A DNA stretch of 64,000 nucleotides, from positions 1 to 64,000 of the forward strand of contig CALYLX010000145.1 of assembly GCA_944990035.1 (NCBI GenBank), given 5' to 3'. Positions within the stretch are counted from its first letter, which is position 1; every line of letters begins with the position of its first letter. Position numbers and translations under genes: made by a program. Below are positions 1-64,000 of this stretch, one piece after another. Below the pieces are notes generated by a model. It did no database searches and was not told the origin of the DNA. It saw nothing but the letters and a program-made list of their open reading frames with translations. The DNA comes from Clitopilus passeckerianus. Lineage: Eukaryota > Basidiomycota > Agaricomycetes > Agaricales > Entolomataceae.

Positions 1-1457
1 CACTCTCAGTTTCCCCTGTTGCTAATGCAACAATGTCAATAGTCGGTGCTTTGGTGGTTTTTTCAGTACGTTTGCGAACTCGCTTTAGTCTCATTTTGAA
101 AACCTAATGTAATGAACTGTTCAGATGGGAATGTCGGCATACTAAAGAGGTTCGCGCATCCTTTACAGAAGCAAACCCATGAGCTGACATTTGTCACAGT
201 ATAATGGCAGAGATGGCTGCTGATTCTAACCAACTCGCTGAGGTAACTACTCTTTTCTCGTGTCCATATCATACCTTACCGTGACATTCTCGTAGCTCTT
301 TTCCTACTTGCCACTCGCATGGGCGGGGACTGGCCTGGTAAGCTTTTCCGGAGTTTGACCTTTCATGAACTGAATGACCTTTCCGGCATAGTTCGGGCCC
401 TTGATAGGTGGTTCCCTTGCACGGCCTGCTGAACAGTTCCCCGGGCTGTTTGGATCCAATAATTTCCTCAAAGCGTTCCCCTACTTCCTTCCCTGTGCTG
501 TCAACGCATCCTTCCTCGTCTTCGCCTGCGTTATGTGCTATGTTTTCCTGAAGGAAACACTCAAGAATCCAGAATCGTTTAGGCAGTGGCTAGGCCTTCA
601 TCAAGCAAGAATTCAGCCCAAACTTCTCGAACCTCTCCCGAGGATGTCGCTGAGAGCGCCGACACGCCAATAGATTCCATTCCGGAGTCTGAGCGACCAT
701 ATCCGATTCTTGACCTGCTCCGAACGCGACGTGTACTGCTTGTAGCAGTAAACTACATGTGTTTAAGCATCTCCCAAGCCTCCCTAAACACCTTCCAGCC
801 GCTCCAACTATCTCTTCCCGTCGACCAAGGTGGCATGGACTTTCCTCCCCGCTAGTCGGCAAGATCCTTTCCATCTTCGGTCTCCTCAATGGCGCCCTAC
901 AGTTTTCTTCTTTGCAAAGATCCACGCTTATTTGGGCCCGAAATGGTTTTTTACTATTGGGACTGCGTGCGGGATCCCGATGATCATGTCATTCCCGTTG
1001 ACGAACTACCTTGCGAGGAGTAGCGGGAATATAGGGCTTGGGGCATGGGGTCTGATTGCAGTTCAAACACTTGCGAAGGTCGGGATCAATATGTCTTCTG
1101 GTAAGATTTCTTAACGTTGAATGTGAACCCGTCGCTCATCTGGAGGAAAAGGTGCTTTGTTCATTGTCGTCGCAGCCGCCGCGCCAAACAAGGCATCCTC
1201 GGTGCGACGATGGGAATCTGTCAGGTCAGTTCAGAGTTTGCCGACCCAGGATTTTGCTGATTGACGCGACATTGCAGACGATTGGAAGCCTCATGAGAGC
1301 TTATGGGCCTGCAATGACGAACACCATCTTTGCCATTTCTCTTGAGAAGGATATATTGGCTGGGAATTTGGTTTATATTTTCCTTTTCATCACCACTTCG
1401 ATCACACTGGTCACGGCATCTTTCCTTCCTCGACAGTTATGGACTAAAGACAAGTGA
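1..1457 (+). CDS. MFS transporter A (5' end outside window, frame interrupted)
   Basis: This is the C-terminal two thirds of a 12-TM major facilitator superfamily transporter of the type related to plant ZIFL and yeast YCR023C. It aligns block by block with the complete neighbour at 1983-3959: the FGPLIGGSLARPAEQFPG helix (about 390-450), RTRRVLLVAVNY (about 725), KIHAYLGPKWFF (about 918-950), GIPMIMSFPLTNYLARS (about 970-1020) and the C-terminal helix ending LPRQLWTKDK (about 1420-1457). The frame changes near 600, 850 and 900, and I cannot separate real decay from base-call indels. The first exons, including motif A, lie upstream of the window. The substrate is unknown. It is the first of three tandem copies, so recent duplication is likely. 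Confidence 0.8.
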
Positions 1458-1982
1458 TAGCCCACTAAACTCTCGCATACCATCGGTTTCGTTTCAACGC
1501 CTGTTTCGATCTCCAAGGCCGGCAAGTTGTGATAAGGGTTGTTGTGGGCGAAGATTAGGAACAGGATGGAATGGCAAGCAACAAGATGTATATTGGCTTC
1601 GATCGAAAGACCTAGCTGGACTTTGTTTTGGGTTTTTATATTTATTAGCCTGAGGATGCAGCATCTGTCTGGCCAAAGGTTTAGGCAAATTCGGACTTTA
1701 CACTCCCAACTATACCACACTTGATTATTGTTATTGTTACATTTACATTTACATTTTACTATGTACATGAATCAAGTGTCCACAGCGAAGCGAGGAACGG
1801 TGATGGAGTTACCGAGACGCGGAGGCTTATCCCCGTCACTTTGTTGACCAGAACTTCCATCATCAAGCCGAATCTATTAGTACTTATCAGAACGCTCATG
1901 GCGCCATTCAGCTCTTCTCTTATACTTCCCAGGACGCTAGCACTTAAAAGCAAACTGACTCTGCCAGTTCCCTTTCGAAACC

Positions 1983-3959
1983 ATGACATCCCAGCGCGCC
2001 AATGAAGAAACACCACTTTTACCTGAGAGGGCTGCTCCGGAAGCACATATTCCGAGCAAACTATCCCGATTCCAAATCGGAACCATTCTGCTCGTTCAAC
2101 TGGCAGAGCACATCACCCTCTCCCTCCGTTTATGCCAGATGTGGGGTCTCCTACCAATCGGAATACACAATGTACTGATCTTACATCCGTCACCATTGTA
2201 GTTATTTGCGAACTTGGATATCACCCATGGAGACGCAAGTAAAGTCAGCTTTTATATGGGCGTAGAGGTGAAGATCTCTCATGGACGTGAATGTTTGTCG
2301 GCTAATGTCATGTTGCGTTCAGCGCGCTCTTTACTTTACGACGCTGGGATTGACTACGCTTTTCTGGAACCGGGCCTCAGATCGATTAGGGCGAAAGCCT
2401 ATCCTTATACTTGGCCTCTGTGGAGGGCTCTTTCTCTGTATGCAACTGGCCTCACTCGGACGTTTTCGTGGCTTATCGTCAGGTATGCATATATACAGCT
2501 CTTGGTCGTCCTAGTCAGCTGCTGATACTTTGATCTCGATAGTCGGTGTCTTGGTGGAGCTTTCAGTACGTCTGGGGAATTCTTTGCCTTTTGCTGCTCA
2601 ACTCAGTTGGGTTGACCCGATAGATGGAAATGCTGGCATACTCAAGAGGTTCGTACACTATTTATGGATGGAAACTCATGGGTTGACGCTTGGTGCAGCA
2701 TTATGGGAGAAATGGCTGCTGACTCTGACCAATTGGCTGAGGTGGCTTGTCTTCTCTTATCAAATCAAACCTTGGCTCAACTGTCTTGCAGCTCTTCTCT
2801 TACATGCCACTAGCATGGGCAGCAACGGGCATGGTAGGCACCCAGAGTCGTTCATCTACCTTTCGGAAACTAACTGATGATCTCTGGCTATAGTTCGGCC
2901 CATTGATCGGTGGATCACTCGCACGGCCTGCTGAACAGTTTCCTGGCCTTTTCGGGTCAAATAATTTCCTCAAAGCATACCCCTACTTCCTCCCTTGCGC
3001 CGTCACGGCATCCTTCATCGTCTGCGTTAGCTTCTTCAGCGCTATTTACCTGAGAGAAACCCTCAAGAACCCGGAACCATTTGGACAGTGGCTCGGCCTT
3101 TCGGTCAGCAAGGAAAATACCCGAGCCTCACCTTCTACGGATGAGGAGACAGTTCAAGGGCTGAAACACCACACAGCCCGTGCCTGTGGCCGAACGACAA
3201 TATCCGATTTTAGAACTTCTGCGAACGCGACGTGTGCTGCTAGTAGCAGTAAACTACACGTGTTTATCCATTTCCCAAGCTTCCTGAATCTCTTCCAGCC
3301 GCTTCAGCTCTCCGTGCCCGTCGACCAAGGTGGGATGGGCTTCGCACCTCCATTGGTTGGCAAGATCTTATCGGTCTTCGGCCTTCTCAATGGCGTCCTC
3401 CAACTACTCTTCTTTGCGAAGATTCACGCCTACATGGGTCCAAAGTGGTTTTTCATAGTTGGAACTGCGTGCGGGATACCAATGATCATATCGTTCCCTT
3501 TGACGAACTATCTTGCGAGGAGCGGGAACATTGGGCCAGAGGTATGGGGTCTGATTGCAGTTCAGACACTGGCCAAGGTCGGGATCAATATGTCTTATGG
3601 TGAGGTTCCTTACCTTTCGATGAGAAACTTCCGCTGATCTGGAGAAACTAGGTGCTTCGTTCATCGTCATCGCTGCCGCTGCGCCAAACAAAGCGTCGCT
3701 CGGTGCGACGAATGGAATTTGTCAGGTCAGTCCAGAATTTGTCGGCTCAAAATCCTGACTCACGTATCTGGTATTGCAGACGATCGGTTCCTTCATGAGA
3801 GCATTTGGGCCTGCGATGACGAACACCATATTTGCCATCTCTCTTGAGAGGAATATTTTGGCTGGGAATTTGGTTTATATTTTCCTTTTCGTCACCACTT
3901 CGATCACGTTGGTCACGGCGTCTTTCCTTCCTCAAAAGTTGTGGAGTAAAGACCTGTAA
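1983..3959 (+). CDS. MFS transporter B (tandem copy)
   Basis: A plasma- or vacuolar-membrane solute exporter/antiporter is inferred from family only. The start MTSQRANEETPLLPE carries the cytosolic N-terminus typical of these fungal MFS proteins, with an acidic ETPLLPE motif resembling a dileucine signal. MFS motif A is visible as RASDRLGRKPIL (about 2360-2405). Next come the FGPLIGGSLARPAEQFPG helix (about 2893-2945), a long central loop (about 3080-3230) and the second helix bundle, with KIHAYMGPKWFF and GIPMIISFPLTNYLA at 3420-3520. It ends in FLPQKLWSKDL at 3959. Several short GT-AG introns interrupt it. The frame slips in the central loop (about 3165-3210), where the copy at 1-1457 reads through to LLRTRRVLLVAVNY. 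A 10-bp tandem duplication covers the stop codon. Confidence 0.85.
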
Positions 3960-3967
3960 AGACCTGT
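3948..3967 (+). repeat. 10-bp tandem duplication at the MFS-B stop codon
   Basis: The unit AAAGACCTGT occurs twice back to back. The first copy encodes the last residues and supplies the TAA; the second is 3' UTR. It looks like replication slippage with no effect on the protein. Confidence 0.8.
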
Positions 3968-4230
3968 AACAGCCCAGTGCACTGCGTCGTTGTAGTATTT
4001 CCCGTCATAGGCAAGAATAGCTCCAGTTGGCGATTGATGCAGCCAATTGTGTCATCCGTAGTTGGTCATGCAATGATACAGAACAACACATGGGGATTGA
4101 TTCCATCAGCACCTTTTATATCACAACAGTCATGATGCTTTCAGTGCATGAACGTGCTGCTGCCTATTTCAGGATATCCTATTAGAAGCCATGGTTTGCA
4201 GGGTCTTATCGCGACATCTCTTCTTTCTGC

Positions 4231-6198
4231 ATGTCGACCCATCGCGACGATGAAGAGGCCCCTCTACTTTCCGATGGTCCATCTCACTCTGGTGAATTGG
4301 CGCTTTCTTGGTTCCAAATAGCAGTTGTCCTTCTCTTGCAGCTAGCCGATCATATCGTTGGCCAGGTTCTGAACCCTTTCATTCCGGCAGTACGTATGAA
4401 ATAGGCTTATCCTGCAATCCGTACCCTAACATTTGATTCTAGCTTGTTGGAAGCCTCGAAATTACACGGAGAAGAGAGTAAAGTCAGCGTTTATGTCGGA
4501 ATCCTGGTAGGTCCATCGTTCCTTGGTTGCCTCCGCAATTCCCAAAGATTTGGACCAGCAATCCTTATATTTCCTCTCCACGACATTGACGACTTTATTC
4601 TGGAGCCGAGCCTCGGATAGGCTGGGTAGAAAACCTATCCTGTTATGTGGAATGTTTGCATCTGTGATATCAATGCTTGGAATTGGCCTCACTAGAGGTT
4701 ATTGGTGGCTCGTTGTCAGGTGCGAAATATCACACTGCTAGATTGTCTCGGTACTGATGATGATATCTGACAGTCGGTGTATCAACGGTGCATTTAGTAC
4801 GTGTCGCTGCTTTCTATGTCCCTCATAGGACTGTACTCAGTCTCACCAGACGGGAACGTTGGTGTAATCAAAAGGTGAGGTCACTACGGACCGGACTAGG
4901 GAACTCGATTTCATCTCTGAGGATACACAGCCTGATGGGAGAAGTAACGACGAATTCAGACAAGCTTGCGCAGGTACGTCGTCCGCTTTGCATCACCGAA
5001 GGAGGATCCGTGAACATACTCTCTATAGCTTTACTCTCTCCTGCCCATTGCGTGGGCGACTACCGGCACAGTTCGTCTTTCTTCGCAGTTACTACAGCTT
5101 CTCGTCCTAAAACCATCTTCCAGGTTGGGCCTCTGATTGGAGGTTATCTCTCCTCTCCAGTTGAGCGGTTTCCTGAAACATTTGGCTCTTCGATATTTCT
5201 CGCGGAATATCCTTACTTCTTGCCATGTGCAGTAACAGCCGCGTACATAATGTTCGCCTGGCTCGTTACTCTGGTGTTTCTGCGCGAAACACTCAAGTAT
5301 AGGTGTCTTTCTTCACCTGGCTTGGGCTTGACCGTGTTTTCGGAAGGCCACAAATCCACTCTGCTCCCACACCGAACCACCTCTGGGTGCAGAGGCGTCG
5401 CATTCTACTGTCTCTGAATCGGAAAGGCCACTTCCAATGACTGAGCTACTCCGTAACTCACGGGTTCTTCTTAGCAGCCCTAAACTATGCCTGCCTCTGC
5501 CTCACCCAGTCTTCACTGAACAACTTTCAACCCGTCCAATTTGCTACCTCGATCGAGAACGGAGGCATGGGATTCGATCCACCATTAATCGGCAAAATCC
5601 TTTCGACGTACGGTTTCATGAACGGCGTCCTTCAGCTTCTTCTGTTTGCCCGAATACATAACTATCTTGGGTCGAAGAGGTTCTTCGTATGCGGTGTATC
5701 ATGCGCGATCCCGATGATCGTGTCCTTCCCCCTGGCGAACTATCTCATCAGGACATATGATCATGGGCTTGGCGTTTGGATCGTTATATACGTGCAGGTT
5801 CTCGCTAAGATAGGGGTGAGCATGTCATACGGTGAGTTATTCGTCCAAATTTCCGTCGTCTTGGGACAAACTGACTATTCCTTTCTAATAGGCGCGCTGT
5901 TCATTCTGATTGTCGCTGCTGCACAATCATGCTTCGCTTGGCGCTACAAACGGTCTTTGTTTAGTGAGCCCTTGTTGTATTGACAATCATGTAGTCATCG
6001 TACTTACACCATCTTCAGACTACAGGGAGTTTGATGCGAGCTGTTGGGCCCACAATGACGAACACCCTTTTCTCCCTATCAATGAAAACCGGAATATTGG
6101 GAGGAAACCTGGTATATATGTTTCTTCTGGTCCTAGTCGCTGTCTGTCTTGCGACAGCATCTGCGTTGCCGGAAGAACTCTGGAAGAAAAAGGAATGA
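4231..6198 (+). CDS. MFS transporter C (divergent tandem copy)
   Basis: The start codon opens a cytosolic N-terminus that, as in copy B, carries an EAPLL acidic-dileucine motif. Motif A reads RASDRLGRKPILL (about 4600-4645). Later helices include VGPLIGGYLSSPVERFPE (about 5125-5175), PCAVTAAYIMFAWLV and GFDPPLIGKILSTYGFMNG (about 5567-5625), then an ARIHNYLGSKRFF block. The C-terminus ends in ALPEELWKKKE with TGA at 6196-6198. It is clearly more diverged from A and B than they are from each other. The frame breaks near 4860-4990, 5430-5560 and 5925, where NHASLGATNGLC is expected just after AAAA. Function beyond the superfamily is not known. Confidence 0.8.
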
Positions 6199-6469
6199 TA
6201 TGGGTAACTCGTCAATGTTGCTTGCGACGTCGATCTATTTAAGCTGCAACCGGGTAAATGAACCATAGATATATTGCATTTATTGACTCACCATCTCGAT
6301 GACGAGGCTGGACTTGGGGCTTAGCTCATCAGCAGTTCGACCTGCGTAAAGCATTGATATTTGAGGAACACTTCAGTGTGACAACCTAATCTCAGAATTG
6401 CGTAACTGAAGCCTAGCTTTCTCACGGAAAGGCCGTGCTCTCAGGCAACGTTACAAAGCGATGCTCTAC
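6199..6469. other. Intergenic, MFS-C 3' flank
   Basis: I see no gene here. It separates MFS-C from the degenerate region that follows and probably holds the 3' UTR of MFS-C. Confidence 0.5.
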
Positions 6470-7530
6470 AGATCCAGTGACTGCTGCGGCCATATTCGTA
6501 TACAAGGGCGGGTCGACTGGCTTTCGCCTGGAATAAGACGCCTACCATGTCAGCACGGAAACCATCCTTCTGGTTCTTGTACCTCCTGGGTCAGAGAAAT
6601 CAAAGCGCTATGCAATCGTTGCCCGCCCGCCTTCATATATTGGACTGGTATTCGTGTTCGGTGACCGGTCCTTCACAGCCTTTACCAAACCTAACTCTAG
6701 GAAGCACTCCGCACGGCCCAAGAAACTCTTGGGCAATATCTTCGAGATCGCGGGGCACGGTTAATCCTCCGTTGTTCTGCTAGGAATAAGAACGACGAAC
6801 GGATTTGGGCCGATATCGGCTCGAAAAGCTGGTATGATGCCATGCTTCGAGCTCGAAAAGATATCGGAGTCTTCGAGAAGGTCCATTCATCAATGCCAGA
6901 AGGGCAACGTTGGCCTGTTGGCCCGGTGCACTCACCTGGGCTAGGTGTTCTGGATTTGTGCCCCGGTTGAACTGGTTGGGCAAGGTTGACCTGACTGATC
7001 CACATGCGACAATCGAAATAGACCGACCCAAAAGTTTCCAGATATATCACCTTTATTCGTGACCGGAAGTTATTCTGAGGATTGTTATTCAGCAGCCGCA
7101 GAGACCGCGAGGAAGCTCGTGAGTGTAAGGTTCAATAGCAATATCGGCGCAAACCATTCGCTTCAGAAAAGTAATATTCGGTCGGGTCCCACAGTATACT
7201 GAGCCAAATCTAGTTAGGTTTGTGGTATTCTCAACCCGACTTTATCCAGGTGGGCGGAGTTTCCTCGAAGCTTACGGGAAAAGATCTAGGGAAGGAGATG
7301 GTTCCGCCTCAGGTGGTATCCTGGGTGTCATATTCGAGTGCGAAGATCAGAGAAGAACTGAGATGCCGAAAATGGGATGGGTCGCTTTGGTACATTGTCA
7401 GTGCTGTTCTTAAATGTATCACTTCACATGTGTTTAGAGGGGCGTATTGATTGCTCCAAAGATAGCACCTTTCTCATACATTCCATGCCTGACTCGTCGT
7501 GATAGCAAAATACGTAGCAATGGACTTCCG
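6470..7530 (+). pseudogene. Degenerate copy 1 of an unrecognised tandem gene
   Basis: No long open frame exists, but pieces match the copy at about 7800-8945 in the same order. The pieces are an ERIWADI...DIGVFE segment (about 6795-6880), a LVRFVVF-like segment (about 7210-7230), GGILGVIFE (about 7313-7340), and a segment around 7450-7520 encoding a YIPCLT motif and SK residues. The last part shares a 19-base identical stretch with copy 2. Order, spacing and strand support a decayed duplicate of one gene. I do not recognise the family. Frames shift several times, so this is either an old pseudogene or a real gene damaged by base-call errors. Confidence 0.4.
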
Positions 7531-7532
7531 GC

Positions 7533-7604
7533 TGACCTGTATCTTCTGATCCTGGTTACTGTCTGTCTAACGACGGCCTCTGCATTGCCTCAAGAATTCT
7601 GAGA
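7533..7604 (+). pseudogene. MFS transporter C-terminal remnant
   Basis: The short stretch encodes LPADLYLLILVTVCLTTASALPQEF and a stop when read in pieces; it corresponds to the last helix of MFS-C, which ends LVAVCLATASALPEELWKKKE. No other part of a transporter is present. It is best read as the tail of a fourth tandem copy, left behind by deletion or by insertion of the flanking degenerate genes. Confidence 0.6.
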
Positions 7605-7799
7605 TTAAAACGAACAGGCGAACGATTTCGGAGCTCGCTCGTCTAGAAAAGTTGTAAGATTGAAGATTAGGCCACCTCGAGCAGGTTATCTCATGATGGG
7701 GTCCAAGCACTTCAATAATCCCATTCGGACAGCAGTCGTTACATAGGGGTTAAGAGCGTCAATTCCGAAAGAAGGCTCGGCAGTGCTCACCAGCCCTTC

Positions 7800-8945
7800 T
7801 GAGCGGGTACAAATAGGTCGACTGGATGGCAACTGGGTTTACGACAGATTTATCCCCACCGGTATGTCCTCGCATAATCCCCCGACTGAACCGACGCCTC
7901 CGTACATTGAGAACTTAGAAGATGGAGGAAGCCAGCTCCAGAGCGAGCTGCCAATGTAGACCCGGAAGCTCATCCTTGCATTTATCGACAACGATGGCGA
8001 AGCGCACCATGCTGTCGTCCCGTTTCCAGAGACTTATGAGGTAGGCTAATGAGAAACACTCTATTTGAAACTGAAATTCAGTATTCATCTTGGATGCCTC
8101 AGGCTGCCCAAACTGCTGCGATCAGAACCTTTGGGATGTATATGAGCTGGCATCACGACCCGAAAGTCATCTTACGATGCTCGATCACAAATAGGGAAGG
8201 CGAATGGACTTGGGCCGACATCGTACCAGATAATTGGAAGGTGACTCTAAGGTTGTATCCCAACGAGGTTGGCGTGTTCGAATTACCGCAACCAGAAACT
8301 AGGGAAGGTTTTCTTCATGGGCGCTTGCATTTACAACGGGAAGTCTGGGGTCCAGTGTGATGAGCACCTCTTACGACTGGTTTCCAAACTTCAACAATAA
8401 GCTCCCTCCATATGCCAGTGGTATTGTCGATCGACCGATAAACTACCAGGTCTGCTAAAAGCTTCCTTATAACCTTGGGCAACTTCTCACATGTAGAGCC
8501 AGACTGCTGTGAAGATAGCCAATGCGCAAAATAGAACAAAAGTACCGGCCAATGGTAAATGGACGCAGTTATTGATCGTCGTGCTACACTTACACTGAAT
8601 TGACAGCAACATTTCCTCGATTTGTTGTGTTTGCGGATTCAAACCTCAATCAATGGACATTCATTCCCGAAGCCGCGCATATTGATGAAAATGTCTGGCG
8701 TGCCTTCGTACCAAAACCAGGCGGAATTCTCGGAGTTGTCTATGAGGATTTGCCAGTTTTAGTACAATAGCTGGACTAGAGTAATCTCGAGTATGCAGGA
8801 TGCGATGCCATCCAAAAGACTTCAATTGAGAGCTTTGTGATGGTGATAGCACGTGTACAGAGAGCGCGTCCATTGGATGCTCCAAAAATCTCTCATTTCT
8901 GGTACATTCCATGCCTGACTCAAGATGACAGCAAAATACACAGCA
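7800..8945 (+). pseudogene. Degenerate copy 2 of an unrecognised tandem gene
   Basis: This copy is better preserved than copy 1. Readable segments are QIGRLDGNWVYDRFIPTG (about 7808-7862), AHHAVVPFPETYE (about 8005-8040), an open stretch at 8049-8360 with EGEWTWADI and NEVGVFE, then PRFVVFAD (about 8614-8640), GGILGVVYED (about 8720-8750) and HFWYIPCLTQDDSK (about 8893-8935). Probable introns lie around 7860, 8040 and 8530. WADI, VGVFE, RFVVF, GGILGV and YIPCLT are shared with copy 1 in order. I do not recognise the domain and offer no function. The 5' end is uncertain. Confidence 0.4.
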
Positions 8946-9473
8946 ATGCTTAGCGGTGTGTCTCCATCAAATCCCTCAACTGCAACGTGTGCTTGATGCC
9001 CCGCGCCGACTCCCTACATCTTACAGCATCTGTTCTCCAACAATTCCCTCATTTCAGGGTCTCTTGTGCTGCCGAGCCATTGACTGTCAGTCAGTCAGAC
9101 GTCTCCCCGTTCGAGAGATTATTTGGGGCAGCCACAAGGCCCCATTATCCAGTAAAATCCCTGAGAAATGACACCTGCCGCGCCGCAACCCCAGCCTGAG
9201 GTAGCATTGAATAGAAACCGAAGCCCGAAGACAAGGAAAGGCCTGGAAAGGCCCGTCGGCTAGATAAAGTTCGTAATCTTTTCCATCATTCCACCCAAAT
9301 GGAGACGGATCAGGTGATCTGATGTGTAATTCCCTTGATTGATTTTGGAGATGGAAACAGGTGTAAATAGCCCTCAAAGAATGCATAAAAGGATGATGGA
9401 GTTGGGGTATGAAGTCCTCAAGCAATCGTCTCTTCTCAATCAACTACTACCTCTTAAATCGATTCTAACAAAC
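8946..9473. promoter_or_regulatory. Upstream region of the metallothionein gene
   Basis: There is no convincing coding sequence. A TATA-like CATAAAAG lies at 9384-9391, about 85 bases before the metallothionein ATG, and a run of TCAG repeats sits near 9083. I could not identify a confident metal-response element by eye. Confidence 0.4.
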
Positions 9474-9699
9474 ATGCAGGCTGTACGCTTCTGCTCTCCC
9501 GTCGTGCTTGAACCTTGACTGACTAGATCTCTGCTTTCGCTCAACAGATCTTCGAGCCCCTCGTTAACAACGGCTGTGGAAACGCCAGCTGCAGCTGCGG
9601 CGATAGGTGTGTATATACGTCGTACAGAGGTGCACTTCATCTGACTTTCTCACCAGCTGTGGATGCGCTGAGGGTGCATGCAAGTGCGGCCAGAAGTAA
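9474..9699 (+). CDS. Metallothionein-like small cysteine-rich protein
   Basis: Three exons, 9474-9482, 9548-9606 and 9657-9699, join in frame through GT-AG introns of 65 and 50 bases to give 36 residues starting MQAIFEPLVNN. The rest holds seven cysteines spaced CGNASCSCGD, SCGCAEG, ACKCGQK, i.e. the C-X-C/C-X-C spacing and Gly/Ser/Ala/Lys-rich background of fungal metallothioneins, which bind Cu(I) through thiolates. There are no aromatic residues in the cysteine region. A role in copper storage or detoxification in the cytosol is inferred from the family. It is close to the Agaricus/Neurospora 25-residue type but has an extra N-terminal lead and is split by introns, so plain ORF searches miss it. 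An alternative is another small Cys-rich peptide, but there is no signal sequence. Confidence 0.8.
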
Positions 9700-10628
9700 A
9701 TACGCGCTGCCTTCCTCCCAGAATCACCACACGGCCGACCCGTTCCCCGTTCGCAATGGTCTATGCCTATGTATAACATCATTGTATAATAACCTGTACA
9801 AAACAACATGAAATATTTTTGTCTGCGTCTCTACCTGTGTGATATATGTCGGCGGATCCCCTGCCACAACTATATGTTACGCCACCTCGAGAAAGTTTGC
9901 AGAATAGACAACAGCAGCTGACCCTACCAATCCGATATGGCACATGGCCTAGATTCCACCAATTCGAGCTATCGGACCGATGGATCAAGTGAGATCAAGT
10001 AGCAGAATGACGGCGGGGTATCAAAAAGTTATCCAGCTTTGGCACCTGCAGTAATTGTACCATTCAATCGTCCCGCGAAACGACGGAAGACGTACGCTGA
10101 ATCCGAGTGGCTTTTGGTGGCAGATGAGCTGCGGAAATGCGATAATCATAATCATCCGACCCGGTGGTGGCGGATCTTGCGAAAGTAGAGTTCAGAGGCA
10201 CATGGATGGGAAAAGGTATGACGTTTGGATTGAGGAAGCAGGATCGAATCTACTTCTGATATGGTGGAATATAAATGAATGTGAGGTATACATAGACATC
10301 TATATAATGTGATTGTAAGTTACGAAGAACGAGCAAGGGAATAGGACATGAATGAAAGGTCCAGGGGCTAGGGTTCAACCAGAAATAGTAAGGTGAAATG
10401 AAATGGAATCGGAATCGCATCGGCGCGCGGCAGGAATTTGAAGGAACGTCAATCAAAGCTTTGCCAAAAATCAAAGTCGAAATGGACATGACGTTCAACA
10501 ATGTTCCTCCAACTTCGAGCATCACAGAGGCGCCGTCCCCACGCATATAGTCACACTTCCTTCGACCGTTATAAAGAAACAGTTTCGGGTCATAGCTTTT
10601 CCATCCTCCCTTTCTATTCCTTCATCTC
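9700..10628. other. Intergenic between metallothionein and Ser-rich gene
   Basis: I see no supported gene. Short open frames on both strands have no recognisable content. The first part is presumably the metallothionein 3' UTR and the last part the 3' UTR of the minus-strand neighbour. Confidence 0.5.
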
Positions 10629-12204
10629 TCATCGTCCCTCTGCCTCCTCACCACCTCCCCTCATAGCAAGGAAAGCACCACCCTTAGCCAGAATCGAATC
10701 TCCTCGATTCGGCCTGGGCCTCCCAAATCCCAAACCCGCAGATGGGAACTCCGATCCCTGGCTCTGTTCCCTCCTCACACCAGGGAACCCAGCAGAGGGG
10801 AACTGAGTGTCCGAGTCAGCGAAGTGTGAACCAGGACTGGGTGAAGGCGCTGGGATATCTGCCTCCGTGAGACCTTGACTCCCGTCAAAGTCGTCATCGT
10901 GGATGCCAACTTGCCCAGAGCTGAGCTTGCTGAAAGGCCCAGCTTGGCCTAAGTGAGGCGGTGGAGAAACAAGTCCGAATGTGACAGAGGTAGGTGAAGG
11001 GAGGGAGGGTGGCTGGGAGGTTGATGCGCTTGTATTTGAGCGTGAGCGGGAGTCGCGGGAGCCTGAACCCGAGCCAGAGGTGGTGGATACAGATTTGAGT
11101 TTACTCCTGCCAGTGCTGCTGCTGTGGCTGCTTTTGCTCTGGGATGATTTGTATTTCTTCAGTGGTGTTTGGCCAGGGCCTGGACCTGGGAGTAGCATAC
11201 CCGGCGATGGGGGTGGTTGGAACCCTTGTCTTTGGTTTGGGTTTGGGAAACCGGGTGAGATAGGAGTTGGGGCATCTGAGCGAGATGCGGAGGTTCGTGA
11301 GGCGGATGTTCGACTGCGTGAGTCGGATCCAGAGCGAGAACCACCGGCTGGATCTCTGCTTCGGCGTGCGTAGACTTGACCATCTAGGTCTGCTTCATCT
11401 TCATCCCCGTCGGGGCCGTCGTCTCTGTAGACGGCGTGGTGTGTGGGTTTGGTGGGAAGTACGGCCAGCAGACACGAATGGTCCGAACCCTTCAAAGGTG
11501 GGCATGCCTGGGTAGGGGTCTGTTCCACTTCCTTGGAATCCTTCAAATGCCTCGCCAGAGGCTTGTGAGCCCTCTTGCGGAGCTAACGCGAGTCTCTTCA
11601 TTTCTCGTTTTTCTCGACGCCTTGCCCTTCTTTCTGCCTTCTCTTCCTTCCGACGCCTTTCTTCTTCCTCCTGAGCTACTTCGCGGGCAGCTAAGGCACG
11701 CGTCATGGTAGAGGACGAACTGGTGAGATTGGCGATAGAAGCAGAATCAAGAGGTGCAGCGTCCGAGTCAAACGTCGACCCGGAAGATGTCCTCGTCGCA
11801 GCAGGTGCAGCCAATGCAGACGTCGATTCATCATCTGATTCAGGCAGATGTATAGGCGGAGGCGCAGGTTTTCCGAGGTCGTATCCAAACATGGTTATCC
11901 TCTTGGAGCTCCTTTTGCGTAGATTTCTTTGACTTTTTCTTTGTACGACGGGTGGAACGACCGGGGTTGGAGTGTAAGGACATGCGTTCTGCGTCAACGT
12001 CGGTGTCGGGATCTTGGAGGAGTCCCGCGAGTTCGTCTGGTCGTGCGCGGGGATACGGTGGGCAGTTGGGTTGTGTGCATCTGGGTCTAGGAGGGAGTCT
12101 GTTGAGGCAGACGCGTTGGCATTTGGTGAGGGGGATGTTATACATGGCAGACAGCTTGAGAAGGCGACGTGTAGAGTGTCAGACCAGGAGAATGCGGTAG
12201 TCAT
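10629..12204 (-). CDS. Low-complexity Ser/Pro-rich protein with N-terminal CLPC motif
   Basis: Two long minus-strand frames (12237-11401 and 11546-10629) overlap and share the same compositional style, so they are almost surely one gene. A 49-base GT...AG intron (donor GTCTGC, acceptor CTACAG near 11430) would join FEGFGPFV to DDGPDGDEDEADLDG in frame; a base-call slip is the alternative. The N-terminus MTTAFSWSDTLHVAFSSCLPC has two close cysteines that could be palmitoylated (inference). A basic patch (QRKSQRNLRKRSSKR), an Arg/Glu coiled coil (EEEERRRKEEKAERRARR) and long Ser/Pro/Gly-rich disordered stretches follow. An in-frame Met 11 codons upstream, at 12237, is an alternative start. I do not recognise the protein; a membrane-tethered, disordered regulatory protein is only a guess. 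Confidence 0.6.
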
Positions 12205-12609
12205 GATGATGTGGTTTTTCGGTGGGTGGGTATGCAAGAAATTCCGGTGATTTTTAATTTAGGTCGTGAATGGTTATCGTGAGTAGAGGGTATAGATATT
12301 CTGGTACTTTCGAGGTATATTGTACGAGTCGTCAGCTCGCGTCGATAGAAAAGATACAAGAAAGAGGAGGGACGAAGCTGGGGAAAGTGGACCAACTTTG
12401 CAGCCACGCGGCACTCAGTTCAGCACTTGATTCAAGTTGATTGGGGCGCGGGAAGCAAAATGGCGTGTAGTTACCGGATATGGTGACCTCCGGAATATTA
12501 CTCCGACCATTTTCACATGTGGATGGGGCACTTGGCAGAATACACTTGAATTATGCTTGAATTCTCATAATGAATACAGTCCTAATTGCCGCCATTAAAC
12601 CAACACCTC

Positions 12610-15600
12610 CTACTCGCTATACGTCTCGTCGCTAGAATGCTGATCCAGCTCATAAACCACCCTCTCCATAGTAAAGCTCTGAGTGTTCTTGCTTGACTGG
12701 CTTATCACCGTCTCGGCCTGAGCCGTCTGCTTTTGCTCCTCTTCATGTTGTGCATGTTGACCTTGGTCGGGGGTGCACAGGGGAAGCGGTGGAGCGGGGA
12801 CAGGTGCCGGAGCAGGTTTGTCTTGGGAGGGTTTCTTGACTGAAGGTGAGATGGGTAGGGGTGGGTTTGGTGGAGAGGCGGTGGTCGTGGTAGGATCGGC
12901 ACCCTGCTGGGACTGGAAGAACTTGTCGCCGTAATTGAGGAAGAGTTCGGTGTCAGCTTTGAGGTTGGCCACTATTGCTCTTAGTCAGTCTCTGTTTTTT
13001 CCCCAAGAATGCCGGTGTTGTATGAGGATATCAGAAACGTACAAGCAAATATCCCGATGCGGTGTTCACCGTTAACCAGCCTGACTATATTTCCGAAAAT
13101 GAGCTCGATAATTTGTTACTGAGAAAAAGAGGAACAAACCTCCTGCGTAGCAGTTCGGAACGCTGTCATGATTGATAAACCTCGCTTCGTTCCCTGCTTT
13201 GGCACTGTCTATCGACAATGTGGGGTCAACCTGGAAGAGGTAGGTCCGGTGACGATGTTCAGCGACGAAACTGAGGAGGTTTGTGAGAATATGGTCTGAA
13301 AGCGTGTTCACGCCAGAAAAAGTAAGTCAGAACGCACTCTCGACATAGGGTGGTTATTTGATATATCAGTTCGCCAGTGTATTCTTTCCCAGGAGTGTTA
13401 GCTCTGTAAATGTTGTGGTGTGGAGGGAGATATGTAGGTACCAATGATAAAGTCGTCCTCTTGCACAGGCTCCATCATGAAGAGACCCAGTCCCCATGTG
13501 CTTGTCCTAACTTCGGTTTGCTAGATTGAGATTGGACCTCGAAAGTCAGCGATAGGGTTTGGAGGCAAGGTAGAGGGAGAACACGAACCTTTCTAGCACC
13601 CCTCTGGATCGCGGAGTTTCTGCATAAATTTGCTTCTGCATCCCTAGATTGACCATCCATAGGTCAGTTCATGCAATGAAGGGATTAAATGATGGTGAGG
13701 GTACCTGGATTTACAACTCAAACAAAGCTCCGGATCACACTCTCTATGGGCTTTGAAGCAGGGACAATGATTCGTCCTACATGTCCTCCTTAAGCTGTTC
13801 TTGGTTGTTGAGTGGTACTTGAGGTGTGCGCAACGGCAGCCTTGCCAGCGCCTGGCACCTGTTGAGTGAATGGAGTCATTAATCGAAGTTTGAGTGGATA
13901 TATGCGCCCATTGTGTGCGCTAGGTGGGAAGGAGGAAGAGTAGACGTACATTTTCGGTCACAACGACAACCTGATTCGCAATGTCCGTCGTTTTGGAAGC
14001 AGGAGCAGTTATTAGCTGCTGTACATGGGCCTGGATGGGAGCAGGGAGGTTGTCTTTTGAGGGTTCCGTTAGTGAGAGTGGTTAAGCTCCAGGAGGGGGA
14101 TAATTACGGGCTATATGCGTTCGCGTCATGATCTAAGAAGGGTAATTGCAGGTTGGTCAATTGGGTAGGAAAAGGTATGGAAGTATAAGTAATGTACCTA
14201 TAAAATTCAACGTTGGGTTCCTCCTGCTCTGAACTGGCTTCTCAGAAGCCTTGGAATTGGGCTTCGAGCTTGACGCAATAGTCGAATCTGGGATGAGTTG
14301 TTGTCGATGTTTGAAGACCTGTGGCAAGAAGTCGTCGGATCAGCTCGTTGGAGGGCTAATACGGAGATGTGAAGAACGGTACCTCACGACAAGGTTTCCT
14401 GACGATAACAGCCAGATCGCAAGGCGTTGTGTCGGGAGAGTACTTCAAAGCGACGGTAAGCATGTCGAGGTCATCGACGGTCCATTGGGAGTATCTCTGT
14501 AGTGAGAGGTAGGAGATTGATCCTGGCCCGAGGAGGAAGCAGGTGCTGCTGCATGGCGAAGTTACGGAGTGGGAGAGGGAGGAGCTTGGGAGGGTTGCTG
14601 GTACAGTGGGTGGTTGGGTGTGTTCGTATACTGTTTGTTGGACAAAGGTTAGAGCGTGTTCTGCGAGTCGCAGTGGGGAAACATACGATGTACAGGACAA
14701 TATCCTGTTAGACAGTTCAGGTTGGTACAGAAGTCCTCGATGAGGGAGGATAGCTTGGTTGAAGGTGTCGAGAGGCTTGAAGCGTAACGGGGTGTATATG
14801 GGAGGAGGTTTCGTCCCATTCGGGAAATTGGCTGGTTTTCTGTGGCTGGTAGCGGGTTCAAGCTCGAATCCGAAGAGGCACAGGAGGCAAAGGCGGAATC
14901 CACGAAGGAAAGTCATGTCGTTGAGAGTACTGAATGATATTGTCTGGCTCTGAAACCAAGAGCGAGTATTCAAACATCCCTGTATCTTCAATCTCTTGCA
15001 GTGTAACCAATCTCGACGCAAGAATTGCATGCACAGTTGATATTGTTATAACTCCTACTCAAGAAAGGTCAACATCTTCAACCTACGCGCACACACAAAG
15101 GTAAGAGAATACATACAGTCTGGATCCATGGGAGTTTCGCTCGTCTGCCACTCAAGCCATTTGTAGTCGCTGCAATGAAGGAGAAAGTCGAATCCTGGGT
15201 CATCTGCTAGTGGGATGAAGGGCATGTATTCCGAGTCATCACCAACAAAGAGGTTGCGATTCGTCGTTGTGCACATCTCGTATGGCGGCAGCCTTTCCAT
15301 GGGTCGGCCGTTATGGTACTGCTGGACAAAACAGTGGTACTTGTTGCTGTGCTTTCATCTGAACCTTCTGGATCCGAGATGGTTTCGAAGGAAGTAACGG
15401 TGAATGACGCGTCGCTTTCCGCGTCTTCGTCGTCAAGCTCGTCGATTTGAGATTCGACTGGTCTCCAGAGTTGATTGGGGGCAATTCATCGCGGTCTGGG
15501 GAAGGTGTTGTGTGCAGAGATGATATTGTCATTTTTGCATGGTTTTGTTCCCATTCGTAGAATGAGACCCAATGTTTGTGGTATGTTAGCCTTGCAAGCG

Positions 15601-15709
15601 ACGCTACTGCATCTTTGCGTGGTAATGCTGGGCCCGGCGTTGAAGTGGACATCGAGGTCGCTGTTTGAGACCAAGCTACATGCTGAAGCGTGCCTTCTTG
15701 TAATTCCAT
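12610..15709 (-). CDS. EZH-type histone H3 lysine-27 methyltransferase (Polycomb PRC2 catalytic subunit, KMT6)
   Basis: This would be the catalytic subunit of PRC2, adding methyl groups to H3K27 in facultative heterochromatin. Exons run from MELQEGTLQHVAWSQ at 15709 through LFVGDDSEYMPFIPLADD (about 15220), a SANT-like segment SQWTVDDLDMLTVALKYSP (about 14480), the CXC domain and the SET domain. CXC is visible as PCSHPGPCTAANNCSCF, GHCESGCRCDRK, WQGCRCAHLK and CRTNHCPCFKAHRECDPELC (14060-13720). SET runs from QRGARK and STWGLGLFMMEPVQEDDFI (about 13440-13500) via YTGELIY and EARFINHDSVPNCYA (substrate/SAM NHxxxPNC box) to RLVNGEHRIGIFA and ELFLNYGDKFF. A Pro/Gln-rich tail of about 90 residues follows SET. 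At least eight introns are present. The overall order matches EZH2. It is divergently transcribed from BRR2. Confidence 0.9.
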
Positions 15710-16187
15710 TTGATGATGGATTGAGACTGCTCAATTTCTGGAAAATACCAGTCTTTTACCGTTCAAAATGCATATAGCTTATTCAGATGGGCGAAAATGA
15801 TTCACTAACCAAGTTTATAATAAAGTTACGCTTCTGGATCTTCTGCAATTTATGAGCTTATCATATTGTGAGCGATCGAAATGCTTTGATATTCAAAGTA
15901 AATAAATAAATTCATTGCTGCATCCTATAGGGTTTTATTTTGCATGTCGAACCAGCCTTTGTTACCGTAGCGCCGTTTCTGAGCGTTGAACGTTTGAACC
16001 TGCCTTGGAGTTCTGCCTGCAGGCTGCTGCTGAATAAGCATCTGTCCAGCCAATTAGAACGCGGAAATCAGTCCACGGACCCACCTGAGTCTAAGTCCGT
16101 AGCTTACCTAACTCCAGCCTCGCGTCAGCAAACTTTTCGAGCAGAACGCCTTCAACGTTCACCACCACTTCTTCAACGACTATCACT
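15710..16187. promoter_or_regulatory. Shared upstream region of EZH-type gene and BRR2
   Basis: The two genes diverge from this 478-base gap. An AT-rich part sits near 15780-15920 on the EZH side and a more GC-rich part near BRR2. No coding sequence was recognised. Confidence 0.5.
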
Positions 16188-19100
16188 ATGTCAGGAGGCG
16201 GAGGAAAGCCTGATCTCTCAGGATACAACTATGGCGCCATCTCGTCTTTGGTGCTCACCGCTGACAGGTCTGCACTCCCTCGACGCGACAAAGAGCCAGA
16301 TGGCGCCCCACCAGTTTGGTGGGGAGGATTGACGTGAAGGAGATGGGGTCGAGGGTGCAGAGGCAGGCGCCGAAGGACTTGGATAAGAAGAAGAAGAAGG
16401 CAGCGGCGGATAAGGCTGACCAGCTGAGAAGCAGGCAGCGACGAAGAAGAAGAGTGTTGGGTTCCAGAGTTATGCGGATATTCTGGAGGCGACGCAGGAT
16501 GTTGAGGGTTGACTTATCGACCGAGGACGGCGGAGACGAAGGAGGTGTATGAGATGATCCTCAATACTGTGCATAGTGCGCTTGGGGACCAGGCTCAGGA
16601 TATCGTTCGGTCTGCTGCTGATGCGGTGCTGGAGACGTTGAAGAACGAGAATATGAAGGATTTCGACAAGAAGAAGGATATGGAGGAGATTCTGGGCAAT
16701 ATCAACGCCGAGACATTTGATGCTCTCGTCAGCTTGTCGAAGAAAATCACCGACTATGGCCAGGAGGACGAGGAGATGCAGGATCCAGACCAGGAGCGCA
16801 AGGAGGGTGAAATCGATGACGAAGTTGGTGTCGCTGTTGTCTTTGACGAAGAAGAGCAGGAAGAAGAGGACGAAGAAGGCTTCGAGGTTCGAGAAGAGTC
16901 AGACGACTCTGACGACGAGGCAGAGAACAGGCAAGACCAGGCTGAGCCCACTGCCGAGGGTGAAGCTGGCGACGAAGAACTTGTCATTGGAGGAGAGTCC
17001 TCAAGAACCAAAAAGGCCAAGGCCGACCAAGACATTGTTTCCCCCACGCCATAGACGCTTTCTGGGTGCAGAGGCAAATCTCTGAAATCTATCCTGACCC
17101 TGTCACTGCTGCCGACAAAGCCTCGCAGGTCTTGTCAATTCTTGGCTCCGAATCCAATCTTCGTGACTGCGAGAATCAGCTCATGGACCTGTTCGAGTAT
17201 CAGAGCTTCGGCGTCATTACGAAGTTCTTGAAGAACAGAGATGTCGTTGTCTGGTGCACCAAGCTCATGCGAAGTGACGCAGACGAGAGGGTCAACGTTG
17301 AGGTTGCGATGAGGGAGAAGGGCGTTGGGTGGATCCTCCGCGAGCTCGCTGGCGACCGTCAGGCCAAGGCCAAGGACTCAGACGACAGAATGGACGTTGA
17401 CGAGGAACAGAAGCCTACCGTCCCCAAAACCGCTACCCTTGCTCCTGGTTCGACTGTCCAGCCTAAGCGGACGGTTGACCTCGAATCTCTGGCTTTCTCA
17501 CAGGGTGGACACCTCATGACGAACAAGAAGTGCAAGCTCCCGATGGGTCGTTCAAGCGGTCTAGAAAGGGCTTCGAGGAAATCCACGTCCCTGCACCCAA
17601 GCAGGTCCTATTAAGGATGGCGAGCTTGTCGTCATCAAGGAATCCATGCCAGCCTGGGCCCAGGAGGCGTTCACTGTACCCAAGCTGAACAGGGTGCAGA
17701 GTCGCTTGTTCCCAATTGCGTTTGGCTCTGAGAGCCTGTCCTGCTTTGTGCCTACAGGTGCCGGAAAGGTTAGTAGTACTTCTGGCATGACTACATGCGT
17801 GTTCTAATTGAAATTTTTCAGACAAATGTCGCCATGTTGACAATCCTACATGAACTTGGAAAGCACCGAGATGAAGAAACTGGCGAGTTCGACTTGGACT
17901 CCTTCAAGATCGTCTATATCGCTCCCATGAAAGCCCTCGTCCAAGAAATGGTTGGCAACTTCTCTGCCAGGCTGAAACCTTACGGCATTAAAGTAGGAGA
18001 GCTCACCGGAGACTCGCAAATGACGAAGCAACAGATCACCGAAACCCAAATCATCGTTACCACCCCCGAGAAGTGGGACGTCATTACTCGCAAGAGTACT
18101 GATACCAGCTACACCAACCTCGTCCGGCTCATCATTATTGATGAGATTCATTTGCATGACGAGCGTGGACCTGTGCTGGAGAGTGTCATTGCCAGGACGA
18201 TCAGGAGGATGGAGCAGACGAATGAATATGTTCGTCTTGTTGGTCTTTCTGCCACGCTACCCAACTATCAGGATGTCGCCACCTTCCTACGCGTTGATGA
18301 AAAGAAGGGCCTGTTCTATTTCGACTCCTCGTACCGACCTTGCGGTCTTCAGCAGCAGTTCATCGGTATCACCGAGAAGAAGGCCATCAAGAGATATCAG
18401 GTGATGAACGAAATCTGCTACGAGAAGGTGCTTGACAGGCTGGGAAGAACCAGACGCTAGTGTTCGTCCACTCGAGGAAGGAGACCGCCAAGACCGCAAA
18501 GTTCCTCAGGGATATGGCCATGGAGAAGGAGACCATCGGGCAGTTCGTCAAAGCCAGACGGAGCCGTTAGGGAGATCCTCACCGAGGAGGCCAACAACGT
18601 CAAGGACAACAACCTACGAGACCTTCTTCCTTTCGGTTTCGGTATCCATCATGCTGGGATGACGAGGGAGGACAGGATGTTGGTCGAAGAACTTTTCGCG
18701 GATGGGTCGGTGCAAGTCCTCGTCTGCACAGCTACGCTCGCATGGGGTGTCAACCTTCCCGCCCATACCGTCATCATCAAGGGAACCCAGATCTACAACC
18801 CCGAAAAGGGCCGCTGGTGCGAACTGTCGAGTCAAGACGTTCTCCAGATGCTTGGACGTGCTGGACGACCACAATACGATACCTTCGGAGAGGGCGTCAT
18901 TATCACGAATCATTCGGAGCTGCAGTACTACCTGAGCCTGATGAACCAGCAACTGCCGATCGAGAGTCAGTTCGTGGCGAAGTTGGCGGATAATTTGAAT
19001 GCGGAGATTGTGCTTGGGACCATCAGGAACAGGGACGAAGCGGTACAGTGGTTGGGATATACTTACCTGTAAGTTATCTCAAACTCTTTCCTCCAATTTC

Positions 19101-22100
19101 TTGCTGATCATTCGTTTGTATCTAGGTATGTTCGTATGCTCAGGTCACCTGGTGTCTACAGCGTCGGTGCGGACTACCAAGATGGTGACGATGCACTGGT
19201 CAGAAGCGTGCAGACATCATTCACTCCGCTGCTGTTCTCTTGGAGAAATGCCAGCTTATCAAGTATGAAAGAGCCAGCGGCCGATTCCAGAGTCTGGAGC
19301 TTGGTCGCATTGCATCGCACTACTATATCACACATAGTTCGATGATGACCTATAACCAGCACTTGAGGCCTACGATGACGATGCTGGAGTTGTTCAGGGT
19401 ATTCGCACTCAGTAATGAGTTCAAGCTGCTTCCTGTACGTTTGCTCCCTTTGATATTCAAATTTGTGTTCACACAATTTTTCCTAGGTTCGTCAAGAGGA
19501 GAAGCTTGAACTTGCGAAGCTTCTGGAACGTGTCCCAATTCCTGTTAAAGAGAGCGTTGAGGAGCCTGCTGCCAAGATTAACGTCCTTCTTCAAGCTTTC
19601 ATCTCTCAACTTAAGTTGGACGGTGTGTTTTGATGCTTTCCTGTTTTGGAATGTTGCTGATTTTCTATCTCAGGCTTTGTTCTTGTTGCTGATATGGTCT
19701 TTGTTCAGCAGTCTGCTGGCCGGTGAGTACAAATTAAGCATGACTCGTTCTGTGGCCAACCTATATGTTTTTAGTATTCTCCGTGCTATCTTCGAGATCT
19801 GCCTTAGGCGTGGTTGGGCCGTACCTGCCAAGGCTGCTCTAGATATGTGCAAGATGGTCGAAAAACGGATGTGGGGTTCCATGACACCCCTACGCCAATT
19901 CAAGGGTGTCCCAGGCGACGTCATTCGCAAGGCGGAAGGAAAGCAATTCGTAAGCCGTCGACCAAATTTCTCGAGAAAAGCTAACCTTGATGTTTCCAGC
20001 CCTGGTACAGATACTTCGACCTGGTGAGCCAATTCTCAACCTTCAAGTGATCTCGTATTGACGTCGTATTTAGTCCCCTCCCGAGATTGGTGAACATCGG
20101 TATCCAAAATGCTGGTCGCCTGGTCCATCGCCTGGTGCATAATTTCCCCAAACTACAGTATGTGCTCAGTCATATTTTCGTATACAGATGATGGACCTGA
20201 CTCTTTCATAGACTTCAGGCGCAAGTTCAGCCCATCACGAGGTCACTGTTGAGGATTGACCTTTCTATCATCCCTGACTTCCGATGGGACGAGAAGATCC
20301 ACGGAGGTGCTGAGACATTCATCATTCTTGTAGAGGATGTCGATGGCGAGGTCATCCTGTTCCACGATACCTTCATCCTCCGCCAAAGATACGCCGAGGA
20401 TGAGCATAACGTCTCTATCACCGTGCCAATGTTCGAGCCCGTCCCACCCAACTATTATATTTCTCTCATCTCCGACCGCTGGCTGCACTCCGAGACCCGC
20501 CTCCCAATCTCGTTCAAGCACTCATCCTTCCTGAGAAGTTCCCTCCCCCAACACCTCTCCTTGACTTGCAAGCTCTACCCATCTCTGCCCTACACAACAA
20601 GGAGTTTGAGCAGATCTACTCGTCGACCATCCAGTCGTTCAACAAGATCCAGACGCAGGTCTTCCAAGCCCTCTACACCTCCGACGAGAACATCTTCATT
20701 GGAGCACCAACCGGCAGTGGGAAGACCATTTGCGCCGAGTTTGCCCTCCTACGACTGTGGAGCAAGCGCGACCAGCCACGAGCGGTGTGCATTGAGCCGT
20801 ACCAGGAGATGGTTGACCAACGGGTGGCAGAGTGGCGAGCCAAGTTTGCGAATTTGCAAGGTGGCAAGGAGATTGTCAGCCTCACTGGCGAGACAAGCGC
20901 TGATTTGCGCTTGTTGGAGAAGGAGATGTCATCATTTGCACTCCTACTCAGGTATGTTTTATTCCCGGTTTGAAATCTCGGATTGTACTCACGATTTCAA
21001 CAGTGGGATGTCATTTCGAGAAGATGGAGACAACGCAAGAACGTCCAAACATCGGGTTGCTGATTGCCGATGAAATCCAGTTGGTTGGTGGAGAGGTTGG
21101 CCCGACATACGAGGTCATCTTGTCCGCACCCGATATGTCTCTGCTCAAACCGAGAAGAAAATCCGTATCGTTGCCTGCGGTGTGTCGTTGGCAAATGCCC
21201 GTGATCTCGGAGAATGGATAGGTGCTCCTTCTCATGCTATCTTCAACTTCTCACCTAGGTATGAGACCTCATCATATCCATTTTATCAGGTACTAATCCA
21301 TACCTCAGCGCGCGTCCACTAGATATGGACATACATCTACAATCCTTCCAAATTCCCCATTTCCCTTCGCTTATGATGCGATGTCCAAGCCTGCCTACCT
21401 CGCCATCGTCGAGTATTCGCCAGCCAAACCCGTCATCGTCTTCGTGCCCTCAAGAAGGCAGTGCAGACTCACAGTCGACGACCTGCTCACTCATTGCTCT
21501 GCGGATGAAAATCCAGACCGCTTTCTCAACATCGAGCTCGATGACTTGCAACCTCATTTGGACCATATCAGGGACCAAGGCTCGTTGAGTGCCTTAAGCT
21601 TGGCATTGGCTACTTCCATGAGGCGCTGGACAAGCAAGACAAGCGTATTGTCCAACGTTTGTTTGAATCTGGTGCCATCCAAATTCTGGTCGCATCCAAG
21701 GTATATATATCCGACTTGCGTATCTAGTGCCTTGACTAAATCTAACTTCAGGATACTGCATGGAGTTTGCCGGTCGCCAGCTATATGGTCATCATCATGG
21801 GTGTTCAGTCATATGAAGGCAAAGAGCACCGTTATATCGACTATCCTGTTATGGATGTGCTCCAGATGATGGGTCGTGCCTGCCGGCCGAAGGAGGATGA
21901 GCGTAGCCGTTGTGTCCTGATGTGCCAGCAGACGCGAAAGGACTTCTACAAGAAGTTCCTTGCGGAGGGTCTGCCCATCGAGTCACATCTTCCTACCCAT
22001 CTGCTCCACGATTACTTCCTGGCTGAAATCGCTGTCAAGACGATTGAGAACAAGCAAGATGCCATGGTGAGTTACGCTGGGTTCATATAACTGTCCTCCA

Positions 22101-23514
22101 AGCTGACGTTTGCATCTCAGGATATTCTGACATGGACATACTTCTACCGACGTATGACTCAAAATCCCAACTATTACAACCTGCACAATGTCAGCCATCA
22201 ACACCTGTCGGACCACTTGTCAGAGCTCGTCGAGAACACCCTCACCGACCTCGTCAACTCCAAGTGCATCACAATTGGTAGGTCGAACTCCTGCGCTCCT
22301 TTATCCAGTACTGACCCTACCTGTGTAGAGGATGAAATGGATGTTTCTGCACTCAACCTCGGCATGATCGCTGCCTACTACAACATCTCATGTATGTATC
22401 AGCTTTCAACAGTCAGCTTTGTGTCAGGCTAAATGGGTATTTTCAGATGTCACCGTCGAGGTGTATACGTTGTCACTCAAGGAGAGGACCAAGCTTAAGG
22501 GTCTCCTCGAAGTTGTCTCGTCATCGGCCGAGTTCGAATCCATTCCCATCCGCCGCCACGAAGATGTCCTTCTGCGCCGCATTTACGACCGTGTACCCGT
22601 CAAGCTGGATGCAGCTGACTTCGAAGCACCCCATTTCAAGACCTTCTTACTCCTCCAAGCACATTTCTCCCGGCTACAACTGCCTCCTGACCTTGCCGCA
22701 GACCAAGCTCTTGTCCTCGAGAAGGTTCTCAACCTCCTCTCGGCCTGTGTTGACGTCATGTCATCCAATGCATGGCTCAACGCTTTGGTGCGATGGACTT
22801 GTCTCAGATGTGCGTCCAGGCAATGTGGGAGACAGACTCTCCGCTGAAACAGATTCCCACTTCGAACCCGATGTAAGTGCTTGTGCATCCATATCCGTGA
22901 TACAACATCTCACTCGGTCCTGCAGGTTGTCAAGAGGTGCAAGGAGGCCAAGATTGAGTCCGTTTACGACATTATGGAAATGGAGGACGATCAGCGCAAC
23001 AGCTTGCTCCAGATGACTCCCAGTCAAATGTATGTTTGTTCCTTTTTTCGTCAAAATCTTTTGCTGACCACGATGTTTTAGGCGTGATGTCGCTATGTTC
23101 GTCAACTCCTATCCAACCTCGACATCACCCACGAGCTCGTCAAGGGAGAGTACACCGCTGGTGCTCCCATTGTCCTTCAAGTTGGCTGTCACGTGATACC
23201 GACGAAGACGATGAAGAAGGCGATGACCAAACCGTCGTTGCGCCGTTCTATCCCAACAAAAGATGGCCAACTGGTGGTTGGTAGTTGGAGACTCTGCCAG
23301 CCGCCAACTGCTGGTCATCAAGCGTGTCACCGTCAACAAGAGCCTCGCCGTCAAGCTTGAATTCACCTTACCGAAAGGCACCCATTCACTGAAGCTCTAC
23401 GTGATTTGCGATTCGTACATGGGCGCGGATCACGACATTGACATGGATCCTATTGATGTTGCAGAAGGCGAGGATAGTGATAGCGATGAAGACATGGAAA
23501 GTGATGAAGAGTAA
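16188..23514 (+). CDS. BRR2: Pre-mRNA splicing helicase BRR2 (U5 snRNP 200 kDa), with many apparent indels
   Basis: BRR2 is the Ski2-like ATPase of U5 snRNP that unwinds U4/U6 to activate the spliceosome. The start [16 protein letters not shown] and the block [17 protein letters not shown] are BRR2 hallmarks. Cassette 1 has PTGAGK-TN (Walker A, split by an intron near 17770), [23 protein letters not shown] and [14 protein letters not shown] Sec63 unit follows. Cassette 2 has APTGSGKT (about 20704), a degenerate DEIQ box (about 21070), [13 protein letters not shown] and a second Sec63 unit, ending in an acidic tail at 23514. Roughly 2,100 residues are expected, the normal length. The frame breaks about twenty times (for example near 16305, 17043, 17540, 18436, 20520, 21124, 22788, 23260), nearly always one base short in a run of C, G or A. 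Cassette 1 also lacks one codon after DEIHL. Neither the motifs nor the splice sites I checked are damaged. Confidence 0.93.
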
Positions 23515-23660
23515 TTTACGACCTGATATCTGCTCTGTTCTTACAAGCTCATTGTACTAATACGATGTCTGTATTCTAATTCATGATTGCAATTTAGTCT
23601 CTGTTCCTATATTGTCCGTGGTAATACCACAATGAGATATTGGGTTCGTGCTCAAAGAGT

Positions 23661-24973
23661 TTAGAAGGTTGTAATGTCGCATAGACTATCCGTTTCCAGC
23701 CGCCCGGCTTTGAGTTGCTTCAAATTCTTGCGGAGTTCTTTGAAGACCTCAACCTTCCCCTCTTTCTGTTGGCAGTTTGAGTATCCCAGAATCTTCCGAG
23801 AAACAAAAAACCATACCTGGATGGCTACCTTCCCTTGTACGCTCGGAATAGCGTAGAAGACCGTTTCGCGCACTTCAGGCCCGTCAGCACATACATATAC
23901 ACTTTCGGGAAGGCAGCGAACCTTTCACTTTCCCTTCACAGACAACCTTGAAGGCCTGAATCCCAAGGCCAGATTTTGGGACTTTAGTTCCACGGGGCGT
24001 TTTCTGTATCTTCCATTAGCAACCTGATTTATGGTTCAAATAACTGGGTTCAAATAACTGCTAACAACGAACACATTTCTTGTTGATCGCTTTTTGGATA
24101 TTATCCGCCATCATGAGACCCGTGAAGCATACAATTCGTGGCCGATACTTGCGAACTTTGGCTAGAAGAGCTGGGAAGTTGGCTACCATGTCCTCTTTCG
24201 AAGGGTCTCGAAGCTAGAAATATGGAGACTTACGTGTGCGAACATTTGGATCCAGTAGGAATAGGCTTACTGTGAAGACAGGGACAAGTTCCTTCTAGGA
24301 GAGATAAGGGTTAGAGAGGACTTGGGTCAGCGAAGACCATGCGACTTACTATACCGATACGGGATCGAAGGAGTGCACTCTCCTAACTTGGCGAGATTTC
24401 TAAGGAGGTAAGACCTAAAAATTGAGATAGTACCAGGTCCAGACCCCTTGGTGTTTCTAGAAAATTAACACATGATCGGTGAAGACAATGCCAGAAATGA
24501 TTGAGGCGGTTTTCAAAGTGGTGTCCAATTTCAAGAGAAATGTGGCCATGAACGTCTGAGGCAAAACACACAAACAGGTCACAGCTTGCTCACCGTCAAG
24601 TCATAGTCAATGACATCTAGAAGCACTTGTTCGTCCTCCTCGTCCTCTGATGGGTTATTTGAATCTTACGATGGCTCGTCCTGGGCCGCAGCGCTGAATC
24701 CTCGCTTGCCGCGGTAGGGCTGCCAATGTAGCTGGAGCGAGCATACGTCTTGCCTCGGATGAATTCACTCTTGCTTTCGGAAGATTGGCCCTGGGTTTCG
24801 AGTTACCATTGCTGCTTTTTACGCGTTTTCCTACTGTCCAGAAATTGGATGCAACGCAGCAAACGCGTCGCATGAGTGGAGGTGTCTTCCAGAACTCACT
24901 TCGGGGCTCCTTCAATGGACAAGTCTTCTTCCAGACCACTTTCATCCTTAGCCGCTGATTTACGTTTGGGCAT
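23661..24973 (-). pseudogene. Thymine/uracil-DNA glycosylase-like paralog A (probably defective)
   Basis: Members of the G/T(U)-mismatch DNA glycosylase (TDG/MUG) family flip and excise mispaired bases in base-excision repair. Starting at MPKRKSAAKDESGLEEDLS (24973), readable parts are DVIDYDLT (about 24610), EIGHHFENRLNHFWHCLHRS (about 24550-24490, the GHHF...N.FW..LH family block), KYRPRIVCFTG-like sequence (about 24150), KSGLGIQAFKVV (about 23960) and RETVFYAIPSVQGKVA, the family's late C-terminal block, ending at 23661. Where the catalytic GINPG loop should precede GHISLEIGHHF the sequence reads DVHG, so the catalytic Asn is missing. A TAG interrupts the exon after LEISPS (about 24388). 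It is paralogous to the gene at 27692-29129. Base-call error could explain the stop but not easily the missing loop. Confidence 0.65.
24033..24060 (-). repeat. 14-bp perfect tandem duplication in a TDG-like paralog A intron
   Basis: The unit GGTTCAAATAACTG occurs twice in direct succession, probably by slippage, in what looks like an intron. Confidence 0.8.
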
Positions 24974-25209
24974 ATTGCAAAAACTGCCTACTGGTGGATC
25001 TGCTGTTGTGGGGAGCAGAAAGAGGCTTAATTTTAAATTTCCAATCCCTGGAGTCGGCGACATTAAACCGAATTTTAGCGAGACGCGTCGCGTGAACCCC
25101 ATTTGGGCTGCCACTTTGACTCAGAAGGATATTATGATCGGGTCTTTTAGGCTGGCTGTTAACGTTTATCATGCGACGACGACGCCCACATACTTTCAGC
25201 CTTAGTGAC

Positions 25210-27021
25210 ATGCTATCATGGAGAAAGATCTCGGGTCTCCTTGGCGCATCCTCTCCAACAATAATCTGCTTTCCGACCCCACGAAAGAGTCCACACCCCG
25301 TTCGATCTATTATTGCCTGGTCTAGGAAGGCCTCGACCTCAACACAAATACTGAAACCAGACGGACGCTGGCTATGGAAAGATGAACTTCGTGAGCATGG
25401 CCGAACGGTGCTCATTCTTGGAAACCGAAAGGCAGACTAATATTTATTTCTCAGAACGCCACTCACGAACCATCAGCGTTACCTTGGATGCTGTAGCGGA
25501 AATTGCATGTGAGAAAATGTCAGCCAATCGATGCGTCAATATTGACAAGCTTGCCGAATACTGTCTCTCATTAATCAGCCTGAGCAGGAGCATATCATAA
25601 GGTTTATGCCCTTACCTGGAGACAGGAGACGAGCTTGTGGCTCGATTTCCTTGCAAGCTGGTTGAAGACATGCATCTCGCCACTGCTAGTGAGGTCGCAA
25701 CAATGGATTAATACCGCGAGGTCATCAAGCAGCCTGCGCCAAAAGTCATTGCCTGGAGCTCAACCCCTGAACTGAACCAGAAAGTTGGCTGGGACTTCAT
25801 TTTGATGGAACGGATCAGGGGCGAGTCCCTCGCTGACCACTGGCATACCATCAACTTTGAGCAGACAAGACCCGTCTGAAAGATATAATCCTCAACCAGT
25901 ACTATATTCTGCATCCGAACTTCTCTCAGATTGGAAGCATCTATTTCAAAGACGATGTCGCCCCCAACCTCCAGGATCGGCCATTGTATCGAATGCCTCG
26001 TCTGACTATCCCGATGAAGGCAGGTATCATTGGGCCTATAACTGACAGGCAATTCAAGTTCAATGGAGAGCTGGGCGTGAACGATCTTTGTGGACCATGT
26101 ACGTTCACATACCTTCTTGCAAATACCATGACCGTGAGCCATGACTTCAGGGAACGACATGGGATCTTTTCTTCAAGATATCTGCCGACTTGCTATCCGA
26201 CGAGTGGAATATCAATGCAACAGGGCAAACATACGACACTCTAGCGCCAGCCTCAGCCTCTCTAGGCAGGAGGATTTCCCTGTCGTTCGGAGACTTCTTG
26301 AAGAATGCCTCACGTTAGCACCCTGCATACCTGATCTACTCCGAAATCCTCAAGTCACCTTCCCGACCTTGTCGCACCCCGATTTGAACAGGTCGAACAT
26401 TCTTATCTCAACGTCCGACTACCGGGTTCAAGCCTACATCGACTGGCAAGGCGCCGCAGTGCTGCCCGTTTTGCAGGCAAATATAGTTCTTCAAGCGGTT
26501 CAGTACCAGGGCAGCTTCATAGAGATGCGTGGTCTCGACTTAGACAAGGATCCTTCTCTCCCCAAAACTTGAAAGCCGAAGAGGTGGAACAAGCAAAACA
26601 CGAGCTTCGACTTGCTAATCGTCAGCACCGCCTAATGCGGTTCCTAGCAGGACATTCTCCCGGTGTCTCAGTTGCTTGGGCAGATCCTTTCATTGTCCCT
26701 GTTCAAATGTTCTCTGACATCGTTCTACGTTACCGGGCTGATGGACCTGCCCCGCTGAAGAACTTTGTAAAGGAACTCGTTTCCGCCTGGCCAGATGGCG
26801 TCTCTTGCCCCGTCATCCGGACTCCAGCACAGTTTTATGAAGAGGCCACTGAGTACGTGCATTTTAGCGCTTTCGTGATACTCAGTTAGATCTTGTAGAC
26901 AATCTCGGGTGGGGGGGGATGGGTGGGTCTCTGATGCTGGTTACCTGATGCAAAGAGGTTATATGACGAGCTCAGGGAAAAGTGGTGCGAGAGAGGCTGG
27001 TGGGCCATTCCCGTTCGATGA
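25210..27021 (+). CDS. AIM9-like mitochondrial phosphotransferase (APH/protein-kinase-like fold), frame interrupted
   Basis: The first 45 residues (MLSWRKISGLLGASSP..., rich in Arg, Lys, Ser and without acids) look like a mitochondrial targeting sequence, followed by DGRWLWKDEL, the N-terminal block of yeast AIM9-like proteins. Further matches are ANRCVNIDKLAE (about 25525), LVARFPCKLVEDMHLATASEVATMD (about 25640-25712; ATP-binding lobe), APKVIAWSST and FILMERIRGESLADHW (about 25735-25845), then the catalytic HPDLNRSNILIS (Brenner-type HxDxxxxN, about 26375) and IDWQGAAVLP (metal-binding D-W, about 26440). A C-terminal block with LRYRADGPAPLK follows. The substrate is unknown. In-frame stops occur at 25437, 25711 and 25877, so it is a pseudogene or carries base errors. 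The 3' end after 26850 is uncertain. Confidence 0.75.
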
Positions 27022-27691
27022 TGGGATGTGGTGCTTTATCTAACGTAGATATCCCTGATTATATGTGTGACCATGTCCATAAGACCAAAGACTCTCCACT
27101 CACTAACATATCACGATTTGCCAATATGGCCACCCGGAAGCTACCACGCTTTAAACCCTTTGTTGATAAGATATCATTACTGCGGATCACTTTAATTTAG
27201 GTAGTGTGCAGATGTTGACCTTTGAATCAGTGTTATGATTGGGAGTCGATCAATGCTCAGGCTACGTCTTCTGAACATATCGGCTAATTCTCGACACCCT
27301 CCGATCTGGTGCGTGCCTCGCACCACTCTGTCAGCTCGGGTCGACAGTCCCCGATTGCTATCCCCAGTATCACGGAAAACACCTGGAAGGGGGCCCCAAT
27401 GGGCTTATTATTGTGATCAACAGCAAGACACCAAACCTCGTAGATAGCTATGGTGGCGTCCGAGAGTCCGATCTAGGCAGGGCTCGCCAGGAGCTCACCG
27501 ACTGGCGTACAGCCAATTTGGAGCCTCAGCATCGTTTTGAGCTCTTGTTCTATGGAAGGGAAGGTATAATTATGATTAGGGGTCTAATCTACATACTACG
27601 ATAGAGGAAACTGACGCTAAAGTACCCAATGAAGTATTATATAACTTGAGAATAATGGAGGAAATTTTGGGATTACTGTGATTCTTTGCAA
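27022..27691 (+). other. Gap with an orphan open stretch near 27400-27604
   Basis: Most of this stretch shows nothing. A plus-strand reading around 27413-27600 (NSKTPNLVDSYGG, RARQELTDWRTANLEPQHRF, ELLFYGRE) has protein-like composition but no start and no recognised family. It could be a gene remnant. Confidence 0.3.
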
Positions 27692-29129
27692 TCAGGGTGC
27701 AGAGACGATGTTCAATCGAGAGGTGTCTAGATTTCCAGACTTCTGACTGTTGAGCAGCTGATGGAGGTCTTTGAAGATTGCCACTTTGCCGTCCCTCTGG
27801 TTGGAGTGAATAAACCCAGGTCCAAGTGACGAGTGAGATTTAAGCTTCACCTGAGGGATGCGAACTAGCCCGGATGTACTTGGGACGGCATAGAATAATG
27901 TTTCGTGCGCAACTGAGGTTGCCGTTAGCGAGAACGGTCTATGTGGAGAAAATCCCCTGACCTTCAGGCCGCTCTTCACGAGTCCCATGGACCATCTTGT
28001 ACGACTGCAGGCCAAGTCCGGATTTTGCTGGCTTTACGTTACTCGCTTTCTGTTGTTAGTATACATCCTCCATCAGCCATGTCCTGGAGACAATGCAAGC
28101 ATGAACTGACGTACGTAGCGTTTGTTCATCTGAACCTGCACTATCCGGGCGTTATCTAAGCTCACGAAGCATAGAATGCGAGGCCGATATCTGTCGACTT
28201 TGGCGAGAAGCGTAGGTATGCCGTCAATTTTATCTTGCACCGACAGCTCACTCTCCTAAGCAGATGTCAGAGATAAGAGGAATGTGTAGTGGTGCTACAT
28301 AGATACATACCTCGGAGGTTGGCCGATCGACAAGGTCCGTCTGAACATGGTTTCAGCTTTCCTCACAAGACGTAGAAGGGCGATTGGTCACTCACTATCC
28401 CAAGCCGAAATTGTCCAGGCAGCTCGAATTCTTCGGTTGGTGAGGGTTGCTAGATGTAAAGCCTGTGATATTCGTTACTATTTTTTTCTGAATATGGTTT
28501 CGTGACAGATTGAGCACGCACCAGCCTGGTGGAGACAATACCAGAATTGGTTGGAGGCGTGTCCAAAATGGTGGCCTATCTCCGCCGACTTTCTTCCGGG
28601 ACTTCAACGGACATCAACAAGAAGACATTAGATTCTGCTGAGGAGCACTTACTTGATTCCGCAAAAAGGACTGTTATGAACTCTATGATTAAGGGCCAGG
28701 CGGCGTCAATGGCTTGATGGATTGACTTACCGTCCAAGTCGGAATCAATGACATCTTGGAGCTCTCGCAGATGTGCATATTTCTCTGGAGGTGCGTAACC
28801 CTTCGGGGTTCTTTTGACTCTCGAGACCGCAGATTTGGTAGAGGAAGCCTTCAGGGTGACTTTCTCATCGAGGTTGTCAACGTCTACCTTCGCCCGTGGG
28901 CTACTCTTATTCGAGAGGAGCGATGCCTTTCGTCAAGTTGTGTAGACCGCTGAGAATCATGTCCGAGTTTTCCGTCGTCGTCAGAGCTAACTTTTGCCCG
29001 TTTTCTCTGGCTTGAGGCCAAGCCGAAAGCGAATGAAGCAAGCGATGGTATCTGAGCTTCGGCAGAAGACGTGCAGTTTTCTTCGTTTTTGAGTAGATCT
29101 TCTATGTCTCCTGCTGCGCGCTTTGACAT
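27692..29129 (-). pseudogene. Thymine/uracil-DNA glycosylase-like paralog B (probably defective)
   Basis: Same family and exon plan as the paralog at 23661-24973, and better preserved. It runs from MSKRAAGDIEDLLK (29129), a charged N-terminal region and GYAPPEKYAHLRELQDVID (about 28805-28745, a fungal TDG pre-catalytic block), to SAEIGHHFGHASNQFWYCLHQAG (about 28590-28520). It continues with PTEEFELPGQFRLGI (about 28430), TDLVDRPTSE (about 28340, the N-L-V-x-R-P-T motif), LAKVDRYRPRILCFV (about 28190), KSGLGLQSYKMVHGT (about 28000) and HETLFYAVPSTSGLVRIP, then a Lys-rich tail. Directly before PGRKSAEIGHHF the expected catalytic GIN is replaced; depending on the frame it reads VEV or R-stop-S. 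A missing C in the CCC run at about 28602 could restore the frame but not the Asn. Whether it is expressed is unknown. Confidence 0.65.
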
Positions 29130-29365
29130 ATTGCTTGCCTGAAGTGAAAGGAGGCTGTTCTGAGGCTTTCCAAACGTAAAGACAAACCTTAGGAACCGAG
29201 ACGCGCCGTCGCGTCACACTAAATGGCGCTTAGTCAGCCGCAAGCGTCGGACCGGACTGTGCCGGGGACGTCAACCATTCTCCCAACTGCCGAGCATCGT
29301 TTTCCGTTTCCCTTGTTCTGCCACGATACCTTGTTCTGCCATGGTAATCTTGCAAAGTCAAAGAT
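29130..29365. other. Short gap with an 18-bp near-perfect tandem repeat
   Basis: The unit CCTTGTTCTGCCACGATA at 29311-29328 is followed by a near copy at 29329-29346. This is the downstream flank of the P-loop ATPase gene and the upstream flank of the glycosylase-like paralog. No gene was seen. Confidence 0.6.
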
Positions 29366-30033
29366 TTAGTGCGAAATATCGACGACGGTACATGTAGACG
29401 CGCTATAGGTGGGGTCTTGTAATATCTGATAGCTCCAGAATCTGATAACCCTCTCTTCCAAAAGCCTCTGCTCCGACCTAAGCACCCGGAATGGGATCCT
29501 TAGGTCGTTCAGAATCTTCTTGAAGAGCTCGAAGCATTCGTTCTGCTTCTCAAGAAGCCGCACTCCATCATCCACCAGCCACTCAGGTACTGGCGCGAAT
29601 AACACAAAGACTGATTGTCGATAACCTGGTAGAGCGGCCTGGAATTCAGGCGACTCCACCAGGTGACCGAACCTTATCTGGCCCTCCGTAACGCTAGGCG
29701 CCTGGAGGACTGCGTAAACAATTGGGTCCACAGCCGAGCGGTCGCACAGCTGAATGGGACAGGTAATCCCTGCCTGTTCCTGCTCCAGGTGTGCTTTCAT
29801 GATTGCAACTTGCATTTGCAACGCACCCACGTCTTCACGTGTAAATCCATCACGAGCCATGACCTCGCGAGCGACTTCCTTCACCACTGCTGAGCCGCTA
29901 AGGCCTAACGCTTTGCTCAGTGCATTACATGTGGTTGTCTTTCCGGTCGACTATGAAGTTCCGTCGATATTTAGTACAGATTGAGTAGGGGAACGCTCAC
30001 TGATGGACCAACGAGGAAGATCTGCTTTCTCAT
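29366..30033 (-). CDS. Small P-loop ATPase/kinase (AAA_28/NadR-like)
   Basis: Exon 1 (30033-30001) encodes MRKQIFLVGPS and exon 2 (29950-29366) continues STGKTTTCNALSKALG after a 50-base intron, so the Walker A motif GPSSTGKTT is formed exactly across the splice junction. The mature protein is 205 residues. CDRSAVDPIVYA (about residues 85-97) resembles the D-R-[ST] region of NadR/AAA_28-type ATPases and small-molecule kinases. There is no signal peptide or membrane helix. The substrate is unknown; nucleoside or cofactor kinase-like activity is a family-level inference. It shares a 150-base divergent upstream region with the RdRP-helicase gene, which may co-regulate them. Confidence 0.85.
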
Positions 30034-30183
30034 GATTTTGGGGGCATCGGACTCTCAGGCCCTTGGCCTTTATATAGGCTTGTCAAATCAAATTTGCTTT
30101 TCTGCAAGCGCTCAAGAACTCTCATGTAAGCATTTTTGTTCTCGTGGTACACTGCGGCCTCCTGATTCTTCTCAGGTCCCATT
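30034..30183. promoter_or_regulatory. Bidirectional promoter between the P-loop ATPase and RdRP-helicase genes
   Basis: Only 150 bases separate the two ATGs. A TATATA sequence is at 30072-30077, about 107 bases before the RdRP ATG. The RdRP N-terminus could extend into this gap if a further exon exists. Confidence 0.5.
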
Positions 30184-33100
30184 ATGGTGCCTTACGTCCT
30201 CCAGCAGAGCCCGACGAAGGATGATACTTCATGGCGCTATTCAGTCCCTCCAACGGCCCTAGTTCCTCCCAAGAATCGCCCAACACTAGGAAAGATGATC
30301 CTCTTTACCGCAGAACAGATTAGCATCCAGATGGCCCCACTGCCGGCAAACCGCATTTTACGCGGTGACGACCCGTCGAAGTTCATCCTTTTGTCCTTTG
30401 GTGGCCTGCGATTTCCTGGATCAACTCTTCGTGACATGTCAGATTACATCGCACGGTTGCTGAAGGCCGGTATTTTCCTGAACGATGTGCAGTACCGGTT
30501 TTATCACCACAGCAATAGCCAACTGGTATGTTCTTGCTCTCGCCAATCGTTGACGACGACTGATGATCCATGAAGCGTGGAAGATCATGCTTTGTTCGTG
30601 AAGCAAATTCAGACGAAGAGCTTGATCGTAAAATCTACGCCTTGGGAGATTTTGGGAACATTATGAACGCGGCAAAACGTAAGTTGTTTTAATGACTCGA
30701 CTGTATCTGACGTGCTTACCGCAAACGACCAGGTGCCAAACGTATAGGGTTGTTGTTTTCCGAAGCGCAGCTGGATTGGCAGTTAGACCCGAGATACATT
30801 GAGGACATCGATGATATCAAAGACGGGATGAACTCTTCTCAGATGGATGTGGTCTCATCTCTAAGAGGCTTGCGGTTCAGCTTAGTCGATCAAAGAAGAT
30901 CATTCTGAGAGGAGTACGATATACGCCGACCATTTATCAAATCCGGCAAGTCCTACTTTAGCGAAGAGATACATGTGTTTACCTCCAATTCTGATTGGCA
31001 GGTATCTTGGGTACAAAGGAGTTCTGATGCTTCACCCTGAACTCAACGCTCCCGATAAACCGTTGGCACAGTTTCGAAAGAGTATGAAGAAATTCAAGAC
31101 GACTCAAGATTGGACCTTTTCAGTCGTCAATTTCTCCAAACCTTATACCTTTGGACGCCTCAACAACGACGTTATGGTTCTTCTCTCGAGCCTTGGAATC
31201 ACCGACGAAAAACTCAGGGCAAAGCAGCAAGAGTATTTTGACTGGATTCGAGCAGCCTCCGTCGACGCAATCAAGGCTGTCGATTTCCTCTGCGCGTTGC
31301 AAAACTACGACCTGGCAGAAAGGGTGCTACTTGATGGGCTCGACGATCCAACAGTCAAGGAGAAGGTGCGAAAAGTACAACTATCCGAAGTATCCAGCTT
31401 CAAGAGCGACAAGGGGCGGCCAAAGTCAAGAACATTTGTTCGGGACTCTCGTCGACTCTTTGGAGTCTGCGACCCTTATGGTGTTCTCAAAGAAGGCGAA
31501 GTCCACATTCGCATCACAGTCGGTCGAAAAGGCCCTGCTACGCCTATACATGGCGATGTTCTTGTGATCCGCAACCCCTGCCTTCATCCAGGTAATCGTC
31601 GCCCTCAGCTTTAAACATCCGACAAGCCTGTTAACTGATATCCAATAGGGGACTGCTTGAAGCTTCGTGCAGTTCATGATAACCGCCTCAACCATCTTGT
31701 CGACTGTATTGTGTTTGCCTCCGTAGCTCGCCCCGGACATCATTCCGCTCCATCAATGTCAAGCGGCGGAGACCTTGATGGTACGATATCTATTCTGAAA
31801 ACCGACGCATTCTAATCAATAGGCAGGTGATGAGTATTTTGTGTGTTGGGACAAGGACCTAGTGCCTACACGGGTAGTGGAGGTGAGAAGCTACTCTATA
31901 CTTCCGTTGCCAAGTTGATAGAAATTTTCCAGTCTTATGACTATCCCCCTAATAAAGAACAGAGGCCCATCAAACTTGAACGGTCTCATCTGATAGACCA
32001 CTTCGCAATGTACAGCGGGGCAGGGTAGGTGGCATTCATACGCCCACGACAGCTTCTGGAAATGTCTCTCCTTCTAGAGTCGCAAGGGTTGCATCTCTGC
32101 ATGCGAAATGGGTCCGCGCGAGCCCAAAGGGTGCTCTTAGTCCTGAGTGTCAAGAGCTCAACGCGCTTCATTCCCAATGTGTTGATGGTGCGAGAGTCAA
32201 GATTCCAGATCGGCTTACAAAACTGCCTGAGTTACCAGAGGGCTCAGATCCTTTCATTCTCGACCTTCTGGAGAATGATAGGGCAGAATTCGCTGAAGCT
32301 TTCATAAGCAAAAACGTAACTCTTGAGGTTGTGTCATCCCTGGACGCTGGCGGTGGAGAGCATCTCCTACGCGGACTGCTACAAAGCGAACAGAGTTCAT
32401 TATCGGAATTCGAGATGTTCAATCTCGCGAACGCCCTCGCAAGGCGTCTCTCTCTCGACACGTCATCATTCCTCCCCTACCTCGACATGTCAGCCTTGAC
32501 TTCCCAGCAAAAGCATGCCCTCAGCCTTTCCCTCGGTTTGGAGAGAAAGAGCACCCCTTCATCTGGAATTCTCTTCTTCGTTCGGACATTCTTCGGCCTC
32601 AGGATCTTTACCAACGGGCCTTGAATCGACCGTTCTCTATTCAACGACTTTATTCGTCAAAGCAGCAAGGACTTTATACCTTTTTCGAGTTTCTTCGAAT
32701 GGCGACCCAGGAATACACCAGGAAGCTACTGGTCCTCCAAGTAAGTTCCGCATTCTTTTGATGCAGTCAGGCAAGCTCAGTCCCTGAAGACAACAGCACG
32801 GTTCTCTATTGGGATCTTTATGCGGGGTCCTGTACCCTGGAATGAAGACACGGATGTCGGGCATAATGTTGTCGTTTGCTCATTCATGCCTTATACGGCG
32901 TCCAACCTCCCAGGCTATCGGCCGTGTACCAATGGTTATCGCCTCCATCTTGGAGATAACAACTTTCAGTTGTATAACAAGCAACAGAGCGACACGTTCG
33001 TCTTTATCAACCATGCACCTCGTGCGTCTAGTTCAGAGATTGCTGTGAGCATCGCTCTAGGGAAGATATCCGCAACTGTACAACGAGTACGTTTCGCCTC

Positions 33101-36100
33101 TGTTCCGACGTCCCCGCTCTGACATCTTGAATTCCTAGCAACTTGGAAGGCTAAGAATGGCACCAGTGATTGCTTTGGAATTGCACGTCGTGTCCAATCG
33201 AGATAGGGAAGCGCATCAACTATTTGACCTCTGGTTTGACCAGTAAGCGACGTAAGTAGAAGTTGATGCGCAGTGAGCTGACGACGCATTGCTGCCAGTG
33301 TACCTACCGAGGAATTTGTTAAACGCCTGGCTCGCCGACCTGAGCCATACACGAGAAATGATATCAATAACGTCGACTGGTCAAAGGAGGATCGCCGTGC
33401 CTTACAAGGTTCATTCTTTCAACTACCTGATCTCGTCAACACAGATGGCATCAGCCACAACACGCCTCCAGTGAACGAACTTGATCCCAAAAGCTGGCCA
33501 CAGCCGGGGGATCAAGTGGAGCAATGGCAGAGGCATGATGAACAGAGCATGTCGCGACACCTCACCACCAAAACGTCCTCAGAAATCGATGAAATCATGG
33601 CATTTGCCCTGGAACATAATGCGGAAGAGGAGATCTTCATGATATTTTATCATATAGCGTCTACCCCGCCTGCCGATCTGTCCATCCTTACCGAGTGGGT
33701 AGAGATACCCTGCCCTCGTCTTCTCCCTCCTCAAGATCTATCCGCCGACAGATGACTCTTCTCTCCCTCCTGCATTGCGGGAATCAGCTCACATTGTCAT
33801 TCGAAATCTGATTCGGTGCGCGAACGCACTTGGGTTCACGGTGTTGTCCACTTTGGAGAAGATTTCGATGTCTATCCGGGGGCTGGAAGCTGCCCAATAC
33901 TATGATCTTTTGATGCTCGTCTCGATGAGTGTTCGGTCTCAAGAGGTGGCCCGGGAGCTTCTACTCGTTCTCAACGATTTTCGAACTGACGAGTCCGATG
34001 GCCCTCTGTCCCCTACCGCAAAATATGGCAACAAACTCGCGCTATCAATTGCATTCGAGCGGGCTGAAGAGGCAGCTGACGAATGTCCTTGCGATGACTC
34101 GGGGCGACCGAAAAAGCAGAGAGCTGCCCCATCGCAGGTAAAGCTGCGCTGGGTGCCGGAAAAAAGGACACAGGTTACTGCTGAATATCGAGTTGATACT
34201 CGCCCATCTGCTCGACTTCATTCTCATGTCCGACTTCAGGCTGCATCAAAGCCTGCCAACCAATGGGCTCGGCCTTTAGTTCTTGACGGATTGGTTGTCG
34301 TTGCTTCGAAAGGAGAATTTAGGATTGAGCTCATGCATAACCCCCCTCCGGAAATGGAAGCGATGGACTGGACAATGTTTAACGCTGGGAGCATTGGTGA
34401 GAATACTTCCTGTCTGCTCGTCTGCTAGCGCTGAGGGAGCGATCCCTCAGCTACCTCAAGGGCAATGATGGATGCACTCCAGCGCCTGATCACCGAAGGA
34501 TCTGACTGTTGCAGATTTCACGGTGTCATCACTGGAGAGGTTGCTACGACAGAGGATATAAACGCCGCAGAAACGAGAACGGGCGCAAGTCGGGGTACAT
34601 CGGGACCTTCCAATTACGGTGGCTTGAATGCAAGTCAAATTGATGCCGTCCGCTCTTGCAGTGCGCCACTTTCATTGATATGGGGTCCTCCTGGTACGAT
34701 TTCCCGAAGTATTGGCGGCAGGTTTTTCTAATCTTCGGGCACAAGGTACTGGCAAGACAACCGTGGTAGTGCAGATCTTGAGGGTCCTACTGAAGGACGC
34801 TGTTACTGACGGCAGAAAGATCCTGATGTCAGCATCTACTCACAATGGTAAGCCCACGTTGTCACTCCTCTCAGCCATTATAACTGACTAGGGTGTTTAG
34901 CTGTCGACAATGTCCTTGAACGGTTCCTTAAGCTGAATGAGACAGAAGAACTCCTCACAGACCAGCAAATTCTTCGTGTGGCTACGGATCAATCCAAGGT
35001 TCATGAATCCTTAAGAAGTTATACGATTGATGCTCGCGTTGGTGGTGACTTGAATGAGAATAATCACCTTGCTAAAAAAGCGCGCGAGCGGGTTGAAAAC
35101 GCCATCCTTGTATTCACGACTTGCGCAGGTAGGAACGCTCTGATTTGTGCACGAACACAAACTTATTTGTACCTCCAGGAGCCGGCCTTGGTACCCTTCG
35201 GAAGCAAGACTTTGATATCGCTATCATTGATGAGGCTTCACAAATAACTGAGCCGACTGCTCTGATCCCCTCGTCAAGGGCATTAAGAAGGCGGTGATGG
35301 TAGGAGATCAGTATGTCACCCTCCCTTGAGTTTTACTTGGCTATTTTTGTTGACAAGTTTCTAGCGTACAACTGCGACCTACAGTCCGGAAAATGGGGCG
35401 GGTTCTCGAACTGGATGTGTCTCTCTTGGAGAGAATCTATACACGTCTCGATCACCCGGATCTGCGCAAAACAATGCTTGATGTGCAATACCGGTCTCCG
35501 AGAGAACTCATGGCGTTTCCATCGCAAGAGTTCTACGAGGGACGCCTCGGTACTGGCCTTCAGAACAGTGCCGAAATCCTCAGTGTTTTGCGTGTATCAG
35601 CATTCCCCTGGCCACGTATGGGATATACGGCGAAGCCAACGGTTTTTATACCTTGTGCTTCTGAAGAGGACATGGGAGGGATGTCCAAAAGCAACCTTGG
35701 GCAGGTTGAATTGATCAAGCATATTCTACCATTGCTCCGAAAAGAAGTCCCAGGTACCGAAGAGGACATGGTAGAGCGGCTGAAGGAACTCAAGATTACT
35801 ATCCTCTCACCCTACACCAAGCAGATACAGGCCTCCGTAGTCGCGTTCCCAACACTCCATGCTACACCATCGATTCCTTCCAAGGCAGAGAAAGCGACGT
35901 CATCATCTTCACCTCTGTCCGCTGCAATTCTGATCTGGATATTGGTTTTCTGGAGGATGCGAGACGACTGAATGTGATGTGGACGCGAGCCCGGATTGCC
36001 CTGATCATTATTGGAGACCGCCTGACCCTCTCAAGTAGCGAACTCTGGAAGCGGGCTCTAGCTGCTTGCAGCGAGGTCACAATTAAATTACCTACACCAA

Positions 36101-36108
36101 CGTCCTGA
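30184..36108 (+). CDS. RNA-dependent RNA polymerase fused to an SF1 (Upf1/MOV10-like) helicase
   Basis: Part 1 (30184 to about 32320) is a eukaryotic cell-encoded RdRP of the QDE-1/RDR type, which makes double-stranded RNA for silencing. Seen are ILLSFGGLRFPGSTLRDM-like N-terminal sequence (30390-30440), FSDGCGLISKRLAVQLS (about 30838-30890), RRLFGVCDPYGVLKEGEVHI (about 31455-31515), HGDVLVIRNPCLHPG, and the catalytic SGGDLDGDEYFVCWDKD (31761-31857), whose DLDGD is split by an intron. The frame then runs on through LPEGSDPFILDLLEND (about 32220-32275) into a linker (32300-34460). Part 2 (34465-36108) is an SF1 helicase: ASQIDAVRSC, WGPPG-TGKTT split by an intron (about 34680-34760), DEASQITEPTALIP (about 35230-35275), QLRPTV, DVQYRSPRELMAFPS, then DSFQGRESDVIIFTSVR and LNVMWTRARIALIIIGD near the end. 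I saw no stop-plus-start boundary between the parts. A few single-base frame slips occur (about 32530, 33735). Confidence 0.8.
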
Positions 36109-36461
36109 TGGAGGTACCTGTGAATCCCACTCCTGTATTTCGCCATGTATTTCACCATTTTCCCGAATATGATATGATTCCTCTGAACTGGATGCTACCG
36201 TCGCCAAGCCAAAGTCCCACATAAAGGCATAGCATTCAGGTTGGCTACTAGACTGCTTGGCGGATTATTAGCAAGTTAACCCTCATAAATTCACCACTAC
36301 ATGTCCGCTCAAGGCATTCAAGGAAACATGGATTCTACGCCATCCATTGAAGAATTTACCAAGTCATACATCACGAAAACTATACACTAATAAGAGGAGA
36401 GCTAACGCAATTAAATTAGCGAAAAGCCTGGAAGGATTTTCGTAGGACAAGGTTGTTAGTG
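36109..36461. other. Gap between the convergent RdRP-helicase and BTB1 genes
   Basis: AT-rich 3' flanks of the two genes; no coding sequence recognised. Confidence 0.5.
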
Positions 36462-37362
36462 TCACAAGTTCTCGGAAGAATTGGATTTTGGAGAAACTAA
36501 CATTGTACGACCTCTCGGCTGCTTGCGTAGACTCATTGACATATCGTCTAGGTTGCTGCCGTCGTCCAGGCCTGCAAGGTCGGGGAAGATCTTCTCAATA
36601 AAATGAGTAACCTCTGGTGACATTTTGCCTTCAGTCTGAGAGCTGTCGGCCTCTTCAACGGTCGGGATGTTAGGCCTGTTCGATAGTTGCGCTTGACAAT
36701 ATCGAAAGCCACTGAGATGGCCCTGTAACGAAATGATTTTCATACCAAGGTCTTGGCCAAATTGGTCGAGCTCGTCACCAGTTAGACCCTCCCTTTCTGA
36801 GAGTAGGAAGAGCCCACGATACCACCACCGCTTAACATGGTATTTCTGTCCCCAAGAAATAGATTCGAGAGCATCCAAATCAACCTTGCCGAGTTCCTTG
36901 ATCGCACGATGCCGAACTTCTCCCAATCCCCACATCGTAGCGAGTTCTAACACGGATAACCATTGAGATTGAGTGAGGGACTCTCCTCCAAGTCGCCTGG
37001 CAGTAACTGTGTCAATGACCTTTGAAAATGCATAAACAAACATCTACCCACAGTGGGGAGACAACTCTCAACAGTTGGCGGAAATCGCATGCCCTTACAT
37101 TTTCCAAGCGATGGCGTCGGTCCTTGGACTGGTCAAGAGACGCGCCTGACAGATTGAAGAGCTCTTGGAAGAACGGCGATTCCTCGAAGGGGTGCGCGGG
37201 TACTCGGAAGATGGTATCCTCCACCTATGTATGGCAATGTTAGCACGGCTCTCCTTACATTACTTGGTTGAGCTCGAAGCGCACAATAAAGCAAGCGTTG
37301 TCGAAAAAATGATTCTTGTCTCGGGTATAACGGGAAAGATCAATATGATCTGAATTCATCAT
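36462..37362 (-). CDS. BTB/POZ domain protein 1
   Basis: BTB/POZ proteins dimerise and often act as adaptors for cullin-3 ligases or as nuclear regulators; this fungal subfamily has no assigned role. Exon 1 starts MMNSDHIDLSRYTRD and contains FFDNACFIV, the position matched by YFFEDVYFV in the other copies. After a short intron comes VEDTIFRVPAHPFEESPFFQ and CDFRQLLRVVSPL (37224-37080), which is the BTB fold. The C-terminal part (37000-36462) has LTQSQWLSVLELATMWGLGEVR, the BACK-like helical region, then MKIISLQGHLSGFRYC and FIEKIFPDLAG. The FRVPxHxFEE and LSVLELAT signatures are common to all four neighbours, so this is a tandem family. Confidence 0.85.
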
Positions 37363-38145
37363 TGCTGGTCAGAGAACTCGGGGAGATGAGTATGCAGCGT
37401 TGGTCGAAGCTACTAGACGGATAGCTTGGGCCAAATCTGCAGACTCCAAGCTGCGGGGTGAAGCTGAGCTGCGTTCGTAGCATTTCAATCAATTCGAACG
37501 TGGTGTGACATGGGACATGCTGTTCATCTTTTTGCTTTGGAAGATCTTCCATTTTAGAGTGATCTGCGCCCCTTTTATGGTGATCGATTTCAATTTATCA
37601 GCCTAATCTGCACGACTTTGGGTCCAAACTGTGCTTGTGACGTGGGAAGTTTGTGGCACATTTCGAACAAATCGAGATCTTGAATTGAATTGTACAGTAC
37701 TTTTCGTTCTCTGCGCATGTAAGCCTGACAACGAGAGGCGCCCGGGAACGCAAGAAGTTAAAAAAGGGGTCACTGGTTCGCGCAACGTGTATACGGGATC
37801 CACGCTGGCTTCTTCAGGTTCTCCGACCATGTGCTCACCTCAAATTGAACCAGATTCACTCCCTGCCATGCGCTAAGTCCACGTGGAATTGCTAACATCT
37901 ACAGTCGCAGAATCGCAGGTACTGGTGTAGTCCAAATACCCTGCTGAGACAGCTGAGCTCCTGCGTGATCGTATTTGGCATGGATTAACGCCTCACCAAT
38001 TTGGCCGTCCTCACCAGTCTTGTAAAGCATGGAGTTGGGCAATAATCCGGTTTATATGGATCGTGTTTCACTGGCCGAATAAAAAATACGGTCGAAGATG
38101 CAGTACGAAAATTACAAGAAAGAACGGCAGTCTCTGATTAGTGGT
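37363..38145. other. Gap between BTB1 and BTB2
   Basis: This contains the BTB1 upstream region and BTB2 3' flank. Small open frames on both strands have no recognisable content. Confidence 0.5.
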
Positions 38146-39020
38146 CTACTTTGGCTTTGGTTTGCTACCGCCCCCGCCGCTACCACTGGCAGTCCCGTTC
38201 TCCTGACTAGTAGTCGACGACGTGTTCGAGGCGTCTACGAGCTCGGGGAAAATCTTGTCAATAAACATATCAATCTCCACCTTCGACAACTCTTCCTTCG
38301 GAGCGGAGGATCCTGCCTTCGACGCTCGCTGCTTGAAGCCTGAAACATGCCCCTGAAGGGAGACGACCTTGAAGGTTGTCGGTTTTCCAATTTTGTCCAT
38401 CCACTCGTCCTTAAATTCGTTCTTCTCCACGAGTAGGCGTAGAGCCGGTCTGATCCATTCTTTGACGAGGTAGTCTTGAGCCAGAGCGAGGCGACTGATC
38501 CCGTTCAGTGGCAAATCTTCGAGCGCCTTGATAGCAAGTTGTCGAACCTTTTCGAACTCCCAAGTTGTCGCCAGTTTGAGGACCGCAATCCATTGTGGAG
38601 GGGTGAGTTTTCGTCCTCGAAATGCCTACACCTAAGGTTAGAATACAGGACAATAGAGTTGAATTCAGAGTTGACGAACCTCGGATAAAGAACTCGAAGG
38701 AATTGGCGGAAATCTTGGACGTGTATATCCGGGAGACGGTGGAGAGGATTCTCCTTGGTGACTTGGTTGGCAGAGCTTGTGACCACGGGGCTACCGGGGA
38801 GCCCAAACATATCTCTGAATTTTGTCGAACCCTCCTCAAAATGGTGCCGAGGCAGCCTGAAGATCACATTTCCGACCTGTAGGATAGCGGAGTTTAGTGC
38901 CGCTAGCGAATGGGCATGAACAGCTCGTTGACCTACCAGGAAGTAAACATCTTCAAAAAAGAAGAATTCGTCCTTTTTGCAGGCCGACAGGTCTTCAGAA
39001 AAATACGTGTTGTTGGACAT
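38146..39020 (-). CDS. BTB/POZ domain protein 2
   Basis: The start MSNNTYFSEDLSACKKDE leads to FFFEDVYFLV, then VIFRLPRHHFEEGSTKFRDM, NPLHRLPDIHVQDFRQFLRV and LYPRF (38960-38690). The C-terminal part continues AFRGRKLTPPQWIAVLKLAT (across a splice near 38620), LALAQDYLVKEWIRPALRLL, VSLQGHVSGFKQ and FIDKIFPELVD, with a Ser/Gly/Lys tail. An upstream in-frame ATG at 39050 would add ten residues. A TATA box (TATAAATA on this strand, 39086-39079) lies about 60 bases before the chosen start and favours it. BTB3 is the closest relative. Confidence 0.87.
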
Positions 39021-39078
39021 TTGAAAGAGGTGAGAGCGGTATTGTGACATAAAACCCGTTCTCGCTCTCCTCCCCAAG

Positions 39079-39086
39079 TATTTATA
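39079..39086 (-). promoter_or_regulatory. TATA box of BTB2
   Basis: TATAAATA on the minus strand, about 60 bases upstream of the preferred BTB2 ATG. Confidence 0.55.
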
Positions 39087-39857
39087 ATAGTCAACCATGG
39101 CAGGGATCGATATGGGTACAGGGATAGCAGGAGAATGTCTTGTAAAATTTCCCAAGAAGTTGCGTTGCCGCTCAGAGACAATGTACCAGCTTCGGCAGCG
39201 CTTCCTTTCGCGAGGCATGTCCATCAAGAAGCCTGGACGAGAATTCCAGCATTGAATGAGGCTGATCCTGGTCTTGAGATCGATTCTGGATTCTGACTTC
39301 CGAGGAGGTCAGTGTCATGCATCGTAAAAGACAATTACCACACAACGTACCGGAGAGTTTTCGTGAATCATAAAGTAATGTTATTGCTGTTTTCGATTGA
39401 GATGGCGCGCCATCAAAAACCAAAATAAACACACCAGGATGTCGAAAATCTTCGAGACCCGTTGTCTCGCTCAAATCTCAACGGATTGGGCTAAATGTTG
39501 GTGCGTTGGAAAGCTGTAATATGGGGCTGTTGCGCCCACAGGTAGCGGACTTGAAATCTGAGGTGAAGAACATCGTGGGCCGGGTACCCTTCTAAACACA
39601 TGTGTCATTGGGGGGTCATTGCGGGGCTGGAAAGCCTTGAGATTGTATTTCTGAAGGGCTTGGGTATATATACTGGCGAGTGTGTCGGTATAGTTATGAG
39701 TTGGATCTCAAATATACCATGAATTACGGTCACGTATTCCGGAAGATGAAGCAACAATCAAATTTATATTGAAGATTTTGGCGATAGAGTTACAGGAGAT
39801 AACAAGAAAGAGAAAGAATCGAAAACGACGGTAAAGACTCGGACTCGACACAATGAT
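39087..39857. other. Gap between BTB2 and BTB3
   Basis: No gene supported. It includes the BTB2 upstream region and the BTB3 3' flank. Confidence 0.5.
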
Positions 39858-40749
39858 CTACTTTGCCTTCGAATCAGCTCGCTTGTTGGCGTTACCATTA
39901 CTACTGGTAGCCCCATTCTCCTGAGAGCCTTTTTGAGCAGGGACCGAGGCCTCAACCAACTCTGGGAACACCTTGTCGATGAAAGCGTCGACCTCGGCGA
40001 TGGAGATATCGTCTTTCTGGGTGGTTCCGACCTTGGGACCTCGTGGGTGCTTGTAACCAGCTACATGGCCCTGCAACGATATGACCTTGTGGGCCGTTGG
40101 CGTACCAATTTTCTCCACCCACTCTGTTTTGAATTCCTGTTTCTCCGCGATGAGACGTAATGCGGGCCGCATCCATTCTTTGATATGGTAGTCCTGGGCG
40201 AGGGAAAGCCGGGCGATGGGGCCAATAGTCATATCTTGAAGAGCCTTGATGGCGAGCTCCTTGACTTTGGCAAAGCCCCAGGTAGTGGATAATTTGAGAA
40301 CCGCGATCCACTGCTGGCCGTTCAGTTTCTCAGCTTCAAAGTGTCTAGATAGGAGACAAGAAGTGAGTGAAAGTCAACGAATGAGTAGTGCGCTGGAAGC
40401 CTCGCCTTGGGTAGAGAACACGGAGGAATTGTCGGAACTCATCGAGGTCGATACCGGGAAGTCGGTGCATAGGATTTTCTTTGACGGTATTTTCAGTCGG
40501 ATTGGACACCCTTGGGCTGCCAGGTAAGCAGAACATGTCCCTGAACCGCTCCGAGCCTTCTTCGAAGTGGTGGCGCGGAAGCCGAAATACTGTATCGGCC
40601 ACCTAATAAATTGTAGGTCAAAGTCGAACGCCCAAGGAGAGGTTTCAGTGCAAACTTACGACAAAATATACATCCTCGAAGAAGAAATATTCATCTTTCT
40701 TGCACAATCCGAATTCGCTTCCTCTTTGTAACGTCATTCCGGTGGCCAT
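39858..40749 (-). CDS. BTB/POZ domain protein 3
   Basis: Exon 1 begins MATGMTLQRGSEFGLCKKDE and ends in YFFFEDVYFV at a GTAAG donor (about 40660). Exon 2 has ADTVFRLPRHHFEEGSERF, NPMHRLPGIDLDEFRQFLRV and LYPR. Exon 3 has LNGQQWIAVLKLSTTWGFAKV, ARLSLAQDYHIKEWMRPALR, VISLQGHVAGYKH and AFIDKVFPELVE, with a short charged tail ending DSKAK. Length, exon plan and motifs match BTB2 closely, so a recent duplication is likely. A second in-frame Met is four codons downstream of the chosen one. Confidence 0.87.
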
Positions 40750-41847
40750 GATAAACAGTAGGTGGTGGATATGAGGGAACGACAAGATGATTTAAGGGAA
40801 GGGATCGTTGCTTTGTGTCTTGTGAGCGTTCTCTTTAAAAGGCGCAGGTTCGTTGGCCGAAGGCATGCTTTTGTAGGCAGCGCAATTGGATGTGTAGTTC
40901 TAGCGCTGAGGGGAGGCACTGCAGTCCAAAATCTTCCACGCCGAAGATCCTGAGACGTAATTGGTATTGGCGTTTGTCTAGGGCATCTACTGTTCGCTAG
41001 TCATGCATTAGTGCTTCAAGTCCGCGTGCAATGGGAAGGTCAGGTCTATCCAAAGAATTAGATTATTTGTCAACCTAGGGCGCTTATAGAAAACCCCGAC
41101 TTACGTGCATGTGCTTCGATGGTATGACATGAAGAGCATCTTCGTAACCATAAAGAATTCAATGTTCGTTGAATCCTTGCACCATAACAGGCAGAAATAC
41201 ATTTCAACTCAATGCAAGACTCAATGTCCATCATTGCGAGTTTAGTAGCGGGCTGTCCATTGAGCATGAGTTTGTGCGACTTGATTAATGATTCTTCAGC
41301 AGAACTTGGGAGCTTGGGCATGAGGCAGAGATTGTGAAGGGCGCCGAATCTTTCTGGTTTCTGTACTTCCCTTTCCGGTTGGGCGGTTGCTATTGAGCAA
41401 TGCGCTTGTAGAAGGAGTTTCAAGAACGGAATATCATTTCAAGAACAGCAAAGAAGTGGCCACGTTGAAATGCCAACTCTGGGTGGCCGAACGGCTTGAT
41501 CCGAAAAGCCGAATTTGCCAAACCTGGATAGACGCTCGGGGGCTAAGCGCCAAGTGTTGGCTTCTGAGCCGAGGACAAAGATTTCGACGTTTCCAATGCA
41601 TGTCCAATCTATTGACGTTCCTGTCCGCTATGCCTTGAGTAACCTGCTGAAGATGCGATGCTACGACTGGTCCTGCATCCTTTGAAGGCAACAAGAATCT
41701 GACTGAGCCCCACGCCATTTGAATCCGATTTCTGAGTAATCCTGATTTACGACAAAGAAATATATGTTCCTGGTAACGCTATGAAAGAGCATTGAACCGG
41801 ATTAGGGTATAAAAATGGGTTCAAGGAGCAAGAGCGGTAGTGAGACG
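40750..41847. other. Gap between BTB3 and BTB4 with an unassigned minus-strand frame
   Basis: The only open stretch of note is 41423-41070 on the minus strand (117 codons, with GALHNLCLMPKLPSSAEE and LAMMDIESCIELKCISACYG). It has protein-like composition and several cysteines but no recognised domain. It might be a decayed gene. Confidence 0.35.
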
Positions 41848-42717
41848 CTAGCCTGGAGGTTTGGCCCCGAATGAGAAACTACTAAATAGAGGCCGTGCGG
41901 TAGTATCCACCTCGGGGAATATCTTTCCAATGAATTTATCAATGTAATCGGGCCTTGGGGGCGGGTTTGGGGCAAACGAGAAGATGGGTGCTGATTTGGT
42001 TGGCTCGGGTGGCTCCGCTACTTTTACCTCGTCCGTCTTCTCCTTGTAGCCAGAAACGTATCCTTGCAAGAGTGACACTCTCATACTAAGCGAAAACCCT
42101 AGTCGTGTACTTTCGGCTTCTGTGAGAACTGTATGGCTGGCAAGGCGCCGTAATGCAGTATACCACCAACGATCAACCTTATAGTCATGCGCCAGTGTCA
42201 GTAACGTAGGTCCATCAATGTGGATCCTTTCAAGCTCCCGTATTGCGGTCGCGCGGACTCTGTCAAATTCCCACATCGTGGCCAGCTTCAACACCGAACT
42301 CCACTGAGAAACTCCAAGAGTTTCACACTCGTAGCTCCTGTTAAACGGCCCAAGACACGACATAAATTTGCGTTTGTGAAGCATTCTGAAATCGTTCATG
42401 ACTTGCCTCGGATAGAGTACACGCAGGAGTTGGCGAAAATCGTCGGCCTTGATTCCTTCAAGCTGGATAGGTTTTTCCTTCTTCACGCCGTCTGGGACGG
42501 CATCTTCTCCCGCGGGCAGTCGGAACATATCTTGGAACACTGAAGATTCCTGCTCAAAGTGGTGCTTAGGAACCCTGAACATTGTTTGTTCAACCTAAGT
42601 GGCGACGTCAGATGGTGATCCAGAAACTGACGTTTGCAAATGTACCAGAAAATGGACATCCTCAAAGTAATACTCGCCATCCTGCTTGCTGGACAACAAA
42701 TCAAGCGGTTGCGCCAT
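41848..42717 (-). CDS. BTB/POZ domain protein 4
   Basis: Exon 1 starts MAQPLDLLSSKQDGEYYFED and ends in VHFL at a GTACAT donor. Exon 2 carries VEQTMFRVPKHHFEQESSVF, PIQLEGIKADDFRQLLRVLY and PRQV (42582-42400). A degenerate intron-like stretch (about 42390-42330) can be read through. Then come GVSQWSSVLKLATMWEFDRV, LLTLAHDYKVDRWWYTALRR, VSLLQGYVSGYKE and YIDKFIGKIFPEVD. The tail is Pro-rich (EPPEPTKSAP). It is the most divergent of the four copies and closest to BTB1 in the RWWY motif. Confidence 0.85.
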
Positions 42718-43133
42718 GTTTCATGCAGCCTGGGTATGTCAGCCGAGGATGTCTGTGTAGGAGAATGTTACTCTGGAACCAAGAGATTGCTGTGGGCCAT
42801 CCACGTGGCAAAGGCGCCCAAGTGGCAGCTGACCATACTCATGGTGGTTCTCAATAAGGTTGGCACCTGAAAATCGTGATGTTGACGCTTATTTCATACG
42901 CTTATGGCCCATGGGTCGAAGTCGGCGGTACCTCATAGGAATGACCAACAGAGGCTCACTTTGAGAAAGCCCTTGAGAAAGCCAGAGCTTAGTCTTTTCG
43001 ATTCCGAAAGCCGAACCGATCATTAACTCAGGTGCTAGCGAGCGCTAAAGAGATCAGCGCTAGTCGTTCGCTTTACAAAACGAGGCGATACTATAAACAT
43101 GTCAAAGTAGAAAGCATGGAGTACATATTACGC
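42718..43133. other. Gap between BTB4 and the nucleotidyltransferase-like gene
   Basis: No gene seen. Upstream flank of BTB4. Confidence 0.5.
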
Positions 43134-43864
43134 TCAGTAGTAGTCAGAATCCAAGTCCTCAGCATCTATATCGGATACATCGAACCCTAGTTCAGCCCAT
43201 TTCCCAGCAGAGTCAGGAATCGTATCGATAAACCTCTCGATTCGTTCCATACTCTCGTCAATAAACCACTCGGGTAGGTTCTGATCACTTAAATGCGCAT
43301 CATAGTGGTGGATAGCCAAGTCCAATATCTCATCCAGATCCGCCTCATCCACCCAGGTCTTCTCCTGCATCCTACGCCGATGATCGTCCATGTGGTCAGT
43401 CCAGCCTCTTAGCTTCAGTAAGAGGAGAGTAATCAGAGGCACGACAGGAAGGTCTTCCTTGCCCTCAATGCGAACAAGCTCTTCAGGCCACAGATAAGGG
43501 ATGCTGAGAAGGCCAGGCACGAGGACGTCGACTTTACAGGTCCAATCATCCTCGGCGTGCCGGAACCAAAGAACGCGGTAGTCAGCGTTGGGGTTTCTCG
43601 AGGGAACAAGGTAGAATTCAGAGCTTGAGGACACAAGGAGTTCCTTGATTGATTCTGGTTCCCATTCCTCGTCCATCACAATGAGGTCGACATCCTGGAA
43701 ACACGTTCACTCAATCTGCTGAAGCCGAGTAGAAGGAACCTAACATTTGGTTCCCGACGCTGCATCCCATACACGCTGCATGCAGCACTGCCAAATAGGC
43801 ATACATCCAGGCCGTTCGCTTCCAGAATCTCAATTGCCGCCCTCGCTGCTTCAAGGACACTCAT
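43134..43864 (-). CDS. Nucleotidyltransferase-fold protein (uncharacterised fungal family)
   Basis: Exon 1 is MSVLEAARAAIEILEANGLD then VCLFGSAACSVYGMQRREPN. After an intron ending at about 43695 the next exon gives DVDLIVMDEEWEPESIKELL. G-S-A...D-V-D-L is the metal-binding core of the nucleotidyltransferase fold. Later sequence has FYLVPSRNPNADYRVLWFR, CKVDVLVPG (third acidic position) and PLITLLLLKLRGWTDHMDDH. This pattern is common among Agaricomycete proteins of unknown substrate. Total length is about 225 residues. There is no signal peptide. Whether it is an active enzyme is unknown; all three acidic positions are present. Confidence 0.8.
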
Positions 43865-44272
43865 ACCGGTCGAGGCGGAGGAGACGTGGTGATAGAAGTC
43901 AACAATGGTAACCCGTTGGGCGCCTACTGAACATCAGGATCGTGGCGCTGGCGCGCTCAGGCTTCTGAGCCACAGATTCTAGGTGGATGATCTATCTATG
44001 GAGTCCGTCTGTTGTCAATGAGTTACAAGGCATCGAGAGTCTTTGGACCCACTGCCATCGAAATCAACTTGGATGACCAATAGAAATGGAACCGCGAGTA
44101 GCGAGGGTTTGGCGAAGAACGTTAATATTTGATCACTATTAGAATTTCAAACATGTTGTCGATTAAGTAAAATTCAGTCCAGGTCGTGCTCATGCCGACT
44201 TGTTCTGCTCGAGGAATCCGGAACCACGGATTTGAGCAATCACCTCTGGCGAGCTGATTTGAATGGATGCCA
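43865..44272. other. Gap before the UstYa-like gene
   Basis: No gene seen; 3' flank of the UstYa-like gene and upstream flank of the nucleotidyltransferase-like gene. Confidence 0.5.
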
Positions 44273-45358
44273 CTAATAGATAACAGCAGGTGGAGGTAGG
44301 TCATCTTCAACATAGGTTTTGATGTCAATGTATTTGTCGATATGCCTCTCGCCTGCCCAAGCTCGAACCTTCTCAAAATTCTTACACATATGGGGGTACT
44401 CGAGGCGAGGTCTAACCACGAGGTCCTTAGGGTCCCATTGCCAGAAAACAATAGATGGGTCTGAGTGGCACCTAACGCAACAAAATAAACGATGAATATT
44501 TGATATAGGGATGGGACGGGAGGAAGGAATGCGCTCACATTACGTATTGCCTAATGGAATCGATACAATGGGAGATGTGCTCGGGAGCAAACTCCTCTTC
44601 GGGGTCCTCGAGGAGTTGGTCGTAACGATCTCGACGGAGAGCTTGCCTGACTTTATTCTGGAAAGTATATCAATATCTCATCCGGTGGACGGTTGGTACA
44701 CTTGCGTACCACGCAGTGAAGTTGGTGGAATACGTCGAGTTGAGCGATATAGTACCCAGGGAACTCCTTGATGGGCCATGTTCTGTTAGGCAAGAGAGCA
44801 GCTTCACTCCTGGGAATCTTCATCATCGTAACTAGGTCGAAGTTTTTGCTATAAAGAGGAGTAAAACGAGCTGAATACATAAACTCACGATTGTACAAAT
44901 CTTGCCACGCTTGATCAGACTCGTCAGAGTATTCTTGGTATATTGTCTTCTTGTAAAATCCGTCGTCAAAAACTTTGATTTGGTCCTCCAGAATCTCGTT
45001 TGCCGGAGCTATAAAGGTACGTAATCAATAATTGGAAGAATTGGCGAAGGATTGTCCTACAATAAAGTTGGAGCCGTGTGCTACTCCCAGTGGCTCGGCA
45101 AGTCGCAACTAGTTGGTCGTAGGCGGAACTTGAGCTCCGGAAAGCCAGAAGAAGTAAGATGAACCCAATCGCCTGCACGACAATAATAGCAAGAAATATA
45201 ATATCTTTCTTGATGCCGAAGTGTCTTTTCGTGAGTGAATGAGTCTCGTCGCCGTTGAAGCCATGTTGTTCGCAATGGCATTCTCTGTGAGGCTCTCCAG
45301 CAGGTGACTCGAGGTCAACAGCCATCAGAGGCAGATATCCTTCAGACTTGTCGCTCAT
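44273..45358 (-). CDS. UstYa-like oxidase (DUF3328), probable peptide-cyclising enzyme
   Basis: UstYa-family proteins are membrane-bound enzymes that oxidatively cross-link core peptides of dikaritins such as ustiloxin and asperipin. The N-terminus is cytosolic and hydrophilic (from MSDKSEGYLPLMAVDLESPA), followed by one transmembrane helix, IIFLAIIVVQAIGFILLLLA. Downstream exons read DQIKVFDDGFYKK, then PNRTWPIKEFPGYYIAQLDV leading into FHQLHC, and later EEEFAPEHISHCIDSIRQYV. HQLHC and HISHC are the two HxxHC motifs that define the family. The C-terminal exon has DPSIVFWQWDPKDLVVRPRL and ends DDLPPPAVIY at 44275. About five exons, roughly 250 residues, normal for the family. It is divergent from the repeat-peptide precursor at 46488, with 1.1 kb between the two start codons. 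Confidence 0.87.
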
Positions 45359-46487
45359 AGTCGTGGTGCGAGACAAAGACCGCTCAGTGTGGTGAACAAT
45401 CCCTATTACAAGGAGGGCTCATTGTGAGCAAGACGTCAGAGTCATCAAGCAAGTGGCGATTCGGATCATCCTAGTTCGGCTGTTCTTCAACGACAGCAAA
45501 AATTGTACATGGACCAGAGGCGAAGAGAAGACGTAGCATGCAAACCTTCCCCAATCTGAGGGAAACATGAGGAAAGGAGGCTACGTAAATTACAGTAACG
45601 ATCCTGAAGGGACCGGGACCAGGAAAGGTAAGGCTATTTAATTTTGATCCCGCACTCAACAGGTTGGACCGGCGTTTGTCTTCTCCGACGTGCCCCACCA
45701 TGACCACCTCACTCAAGTTTGAGAGATCCAAAGTGCCATACTATGCGCGAACTGTTGTATCAGATATCTTGATTTTGGCCTGAACTCTCACTAAAACCTC
45801 TAGTACGATTTCTGGGGCAAAAACGCTGTGCATACTCACGCCAGCAACGATGCTTATTCTACATGAACATCAGCATACTCGCTGAAGCTGATTAGATGGG
45901 ACCAGGTCAAGCGAAGTGTAATGGTGGCGGCGGCTTACTGAGAAAGATGCACAAGGTGCTCCCACTAGTCTCTTCAAATATCTCAGCTATTTCCGAAGAA
46001 CTGAAACGTCGCACCTTGGACAGCAGGTTGGATTTCTGATGTCTCAATCTTCGGATAGGTTTTAAAAGTTTCCTTCTGCGCAGGGAGCTATACGTATGGC
46101 TGGATTGAACATATCTGCCTCTGGATCATCCATGTTCAAGGAATCGAATGTCTGAGTTGCGCTTTCCTTCCGCTAGGTATGCCGAGAATGACTCCCATTA
46201 ATTTCGCGTCGGAGGGCTCCACATCAGGCGATCCTACTGTTTCTATTCGGCCTGGGGCGCACGCCGCTGTACTACTGACAAACGGAATGGTAGTCTTGCA
46301 AGTCCTCTGAACCGAGCATGTGTGAAGGGGTCCGATGCTATTGCGATCGTCAACGAGCTAGCAAGTCCTAACTTGACTTACAAAGTCCCCGGACCAGTAT
46401 AAATACAGGTGCCAGTTTTCTACAGACGACACCGCAGTAAAGTGGTATTTCGAGAAATAGCCTCTCTCCCCTCAGGACCCTACCACA
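45359..46487. promoter_or_regulatory. Divergent control region between the UstYa-like and precursor genes
   Basis: This 1.1-kb gap has no convincing gene. It holds a TATAAATA at 46398-46405, 83 bases before the precursor ATG. A shared or common regulator is plausible but not shown by sequence. Confidence 0.5.
46398..46405 (+). promoter_or_regulatory. TATA box of the precursor gene
   Basis: Perfect TATAAATA, followed 83 bases later by the ATG of the secreted precursor, a strong-promoter arrangement. Confidence 0.65.
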
Positions 46488-47336
46488 ATGAAATTCTCCA
46501 TCGCTCTTCTTCAACTCGCCCTTGTTGCCTTCGGTGCCCAAGCAGCACCGGTCGACGCAGGGACCTTTGGTACTGGTTAGTCTTCGTTCATGATTGCAGG
46601 TATCAGTTATTGACACGCAGTTCACTGTCTAGAACGTCGTGGGGAGGCTACCAGCGCCGATTCAGATGCCACTTTCCATCGTTCATCCAATGGCGGATGG
46701 TACTACGGCAAGCGCGATGAGGCTGCCGTTGCCGACTCTGATGCCACTTTCCATCGCTCCTCCAACGGGGGATGGTACTACGGTAAACGTGATGAGGCTG
46801 CCGTAGCCGACTCGGACGCTACTTTCCATCGCTCTTCCAATGGCGGATGGTACTATGGCAAGCGTGGCGAAGCTGCCGTTGCCGACTCAGACGCCACCTT
46901 CCATCGCTCATCTAACGGTGGATGGTACTACGGCAAGCGCGATGAGGCTGCCGTTGCTGACTCTGATGCCACTTTCCATCGTTCATCCAACGGTGGATGG
47001 TACTATGGCAAGCGTGAGGAGGCTACCGGCGCTGACTCCGATGCTACTTTCCACCGCTCGTCTAATGGTGGATGGTACTATGGTAAACGTGACGAGGCTG
47101 CCGTAGCCGACTCGGACGCTACTTTCCATCGCTCTTCTAATGGCGGGTGGTACTATGGCAAGCGTGGCGAAGCTGCCGTTGCCGACTCAGACGCCACCTT
47201 CCATCGCTCCTCTAATGGTGGATGGTATTACGGCAAGCGCGACGAGGCTGCCGTTGCCGACACGGATGGCACCTTCCACGCCTCATCCAACGGTGGATGG
47301 TACTATAACAAGCGCGACGAGGCTTCCGAAGCCTAA
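46488..47336 (+). CDS. Secreted, KR-punctuated repeat precursor (probable dikaritin-type RiPP precursor)
   Basis: Exon 1 (46488-46575) encodes a signal peptide, MKFSIALLQLALVAFGAQA, with likely cleavage after AQA, then a short lead. A 57-base intron follows. Exon 2 (46633-47336) holds nine 25-residue units (the first slightly longer) and a DEASEA tail; total 263 residues. Each unit ends in a Lys-Arg Kex2 site directly after the core SSNGGWYYG, which is unchanged in units 1-8; unit 9 has WYYN. The inter-core segment is acidic/Ala-rich (EAAVADSDATFHR). Signal peptide, Kex2 sites, repeated identical aromatic cores ending in Gly-Lys-Arg and a neighbouring UstYa-like enzyme are the features of ustiloxin-type precursors (UstA core ends in Ile-Gly before KR). 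Alternatives are a Kex2-processed signalling or wall peptide. The mature product is not predicted beyond W-Y-Y being available for oxidative cross-linking. Confidence 0.88.
46633..47315 (+). repeat. Nine tandem 75-bp coding repeats with 300-bp higher-order duplication
   Basis: Units start at 46633 (83-base first unit), then at 46716, 46791, 46866, 46941, 47016, 47091, 47166 and 47241. They begin with D, D, G, D, E, D, G and D. Units 3-4 and 7-8 are nearly identical at the DNA level, exactly 300 bases apart, indicating that a four-unit block was duplicated. Elsewhere units differ mostly at silent sites. Confidence 0.93.
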
Positions 47337-48012
47337 GACAAGTGTATTTTTCCCTCAGTCTGATGCAGGCTTTTCGGAACGTTAATAACCCTCCTGTTGG
47401 CCATTTGTCTTTCCCCCGTTCAAACTTCCCAACTAATTCCTTTTTTTTCGTTGCGGATTACCCAATAGTAGCTTGCAATTCTTTTTCTTTACAAGTCTGA
47501 TTGATTGGTTGTTGTATTAGTATCCAGACAAATACATTCAGGAATACTGTTTACATCTACCAACCTGCTTGATATGGACGCTTGCTGCTGCGCGTCACAG
47601 TGAAGTAAAACAAAAGATAGATTCGTCTGGAATCGGCCCTTAAACAGTGCCCGGATGACAGCGCTGCCCCTCGGGCCCGTTCATTAGCACTGTTATATGA
47701 GAACACACCTACGAGGTCCCAACACAACACATGTTAGAAGTCTACATTTTGGAACAGTCTATCTCCTGCGTGGACTTTGCTTCGCCTAAGTAGGAGAGTG
47801 GAGGAGAAATGGAATCCTGGTGGGGACAGCCGGGAAGGTGTAGAACGATGAACTTAAAGAACCATTTATTTGCCTCGAGTACTTTGACGATTGATCTTTG
47901 ATGTCCACAACGGTTGACGTTGACCGGAGGAAAAAGTAAACAGAGTGCCGTGTTTCAAAGTTATAAATACAAGCATGCTCAGATATAGCGAAATTTCAGT
48001 CATGGCTATTGC
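47337..48012. other. 3' flank of the precursor gene
   Basis: Contains T-rich stretches after the precursor stop and the GST 3' flank. No gene recognised. Confidence 0.55.
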
Positions 48013-48894
48013 TCATGCCGTCTTGTTCTGCTGGAGGAAGCTGGCAATACGTTCTTCAGTCCTGGGCCGCACGATATCCTGAACGGCGGGTTTGAGTAAG
48101 GACATTAATCAGAGAATATCAGCGCGGCGGTACTGACCTCTTTCCAGGTCTTCTTGACACTCTCACGGGAGGTAACATCGTCAAAGTACTTGCGGTAGCG
48201 AGCGAACTTAGGATCGGTCTCAATTGTCTTGAGAGTCTCCGACGAAGCGGGGATAAACTTCTCGAGGACTTCAAGGCCGAGTTTGAGGCGAAGTAAGAAC
48301 GGTGCAGCCGCGATGTCAGCCAAAGTGAACTGCTTTCCGATGGCGTATCCTTCAGCCGGGAGGAGAGCTTGAATTTTTTCCACGCCAGTCAGGACACCGT
48401 CGAGGTTCTGCTTAAGGAGGGCACCAATATAGGCAGGGACGAGGACATCGGATACCTGAGACACGAAAAAGCGAGCCTCGGCGCGCTCGATAGGATCAGT
48501 GGAGAGGAGAGCGCCATTTGACAGGTCGTTGACAAGGTCGACGACGACGAGGGATTCGGCTATTTTCTTGGTGTCGGGAGACGGGTCCGCGGGATCAGCT
48601 TGGGGACCGACCGCGATTGCTGGTACCTGTATGGCAAGTTGACATTAGTGCTCAGTCACGCAGTGGACCTGTGCGGGGGTACCTTGCTAGCCGGGTTGAT
48701 CTTAGGGGCATACCACTCTGGTTTGTTTTGGAGGTCAATCTCGTAGCGAGTGAATTCGAGACCAGTCTCTGCGAGAGCAATTTCGGCCTGATTTCGACGT
48801 TATTCACGCACGGTGCCAGACAAAGTGTCTTAGAACATACCCTATGAGCGAAGGGGCATCCAATGTTGGTGTAGAGGGTGAGTTGCTGGACCAT
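48013..48894 (-). CDS. Glutathione S-transferase (omega-like, catalytic Cys type)
   Basis: The start MVQQLTLYTNIGCPFAHR carries the CPFAH catalytic-cysteine motif of omega/Cys-GSTs, which conjugate or deglutathionylate substrates in the cytosol. Exons continue EIALAETGLEFTRYEIDLQN, WYAPKINPASK, VPAIAVGP (cis-Pro glutathione site) and SLVVVDLVNDL, then the alpha-helical C-terminal domain (AYIGALLKQNLDG, GKQFTLADIAAAPFLLRLKL with the conserved N-capping Asp). A final 57-base intron ending at about 48080 restores the true end, DIVRPRTEERIASFLQQN and KTA, at 48013; reading through it gives a false early stop. Length, about 240 residues, is normal. It could serve detoxification near the peptide locus, but cluster membership is unproven. 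Confidence 0.85.
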
Positions 48895-49636
48895 TGTAAG
48901 GGATTACTCGTATAGGTTCTGAGGGAGAAATCCGGATCGATCGTCTTTCTTATAGCTCATCTCTATCTCTGTACGGTACACCGTGGACGAATTGCGACAT
49001 TTCTATTGATGATCAAGCAACGCTTCAGTCAGCAGCCTGCTGACGACGCCATACGGCAGACATTGGGCTGAGAAATCCAGAGATAGCCATCAACGGTGAG
49101 CTGGCATAGCTATTGAGGAACAAGAGGTCCTTCAAGTTGTGCAGGTGGTAGTCCGGAACCTTGAGGACTGTCTGAAGCGAGCTCTCATGCAAGATCGGCA
49201 AGCGCTAAAGCGTTCTTGCTAAATGGGCAACACCGGCCAGAGCCCGGCATGCAGTGGATGTAGTCATTCTGCTGACGCGATATCCTAGACACGACGCGTC
49301 GCGTCAATAATCGCGTGACAGTTTTTGCTTCCGACTTCCGAAGGAGTTCCCGTTGTGAAGGCGTGGGAAACACTTGCTGCTTGTGGAACCATGGCTCCTC
49401 GCCGTTCATCGCCGTGAGCAGGCACCAGAAGAGGACCATGTTAGCCAAGACAGCGACGCTATCTACTGCTACTAGAACACGGCTGTGCCTTGATCTCTTG
49501 GTCAAGCCAAGCCTCATACTGCGACCCCGGCGGAGGGTGTTCAGGTTGGCGCACGTTTGTCCATATCGAGCATGACTCGAATGCTAAGGCTCCGTATCTT
49601 TGGCTTATCAGGAACTCTCTAAGTAACTACACCTCT
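48895..49636. other. Gap between GST and the flavin-reductase-like gene
   Basis: No recognised gene. It is the shared divergent upstream region of the two flanking genes. A 110-codon minus-strand frame at 49517-49185 looks like chance. Confidence 0.5.
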
Positions 49637-50691
49637 ATGTCCACGGCCGCTGTGACTTCGATGGAGCCAACTTCGATCAACGGCACCTTCAAACGCTCTG
49701 GGCCTCCAAACCCAGCATGGACCTGGGGCCAGAAAGTTGAGGCTACTCCAGAAGGACAAGAATGGATGGAAGGCGTCAAGAGCGGCTGGACGACAATAGA
49801 CGCATCTTCTGAAGATCCAAAGTACGTGAAATGGTTTCTGCCTCTGATTTGGTGACGACATATCGGCGCAGGCAAATGTACGCACTTCTTGGGAGTGGAG
49901 TCGTGCCACGGCCTGTTGCCTTTGTCTCCTCGATATCTGAAGATGGAGTATGCAATCTTGCACCTTTCAGGTAAGTGAAGCGTGTACATCACAAGCAAAA
50001 TACGAATCCTGATCTCTGTCCTTAGTTGGTTCAACCAGGTGTCGACCAACCCTCCCGTTATATCGGTCTCCGTAACCAAAGGGTCCGCATCTCAGCCAGT
50101 CAAGGATACCGCTAGGAATATCAAGAGCACTAAGGGCTTTGTAGTTCATATCATCAGTGAACCGTGGCTCAGGCAAGCCAACTCTTGCGGGATCGACGCG
50201 CCTGCGGACGTGAGTGAATGGGACATTAGCGGCTTGACGAAGGAACCAAGTGTACGTTATTCTTCCGATGATCCCAGAATCTACCGAGAGGTTCTCACAG
50301 TGAGATTATAGACCCATGTCAAGGCGCCTAGAGTTCGAGAAAGTGCCTTCAGCATGGAATGCGAAGTAAGTCGTTCCTCCACCCCATCAGTCCTCGCTGA
50401 CTGGTTCCATAGCTGCTGCAAGCGATAGACGTTCACGAGCCTGGGACTTCGAATGTTGCAACGACATTGATTCTGGGCACAGTCAAGTGCCTCCACGCAA
50501 GGAATGACTGTCTCAACGCGACAGGCACCTTTGACCCCGAGAAGCTCAAGCCTATCGCACGACTTGGTGGTATAACCTTCACAACGGTGACACAGGTGAT
50601 GGACCTTGTAAGGCCAAGTTGGAAGAAAGATGGCGAAAGCGTGCGGGAATTTCTGGAGCGAAATCAGGCGAATGGCGGGGAGGGTGAATAG
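49637..50691 (+). CDS. Flavin reductase-like FMN-binding split-barrel protein
   Basis: Exons give MSTAAVTSMEPTSINGTFKR, then the split-barrel core MYALLGSGVVPRPVAFVSSI and SEDGVCNLAPFS, the hallmark FMN-binding R-P-[VI]-A-[FL]-V-S-S...N-L-A-P-[FY]-S motif, followed by WFNQVSTNPPVISVSV and DTARNIKSTKGFVVHIIS (50020-50155). The last exons hold TLILGTVKCLHARNDCLN and IARLGGITFTTV, ending at TAG 50689-50691. About 260 residues. The family (DIM6/NTAB type) binds FMN and reduces it or acts as a flavoredoxin; the partner is unknown. It sits near the peptide cluster and the GST, without proven link. Confidence 0.85.
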
Positions 50692-53490
50692 ATGAAGCTA
50701 CGCTGAATGGCAGGCATCAGGGGTATCTATTCTTTCAGAAGTCAACAATCTAATTGGAATTAGAGTTTCGTCTTCTGTGGCTAGAAGTATTTCCATCCCC
50801 AGTCCCAGTCCCACGCATGCATGTATGAACCATGGTAGCGGCGCGACGTTTGCCATTCTCACTTGTCGCATGATCATGATCTTACTACTCACTAATGTTC
50901 TGTCAGTCATCTTGTGCAAATCCTGACTCCTCTTCGCACCCGAGTGCTTCCATTCCGAATCTTCGAGAAACGAACATGCCTTCTGGACGCGCGAATCTGT
51001 CATCATCCAAACAACAAAAATGGAAACGTCAGTGGCACCAAGCCTAGCTCCAGCTCATTAGCGATATCGAACATCAAGCGACACAACTGAACTGAACCCA
51101 CACTGGCATGCCCGCCTGAACGACCATGGAGTTTGAAGTTTCCTTATTGCGACGTCATTTTTGCGGAAAGTGACGAGTACTATGATGTACGGAAGTCTAT
51201 TTATTATCCAGATATAGCGTTGCGTGGAGAATTGACGGACTATCTTGATGGATGGCTTGATTCGGTAGGGTTTTACGCTGTGTGGCGGAAACACAGGGTT
51301 CTGGGCATTTCGGTCCTGCTTGCAGGAGTATCTGTTGTTTATCTAGCCGGAGTAAGCTATGAGCGAATCATTCGTGGATTGGAAACACTCCGTTTCTCGC
51401 TCTAAGGCACGCGTTTCGACGAGCGGTAATCAATAGAAGCTGAGCAGGTCGTCGGTCGCCCCGATGTCAGCATACAAAACCACGTTTACCACGCATAGGA
51501 CCGTGTCAAAGCCTCAATCACACTGCGTGTCGTAGAGTTTTTAACATGTGCTTGACATGCACCACTTCGAGCACCGCAGACGTATTGATGGGGCACCTTC
51601 TCTATTAGAACAGGAGCCGATCCCTTGCCACTGCAGAATCGGCAGCTCGGTCATCCAAGATCAACCTTTCATTCCCGCTCACACGACTTACCCTCAGTTC
51701 GAAGAGGACTGGGAAAATCACTTCTAACCTGGCGCCCTATTGAAGCCGGTTAGATTGTCAGTTCTGAGGCTCGGTCTCGGGGTATCCCCTGAACGGCGAA
51801 GGAAGACGTTGGCGGGAACTTTACTTTTAGATATCGCGATCTGTAAAGAAGAAGATTGGAATTGGAGGGACCCTTAATACCAGACAGCGCGTAGGGGACG
51901 TTGAAAGGCGTCCGTGTTGGGATCTGTGAACCCATGTCTGTTTTTGGATAGGCGATTCCAAGCCAGGTCCCGTTTGGGTTTCGTTCTGTGGAAGTGCGGT
52001 GCAACATTGCCCCTCGTGGTCCGCACAAGCCGATGAGGTAGCTAATGCTATAAATTACAGGGCCCTTCGAGGAGTGATCGAGTTCTTGCCTCCGACAACC
52101 CTTTGTTGTCGTCTATCGTGACTTCCACCTATATAATGTCCCTTGTGTACCTCAAACCACACACAATACTGCCCAGCATGCCCTCCGCTACCAGTATATC
52201 CTGCAGTATGGCCAACTACTGCCTACCACCACCACCTAAAGTGACCCATGGTCACCTTGCGCTTGCACGGATAAAAGATGACGTCTGTCTGGTCCAAGGT
52301 GAGTTCAGGTACCTTCCAGCACTCGAAAACAGTGCTAACCATCTCACCAGTCTCATCGGACACACCTGCCTCTGCGTTGACCGCAGTAGACGTCAACATT
52401 TTCCGACACGAATTCATTACTATCTTTCGCCTTTCAGAGACAAAGAGCATACACCCCTGCGACATCTCGATCATCGAAAACATAGATGACTATCAAGCAC
52501 GTTATGAAGAGGACAGTGGGACCGTATATTTGACGAAGGAACTCATCTGTCGCATGCAACACCTCTCACGAAAACTTCAAGTCCTCAAACAAAAATCATC
52601 TCCATCACCACCAACCAGGAGAACGCGACCGTCACGGTGGAGTGGTCAGTTTACTTCACGGTAGCGACGGGTACTCGGATGATGTTTGGCGGAGGCGAGT
52701 CTGCGCAGAACGGAGTCTGGATCCGATCATGGCGTTAGTCGGAAGTTCGGTCACTTCCTCGATTGTTTTGGATGGGCACATGGGGCAGATTTATCATCTT
52801 CATCTTGTACACTAGTGCATTATCACCGTTGTATTTTTATTGCATCTTCTATGGGGAAATGAAGGAGTCTATCAGGAATAGCCTTGATCTAGCCTGAGAA
52901 ACCTAGCTAGCCTGGTTTGGCGAAGTAGTTCCGTATAACGGTGAGAAGCGGGAAGCCTCAAGATTATGATGGCTACTGGTACGAATCTTTCCAAGAGTCA
53001 ATATGGAGCTGAGCATGTATGACAGCACCTCACCGAGAGTACATAGGAGCAAGATCGTTCACGCAATGTCGGGCACGAGGGCAGTCCTCCGGCTAACGCG
53101 CCGGTTCTCCGGACTCTCGAGCGTTCTTGAGTAACATTGACAACCAACCTCGTTCTCGTCTGATTTTCATTCAATTGGTCGCCTCGAAGCTGCTACACGA
53201 GGTTTACCACACCAATAACAACCAACTAGTCGTTTTTGCGGCTTCGGGGTCGAGAATCGTTTGGTAACTCGCTGTCAAATAACCCCTGTCTGAACCGCGG
53301 GACGAAATTTACCTCTACCTTGCTTTGCCATGTGGTGTATCGTAAAATAGCCGTTAATCCGTCCACGAGCAAGACGACTGGGGTGCTGAGAACTATGGCG
53401 TAGTGCCCTTTAGCGAGAATAGTGTGATCAACTCTGCTAGCTCCAACCTTGATAACGACCTCCCACATAACTTGAGCGAGCTATATCCCT
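50692..53490. other. 2.8-kb gene-poor stretch with two weak coding candidates
   Basis: Candidate 1: a plus-strand open stretch ending at 51405 encodes about 100 residues with a charged start (SDEYYDVRKSIYY) and a hydrophobic segment (LGISVLLAGVSVVYLAGV), without a clear start codon. Candidate 2: 52139-52664, which could be spliced around 52300-52350 to include SALTAVDVNIFRHEFITIFR and TVYLTKELICRMQHLSRKLQ. Neither family was recognised and both may be chance. The remainder (51420-52060 and 52700-53480) shows nothing. Confidence 0.35.
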
Positions 53491-55700
53491 ATGGATGAGA
53501 AGCGTCTTTCATCGCTACCCTCTTCTGCCGATGAGTGCGAAAAAGGCAAGAAAACACTAGAAGTGGCTCATACGGGCCCGGCTTATGGCCGAGTTACCCA
53601 GTTTTTACTTCGTTGGGGAGTAGAGACACATGGGTATGAATCCATGATCTTTCCGGCCGTGGACCTTCACTGATCATGCCCTACTAGGATTGGTCCAATA
53701 CCCGAGAAAGACAGGACTGACAAGCGCCTGTACCAGATGTTTTTTGTCTGGTTTTCAGCCAACATCAACGTGCTAGCTTTCAGTACAGGCTCGGCAGGGC
53801 CAGCCTTCTTCGGGCTTGGAATTCGCCATTCGCTGGTCATCATCCTCATTGTCGATATCATGTGCGTTATTCCCAGGCGGACTCACCCTATATTCTATAC
53901 CTAATGGCATTCCTACTTTGTTTACGCAGAGCATGTGCCATTCCCGCAGTTTTGTGAGTCCTGACAAGCCTTGGCCACTCCACCTCATGCTCAGATTGCT
54001 TCGAAATGGTGTGCAGTGCTGTATTCGGACCTAAACTTGGCACGAGGGGTATGGTACAAGCGAGGTTCTCTTGGGGGTAAGCATGCACTTGTCATGCTCA
54101 CTATTGGTGATAAAGTTCCGCAGTGGCTGAGCAGGTGATCTTCACAGCTATTTTGGGTCGATCATCCCGGCTGTCTTGAATGTGTTTTCAATGCAAGGGT
54201 TCCTGATCCTGAATTGCATCATTGGGGGTCAGACGCTGGCCTCGGTTTCTCACAAACTTGATACAACGGCTGGTATTGTGATCATTGGCGTCCTGTCACT
54301 GATAGTGAGTCTATGTAGCCCATAATCGTGCATCCTTCCCTCAGCTGTGGCTACAGGTCACTTTCTTTGGCTACCGGGTCGTACACCTGTAAGCCTCTCT
54401 TCGCTCGGCCGGTTCCTGATCTTGACATTTCATACAGGTACGAAAGCATAGCCTGGATTCCAAATGTCATTACCTTCATTATTATGCTCGGCATTGGTGG
54501 CAAGCACCTACACGCCTCAGATTACCCCACCGTACCATCTCCACCAGCCGCCTCAATACTTTCATTTGCCACTTTTGTAGCGTCCTCCGTCATAAGCTGG
54601 TGTACCATGACCCCTGATTATGGTGTCTATCACGATGCTAAGGCTTCCAGGTCGGTCTTCTTCCCTTATCTCGTACGCTACGTACGGAGAACGCTGATTC
54701 GGTATCTTTTTCCTGCGTTGCTTTCCCCATCTGTAATATTCAACTTGACAGCACTAGAATCTTCGCGTATAACTATTTCGGTTTCTTCACTGCTAGTGTG
54801 AGCAATTCAATTTTCGCCACGGCGTTATCTTTGTTGCCTGCTAATCAAGGTGCCTGCTTCTGACAGATAAGCACTCACATGATCGGAGCTGCCTTTGCTG
54901 CTGCTGCAGTTAACGTCCCAGCTTGGCAGGATGGCTTCGAAGGCGGCACGAACGTCGGGGGTCTCATTTCCGGAGTTCTTTCTCCTGCTAGAGGGTTTGG
55001 GAGGTTTCTCGTGGTTATTGTATCTCTGAGCATTCCGTCGGCCTGTGCGCCTACGATGTACACATTTGGTGAGCAGGATCCGTCATGTGACACTTCCTGT
55101 CAATCCAGAGCTAACCGGGGACCTGATTGCAGGAACGAGCTTCATGTCAATCGCGCCTATTTTCGCGAAGGTACCCAGGTACGTATTCACCGTGATTTCG
55201 GAGGCCATGTAGGTAGATCCACTACATCAAGTAACATACTCTAATTTCTGCCTGGATAGCCTGATCCCTGTCGCTATTGTCGGTGCAAAACGGTTTTATG
55301 GAACGCTGGTCAACATTCTGAGTGGGTGTTCACTAATCTTTATGCGCCCTGGCTGCAGCTCATCCTCTTCGTATCAGGTATAATTGGTTATTGGTCGACT
55401 TCGTTTGCAGCCATTGTCTTGATGGAGCATTTCATCTTTCGGCGCTCCAGATTCAGCTCTTACGAGGTCTTCCTACAATGGGATAGCCCTCGAAAGCTGC
55501 CCCTCGGGGTCGCCGCAGTGGTAGCTTTCTCTTGCTCATTTGGCATTATCATCCCCTCCATGTCCCAGGTTTGGTATGTTGGCCCTCTACCAGAGAAGGC
55601 GGGGACGGGGGATATTGGAGTGTTGACTGGGTTTACAGTGGCAAGCGGGACTTACCTTATAATCAGGTGGTTGGAGAAGAGGTTGAGTGCAGGACGGTAA
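53491..55700 (+). CDS. NCS1 purine-cytosine permease (Fcy2-like)
   Basis: NCS1 symporters import cytosine, purines or related bases with protons across the plasma membrane. The N-terminus (MDEKRLSSLPSSADECEKGK) is cytosolic. The first helices read YQMFFVWFSANINVLAFSTG (about 53728-53790; W-x-x-x-N signature), then GPAFFGLGIRHS. Later blocks are YFGSIIPAVLNVFSMQGFLI and NCIIGGQTL (about 54146-54245), WIPNVITFIIMLGIGGKH (about 54450-54510), VISWCTMTPDYGVYHD (about 54590-54640), NYFGFFTA and HMIGAAFAAA. The end (AFSCSFGIIIPSMSQVWYVG, IIRWLEKRLSAGR) includes the typical cytosine-permease C-terminus. About twelve helices and ten short introns. Cytosine/adenine specificity is a family inference. 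Confidence 0.85.
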
Positions 55701-55809
55701 TCTCGTTCTTTTCGTCGACATTATCCATTGTTTCTAGTACTCCGGTGGATACGAAGGCTACAACTGAGTCTCTAAGGTTTGAAAGTTGAATATGTTTACC
55801 TGGCTACTA
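55701..55809. other. Short gap between convergent genes
   Basis: The NCS1 and membrane-protein genes converge here, 109 bases apart. Confidence 0.5.
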
Positions 55810-57337
55810 TCAATGTATTGTATAAGAAGGAGGAACTTCCACCATCCGTACCCCGCTGTCTTGGTGATGGACGACCTGTTCGAGCGGTTGACGCCGGTTG
55901 GGTGCCTCCAAGGGTGCCTCAGGCCCATGACTTGTTATGGGCTGTCGTCCTTTTATCATTGGGCTACCAGGAGCACCGGTCGAAGAAGATGCACTGCTTG
56001 TCCAATCCTGGCTGTATTGGTCAACCGGTGCGTGCTTCCTGAGCGGCTGTGGACCTGTGAGAAATCCCGGATTGATAACACGAGGGGAAAGAGAGTTATC
56101 GTCGTTGTCGGTCGCTTGTGTAGAGTAAGGAGTAGGGATCAGGTCATTGTGGCTTCCGGAAGCGGGGGTAGAGTTAACATCTATCATTTTCGACCTGCGT
56201 CGGCTTCTCCAGAACAGAAGTGCAAGCACTAGAGAGATGAGAAATAACCCAGCCAGAACACCTCCAACAATGGGACCAACTGGGGCCTTTCGGGATGAAG
56301 AAGTGGAAGGGTCGCCGGAGCCTGTCGGGTCAGGCAATGTGCTGGACGTGCTTGAAGACTCGCTAAGAAGCGTGTTATTGGTGATATAGAAAGAGTCGAG
56401 AAGCAATGGTGAATGGCTTGAATCGCCTAGGTAGGTGACAACCAAGGTATGTTGTGTTGCTGGAAGCTCTGGTGTGGTGAAAAATGTTACCCTATTCTCG
56501 GGGACCGAGCCTGGAGCTGCAGCTGGGAGCGTGAGGTTGACTGGGTCGCTACCGTCGATCGAGTAACTGTATAGACCAGGCTTGGAACCACTCGACCATA
56601 TAATACCACCGCGCCAGGTCAACCTTTTACCTGAATATAATATTAGAATTGGGTTGCCGGTCGTTGATCAGAAAAAGGGATGGTATGGGTTGGGTAACCT
56701 GCCGATAACTTACCTGTCCAGTTGAAACGCAAGGTATCACCAAACGTCTGGGTACCCTGGAAAACCTGGTTGTCTACGTTATAAGAATGCCAGCCACTTC
56801 CGTATTGGATCCCTTCGTAGTCTTTATAGATGTATAGGGTTGCATTGTTGAGGGACACCGCCGGTGATGGGAGAAATCGGATAGCATCGAACCAGAGGGT
56901 TTGTCCATGTGTCGTAGCTTGAACAATGAGCGTATGAGTTCCGACGGTAAGACTATTATCTCGACACATCTGGTAGCCGCTTCCTGGCCATGATGTATTG
57001 TGGCTTGCTGGAATCTGGTGACCGTCAATGAAGCAGTCCCAATATACGGCAGGCGCATCAGCAACGGGTATAGTTCCCAGCACCCACACAGCGCTGCCTG
57101 CACAGGAAAACAGTCAAAAGTCAGAAACGATGAATGTTCGAGCGAGGAAGTACCTTGAAACGTGAATGAGAACTTGCTCCCATTGACCGTTGTTCCATGA
57201 AGACTTTGTTGAAACGGCGGACCGCTATGGCCCACCTGGTCGAAATCGTGGCCATTATTGACGGACCAATTGTCGCTATACTGGATCTGGTTTATATCGG
57301 TATCGTCCACAACAACCCATTGTCTTTTGGAAGGCAT
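55810..57337 (-). CDS. Single-pass membrane protein with jelly-roll-like ectodomain
   Basis: This is a common Agaricomycete type: a beta-rich ectodomain in two repeats, one transmembrane helix and a disordered cytosolic tail. The chosen start is MPSKRQWVVVDDTDINQIQY with no obvious signal peptide; an upstream in-frame Met (57457) is possible. The first half has FQQSLHGTTVNGSKFSFTFQ, AVYWDCFIDGHQIPAS and TLIVQATTHGQTLWFDAIRF; the second half repeats the plan with LRFNWTG, YSYSIDGSDPVNLTLP and TLVVTYLGDSSHSPLLLDSF. The helix is VGPIVGGVLAGLFLISLVLA (about 56260), followed by basic WRSRRRSK and a Ser/Pro tail. N-x-S/T sites are frequent. It resembles Slg1/Wsc- or carbohydrate-binding-type surface proteins; the ligand is unknown. 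Confidence 0.75.
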
Positions 57338-58319
57338 TGAGGGAGATTTTACTTCGTCGGGAGGACAACCAATATCATTATTATTTCGCTTTTCGTATGC
57401 CGGTGCATGCAGGGATTTTCTGATATGGTCTCTAAGTGCTAGGATGCCGCTTGCCAAGCCATCTAGTCAGCGTTATGACCAATTAACAAATGCTCGGCTC
57501 GAAAATGGTTCACACCCATGGGAGTGAGTAAATCACAGGGATTTTGTCAAATGTCACTATTAAATATTCGTCAGGTAGAAGATTGGAGATTTTAGCCCGG
57601 CATCTTATAATACCCCCCTCACCATGCAATGATAGGTGAGCGATAAAAAGTGAACGCTATAGCAGGTCGTCAACTGGAAGACCACCACTTCATAGGTGAT
57701 AGTGTTAATTGATCGAGACCGATTGATCGGTGAGTGCGGCCCGAGGCATAAACAGGATTCAGGGAAGTCCTGAGGGCAGCCACTTAGAACGGGCTACCAC
57801 CACTCAGAACTGGGGAGGTTGGTAGCTTCTCAAAGTACATGAGCGGCGCCATCCAGAACCAATGAAGAACATCTAAGCCCTGACTCGAACTTGGCTCTGC
57901 CAGACCTTAGCATGGATCAAGAGAAATCTGTTAAGTACACATCACCTGCAAACCGTAACAATTCGGCGGATCGGTCGGCGACAGATGGAATCCGCAGTTG
58001 TTGTGGTTGTTGAGCGTTGAACGTTGAAGCCCCGTGGTTTATCCGTAATTTGTTGATCGTCGTTAATGAACAAAATCGCGGATCAGTCGGTCAATGGACT
58101 GAATGAAGCGAGGTCAATGGCCGAAATGTGTCTACATTGTGGCTGAGGGCTTGTCATGGATATCACCAGATGTCACTGTCATCCATCCTTTCATGACAAT
58201 GTACAGCCTAAACGAGGAAGAGAACTACCATGTCGTATCGCTTAACAATGCAGGCCAAAAATTGTAAGGTGGAACATAAGATACATGGTGCAAGACCCTG
58301 ATACAGAGCAGGAGTCGGA
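57338..58319. other. Gap upstream of the membrane-protein gene
   Basis: No gene recognised in this 1-kb stretch apart from the possible N-terminal extension of the membrane protein (to 57457). Confidence 0.5.
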
Positions 58320-59191
58320 TTATTGCTCAAGCGCAGCACAGGATTGGTAGATTTCCTCGGCAACTGCACGCAAACTCCTCTCCCCCCTGTTCATCCAGAA
58401 CCTCGCAGTTCCAACGATCTTCTGGGGCCGTATCATTGACAACTCTTGGATTGCGCTCAACAAGAGGCGGTTGGATCTCATGCTCCCCATTACCTGATGG
58501 CTAATGATAGAAGCAGAGCCTGGTGCCGATCGCACTCACCCCATGCAGAGTTGGAATGGGGCAGCTGCCTGATTCCCATTCATCAATAACGAGTTGAGAA
58601 CTCAGAGATCATCGAACAATGTAGCTTACCCCTCAGATCTGCTATTCGCTTCCTCATCTGCTCGTCGGCCTTCTGACGGGTGGATATATATTGAAGTTCC
58701 GCAGGATCTCTGAGATCCAAAATAAAGACTGGCCTGTTTCCAAGCAGAACCTCACGTCAGGAAAAAATCGGCCGATTTTGATGAATCGGATTTCTGATAC
58801 AGCGGGCAGACTGTGAAATCCGTATCCTCAGGGAAGAGTGAGTAGAGAAGTTTATTATAGGGGCCATGGTATTCGTTCTGGCGTGAGTTGGGAGGAACGA
58901 GGGCGAATTGGTTAAGGACTTTTTGGGACCAAGGCATGGGGGATGGTTGAACTCGCTGAGAGAAACGAGAAGTGTGACGCCCACAAAGAAATATCCACAA
59001 ATGACAACAATAACACCAACACCAACAGAACGAGGAGGCACCCTCACCACGATTTTGTCCCGCCTCGTTTGTAATTTCGTGGCATTATCGGCATACCGAA
59101 AGCTACCCAGTGCGTGTGAGGAAGGGCTAAAAGCCGGTGATGGGTAAGCAACCTTCAGGACGTCAAGTAATACGAAGCGCGAAGTATTCAT
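58320..59191 (-). CDS. Uncharacterised conserved fungal protein, frame interrupted
   Basis: The start MNTSRFVLLDVLKVAYPSPA is followed by one hydrophobic segment (VGVIVVICGYFFVGVTLLVS). The block LNQFALVPPNSRQNEYHGPY plus NKLLYSLFPEDTDFTVCPLY (about 58920-58800) and RPVFILDLRDPAELQYISTR with QKADEQMRKRIADLRG (58735-58620) are, from memory, characteristic of an unnamed Agaricomycete family. CPIPTLHGVSAIGTRLCFYH (about 58560-58500) and RVVNDTAPEDRWNCEVLDEQ follow. A TAG follows FYH, one extra G in the six-G run near 58380 shifts the frame before the C-terminal AEEIYQSCAALEQ, and 58745-58755 slips too. No function is known to me. Confidence 0.55.
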
Positions 59192-59809
59192 CCTAGTAGG
59201 AGGTTGAGAACTGAAAACTACGTTCCATCATACTGCTAGCCTGGCGATGGGTCGACGACGGGTCACGATACAGCTACCAGCATTGACCCCGCTTCGCGCC
59301 AGGCAGTGACTCTTTCGTGGAGGTTAATTGGTGCTCCTCGAATTATACACCAAGCTTGAACGTTTGAATCCCCGACAAGACGCCAAAAACTTCAAGGTAT
59401 CCTGGCAGAGAAATCTGATTTCCCTTCTCGTTCTAATACAAAATTATCTGTGGTGGCCCCGGACTCTGGACTCTTGTCGATATGTCTTGATTATACTATA
59501 GGGGGAGGAGATGCCAGTCGTGGAGACAACTGCAAAGTTGGACAAACGGCGCTATAAATGGGAGCCTGAATTATTTTCGTGATGGAATAATCGAGCTCAC
59601 TCCAACCTGCCGGAAGTGTAGGGGTAGAGACCGTGAAGTGGTCCATTAGATATCTGGGGCTCTGCGATTCAATTTTCAAGGTCTATTTTGAGATCATTAG
59701 GCATGATTTCGTTTCATTCGTGATAATGTACAACCCCAACGAGGTACAGAGCTAACATGTCGTATCGTGTGTAACAATGGAATGGTCCAAAAATCGTAAC
59801 GTAGAGTCA
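59192..59809. other. Gap between the uncharacterised gene and the F-box gene
   Basis: Nothing recognised. Confidence 0.5.
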
Positions 59810-61444
59810 TCAAAACGTGAGTATCAGATCCTTCAACGACCCCTCCTTACTCGCACTGGCGTCATCCAGCGTCCGTACCTCCAACCCCAACCCCTTCAGC
59901 TCCTTCTCAAGATCCTGCACCCAGCCATAATGTGTCCTCACCGCCACAACCGTAACCTTCTTCATCGCAGCCGCCCTTTGCTCCACCTTGACAGACTTCG
60001 CTCTATACGCCCGTGACCGGACGACAGACGAAACCCGTATAGCCCCCGGCTGTTGCATGGTTCCCAATTTGAGGGATGTAAGCTTTGGGACGAGTGGGGT
60101 TGTACCATCCTTGGGTGTAGCGGGGAGGCATAGGCCCTCGGCGAGCCGGTCGACTTGCCAAGGGGCGGTGAAGTCGCAGTCGAGGGATTGGAGGTTGGGT
60201 GCGGATGTCAAGCTTTCGACGATTGTCTTTGCCTGAATGGGTGCGGATTTGAACCTCAGGTGGTGAAGGTTTGCAGATTGCGCAAGGAAGGGTTTGAGGA
60301 TGGTGGTGGGGACGAAGTTGCCAGGGTGTGTGTTGTCGGTGTTGCTCTCGATAGCGAGGGATGTGAGGGAGGGTAGGGAGATGGTGGAGAGGAGGTTTGT
60401 GAGGACGTGGTCACCGCAGAAAGGGTTGAAGATCAGTCCGAACTCTTGTATTGAGCTTGAAGTTATTCGTCTCCTCAATGAGGTGGAGGTAGTGGCTCTG
60501 TCGTTAGGTAGATCAACGAGAACGTTGAGAGTCTGAAGATTGGAGCACAGATCCAGAAGATGCGGGATTGAGTGAGCAGTGCATCGAATGGAGAGCGATG
60601 TGAGAGTGGTCCATGGAAGATTGTAGGGGTTGGTGTAGGCTATCGTTGGCTCAGCGTTGAAACCCTCTGCATTGTCCTCCTCGAAAGGTTGAGGGATGAA
60701 ATCCGAATAAGAGGGCGAAACCAATACAAGGTCGCGTATCTCGCTCCCTGACGTCTTCGCCACCGCTGTGGGGATGTCACAATTCAAAGGTTCGGCCCCA
60801 CCTCTGAAGGTCATGTGTAGGAACTGCCGAATGGGAGGCACGACGTCATATCTATCTTTATCCAGGACTTCCAGCTTTGACCACCGGCGTTGATGGGACA
60901 TAATCAGTGGAATGTAAGCCTCGAGCTCATCTCTACGAGTGTAGGCGCTAGGGCTATGGCGAGATGGTGGTTTAGCTGTGCCAAACTGGAGTTGAACGTG
61001 AAGTGGGGTGAAAGGGTGTGTCTGCAGGTAGGTTTGAAGTGAGTCAAACTTGCTAGGAGTGGTGGATGTCGATGCCAAGGGTTCCTTGAGAGGAAGAGTA
61101 ATACGTGTTGACAGGTCGAATGTTCCGACGACAACGTCTCGCCAGACTTTGCAGACCCGACCTAGCCACAGTGTGGGAGCACGTTCAAAGGGCGCTTCTC
61201 CCTGGGGCGCAGTAGAGTACGAAAAAATCCTCTCGAGAATTTCAGGTGGTAGCTGTCGGATAGGCGCTAGCAGAGCACGACAGAGTGCAGTCGACGTTTC
61301 ATCCTCGTGTCCTCCATTTGCAACTAGACCGCGCAGTTCATGTGCTGCTAGTGAATCTGGCACGTATCGAGCGCGCAGGAGGTCAACCAGGTGGGCTTTC
61401 CTGTACGCCCGCAACTGATCTGCCGGTAAATTTGCAGACTGCAT
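59810..61444 (-). CDS. F-box domain protein
   Basis: A single intronless frame of 544 residues starts MQSANLPADQLRAYRKAHLV and ends at TGA 59812-59810. An F-box-like segment is visible at about residues 66-115: PIRQLPPEILERIFSYS, then LGRVCKVWRDVVVGTFDL, as in Agaricomycete F-box proteins, which recruit targets to SCF ubiquitin ligases. The following part, with LTSLSIRCTAHSIPHLLDLC and NLQTLNVLVDLPND, has leucine-rich-repeat-like spacing. The target is unknown. It is divergent from SEH1, 415 bases apart. Confidence 0.85.
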   Translation of the reverse strand: MQSANLPADQLRAYRKAHLVDLLRARYVPDSLAAHELRGLVANGGHEDETSTALCRALLAPIRQLPPEILERIFSYSTAPQGEAPFERAPTLWLGRVCKVWRDVVVGTFDLSTRITLPLKEPLASTSTTPSKFDSLQTYLQTHPFTPLHVQLQFGTAKPPSRHSPSAYTRRDELEAYIPLIMSHQRRWSKLEVLDKDRYDVVPPIRQFLHMTFRGGAEPLNCDIPTAVAKTSGSEIRDLVLVSPSYSDFIPQPFEEDNAEGFNAEPTIAYTNPYNLPWTTLTSLSIRCTAHSIPHLLDLCSNLQTLNVLVDLPNDRATTSTSLRRRITSSSIQEFGLIFNPFCGDHVLTNLLSTISLPSLTSLAIESNTDNTHPGNFVPTTILKPFLAQSANLHHLRFKSAPIQAKTIVESLTSAPNLQSLDCDFTAPWQVDRLAEGLCLPATPKDGTTPLVPKLTSLKLGTMQQPGAIRVSSVVRSRAYRAKSVKVEQRAAAMKKVTVVAVRTHYGWVQDLEKELKGLGLEVRTLDDASASKEGSLKDLILTF

Positions 61445-61859
61445 CTAGAGCAGGAGACAGGTAGATTTGAGCCATGATAGTCCGAATGATCGACATGGAA
61501 AACATACCGTTTCGTGTTTCGTGTCGTTGGAGTTTATGTCCTCGACGTTGTCGGTGTCGAAGAAGAGGTGAAGGATGAAGGCAAAAGATTTCCAAGTGGC
61601 ATGATATATATGTATGATGGTAATTAAGCCTAACTTTCCCTCGTGGAAGCCACCCTTGTCGGCGGCCGTTGTTCCTGCGATTTTTCTCCTAAAAAGGTGA
61701 AAGCGATGATCAGAGCCTCGCTTCGCGGAGTTATTCCGCGCACGTGATGTCAGGTGCCTCAGTTCGGCAAGTACCGATCACTGCAGTTGAACATTCGCTC
61801 GATGTCGGCCATGGTGGAATTCAACGCGTCAACGACGACGGCGACGACCAGTCATTACG
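61445..61859. promoter_or_regulatory. Divergent upstream region of the F-box and SEH1 genes
   Basis: No gene recognised; a GC-rich part (GGCGGCCG near 61662) precedes SEH1. Confidence 0.45.
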
Positions 61860-63741
61860 ATGATTCAAACTGGGCTTATATCTGATGCTCACAGCGACCT
61901 GGTAACAGACGCGGCCTACAACTACTATGGCTTGAGATTGGCTACCTGCGGTTTGGATCAGAGGTATGTCCAGTAGAAGGCTTGGTTTCTATTCGCCTAA
62001 CGGACAATTGGTTTTCACGGAAAAGGATAAAGATATGGCAGCTGGACGAAGGAACTGGTAAATGGAATGCCGAGGATAATTGGAGGGTACGCCACCCCCG
62101 TTACGCTCCAAAGCACCGCACTCTAACCTGAATGTCTTCAATTACAGGCGCATGATGCACCAATATCCAAAATCTCCTGGGCGCATCCTGAGTTCGGTGC
62201 AATCATTGCATCGGCATCGTATGATCGTACAGTTAAGATATGGGAGCAGACAATACACACACCATCAGGTTCCTCCGAAGCATCTCAGCAAGTGAACGGA
62301 ACCACCGGGCTGCCGCCGCAGGCAACTCCTTCTGGCTCACGTTGGGTTGAGAGGGCAGTTCTCACAGATGCACGGGGAACCGTACGCTCTGTTGAATTCG
62401 CTCCCCATCACTTTGGGCTTAAACTCGTAAGTACTGCCTCCCTGCTCTCTCATTCAGGGATGTGTATTAACCTCAAATTGAAAAGGCAGCCATCTCTTCG
62501 GATAACTTCCTCCGCATCTACGAATGCTTAGATCAACAGCCAGCTCTATCAGAATGGCAGACCCTACACGAAATTGACATCTACTCCCTACCTCCACCGC
62601 GGAAGTATACTTCTTCCACAGCATCCGGCAGCCACTCCCATTCGAGGACGCAGACTGTCGCACTGAGCACACCCACGCAGACGGGCCAGACGTTCAATAA
62701 TGATTCCGCATCTCTAGTCACCCAGGCATTACAGCAAAGTGCCGGCGGCCCGGGCGCTCAAAATATCATCTCTGGCCCTGCGCTGGGTGGTGCTGGCGCA
62801 GGACCCGCCGCAGGAAAGTCAACCGGGGGCGGCATAGGCAATAGAGAAGCCGACGGTGGCTGGTGCGTGTCATGGTGCAAAGATCCATACTGGGGGGAAG
62901 TCCTCGCCGCCGGATCCGGTACTTCGGGAATCATCAAGGTAAAAGAATATCCCGCCGCACCTTATAGGCGAAACAGATCATTGATACAAAAATTCCTTTC
63001 ATTAGATTGTACAGTTATCGCCTTCACATCGGCCGACGTCCCATCTGTTCCTTGACCCGACTCCAAAAGGGCTACTTACTAGTGGTGACTCTACCACCCG
63101 AGAGCGGGCGTCTCAAGGTGACTTGGGGGATAGCACTTCGAACCTTGGAGCTTCTTTGACGGCTGATAATGCTCCGAATGCACCACCCACCTATTCTGTG
63201 ACTACGGTGTCGTGGGCGCCTTCTTGTGGTCGGTCGTACCATCTTGTTGCCACGGGTGGAAGGGATGGGAGGGTTAGAATATGGAAGGTCAAACCCGGGG
63301 ACGAACTCGACCAAGATGACGATGGGAGTAAGGCCGATGATGGAGAGGCACAGGAGTCGGAAGAGGGGAAATGGTCTGCGAGCGTAGTCGCTGATTTTGA
63401 CCATCACAAGTCGGCCTTCCCCCTTATTTCACAAAGGACGATCCTTGACTGTTTTTACCGAATCCAGATCCGCTATTGGGAGAGTGGAATGGAATATCAC
63501 TGGGTAAGTTATTATGTTCACTCTCACACGATGGGCATGGGATTGATCAGACTGTTTGTTCAGGACTGTTCTCTCGTCGGCTGGTAATGATGGACGTATT
63601 CGTCTGTGGAAAGCTACCTCGGGTGGGAATGTTTGGAGGCCTGCTGGAAGCATTGGAGTCGAGCAGGAGATACCTGAGGGTGAACATGGCGCACAAAACC
63701 ATGGAGCAGCTGGGGGGAAAGACGTTGAAATGGAAGGCTGA
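61860..63741 (+). CDS. SEH1: Nucleoporin SEH1 (WD40 repeat protein)
   Basis: SEH1 is a beta-propeller subunit of the Nup107/Nup84 Y-complex of the nuclear pore and of the SEACIT/GATOR2 complex. The start MIQTGLISDAHSDLVTDAAY reads into YNYYGLRLATCGLDQR, then IKIWQLDEGTGKWNAEDNW, HDAPISKISWAHPEFGAIIA and SASYDRTVKIWEQ (61970-62255), a classical Seh1 beginning. Middle exons include VERAVLTDARGTVRSVEFAP and FLRIYECLDQQPALSEWQTL. A Gly/Ser/Ala-rich insert (62600-62860) separates blades, then WCVSWCKDPYWGEVLAAGSG, VATGGRDGRVRIWKVKPG and LSSAGNDGRIRLWKATSGG. The end is KDVEMEG at TGA 63739-63741. Insert length and an acidic loop (DDDGSKADDGEAQESEE) exceed yeast Seh1. Confidence 0.92.
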
Positions 63742-64000
63742 AATGGACTCAGAGTGGAAGTTTTGAAGTTGGATGGGATATCATCTGGCTGTCTGGTCGA
63801 ACCAACGACGTCGTTGTCACTTACATGGATTGTCGCGAATGCAGATTAGCGTCCTTGTGCGAATGTCTTGTGGAAAGTCAAGAAACTTGTTCATTGGTTT
63901 GTGATAGCAATCCCCTTGACCAATGCTCATTTCCTGGTGGCTGTGCCTCTATCAAAGAGATGCCAGTGAGTCCCGCAGTCTTCCATTGGCTAACCTTGCT
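63742..64000. other. Downstream flank of SEH1
   Basis: No gene recognised in the last 259 bases. Confidence 0.5.

Follow-up and report, generated by a model that had tools for sequence, protein, structure and literature searches.

A Trp-bearing repeat precursor paired with a UstYa-like gene recurs in an agaricomycete genome and probably forms a minimal dikaritin-like peptide system

Architecture of the locus

Two divergent genes, 1.1 kb apart, occupy positions 44273-47336 of the window, meaning the whole stretch of 64,000 nucleotides that was analysed, on the contig labelled C142; these limits, proposed in a first-pass annotation, are right. The precursor gene (46488-47336, forward strand, ATG at 46488, stop codon at 47334-47336) encodes 263 amino acids in two exons. 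Exon 1 (46488..46575) carries the signal peptide and a short pro-region (MKFSIALLQLALVAFGAQAAPVDAGTFGT), and the paralogues start similarly. It is followed by a GT...AG intron (46576..46632), for which an alternative acceptor a few bases upstream is possible and would likewise keep the frame, and by exon 2 (46633..47336), which encodes an RR site, nine units of 25 residues and the tail DEASEA before the stop. The hydrophobic start MKFSIALLQLALVAFGAQA, judged from its sequence to be a signal peptide, and the repeats between dibasic sites are the two features that define a KEX2-processed repeat protein (KEP), and the initial description as a KEX2-type repeat precursor holds.

Each unit combines an acidic leader such as DEAAVADSDATF, the core HRSSNGGWYYG and a KR site. 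Nine units had been announced, each with the same ending; the count stands, while the ending is shared by eight, which close with SSNGGWYYG-KR, the ninth (HASSNGGWYYN, with A replacing R before SS) closing with SSNGGWYYN-KR. After KR the units start with (D/G/E)E, continued in the commonest form as AA-VA-DS-DA; the first dipeptide is XE, and the STE13 dipeptides (XA/XP) that directly follow KR in alpha-type pheromones are absent from the units. A cut after a single Arg, FHR|SSNGG, is possible in this precursor and impossible in its GGWAPG or NWG paralogues. The calculated linear [M+H]+ values are 990.395 for SSNGGWYYG, 1430.624 for FHRSSNGGWYYG and 2476.044 for DEAAVADSDATFHRSSNGGWYYG. No other tandem repeat in the window comes near the array, whose Tandem Repeats Finder scores are 929 (period 225) and 833 (period 75); the remainder of the window gives two rows only (scores 52 and 56).

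Searching protein databases with the precursor as query (167 candidates) or with six aligned precursors (8,000 candidates scored) returned nothing at E <= 10; short-word searching is weak on repeats, so that this null result is no evidence of absence. A Pfam match to LINC-PINT (32.8 bits, cut-off 27), in which no single stretch reaches the cut-off, and matches to SH3_6, FTP and DUF2341, all below cut-off, are judged artefactual, arising from short matches that recur with the repeats.

The UstYa/DUF3328 oxidase gene lies on the reverse strand (45358-44273) and encodes 285 amino acids in five exons (45358-45061, 45008-44889, 44831-44710, 44657-44539 and 44471-44273). Its protein matches PF11807 over residues 55-262 (E 3.9e-44, 151.5 bits, cut-off 25), and it contains one hydrophobic helix, read from the sequence at about residues 53-73, followed by HQLHC at residue 175 (exon 3) and HISHC at residue 207 (exon 4). 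This arrangement of HxxHC(x)nHxxHC behind a single N-terminal membrane helix is that of the DUF3328 family, and it bears out the earlier description of a divergent UstYa-like neighbour with one helix and two HxxHC motifs. Nineteen database proteins are homologous at E <= 0.001 (identity 27-52%), and the splice model fits the stretches that they share (LYSPA, DLYN-T-xxKIP, LDVFHQLHC). H175, H178, H207, H210 and C211 are invariant across 20 sequences, and C179 is present in at least 90% of them. The best named homologues come from Cyathus, Crucibulum, Coprinopsis, Flammula and Mycena, which supports the basidiomycete origin assumed at the outset; a Sistotremastrum protein is also found (37% identity). 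The predicted model of the Cyathus homologue (mean pLDDT 74.6, the remaining four models having 50-59) shows an N-terminal helix at 36-67 and places the two HxxHC motifs on helices 152-167 and 180-197, in line with the description of CctR in PMC12435403. Searches for related solved structures gave none by sequence and none by fold (best E 0.26).

Upstream region and surroundings

The two genes share an upstream region of 1,129 bp (45359..46487). Near its precursor end, TATAAATACAGGTGC is kept in six of the nine precursor promoters that were aligned (types A, B, C and D of the precursors introduced below), altered in the C93:98k copy and absent in type F; the alignment left out the C141 and C93 WYYG copies. 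The neighbour scan covered 30 of the 77 listed ORFs, all at 29-64 kb of the window. Ten of the 30 match Pfam families (GST, BTB, RdRP, AAA/helicase types, F-box, WD40) and 20 match none. Tailoring enzymes of known dikaritin pathways were not found among these 30 ORFs, a result that may miss split genes, given the 20 ORFs without a match and the first 29 kb outside the scan. Tyrosinase, expected in an ustiloxin- or phomopsin-type cluster, has 12 matches genome-wide and none on contig C142. The kexin-type P_proprotein domain has two matches in the genome. Telomere repeats, sought to explain why the window lies at the contig start, are absent from it.

Selection on the repeats and on the enzyme

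Both genes are under purifying selection. Among units 1-8 (28 pairs), whole units give pS 0.595 and pN 0.033, the core HRSSNGGWYYG gives pS 0.653 and pN 0, and the KR sites give pS 0.723 and pN 0; change is tolerated to a degree in the leader (pN 0.071), and the core pN rises to 0.035 once unit 9 is added (36 pairs). Silent sites have diverged with the peptide unchanged, and the unit values indicate that the array is no fresh DNA duplication. For the UstYa enzyme, dN/dS is 0.17 against the copy at C93:36k, 0.10 against C142:96k, 0.04 against C142:90k and 0.05 against C74. The values are rough, since dS exceeds 1 in the last three, exon 1 is partly covered in the comparisons with C142:90k and C74, and the C74 frame is interrupted.

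Recurrence of the pair in the genome

The finding is more extensive than a single locus, as the same pairing recurs with other cores. In the assembly (64.8 Mb, 160 contigs), a PF11807 profile search gives 68 exon-level matches, and the WYYG precursor used as query finds relatives on C141, C93, C142 and C74. UstYa copies of the multi-exon type, called type 1 and assigned by their pattern of PF11807 matches, number 23 with haplotype copies included. Twelve of the 23 lie within about 3 kb of a dibasic, Trp-bearing repeat precursor of their own, in divergent orientation in ten cases and in tandem in two (C26, C123). The contig pairs C93/C142, C26/C123, C59/C139 and others look like haplotype pairs, so these UstYa and precursor copies are probably not independent loci.

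The precursors of the 12 pairs fall into seven types (A, A', B, C, D, E and F). Paired GGWAPG precursors have eight units on C93 and five on C142; other paired precursors have three short units each, YNWGA, YTNWST and YHWGL on C93 and HNWGL (twice) and YHWGL on C142. The paired C74 precursor has three units (DGWDFLPS once, AGWSIGPP twice), those on C26 and C123 carry GGYWPT and relatives, and those with the core FFYNWGEE lie on C142 and C93, two further type-1 UstYa copies (C142:185k and C93:173.7k) sitting inside FFYNWGEE clusters. Looser candidates occur at C142:761k (FPKFVW pieces in separate frames) and at C142:816k and C94:75k (LWNGEWLH repeats without dibasic sites). Repeat precursors were not found at C142:67k, C93:59k and C142:201k, where both flanks were partly read, nor at C93:188k and C94:147k, where one flank was read; the sixth type-1 copy counted without a precursor, on C79, lies at a contig end with its flanks unread. 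The C94:147k exons resemble the other haplotype of C142:761k, and the portion read there contains no FPKFVW repeat.

A second UstYa group, called type 2, counts 27 profile-matching genes, and the same scan of nine type-2 regions yielded no repeat precursor. In a FastTree phylogeny (123 columns, 39 sequences), the ten type-1 genes entered form one clade among the database homologues (support 0.86), and the eleven type-2 sequences lie outside it without forming a clade of their own.

The pairing is not strict from the side of the precursor. Searches with two other precursors found eight related Trp precursors without PF11807 within about 100 kb (on C139, C59, C79 and C141 and twice each on C82 and C83; four were read), two of the eight rows being above E 0.001. 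The nearest PF11807 match lies about 107 kb from the C139 precursor, and for the others it is farther or on another contig; on C80, a weak match to a single unit (E 0.18) likewise has no PF11807 nearby. These copies count against strict pairing. A precursor lacking a nearby UstYa gene is also what the first-pass annotation had named as evidence against itself; it was found in part, as these eight copies within this genome.

Constant and variable residues

In a six-row alignment of the first three units, LERRGEA, the leader positions E-A, A-D and D, and the Trp are invariant, and KR is mostly so. Identity among types A-D, summed over six non-independent pairs that were anchored by hand on the Trp, is 72% in the signal and pro-region (106/147), 65% in the leader (47/72) and 31% in the core (16/51), or 10/45 once the Trp is set aside; in the A-B pair alone, leader (6/12) and core (5/11) are equally conserved.

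Trp is nearly constant throughout the family, paired or unpaired. It is present in 65 of the 70 pieces scored from paired precursors, haplotype copies being counted separately. The five exceptions are two C-terminal tails, one mis-split flank and two real losses, both in the C142 FFYNWGEE precursor, with Arg for Trp in one. The scoring excluded pieces that precede the first dibasic site, pieces shorter than nine residues, the looser candidates and the single-unit copy at C93:98k (Trp in one of two pieces). Among the four unpaired precursors, 11 of 12 pieces carry Trp, so that its conservation need not derive from the UstYa enzyme. Tyr occurs in 50 of the 70 paired pieces and is absent from types B and D: every unit of the paired GGWAPG precursors (eight and five units) and of the DGWDFLPS/AGWSIGPP precursor (three units) lacks it. 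A chemistry common to all pairs therefore cannot require Tyr, and the Trp/Tyr cross-linking that had been thought likely is weakened. Overall, the initial interpretation is partly supported.

A probable two-gene peptide system

The gene arrangement expected of a dikaritin, a DUF3328 gene with a repeat precursor beside it, is present at this locus and recurs in the genome, and the most probable explanation is a minimal, two-gene, dikaritin-like RiPP system that has multiplied in an agaricomycete. It is supported by the anatomy of the two genes and their Pfam match, by purifying selection on units and enzyme, by the recurrent pairing at type-1 copies against none in nine type-2 regions, by leaders better conserved than cores across types A-D, by the modelled placing of the HxxHC motifs and by the two kexin-type matches in the genome. 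The signal peptide would take the precursor into the secretory pathway, where KEX2 and KEX1 would cut at the RR and KR sites and remove the basic residues; nine nearly identical peptides would result, eight of them ending in SSNGGWYYG. The protein of the divergent gene, judged by its family, would be a type II membrane, copper-dependent oxidase acting on the core in the same compartment. Its recognition element may be the acidic leader EAxxADxDxxF, which is kept among the paralogues, and its likeliest target would be the Trp, the remaining core being free to vary. As no other tailoring gene is recognised nearby, the product would be a secreted peptide that is simply oxidised or cross-linked. 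Several observations count against this explanation: the eight unpaired Trp precursors, the six type-1 copies for which the parts read gave no repeat precursor, the equal conservation of leader and core between types A and B, the linear or minimally modified repeat peptides of other mushrooms (PMC9769878) and a leader that does not form a clean XA/XP (STE13) repeat. In the survey of Umemura (2020, PMC7329392), moreover, Y is enriched near DUF3328 and W is not (20.5% with, 24.5% without).

Within the two-gene reading, it is conceivable, though the less favoured case, that the enzyme hydroxylates, dehydrogenates or halogenates a side chain without cyclisation. The CctR work describes DUF3328 proteins as membrane-bound binuclear copper enzymes, with HxxHC(x)nHxxHC as the motif, and ties the family to hydroxylation, halogenation and isomerisation besides macrocyclisation (PMC12435403). 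The presence of a single enzyme, the lack of a tyrosinase match on contig C142 and the scarcity of cross-link partners in cores such as GGWAPG fit such a role, whereas the characterised products of DUF3328 and KEX2-repeat pairs named by Umemura are cyclic (PMC7329392).

It is rather unlikely that the precursors yield linear secreted peptides, for signalling or defence, and that the adjacent UstYa enzyme acts on something else. The eight unpaired Trp precursors lend weight to this, as do the KEX2-processed repeat peptides of Coprinopsis, Lentinula and Pleurotus, which are linear or minimally modified, and the C-terminal Trp cores of many basidiomycete precursors (Vogt 2022, PMC9769878), but the adjacency of 12 copies with seven precursor types, the purifying selection on the enzyme and the 0/9 result for type-2 regions are harder to reconcile with it. 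A pheromone-like precursor of alpha-factor architecture is very improbable: the signal, the KR-spaced repeats and the aromatic core would suit it, alpha-type architecture is known in Basidiomycota (PMC6339444) and of 76 homologues of putative alpha-like precursors from basidiomycetes 17 lie near DUF3328 (PMC7329392), yet the sex pheromones of basidiomycetes are a-type (PMC6339444), DUF3328 neighbours are lacking for yeast alpha-factor and, with three exceptions, for the pheromone precursors of fungi (PMC7329392), the units lack a clean STE13 register and many different cores occur in one genome.

A wider form of the two-gene system may be entertained tentatively. The agaricomycetes could possess their own UstYa-RiPP branch in which Trp, not Tyr, is the reactive residue and each repeat has a conserved acidic leader that directs a single enzyme lineage to rapidly changing cores. 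The genome would then encode a library of peptides that are centred on Trp and modified or macrocyclic, some of them made in trans for unlinked precursors.

Comparison with known systems

Dikaritins are placed under Ascomycota (PMC12048977, PMC9233826). A search of the open-access literature, outside which most subscription journals lie, found no characterised basidiomycete dikaritin or Trp-based UstYa product.

To our knowledge, no known dikaritin uses Trp.

Among the closest known systems is asperipin-2a, which has one repeat precursor, one DUF3328 enzyme, an aromatic core and a small cluster (PMC7329392, PMC12048977), its Tyr-O to Phe-C-beta ether being made by one DUF3328 enzyme (PMC12186524). 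It differs in being an ascomycete product with linkages from Tyr side chains (PMC9233826), whereas here the constant residue is Trp and some paired paralogues are without Tyr; none of the 30 ORFs scanned corresponds to its reductase (PMC12048977). Ustiloxins and phomopsins resemble the present system in having a signal peptide, cores repeated ahead of dibasic sites, and DUF3328 enzymes with HxxHC, but they require a tyrosinase (PMC7329392), which has no match on C142 or in the 30 scanned ORFs, and more enzymes, and their cores are YAIG, YVIG and YVIP (PMC7329392) against WYYG here.

Among basidiomycetes, the Coprinopsis KEP 490115 also has KEX2-processed repeats with Trp cores, but its Trp is C-terminal, a STE13 motif is removed and the products are linear (PMC9769878); the main text of that paper mentions neither UstY nor DUF3328. 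Pleurotus has 16 UstYa-like genes, six of them developmentally expressed (PMC8893723). Plant burpitides, formed by BURP-domain cyclases, resemble the proposed system in function only, in that copper enzymes cross-link ribosomal peptides through their aromatic side chains (PMC12186524); the cyclases belong to another protein family, and the one likeness noted in the CctR paper is a planar arrangement of four histidines (PMC12435403).

In Basidiomycota, the pairing of a repeat precursor with a DUF3328 gene is a known arrangement, seldom reported in mushrooms. DUF3328 neighbours accompany 22% of 7,878 repeat precursors, and 103 of 1,680 in Basidiomycota (PMC7329392). In type P-3 of that survey W is accompanied by P, and four of seven members lie near DUF3328. 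Sistotremastrum carries type S-5 in multiple copies, 12 in two strains, of which eight lie near DUF3328 (PMC7329392); this type is the nearest, and a clear, precedent for a genome with many such pairs, although it is grouped with Y-containing types, and the basidiomycete pairs of the survey come without a described product. Neither a WYYG core nor one family with changing cores and a fixed Trp and leader is described in the available text of Umemura 2020 (PMC7329392). Two reasons were given there for the rarity of the pairing in basidiomycetes, a different motif for the cyclisation factor or hardly any cyclisation, and a genome with twelve paired copies, a constant Trp and leader and changing cores offers a direct test case. 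It bears on two questions, whether dikaritins are made in mushrooms at all and whether Trp can serve as a substrate residue of UstYa enzymes. What the present genome adds to the known pairs is a Trp-anchored, Tyr-independent, multi-locus form in an agaricomycete, whose peptide products may be cross-linked.

UstYa and precursor genes with an irregular motif or reading frame

The type-1 (multi-exon DUF3328) UstYa gene at C142:201k (contig and position; fetched region L029) encodes HQLHG where HQLHC is expected, and no precursor for it was found in the portions of the region that were read. At the second WYYG locus, C141:556k (L032), the repeat units and the ERRG start lie in different frames, a mismatch apparently due to a frameshift or to different splicing. 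The UstYa gene next to the AGWSIGPP precursor at C74:297k (L074) has its frame interrupted before the HQLHC motif.

Other genes in the window

The window also carries plus-strand exons of an RNA-dependent RNA polymerase (30886-32621) and of an AAA_11/AAA_12 helicase-type protein (34888-35968; AAA_11 match below cut-off), possibly genes of RNA silencing.

Further UstYa genes and candidate precursors

A second, more distant UstYa group is represented by one to five genes in each of nine fetched stretches of 6-10 kb (L051-L059) on contigs C66, C67, C69, C139, C59, C114, C8, C4 and C116, and no repeat precursor was found beside these genes within the stretches.

Looser repeats also lie near UstYa genes. 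The stretch C142:762800-765300 (L065), close to a type-1 gene, has a start resembling a signal peptide and, after it, several SLFPKFVWSRKGAAD repeats spread over different frames, an arrangement that would suit one exon per unit. At C142:814k (L066) and C94:77.6k (L067), repeats bearing LWNGEWLHKEEARAN adjoin a UstYa gene; KR or RR is absent between their units and, in L066, a stop replaces Trp in one unit.

The precursor also has a relative with only one unit, FVYLPHGWANPKKR, at C93:97.9k (L047), downstream of the UstYa gene at C93:96k; the two share their signal type. Lastly, C142:66.4k (L025) and C93:58k (L021) each encode a small protein that looks secreted, contains one KR site and ends in YDYSKQPWT. 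Both copies lie downstream of a type-1 UstYa gene whose flanks, as far as they were read, showed no repeat precursor; the protein may be a single-core precursor.
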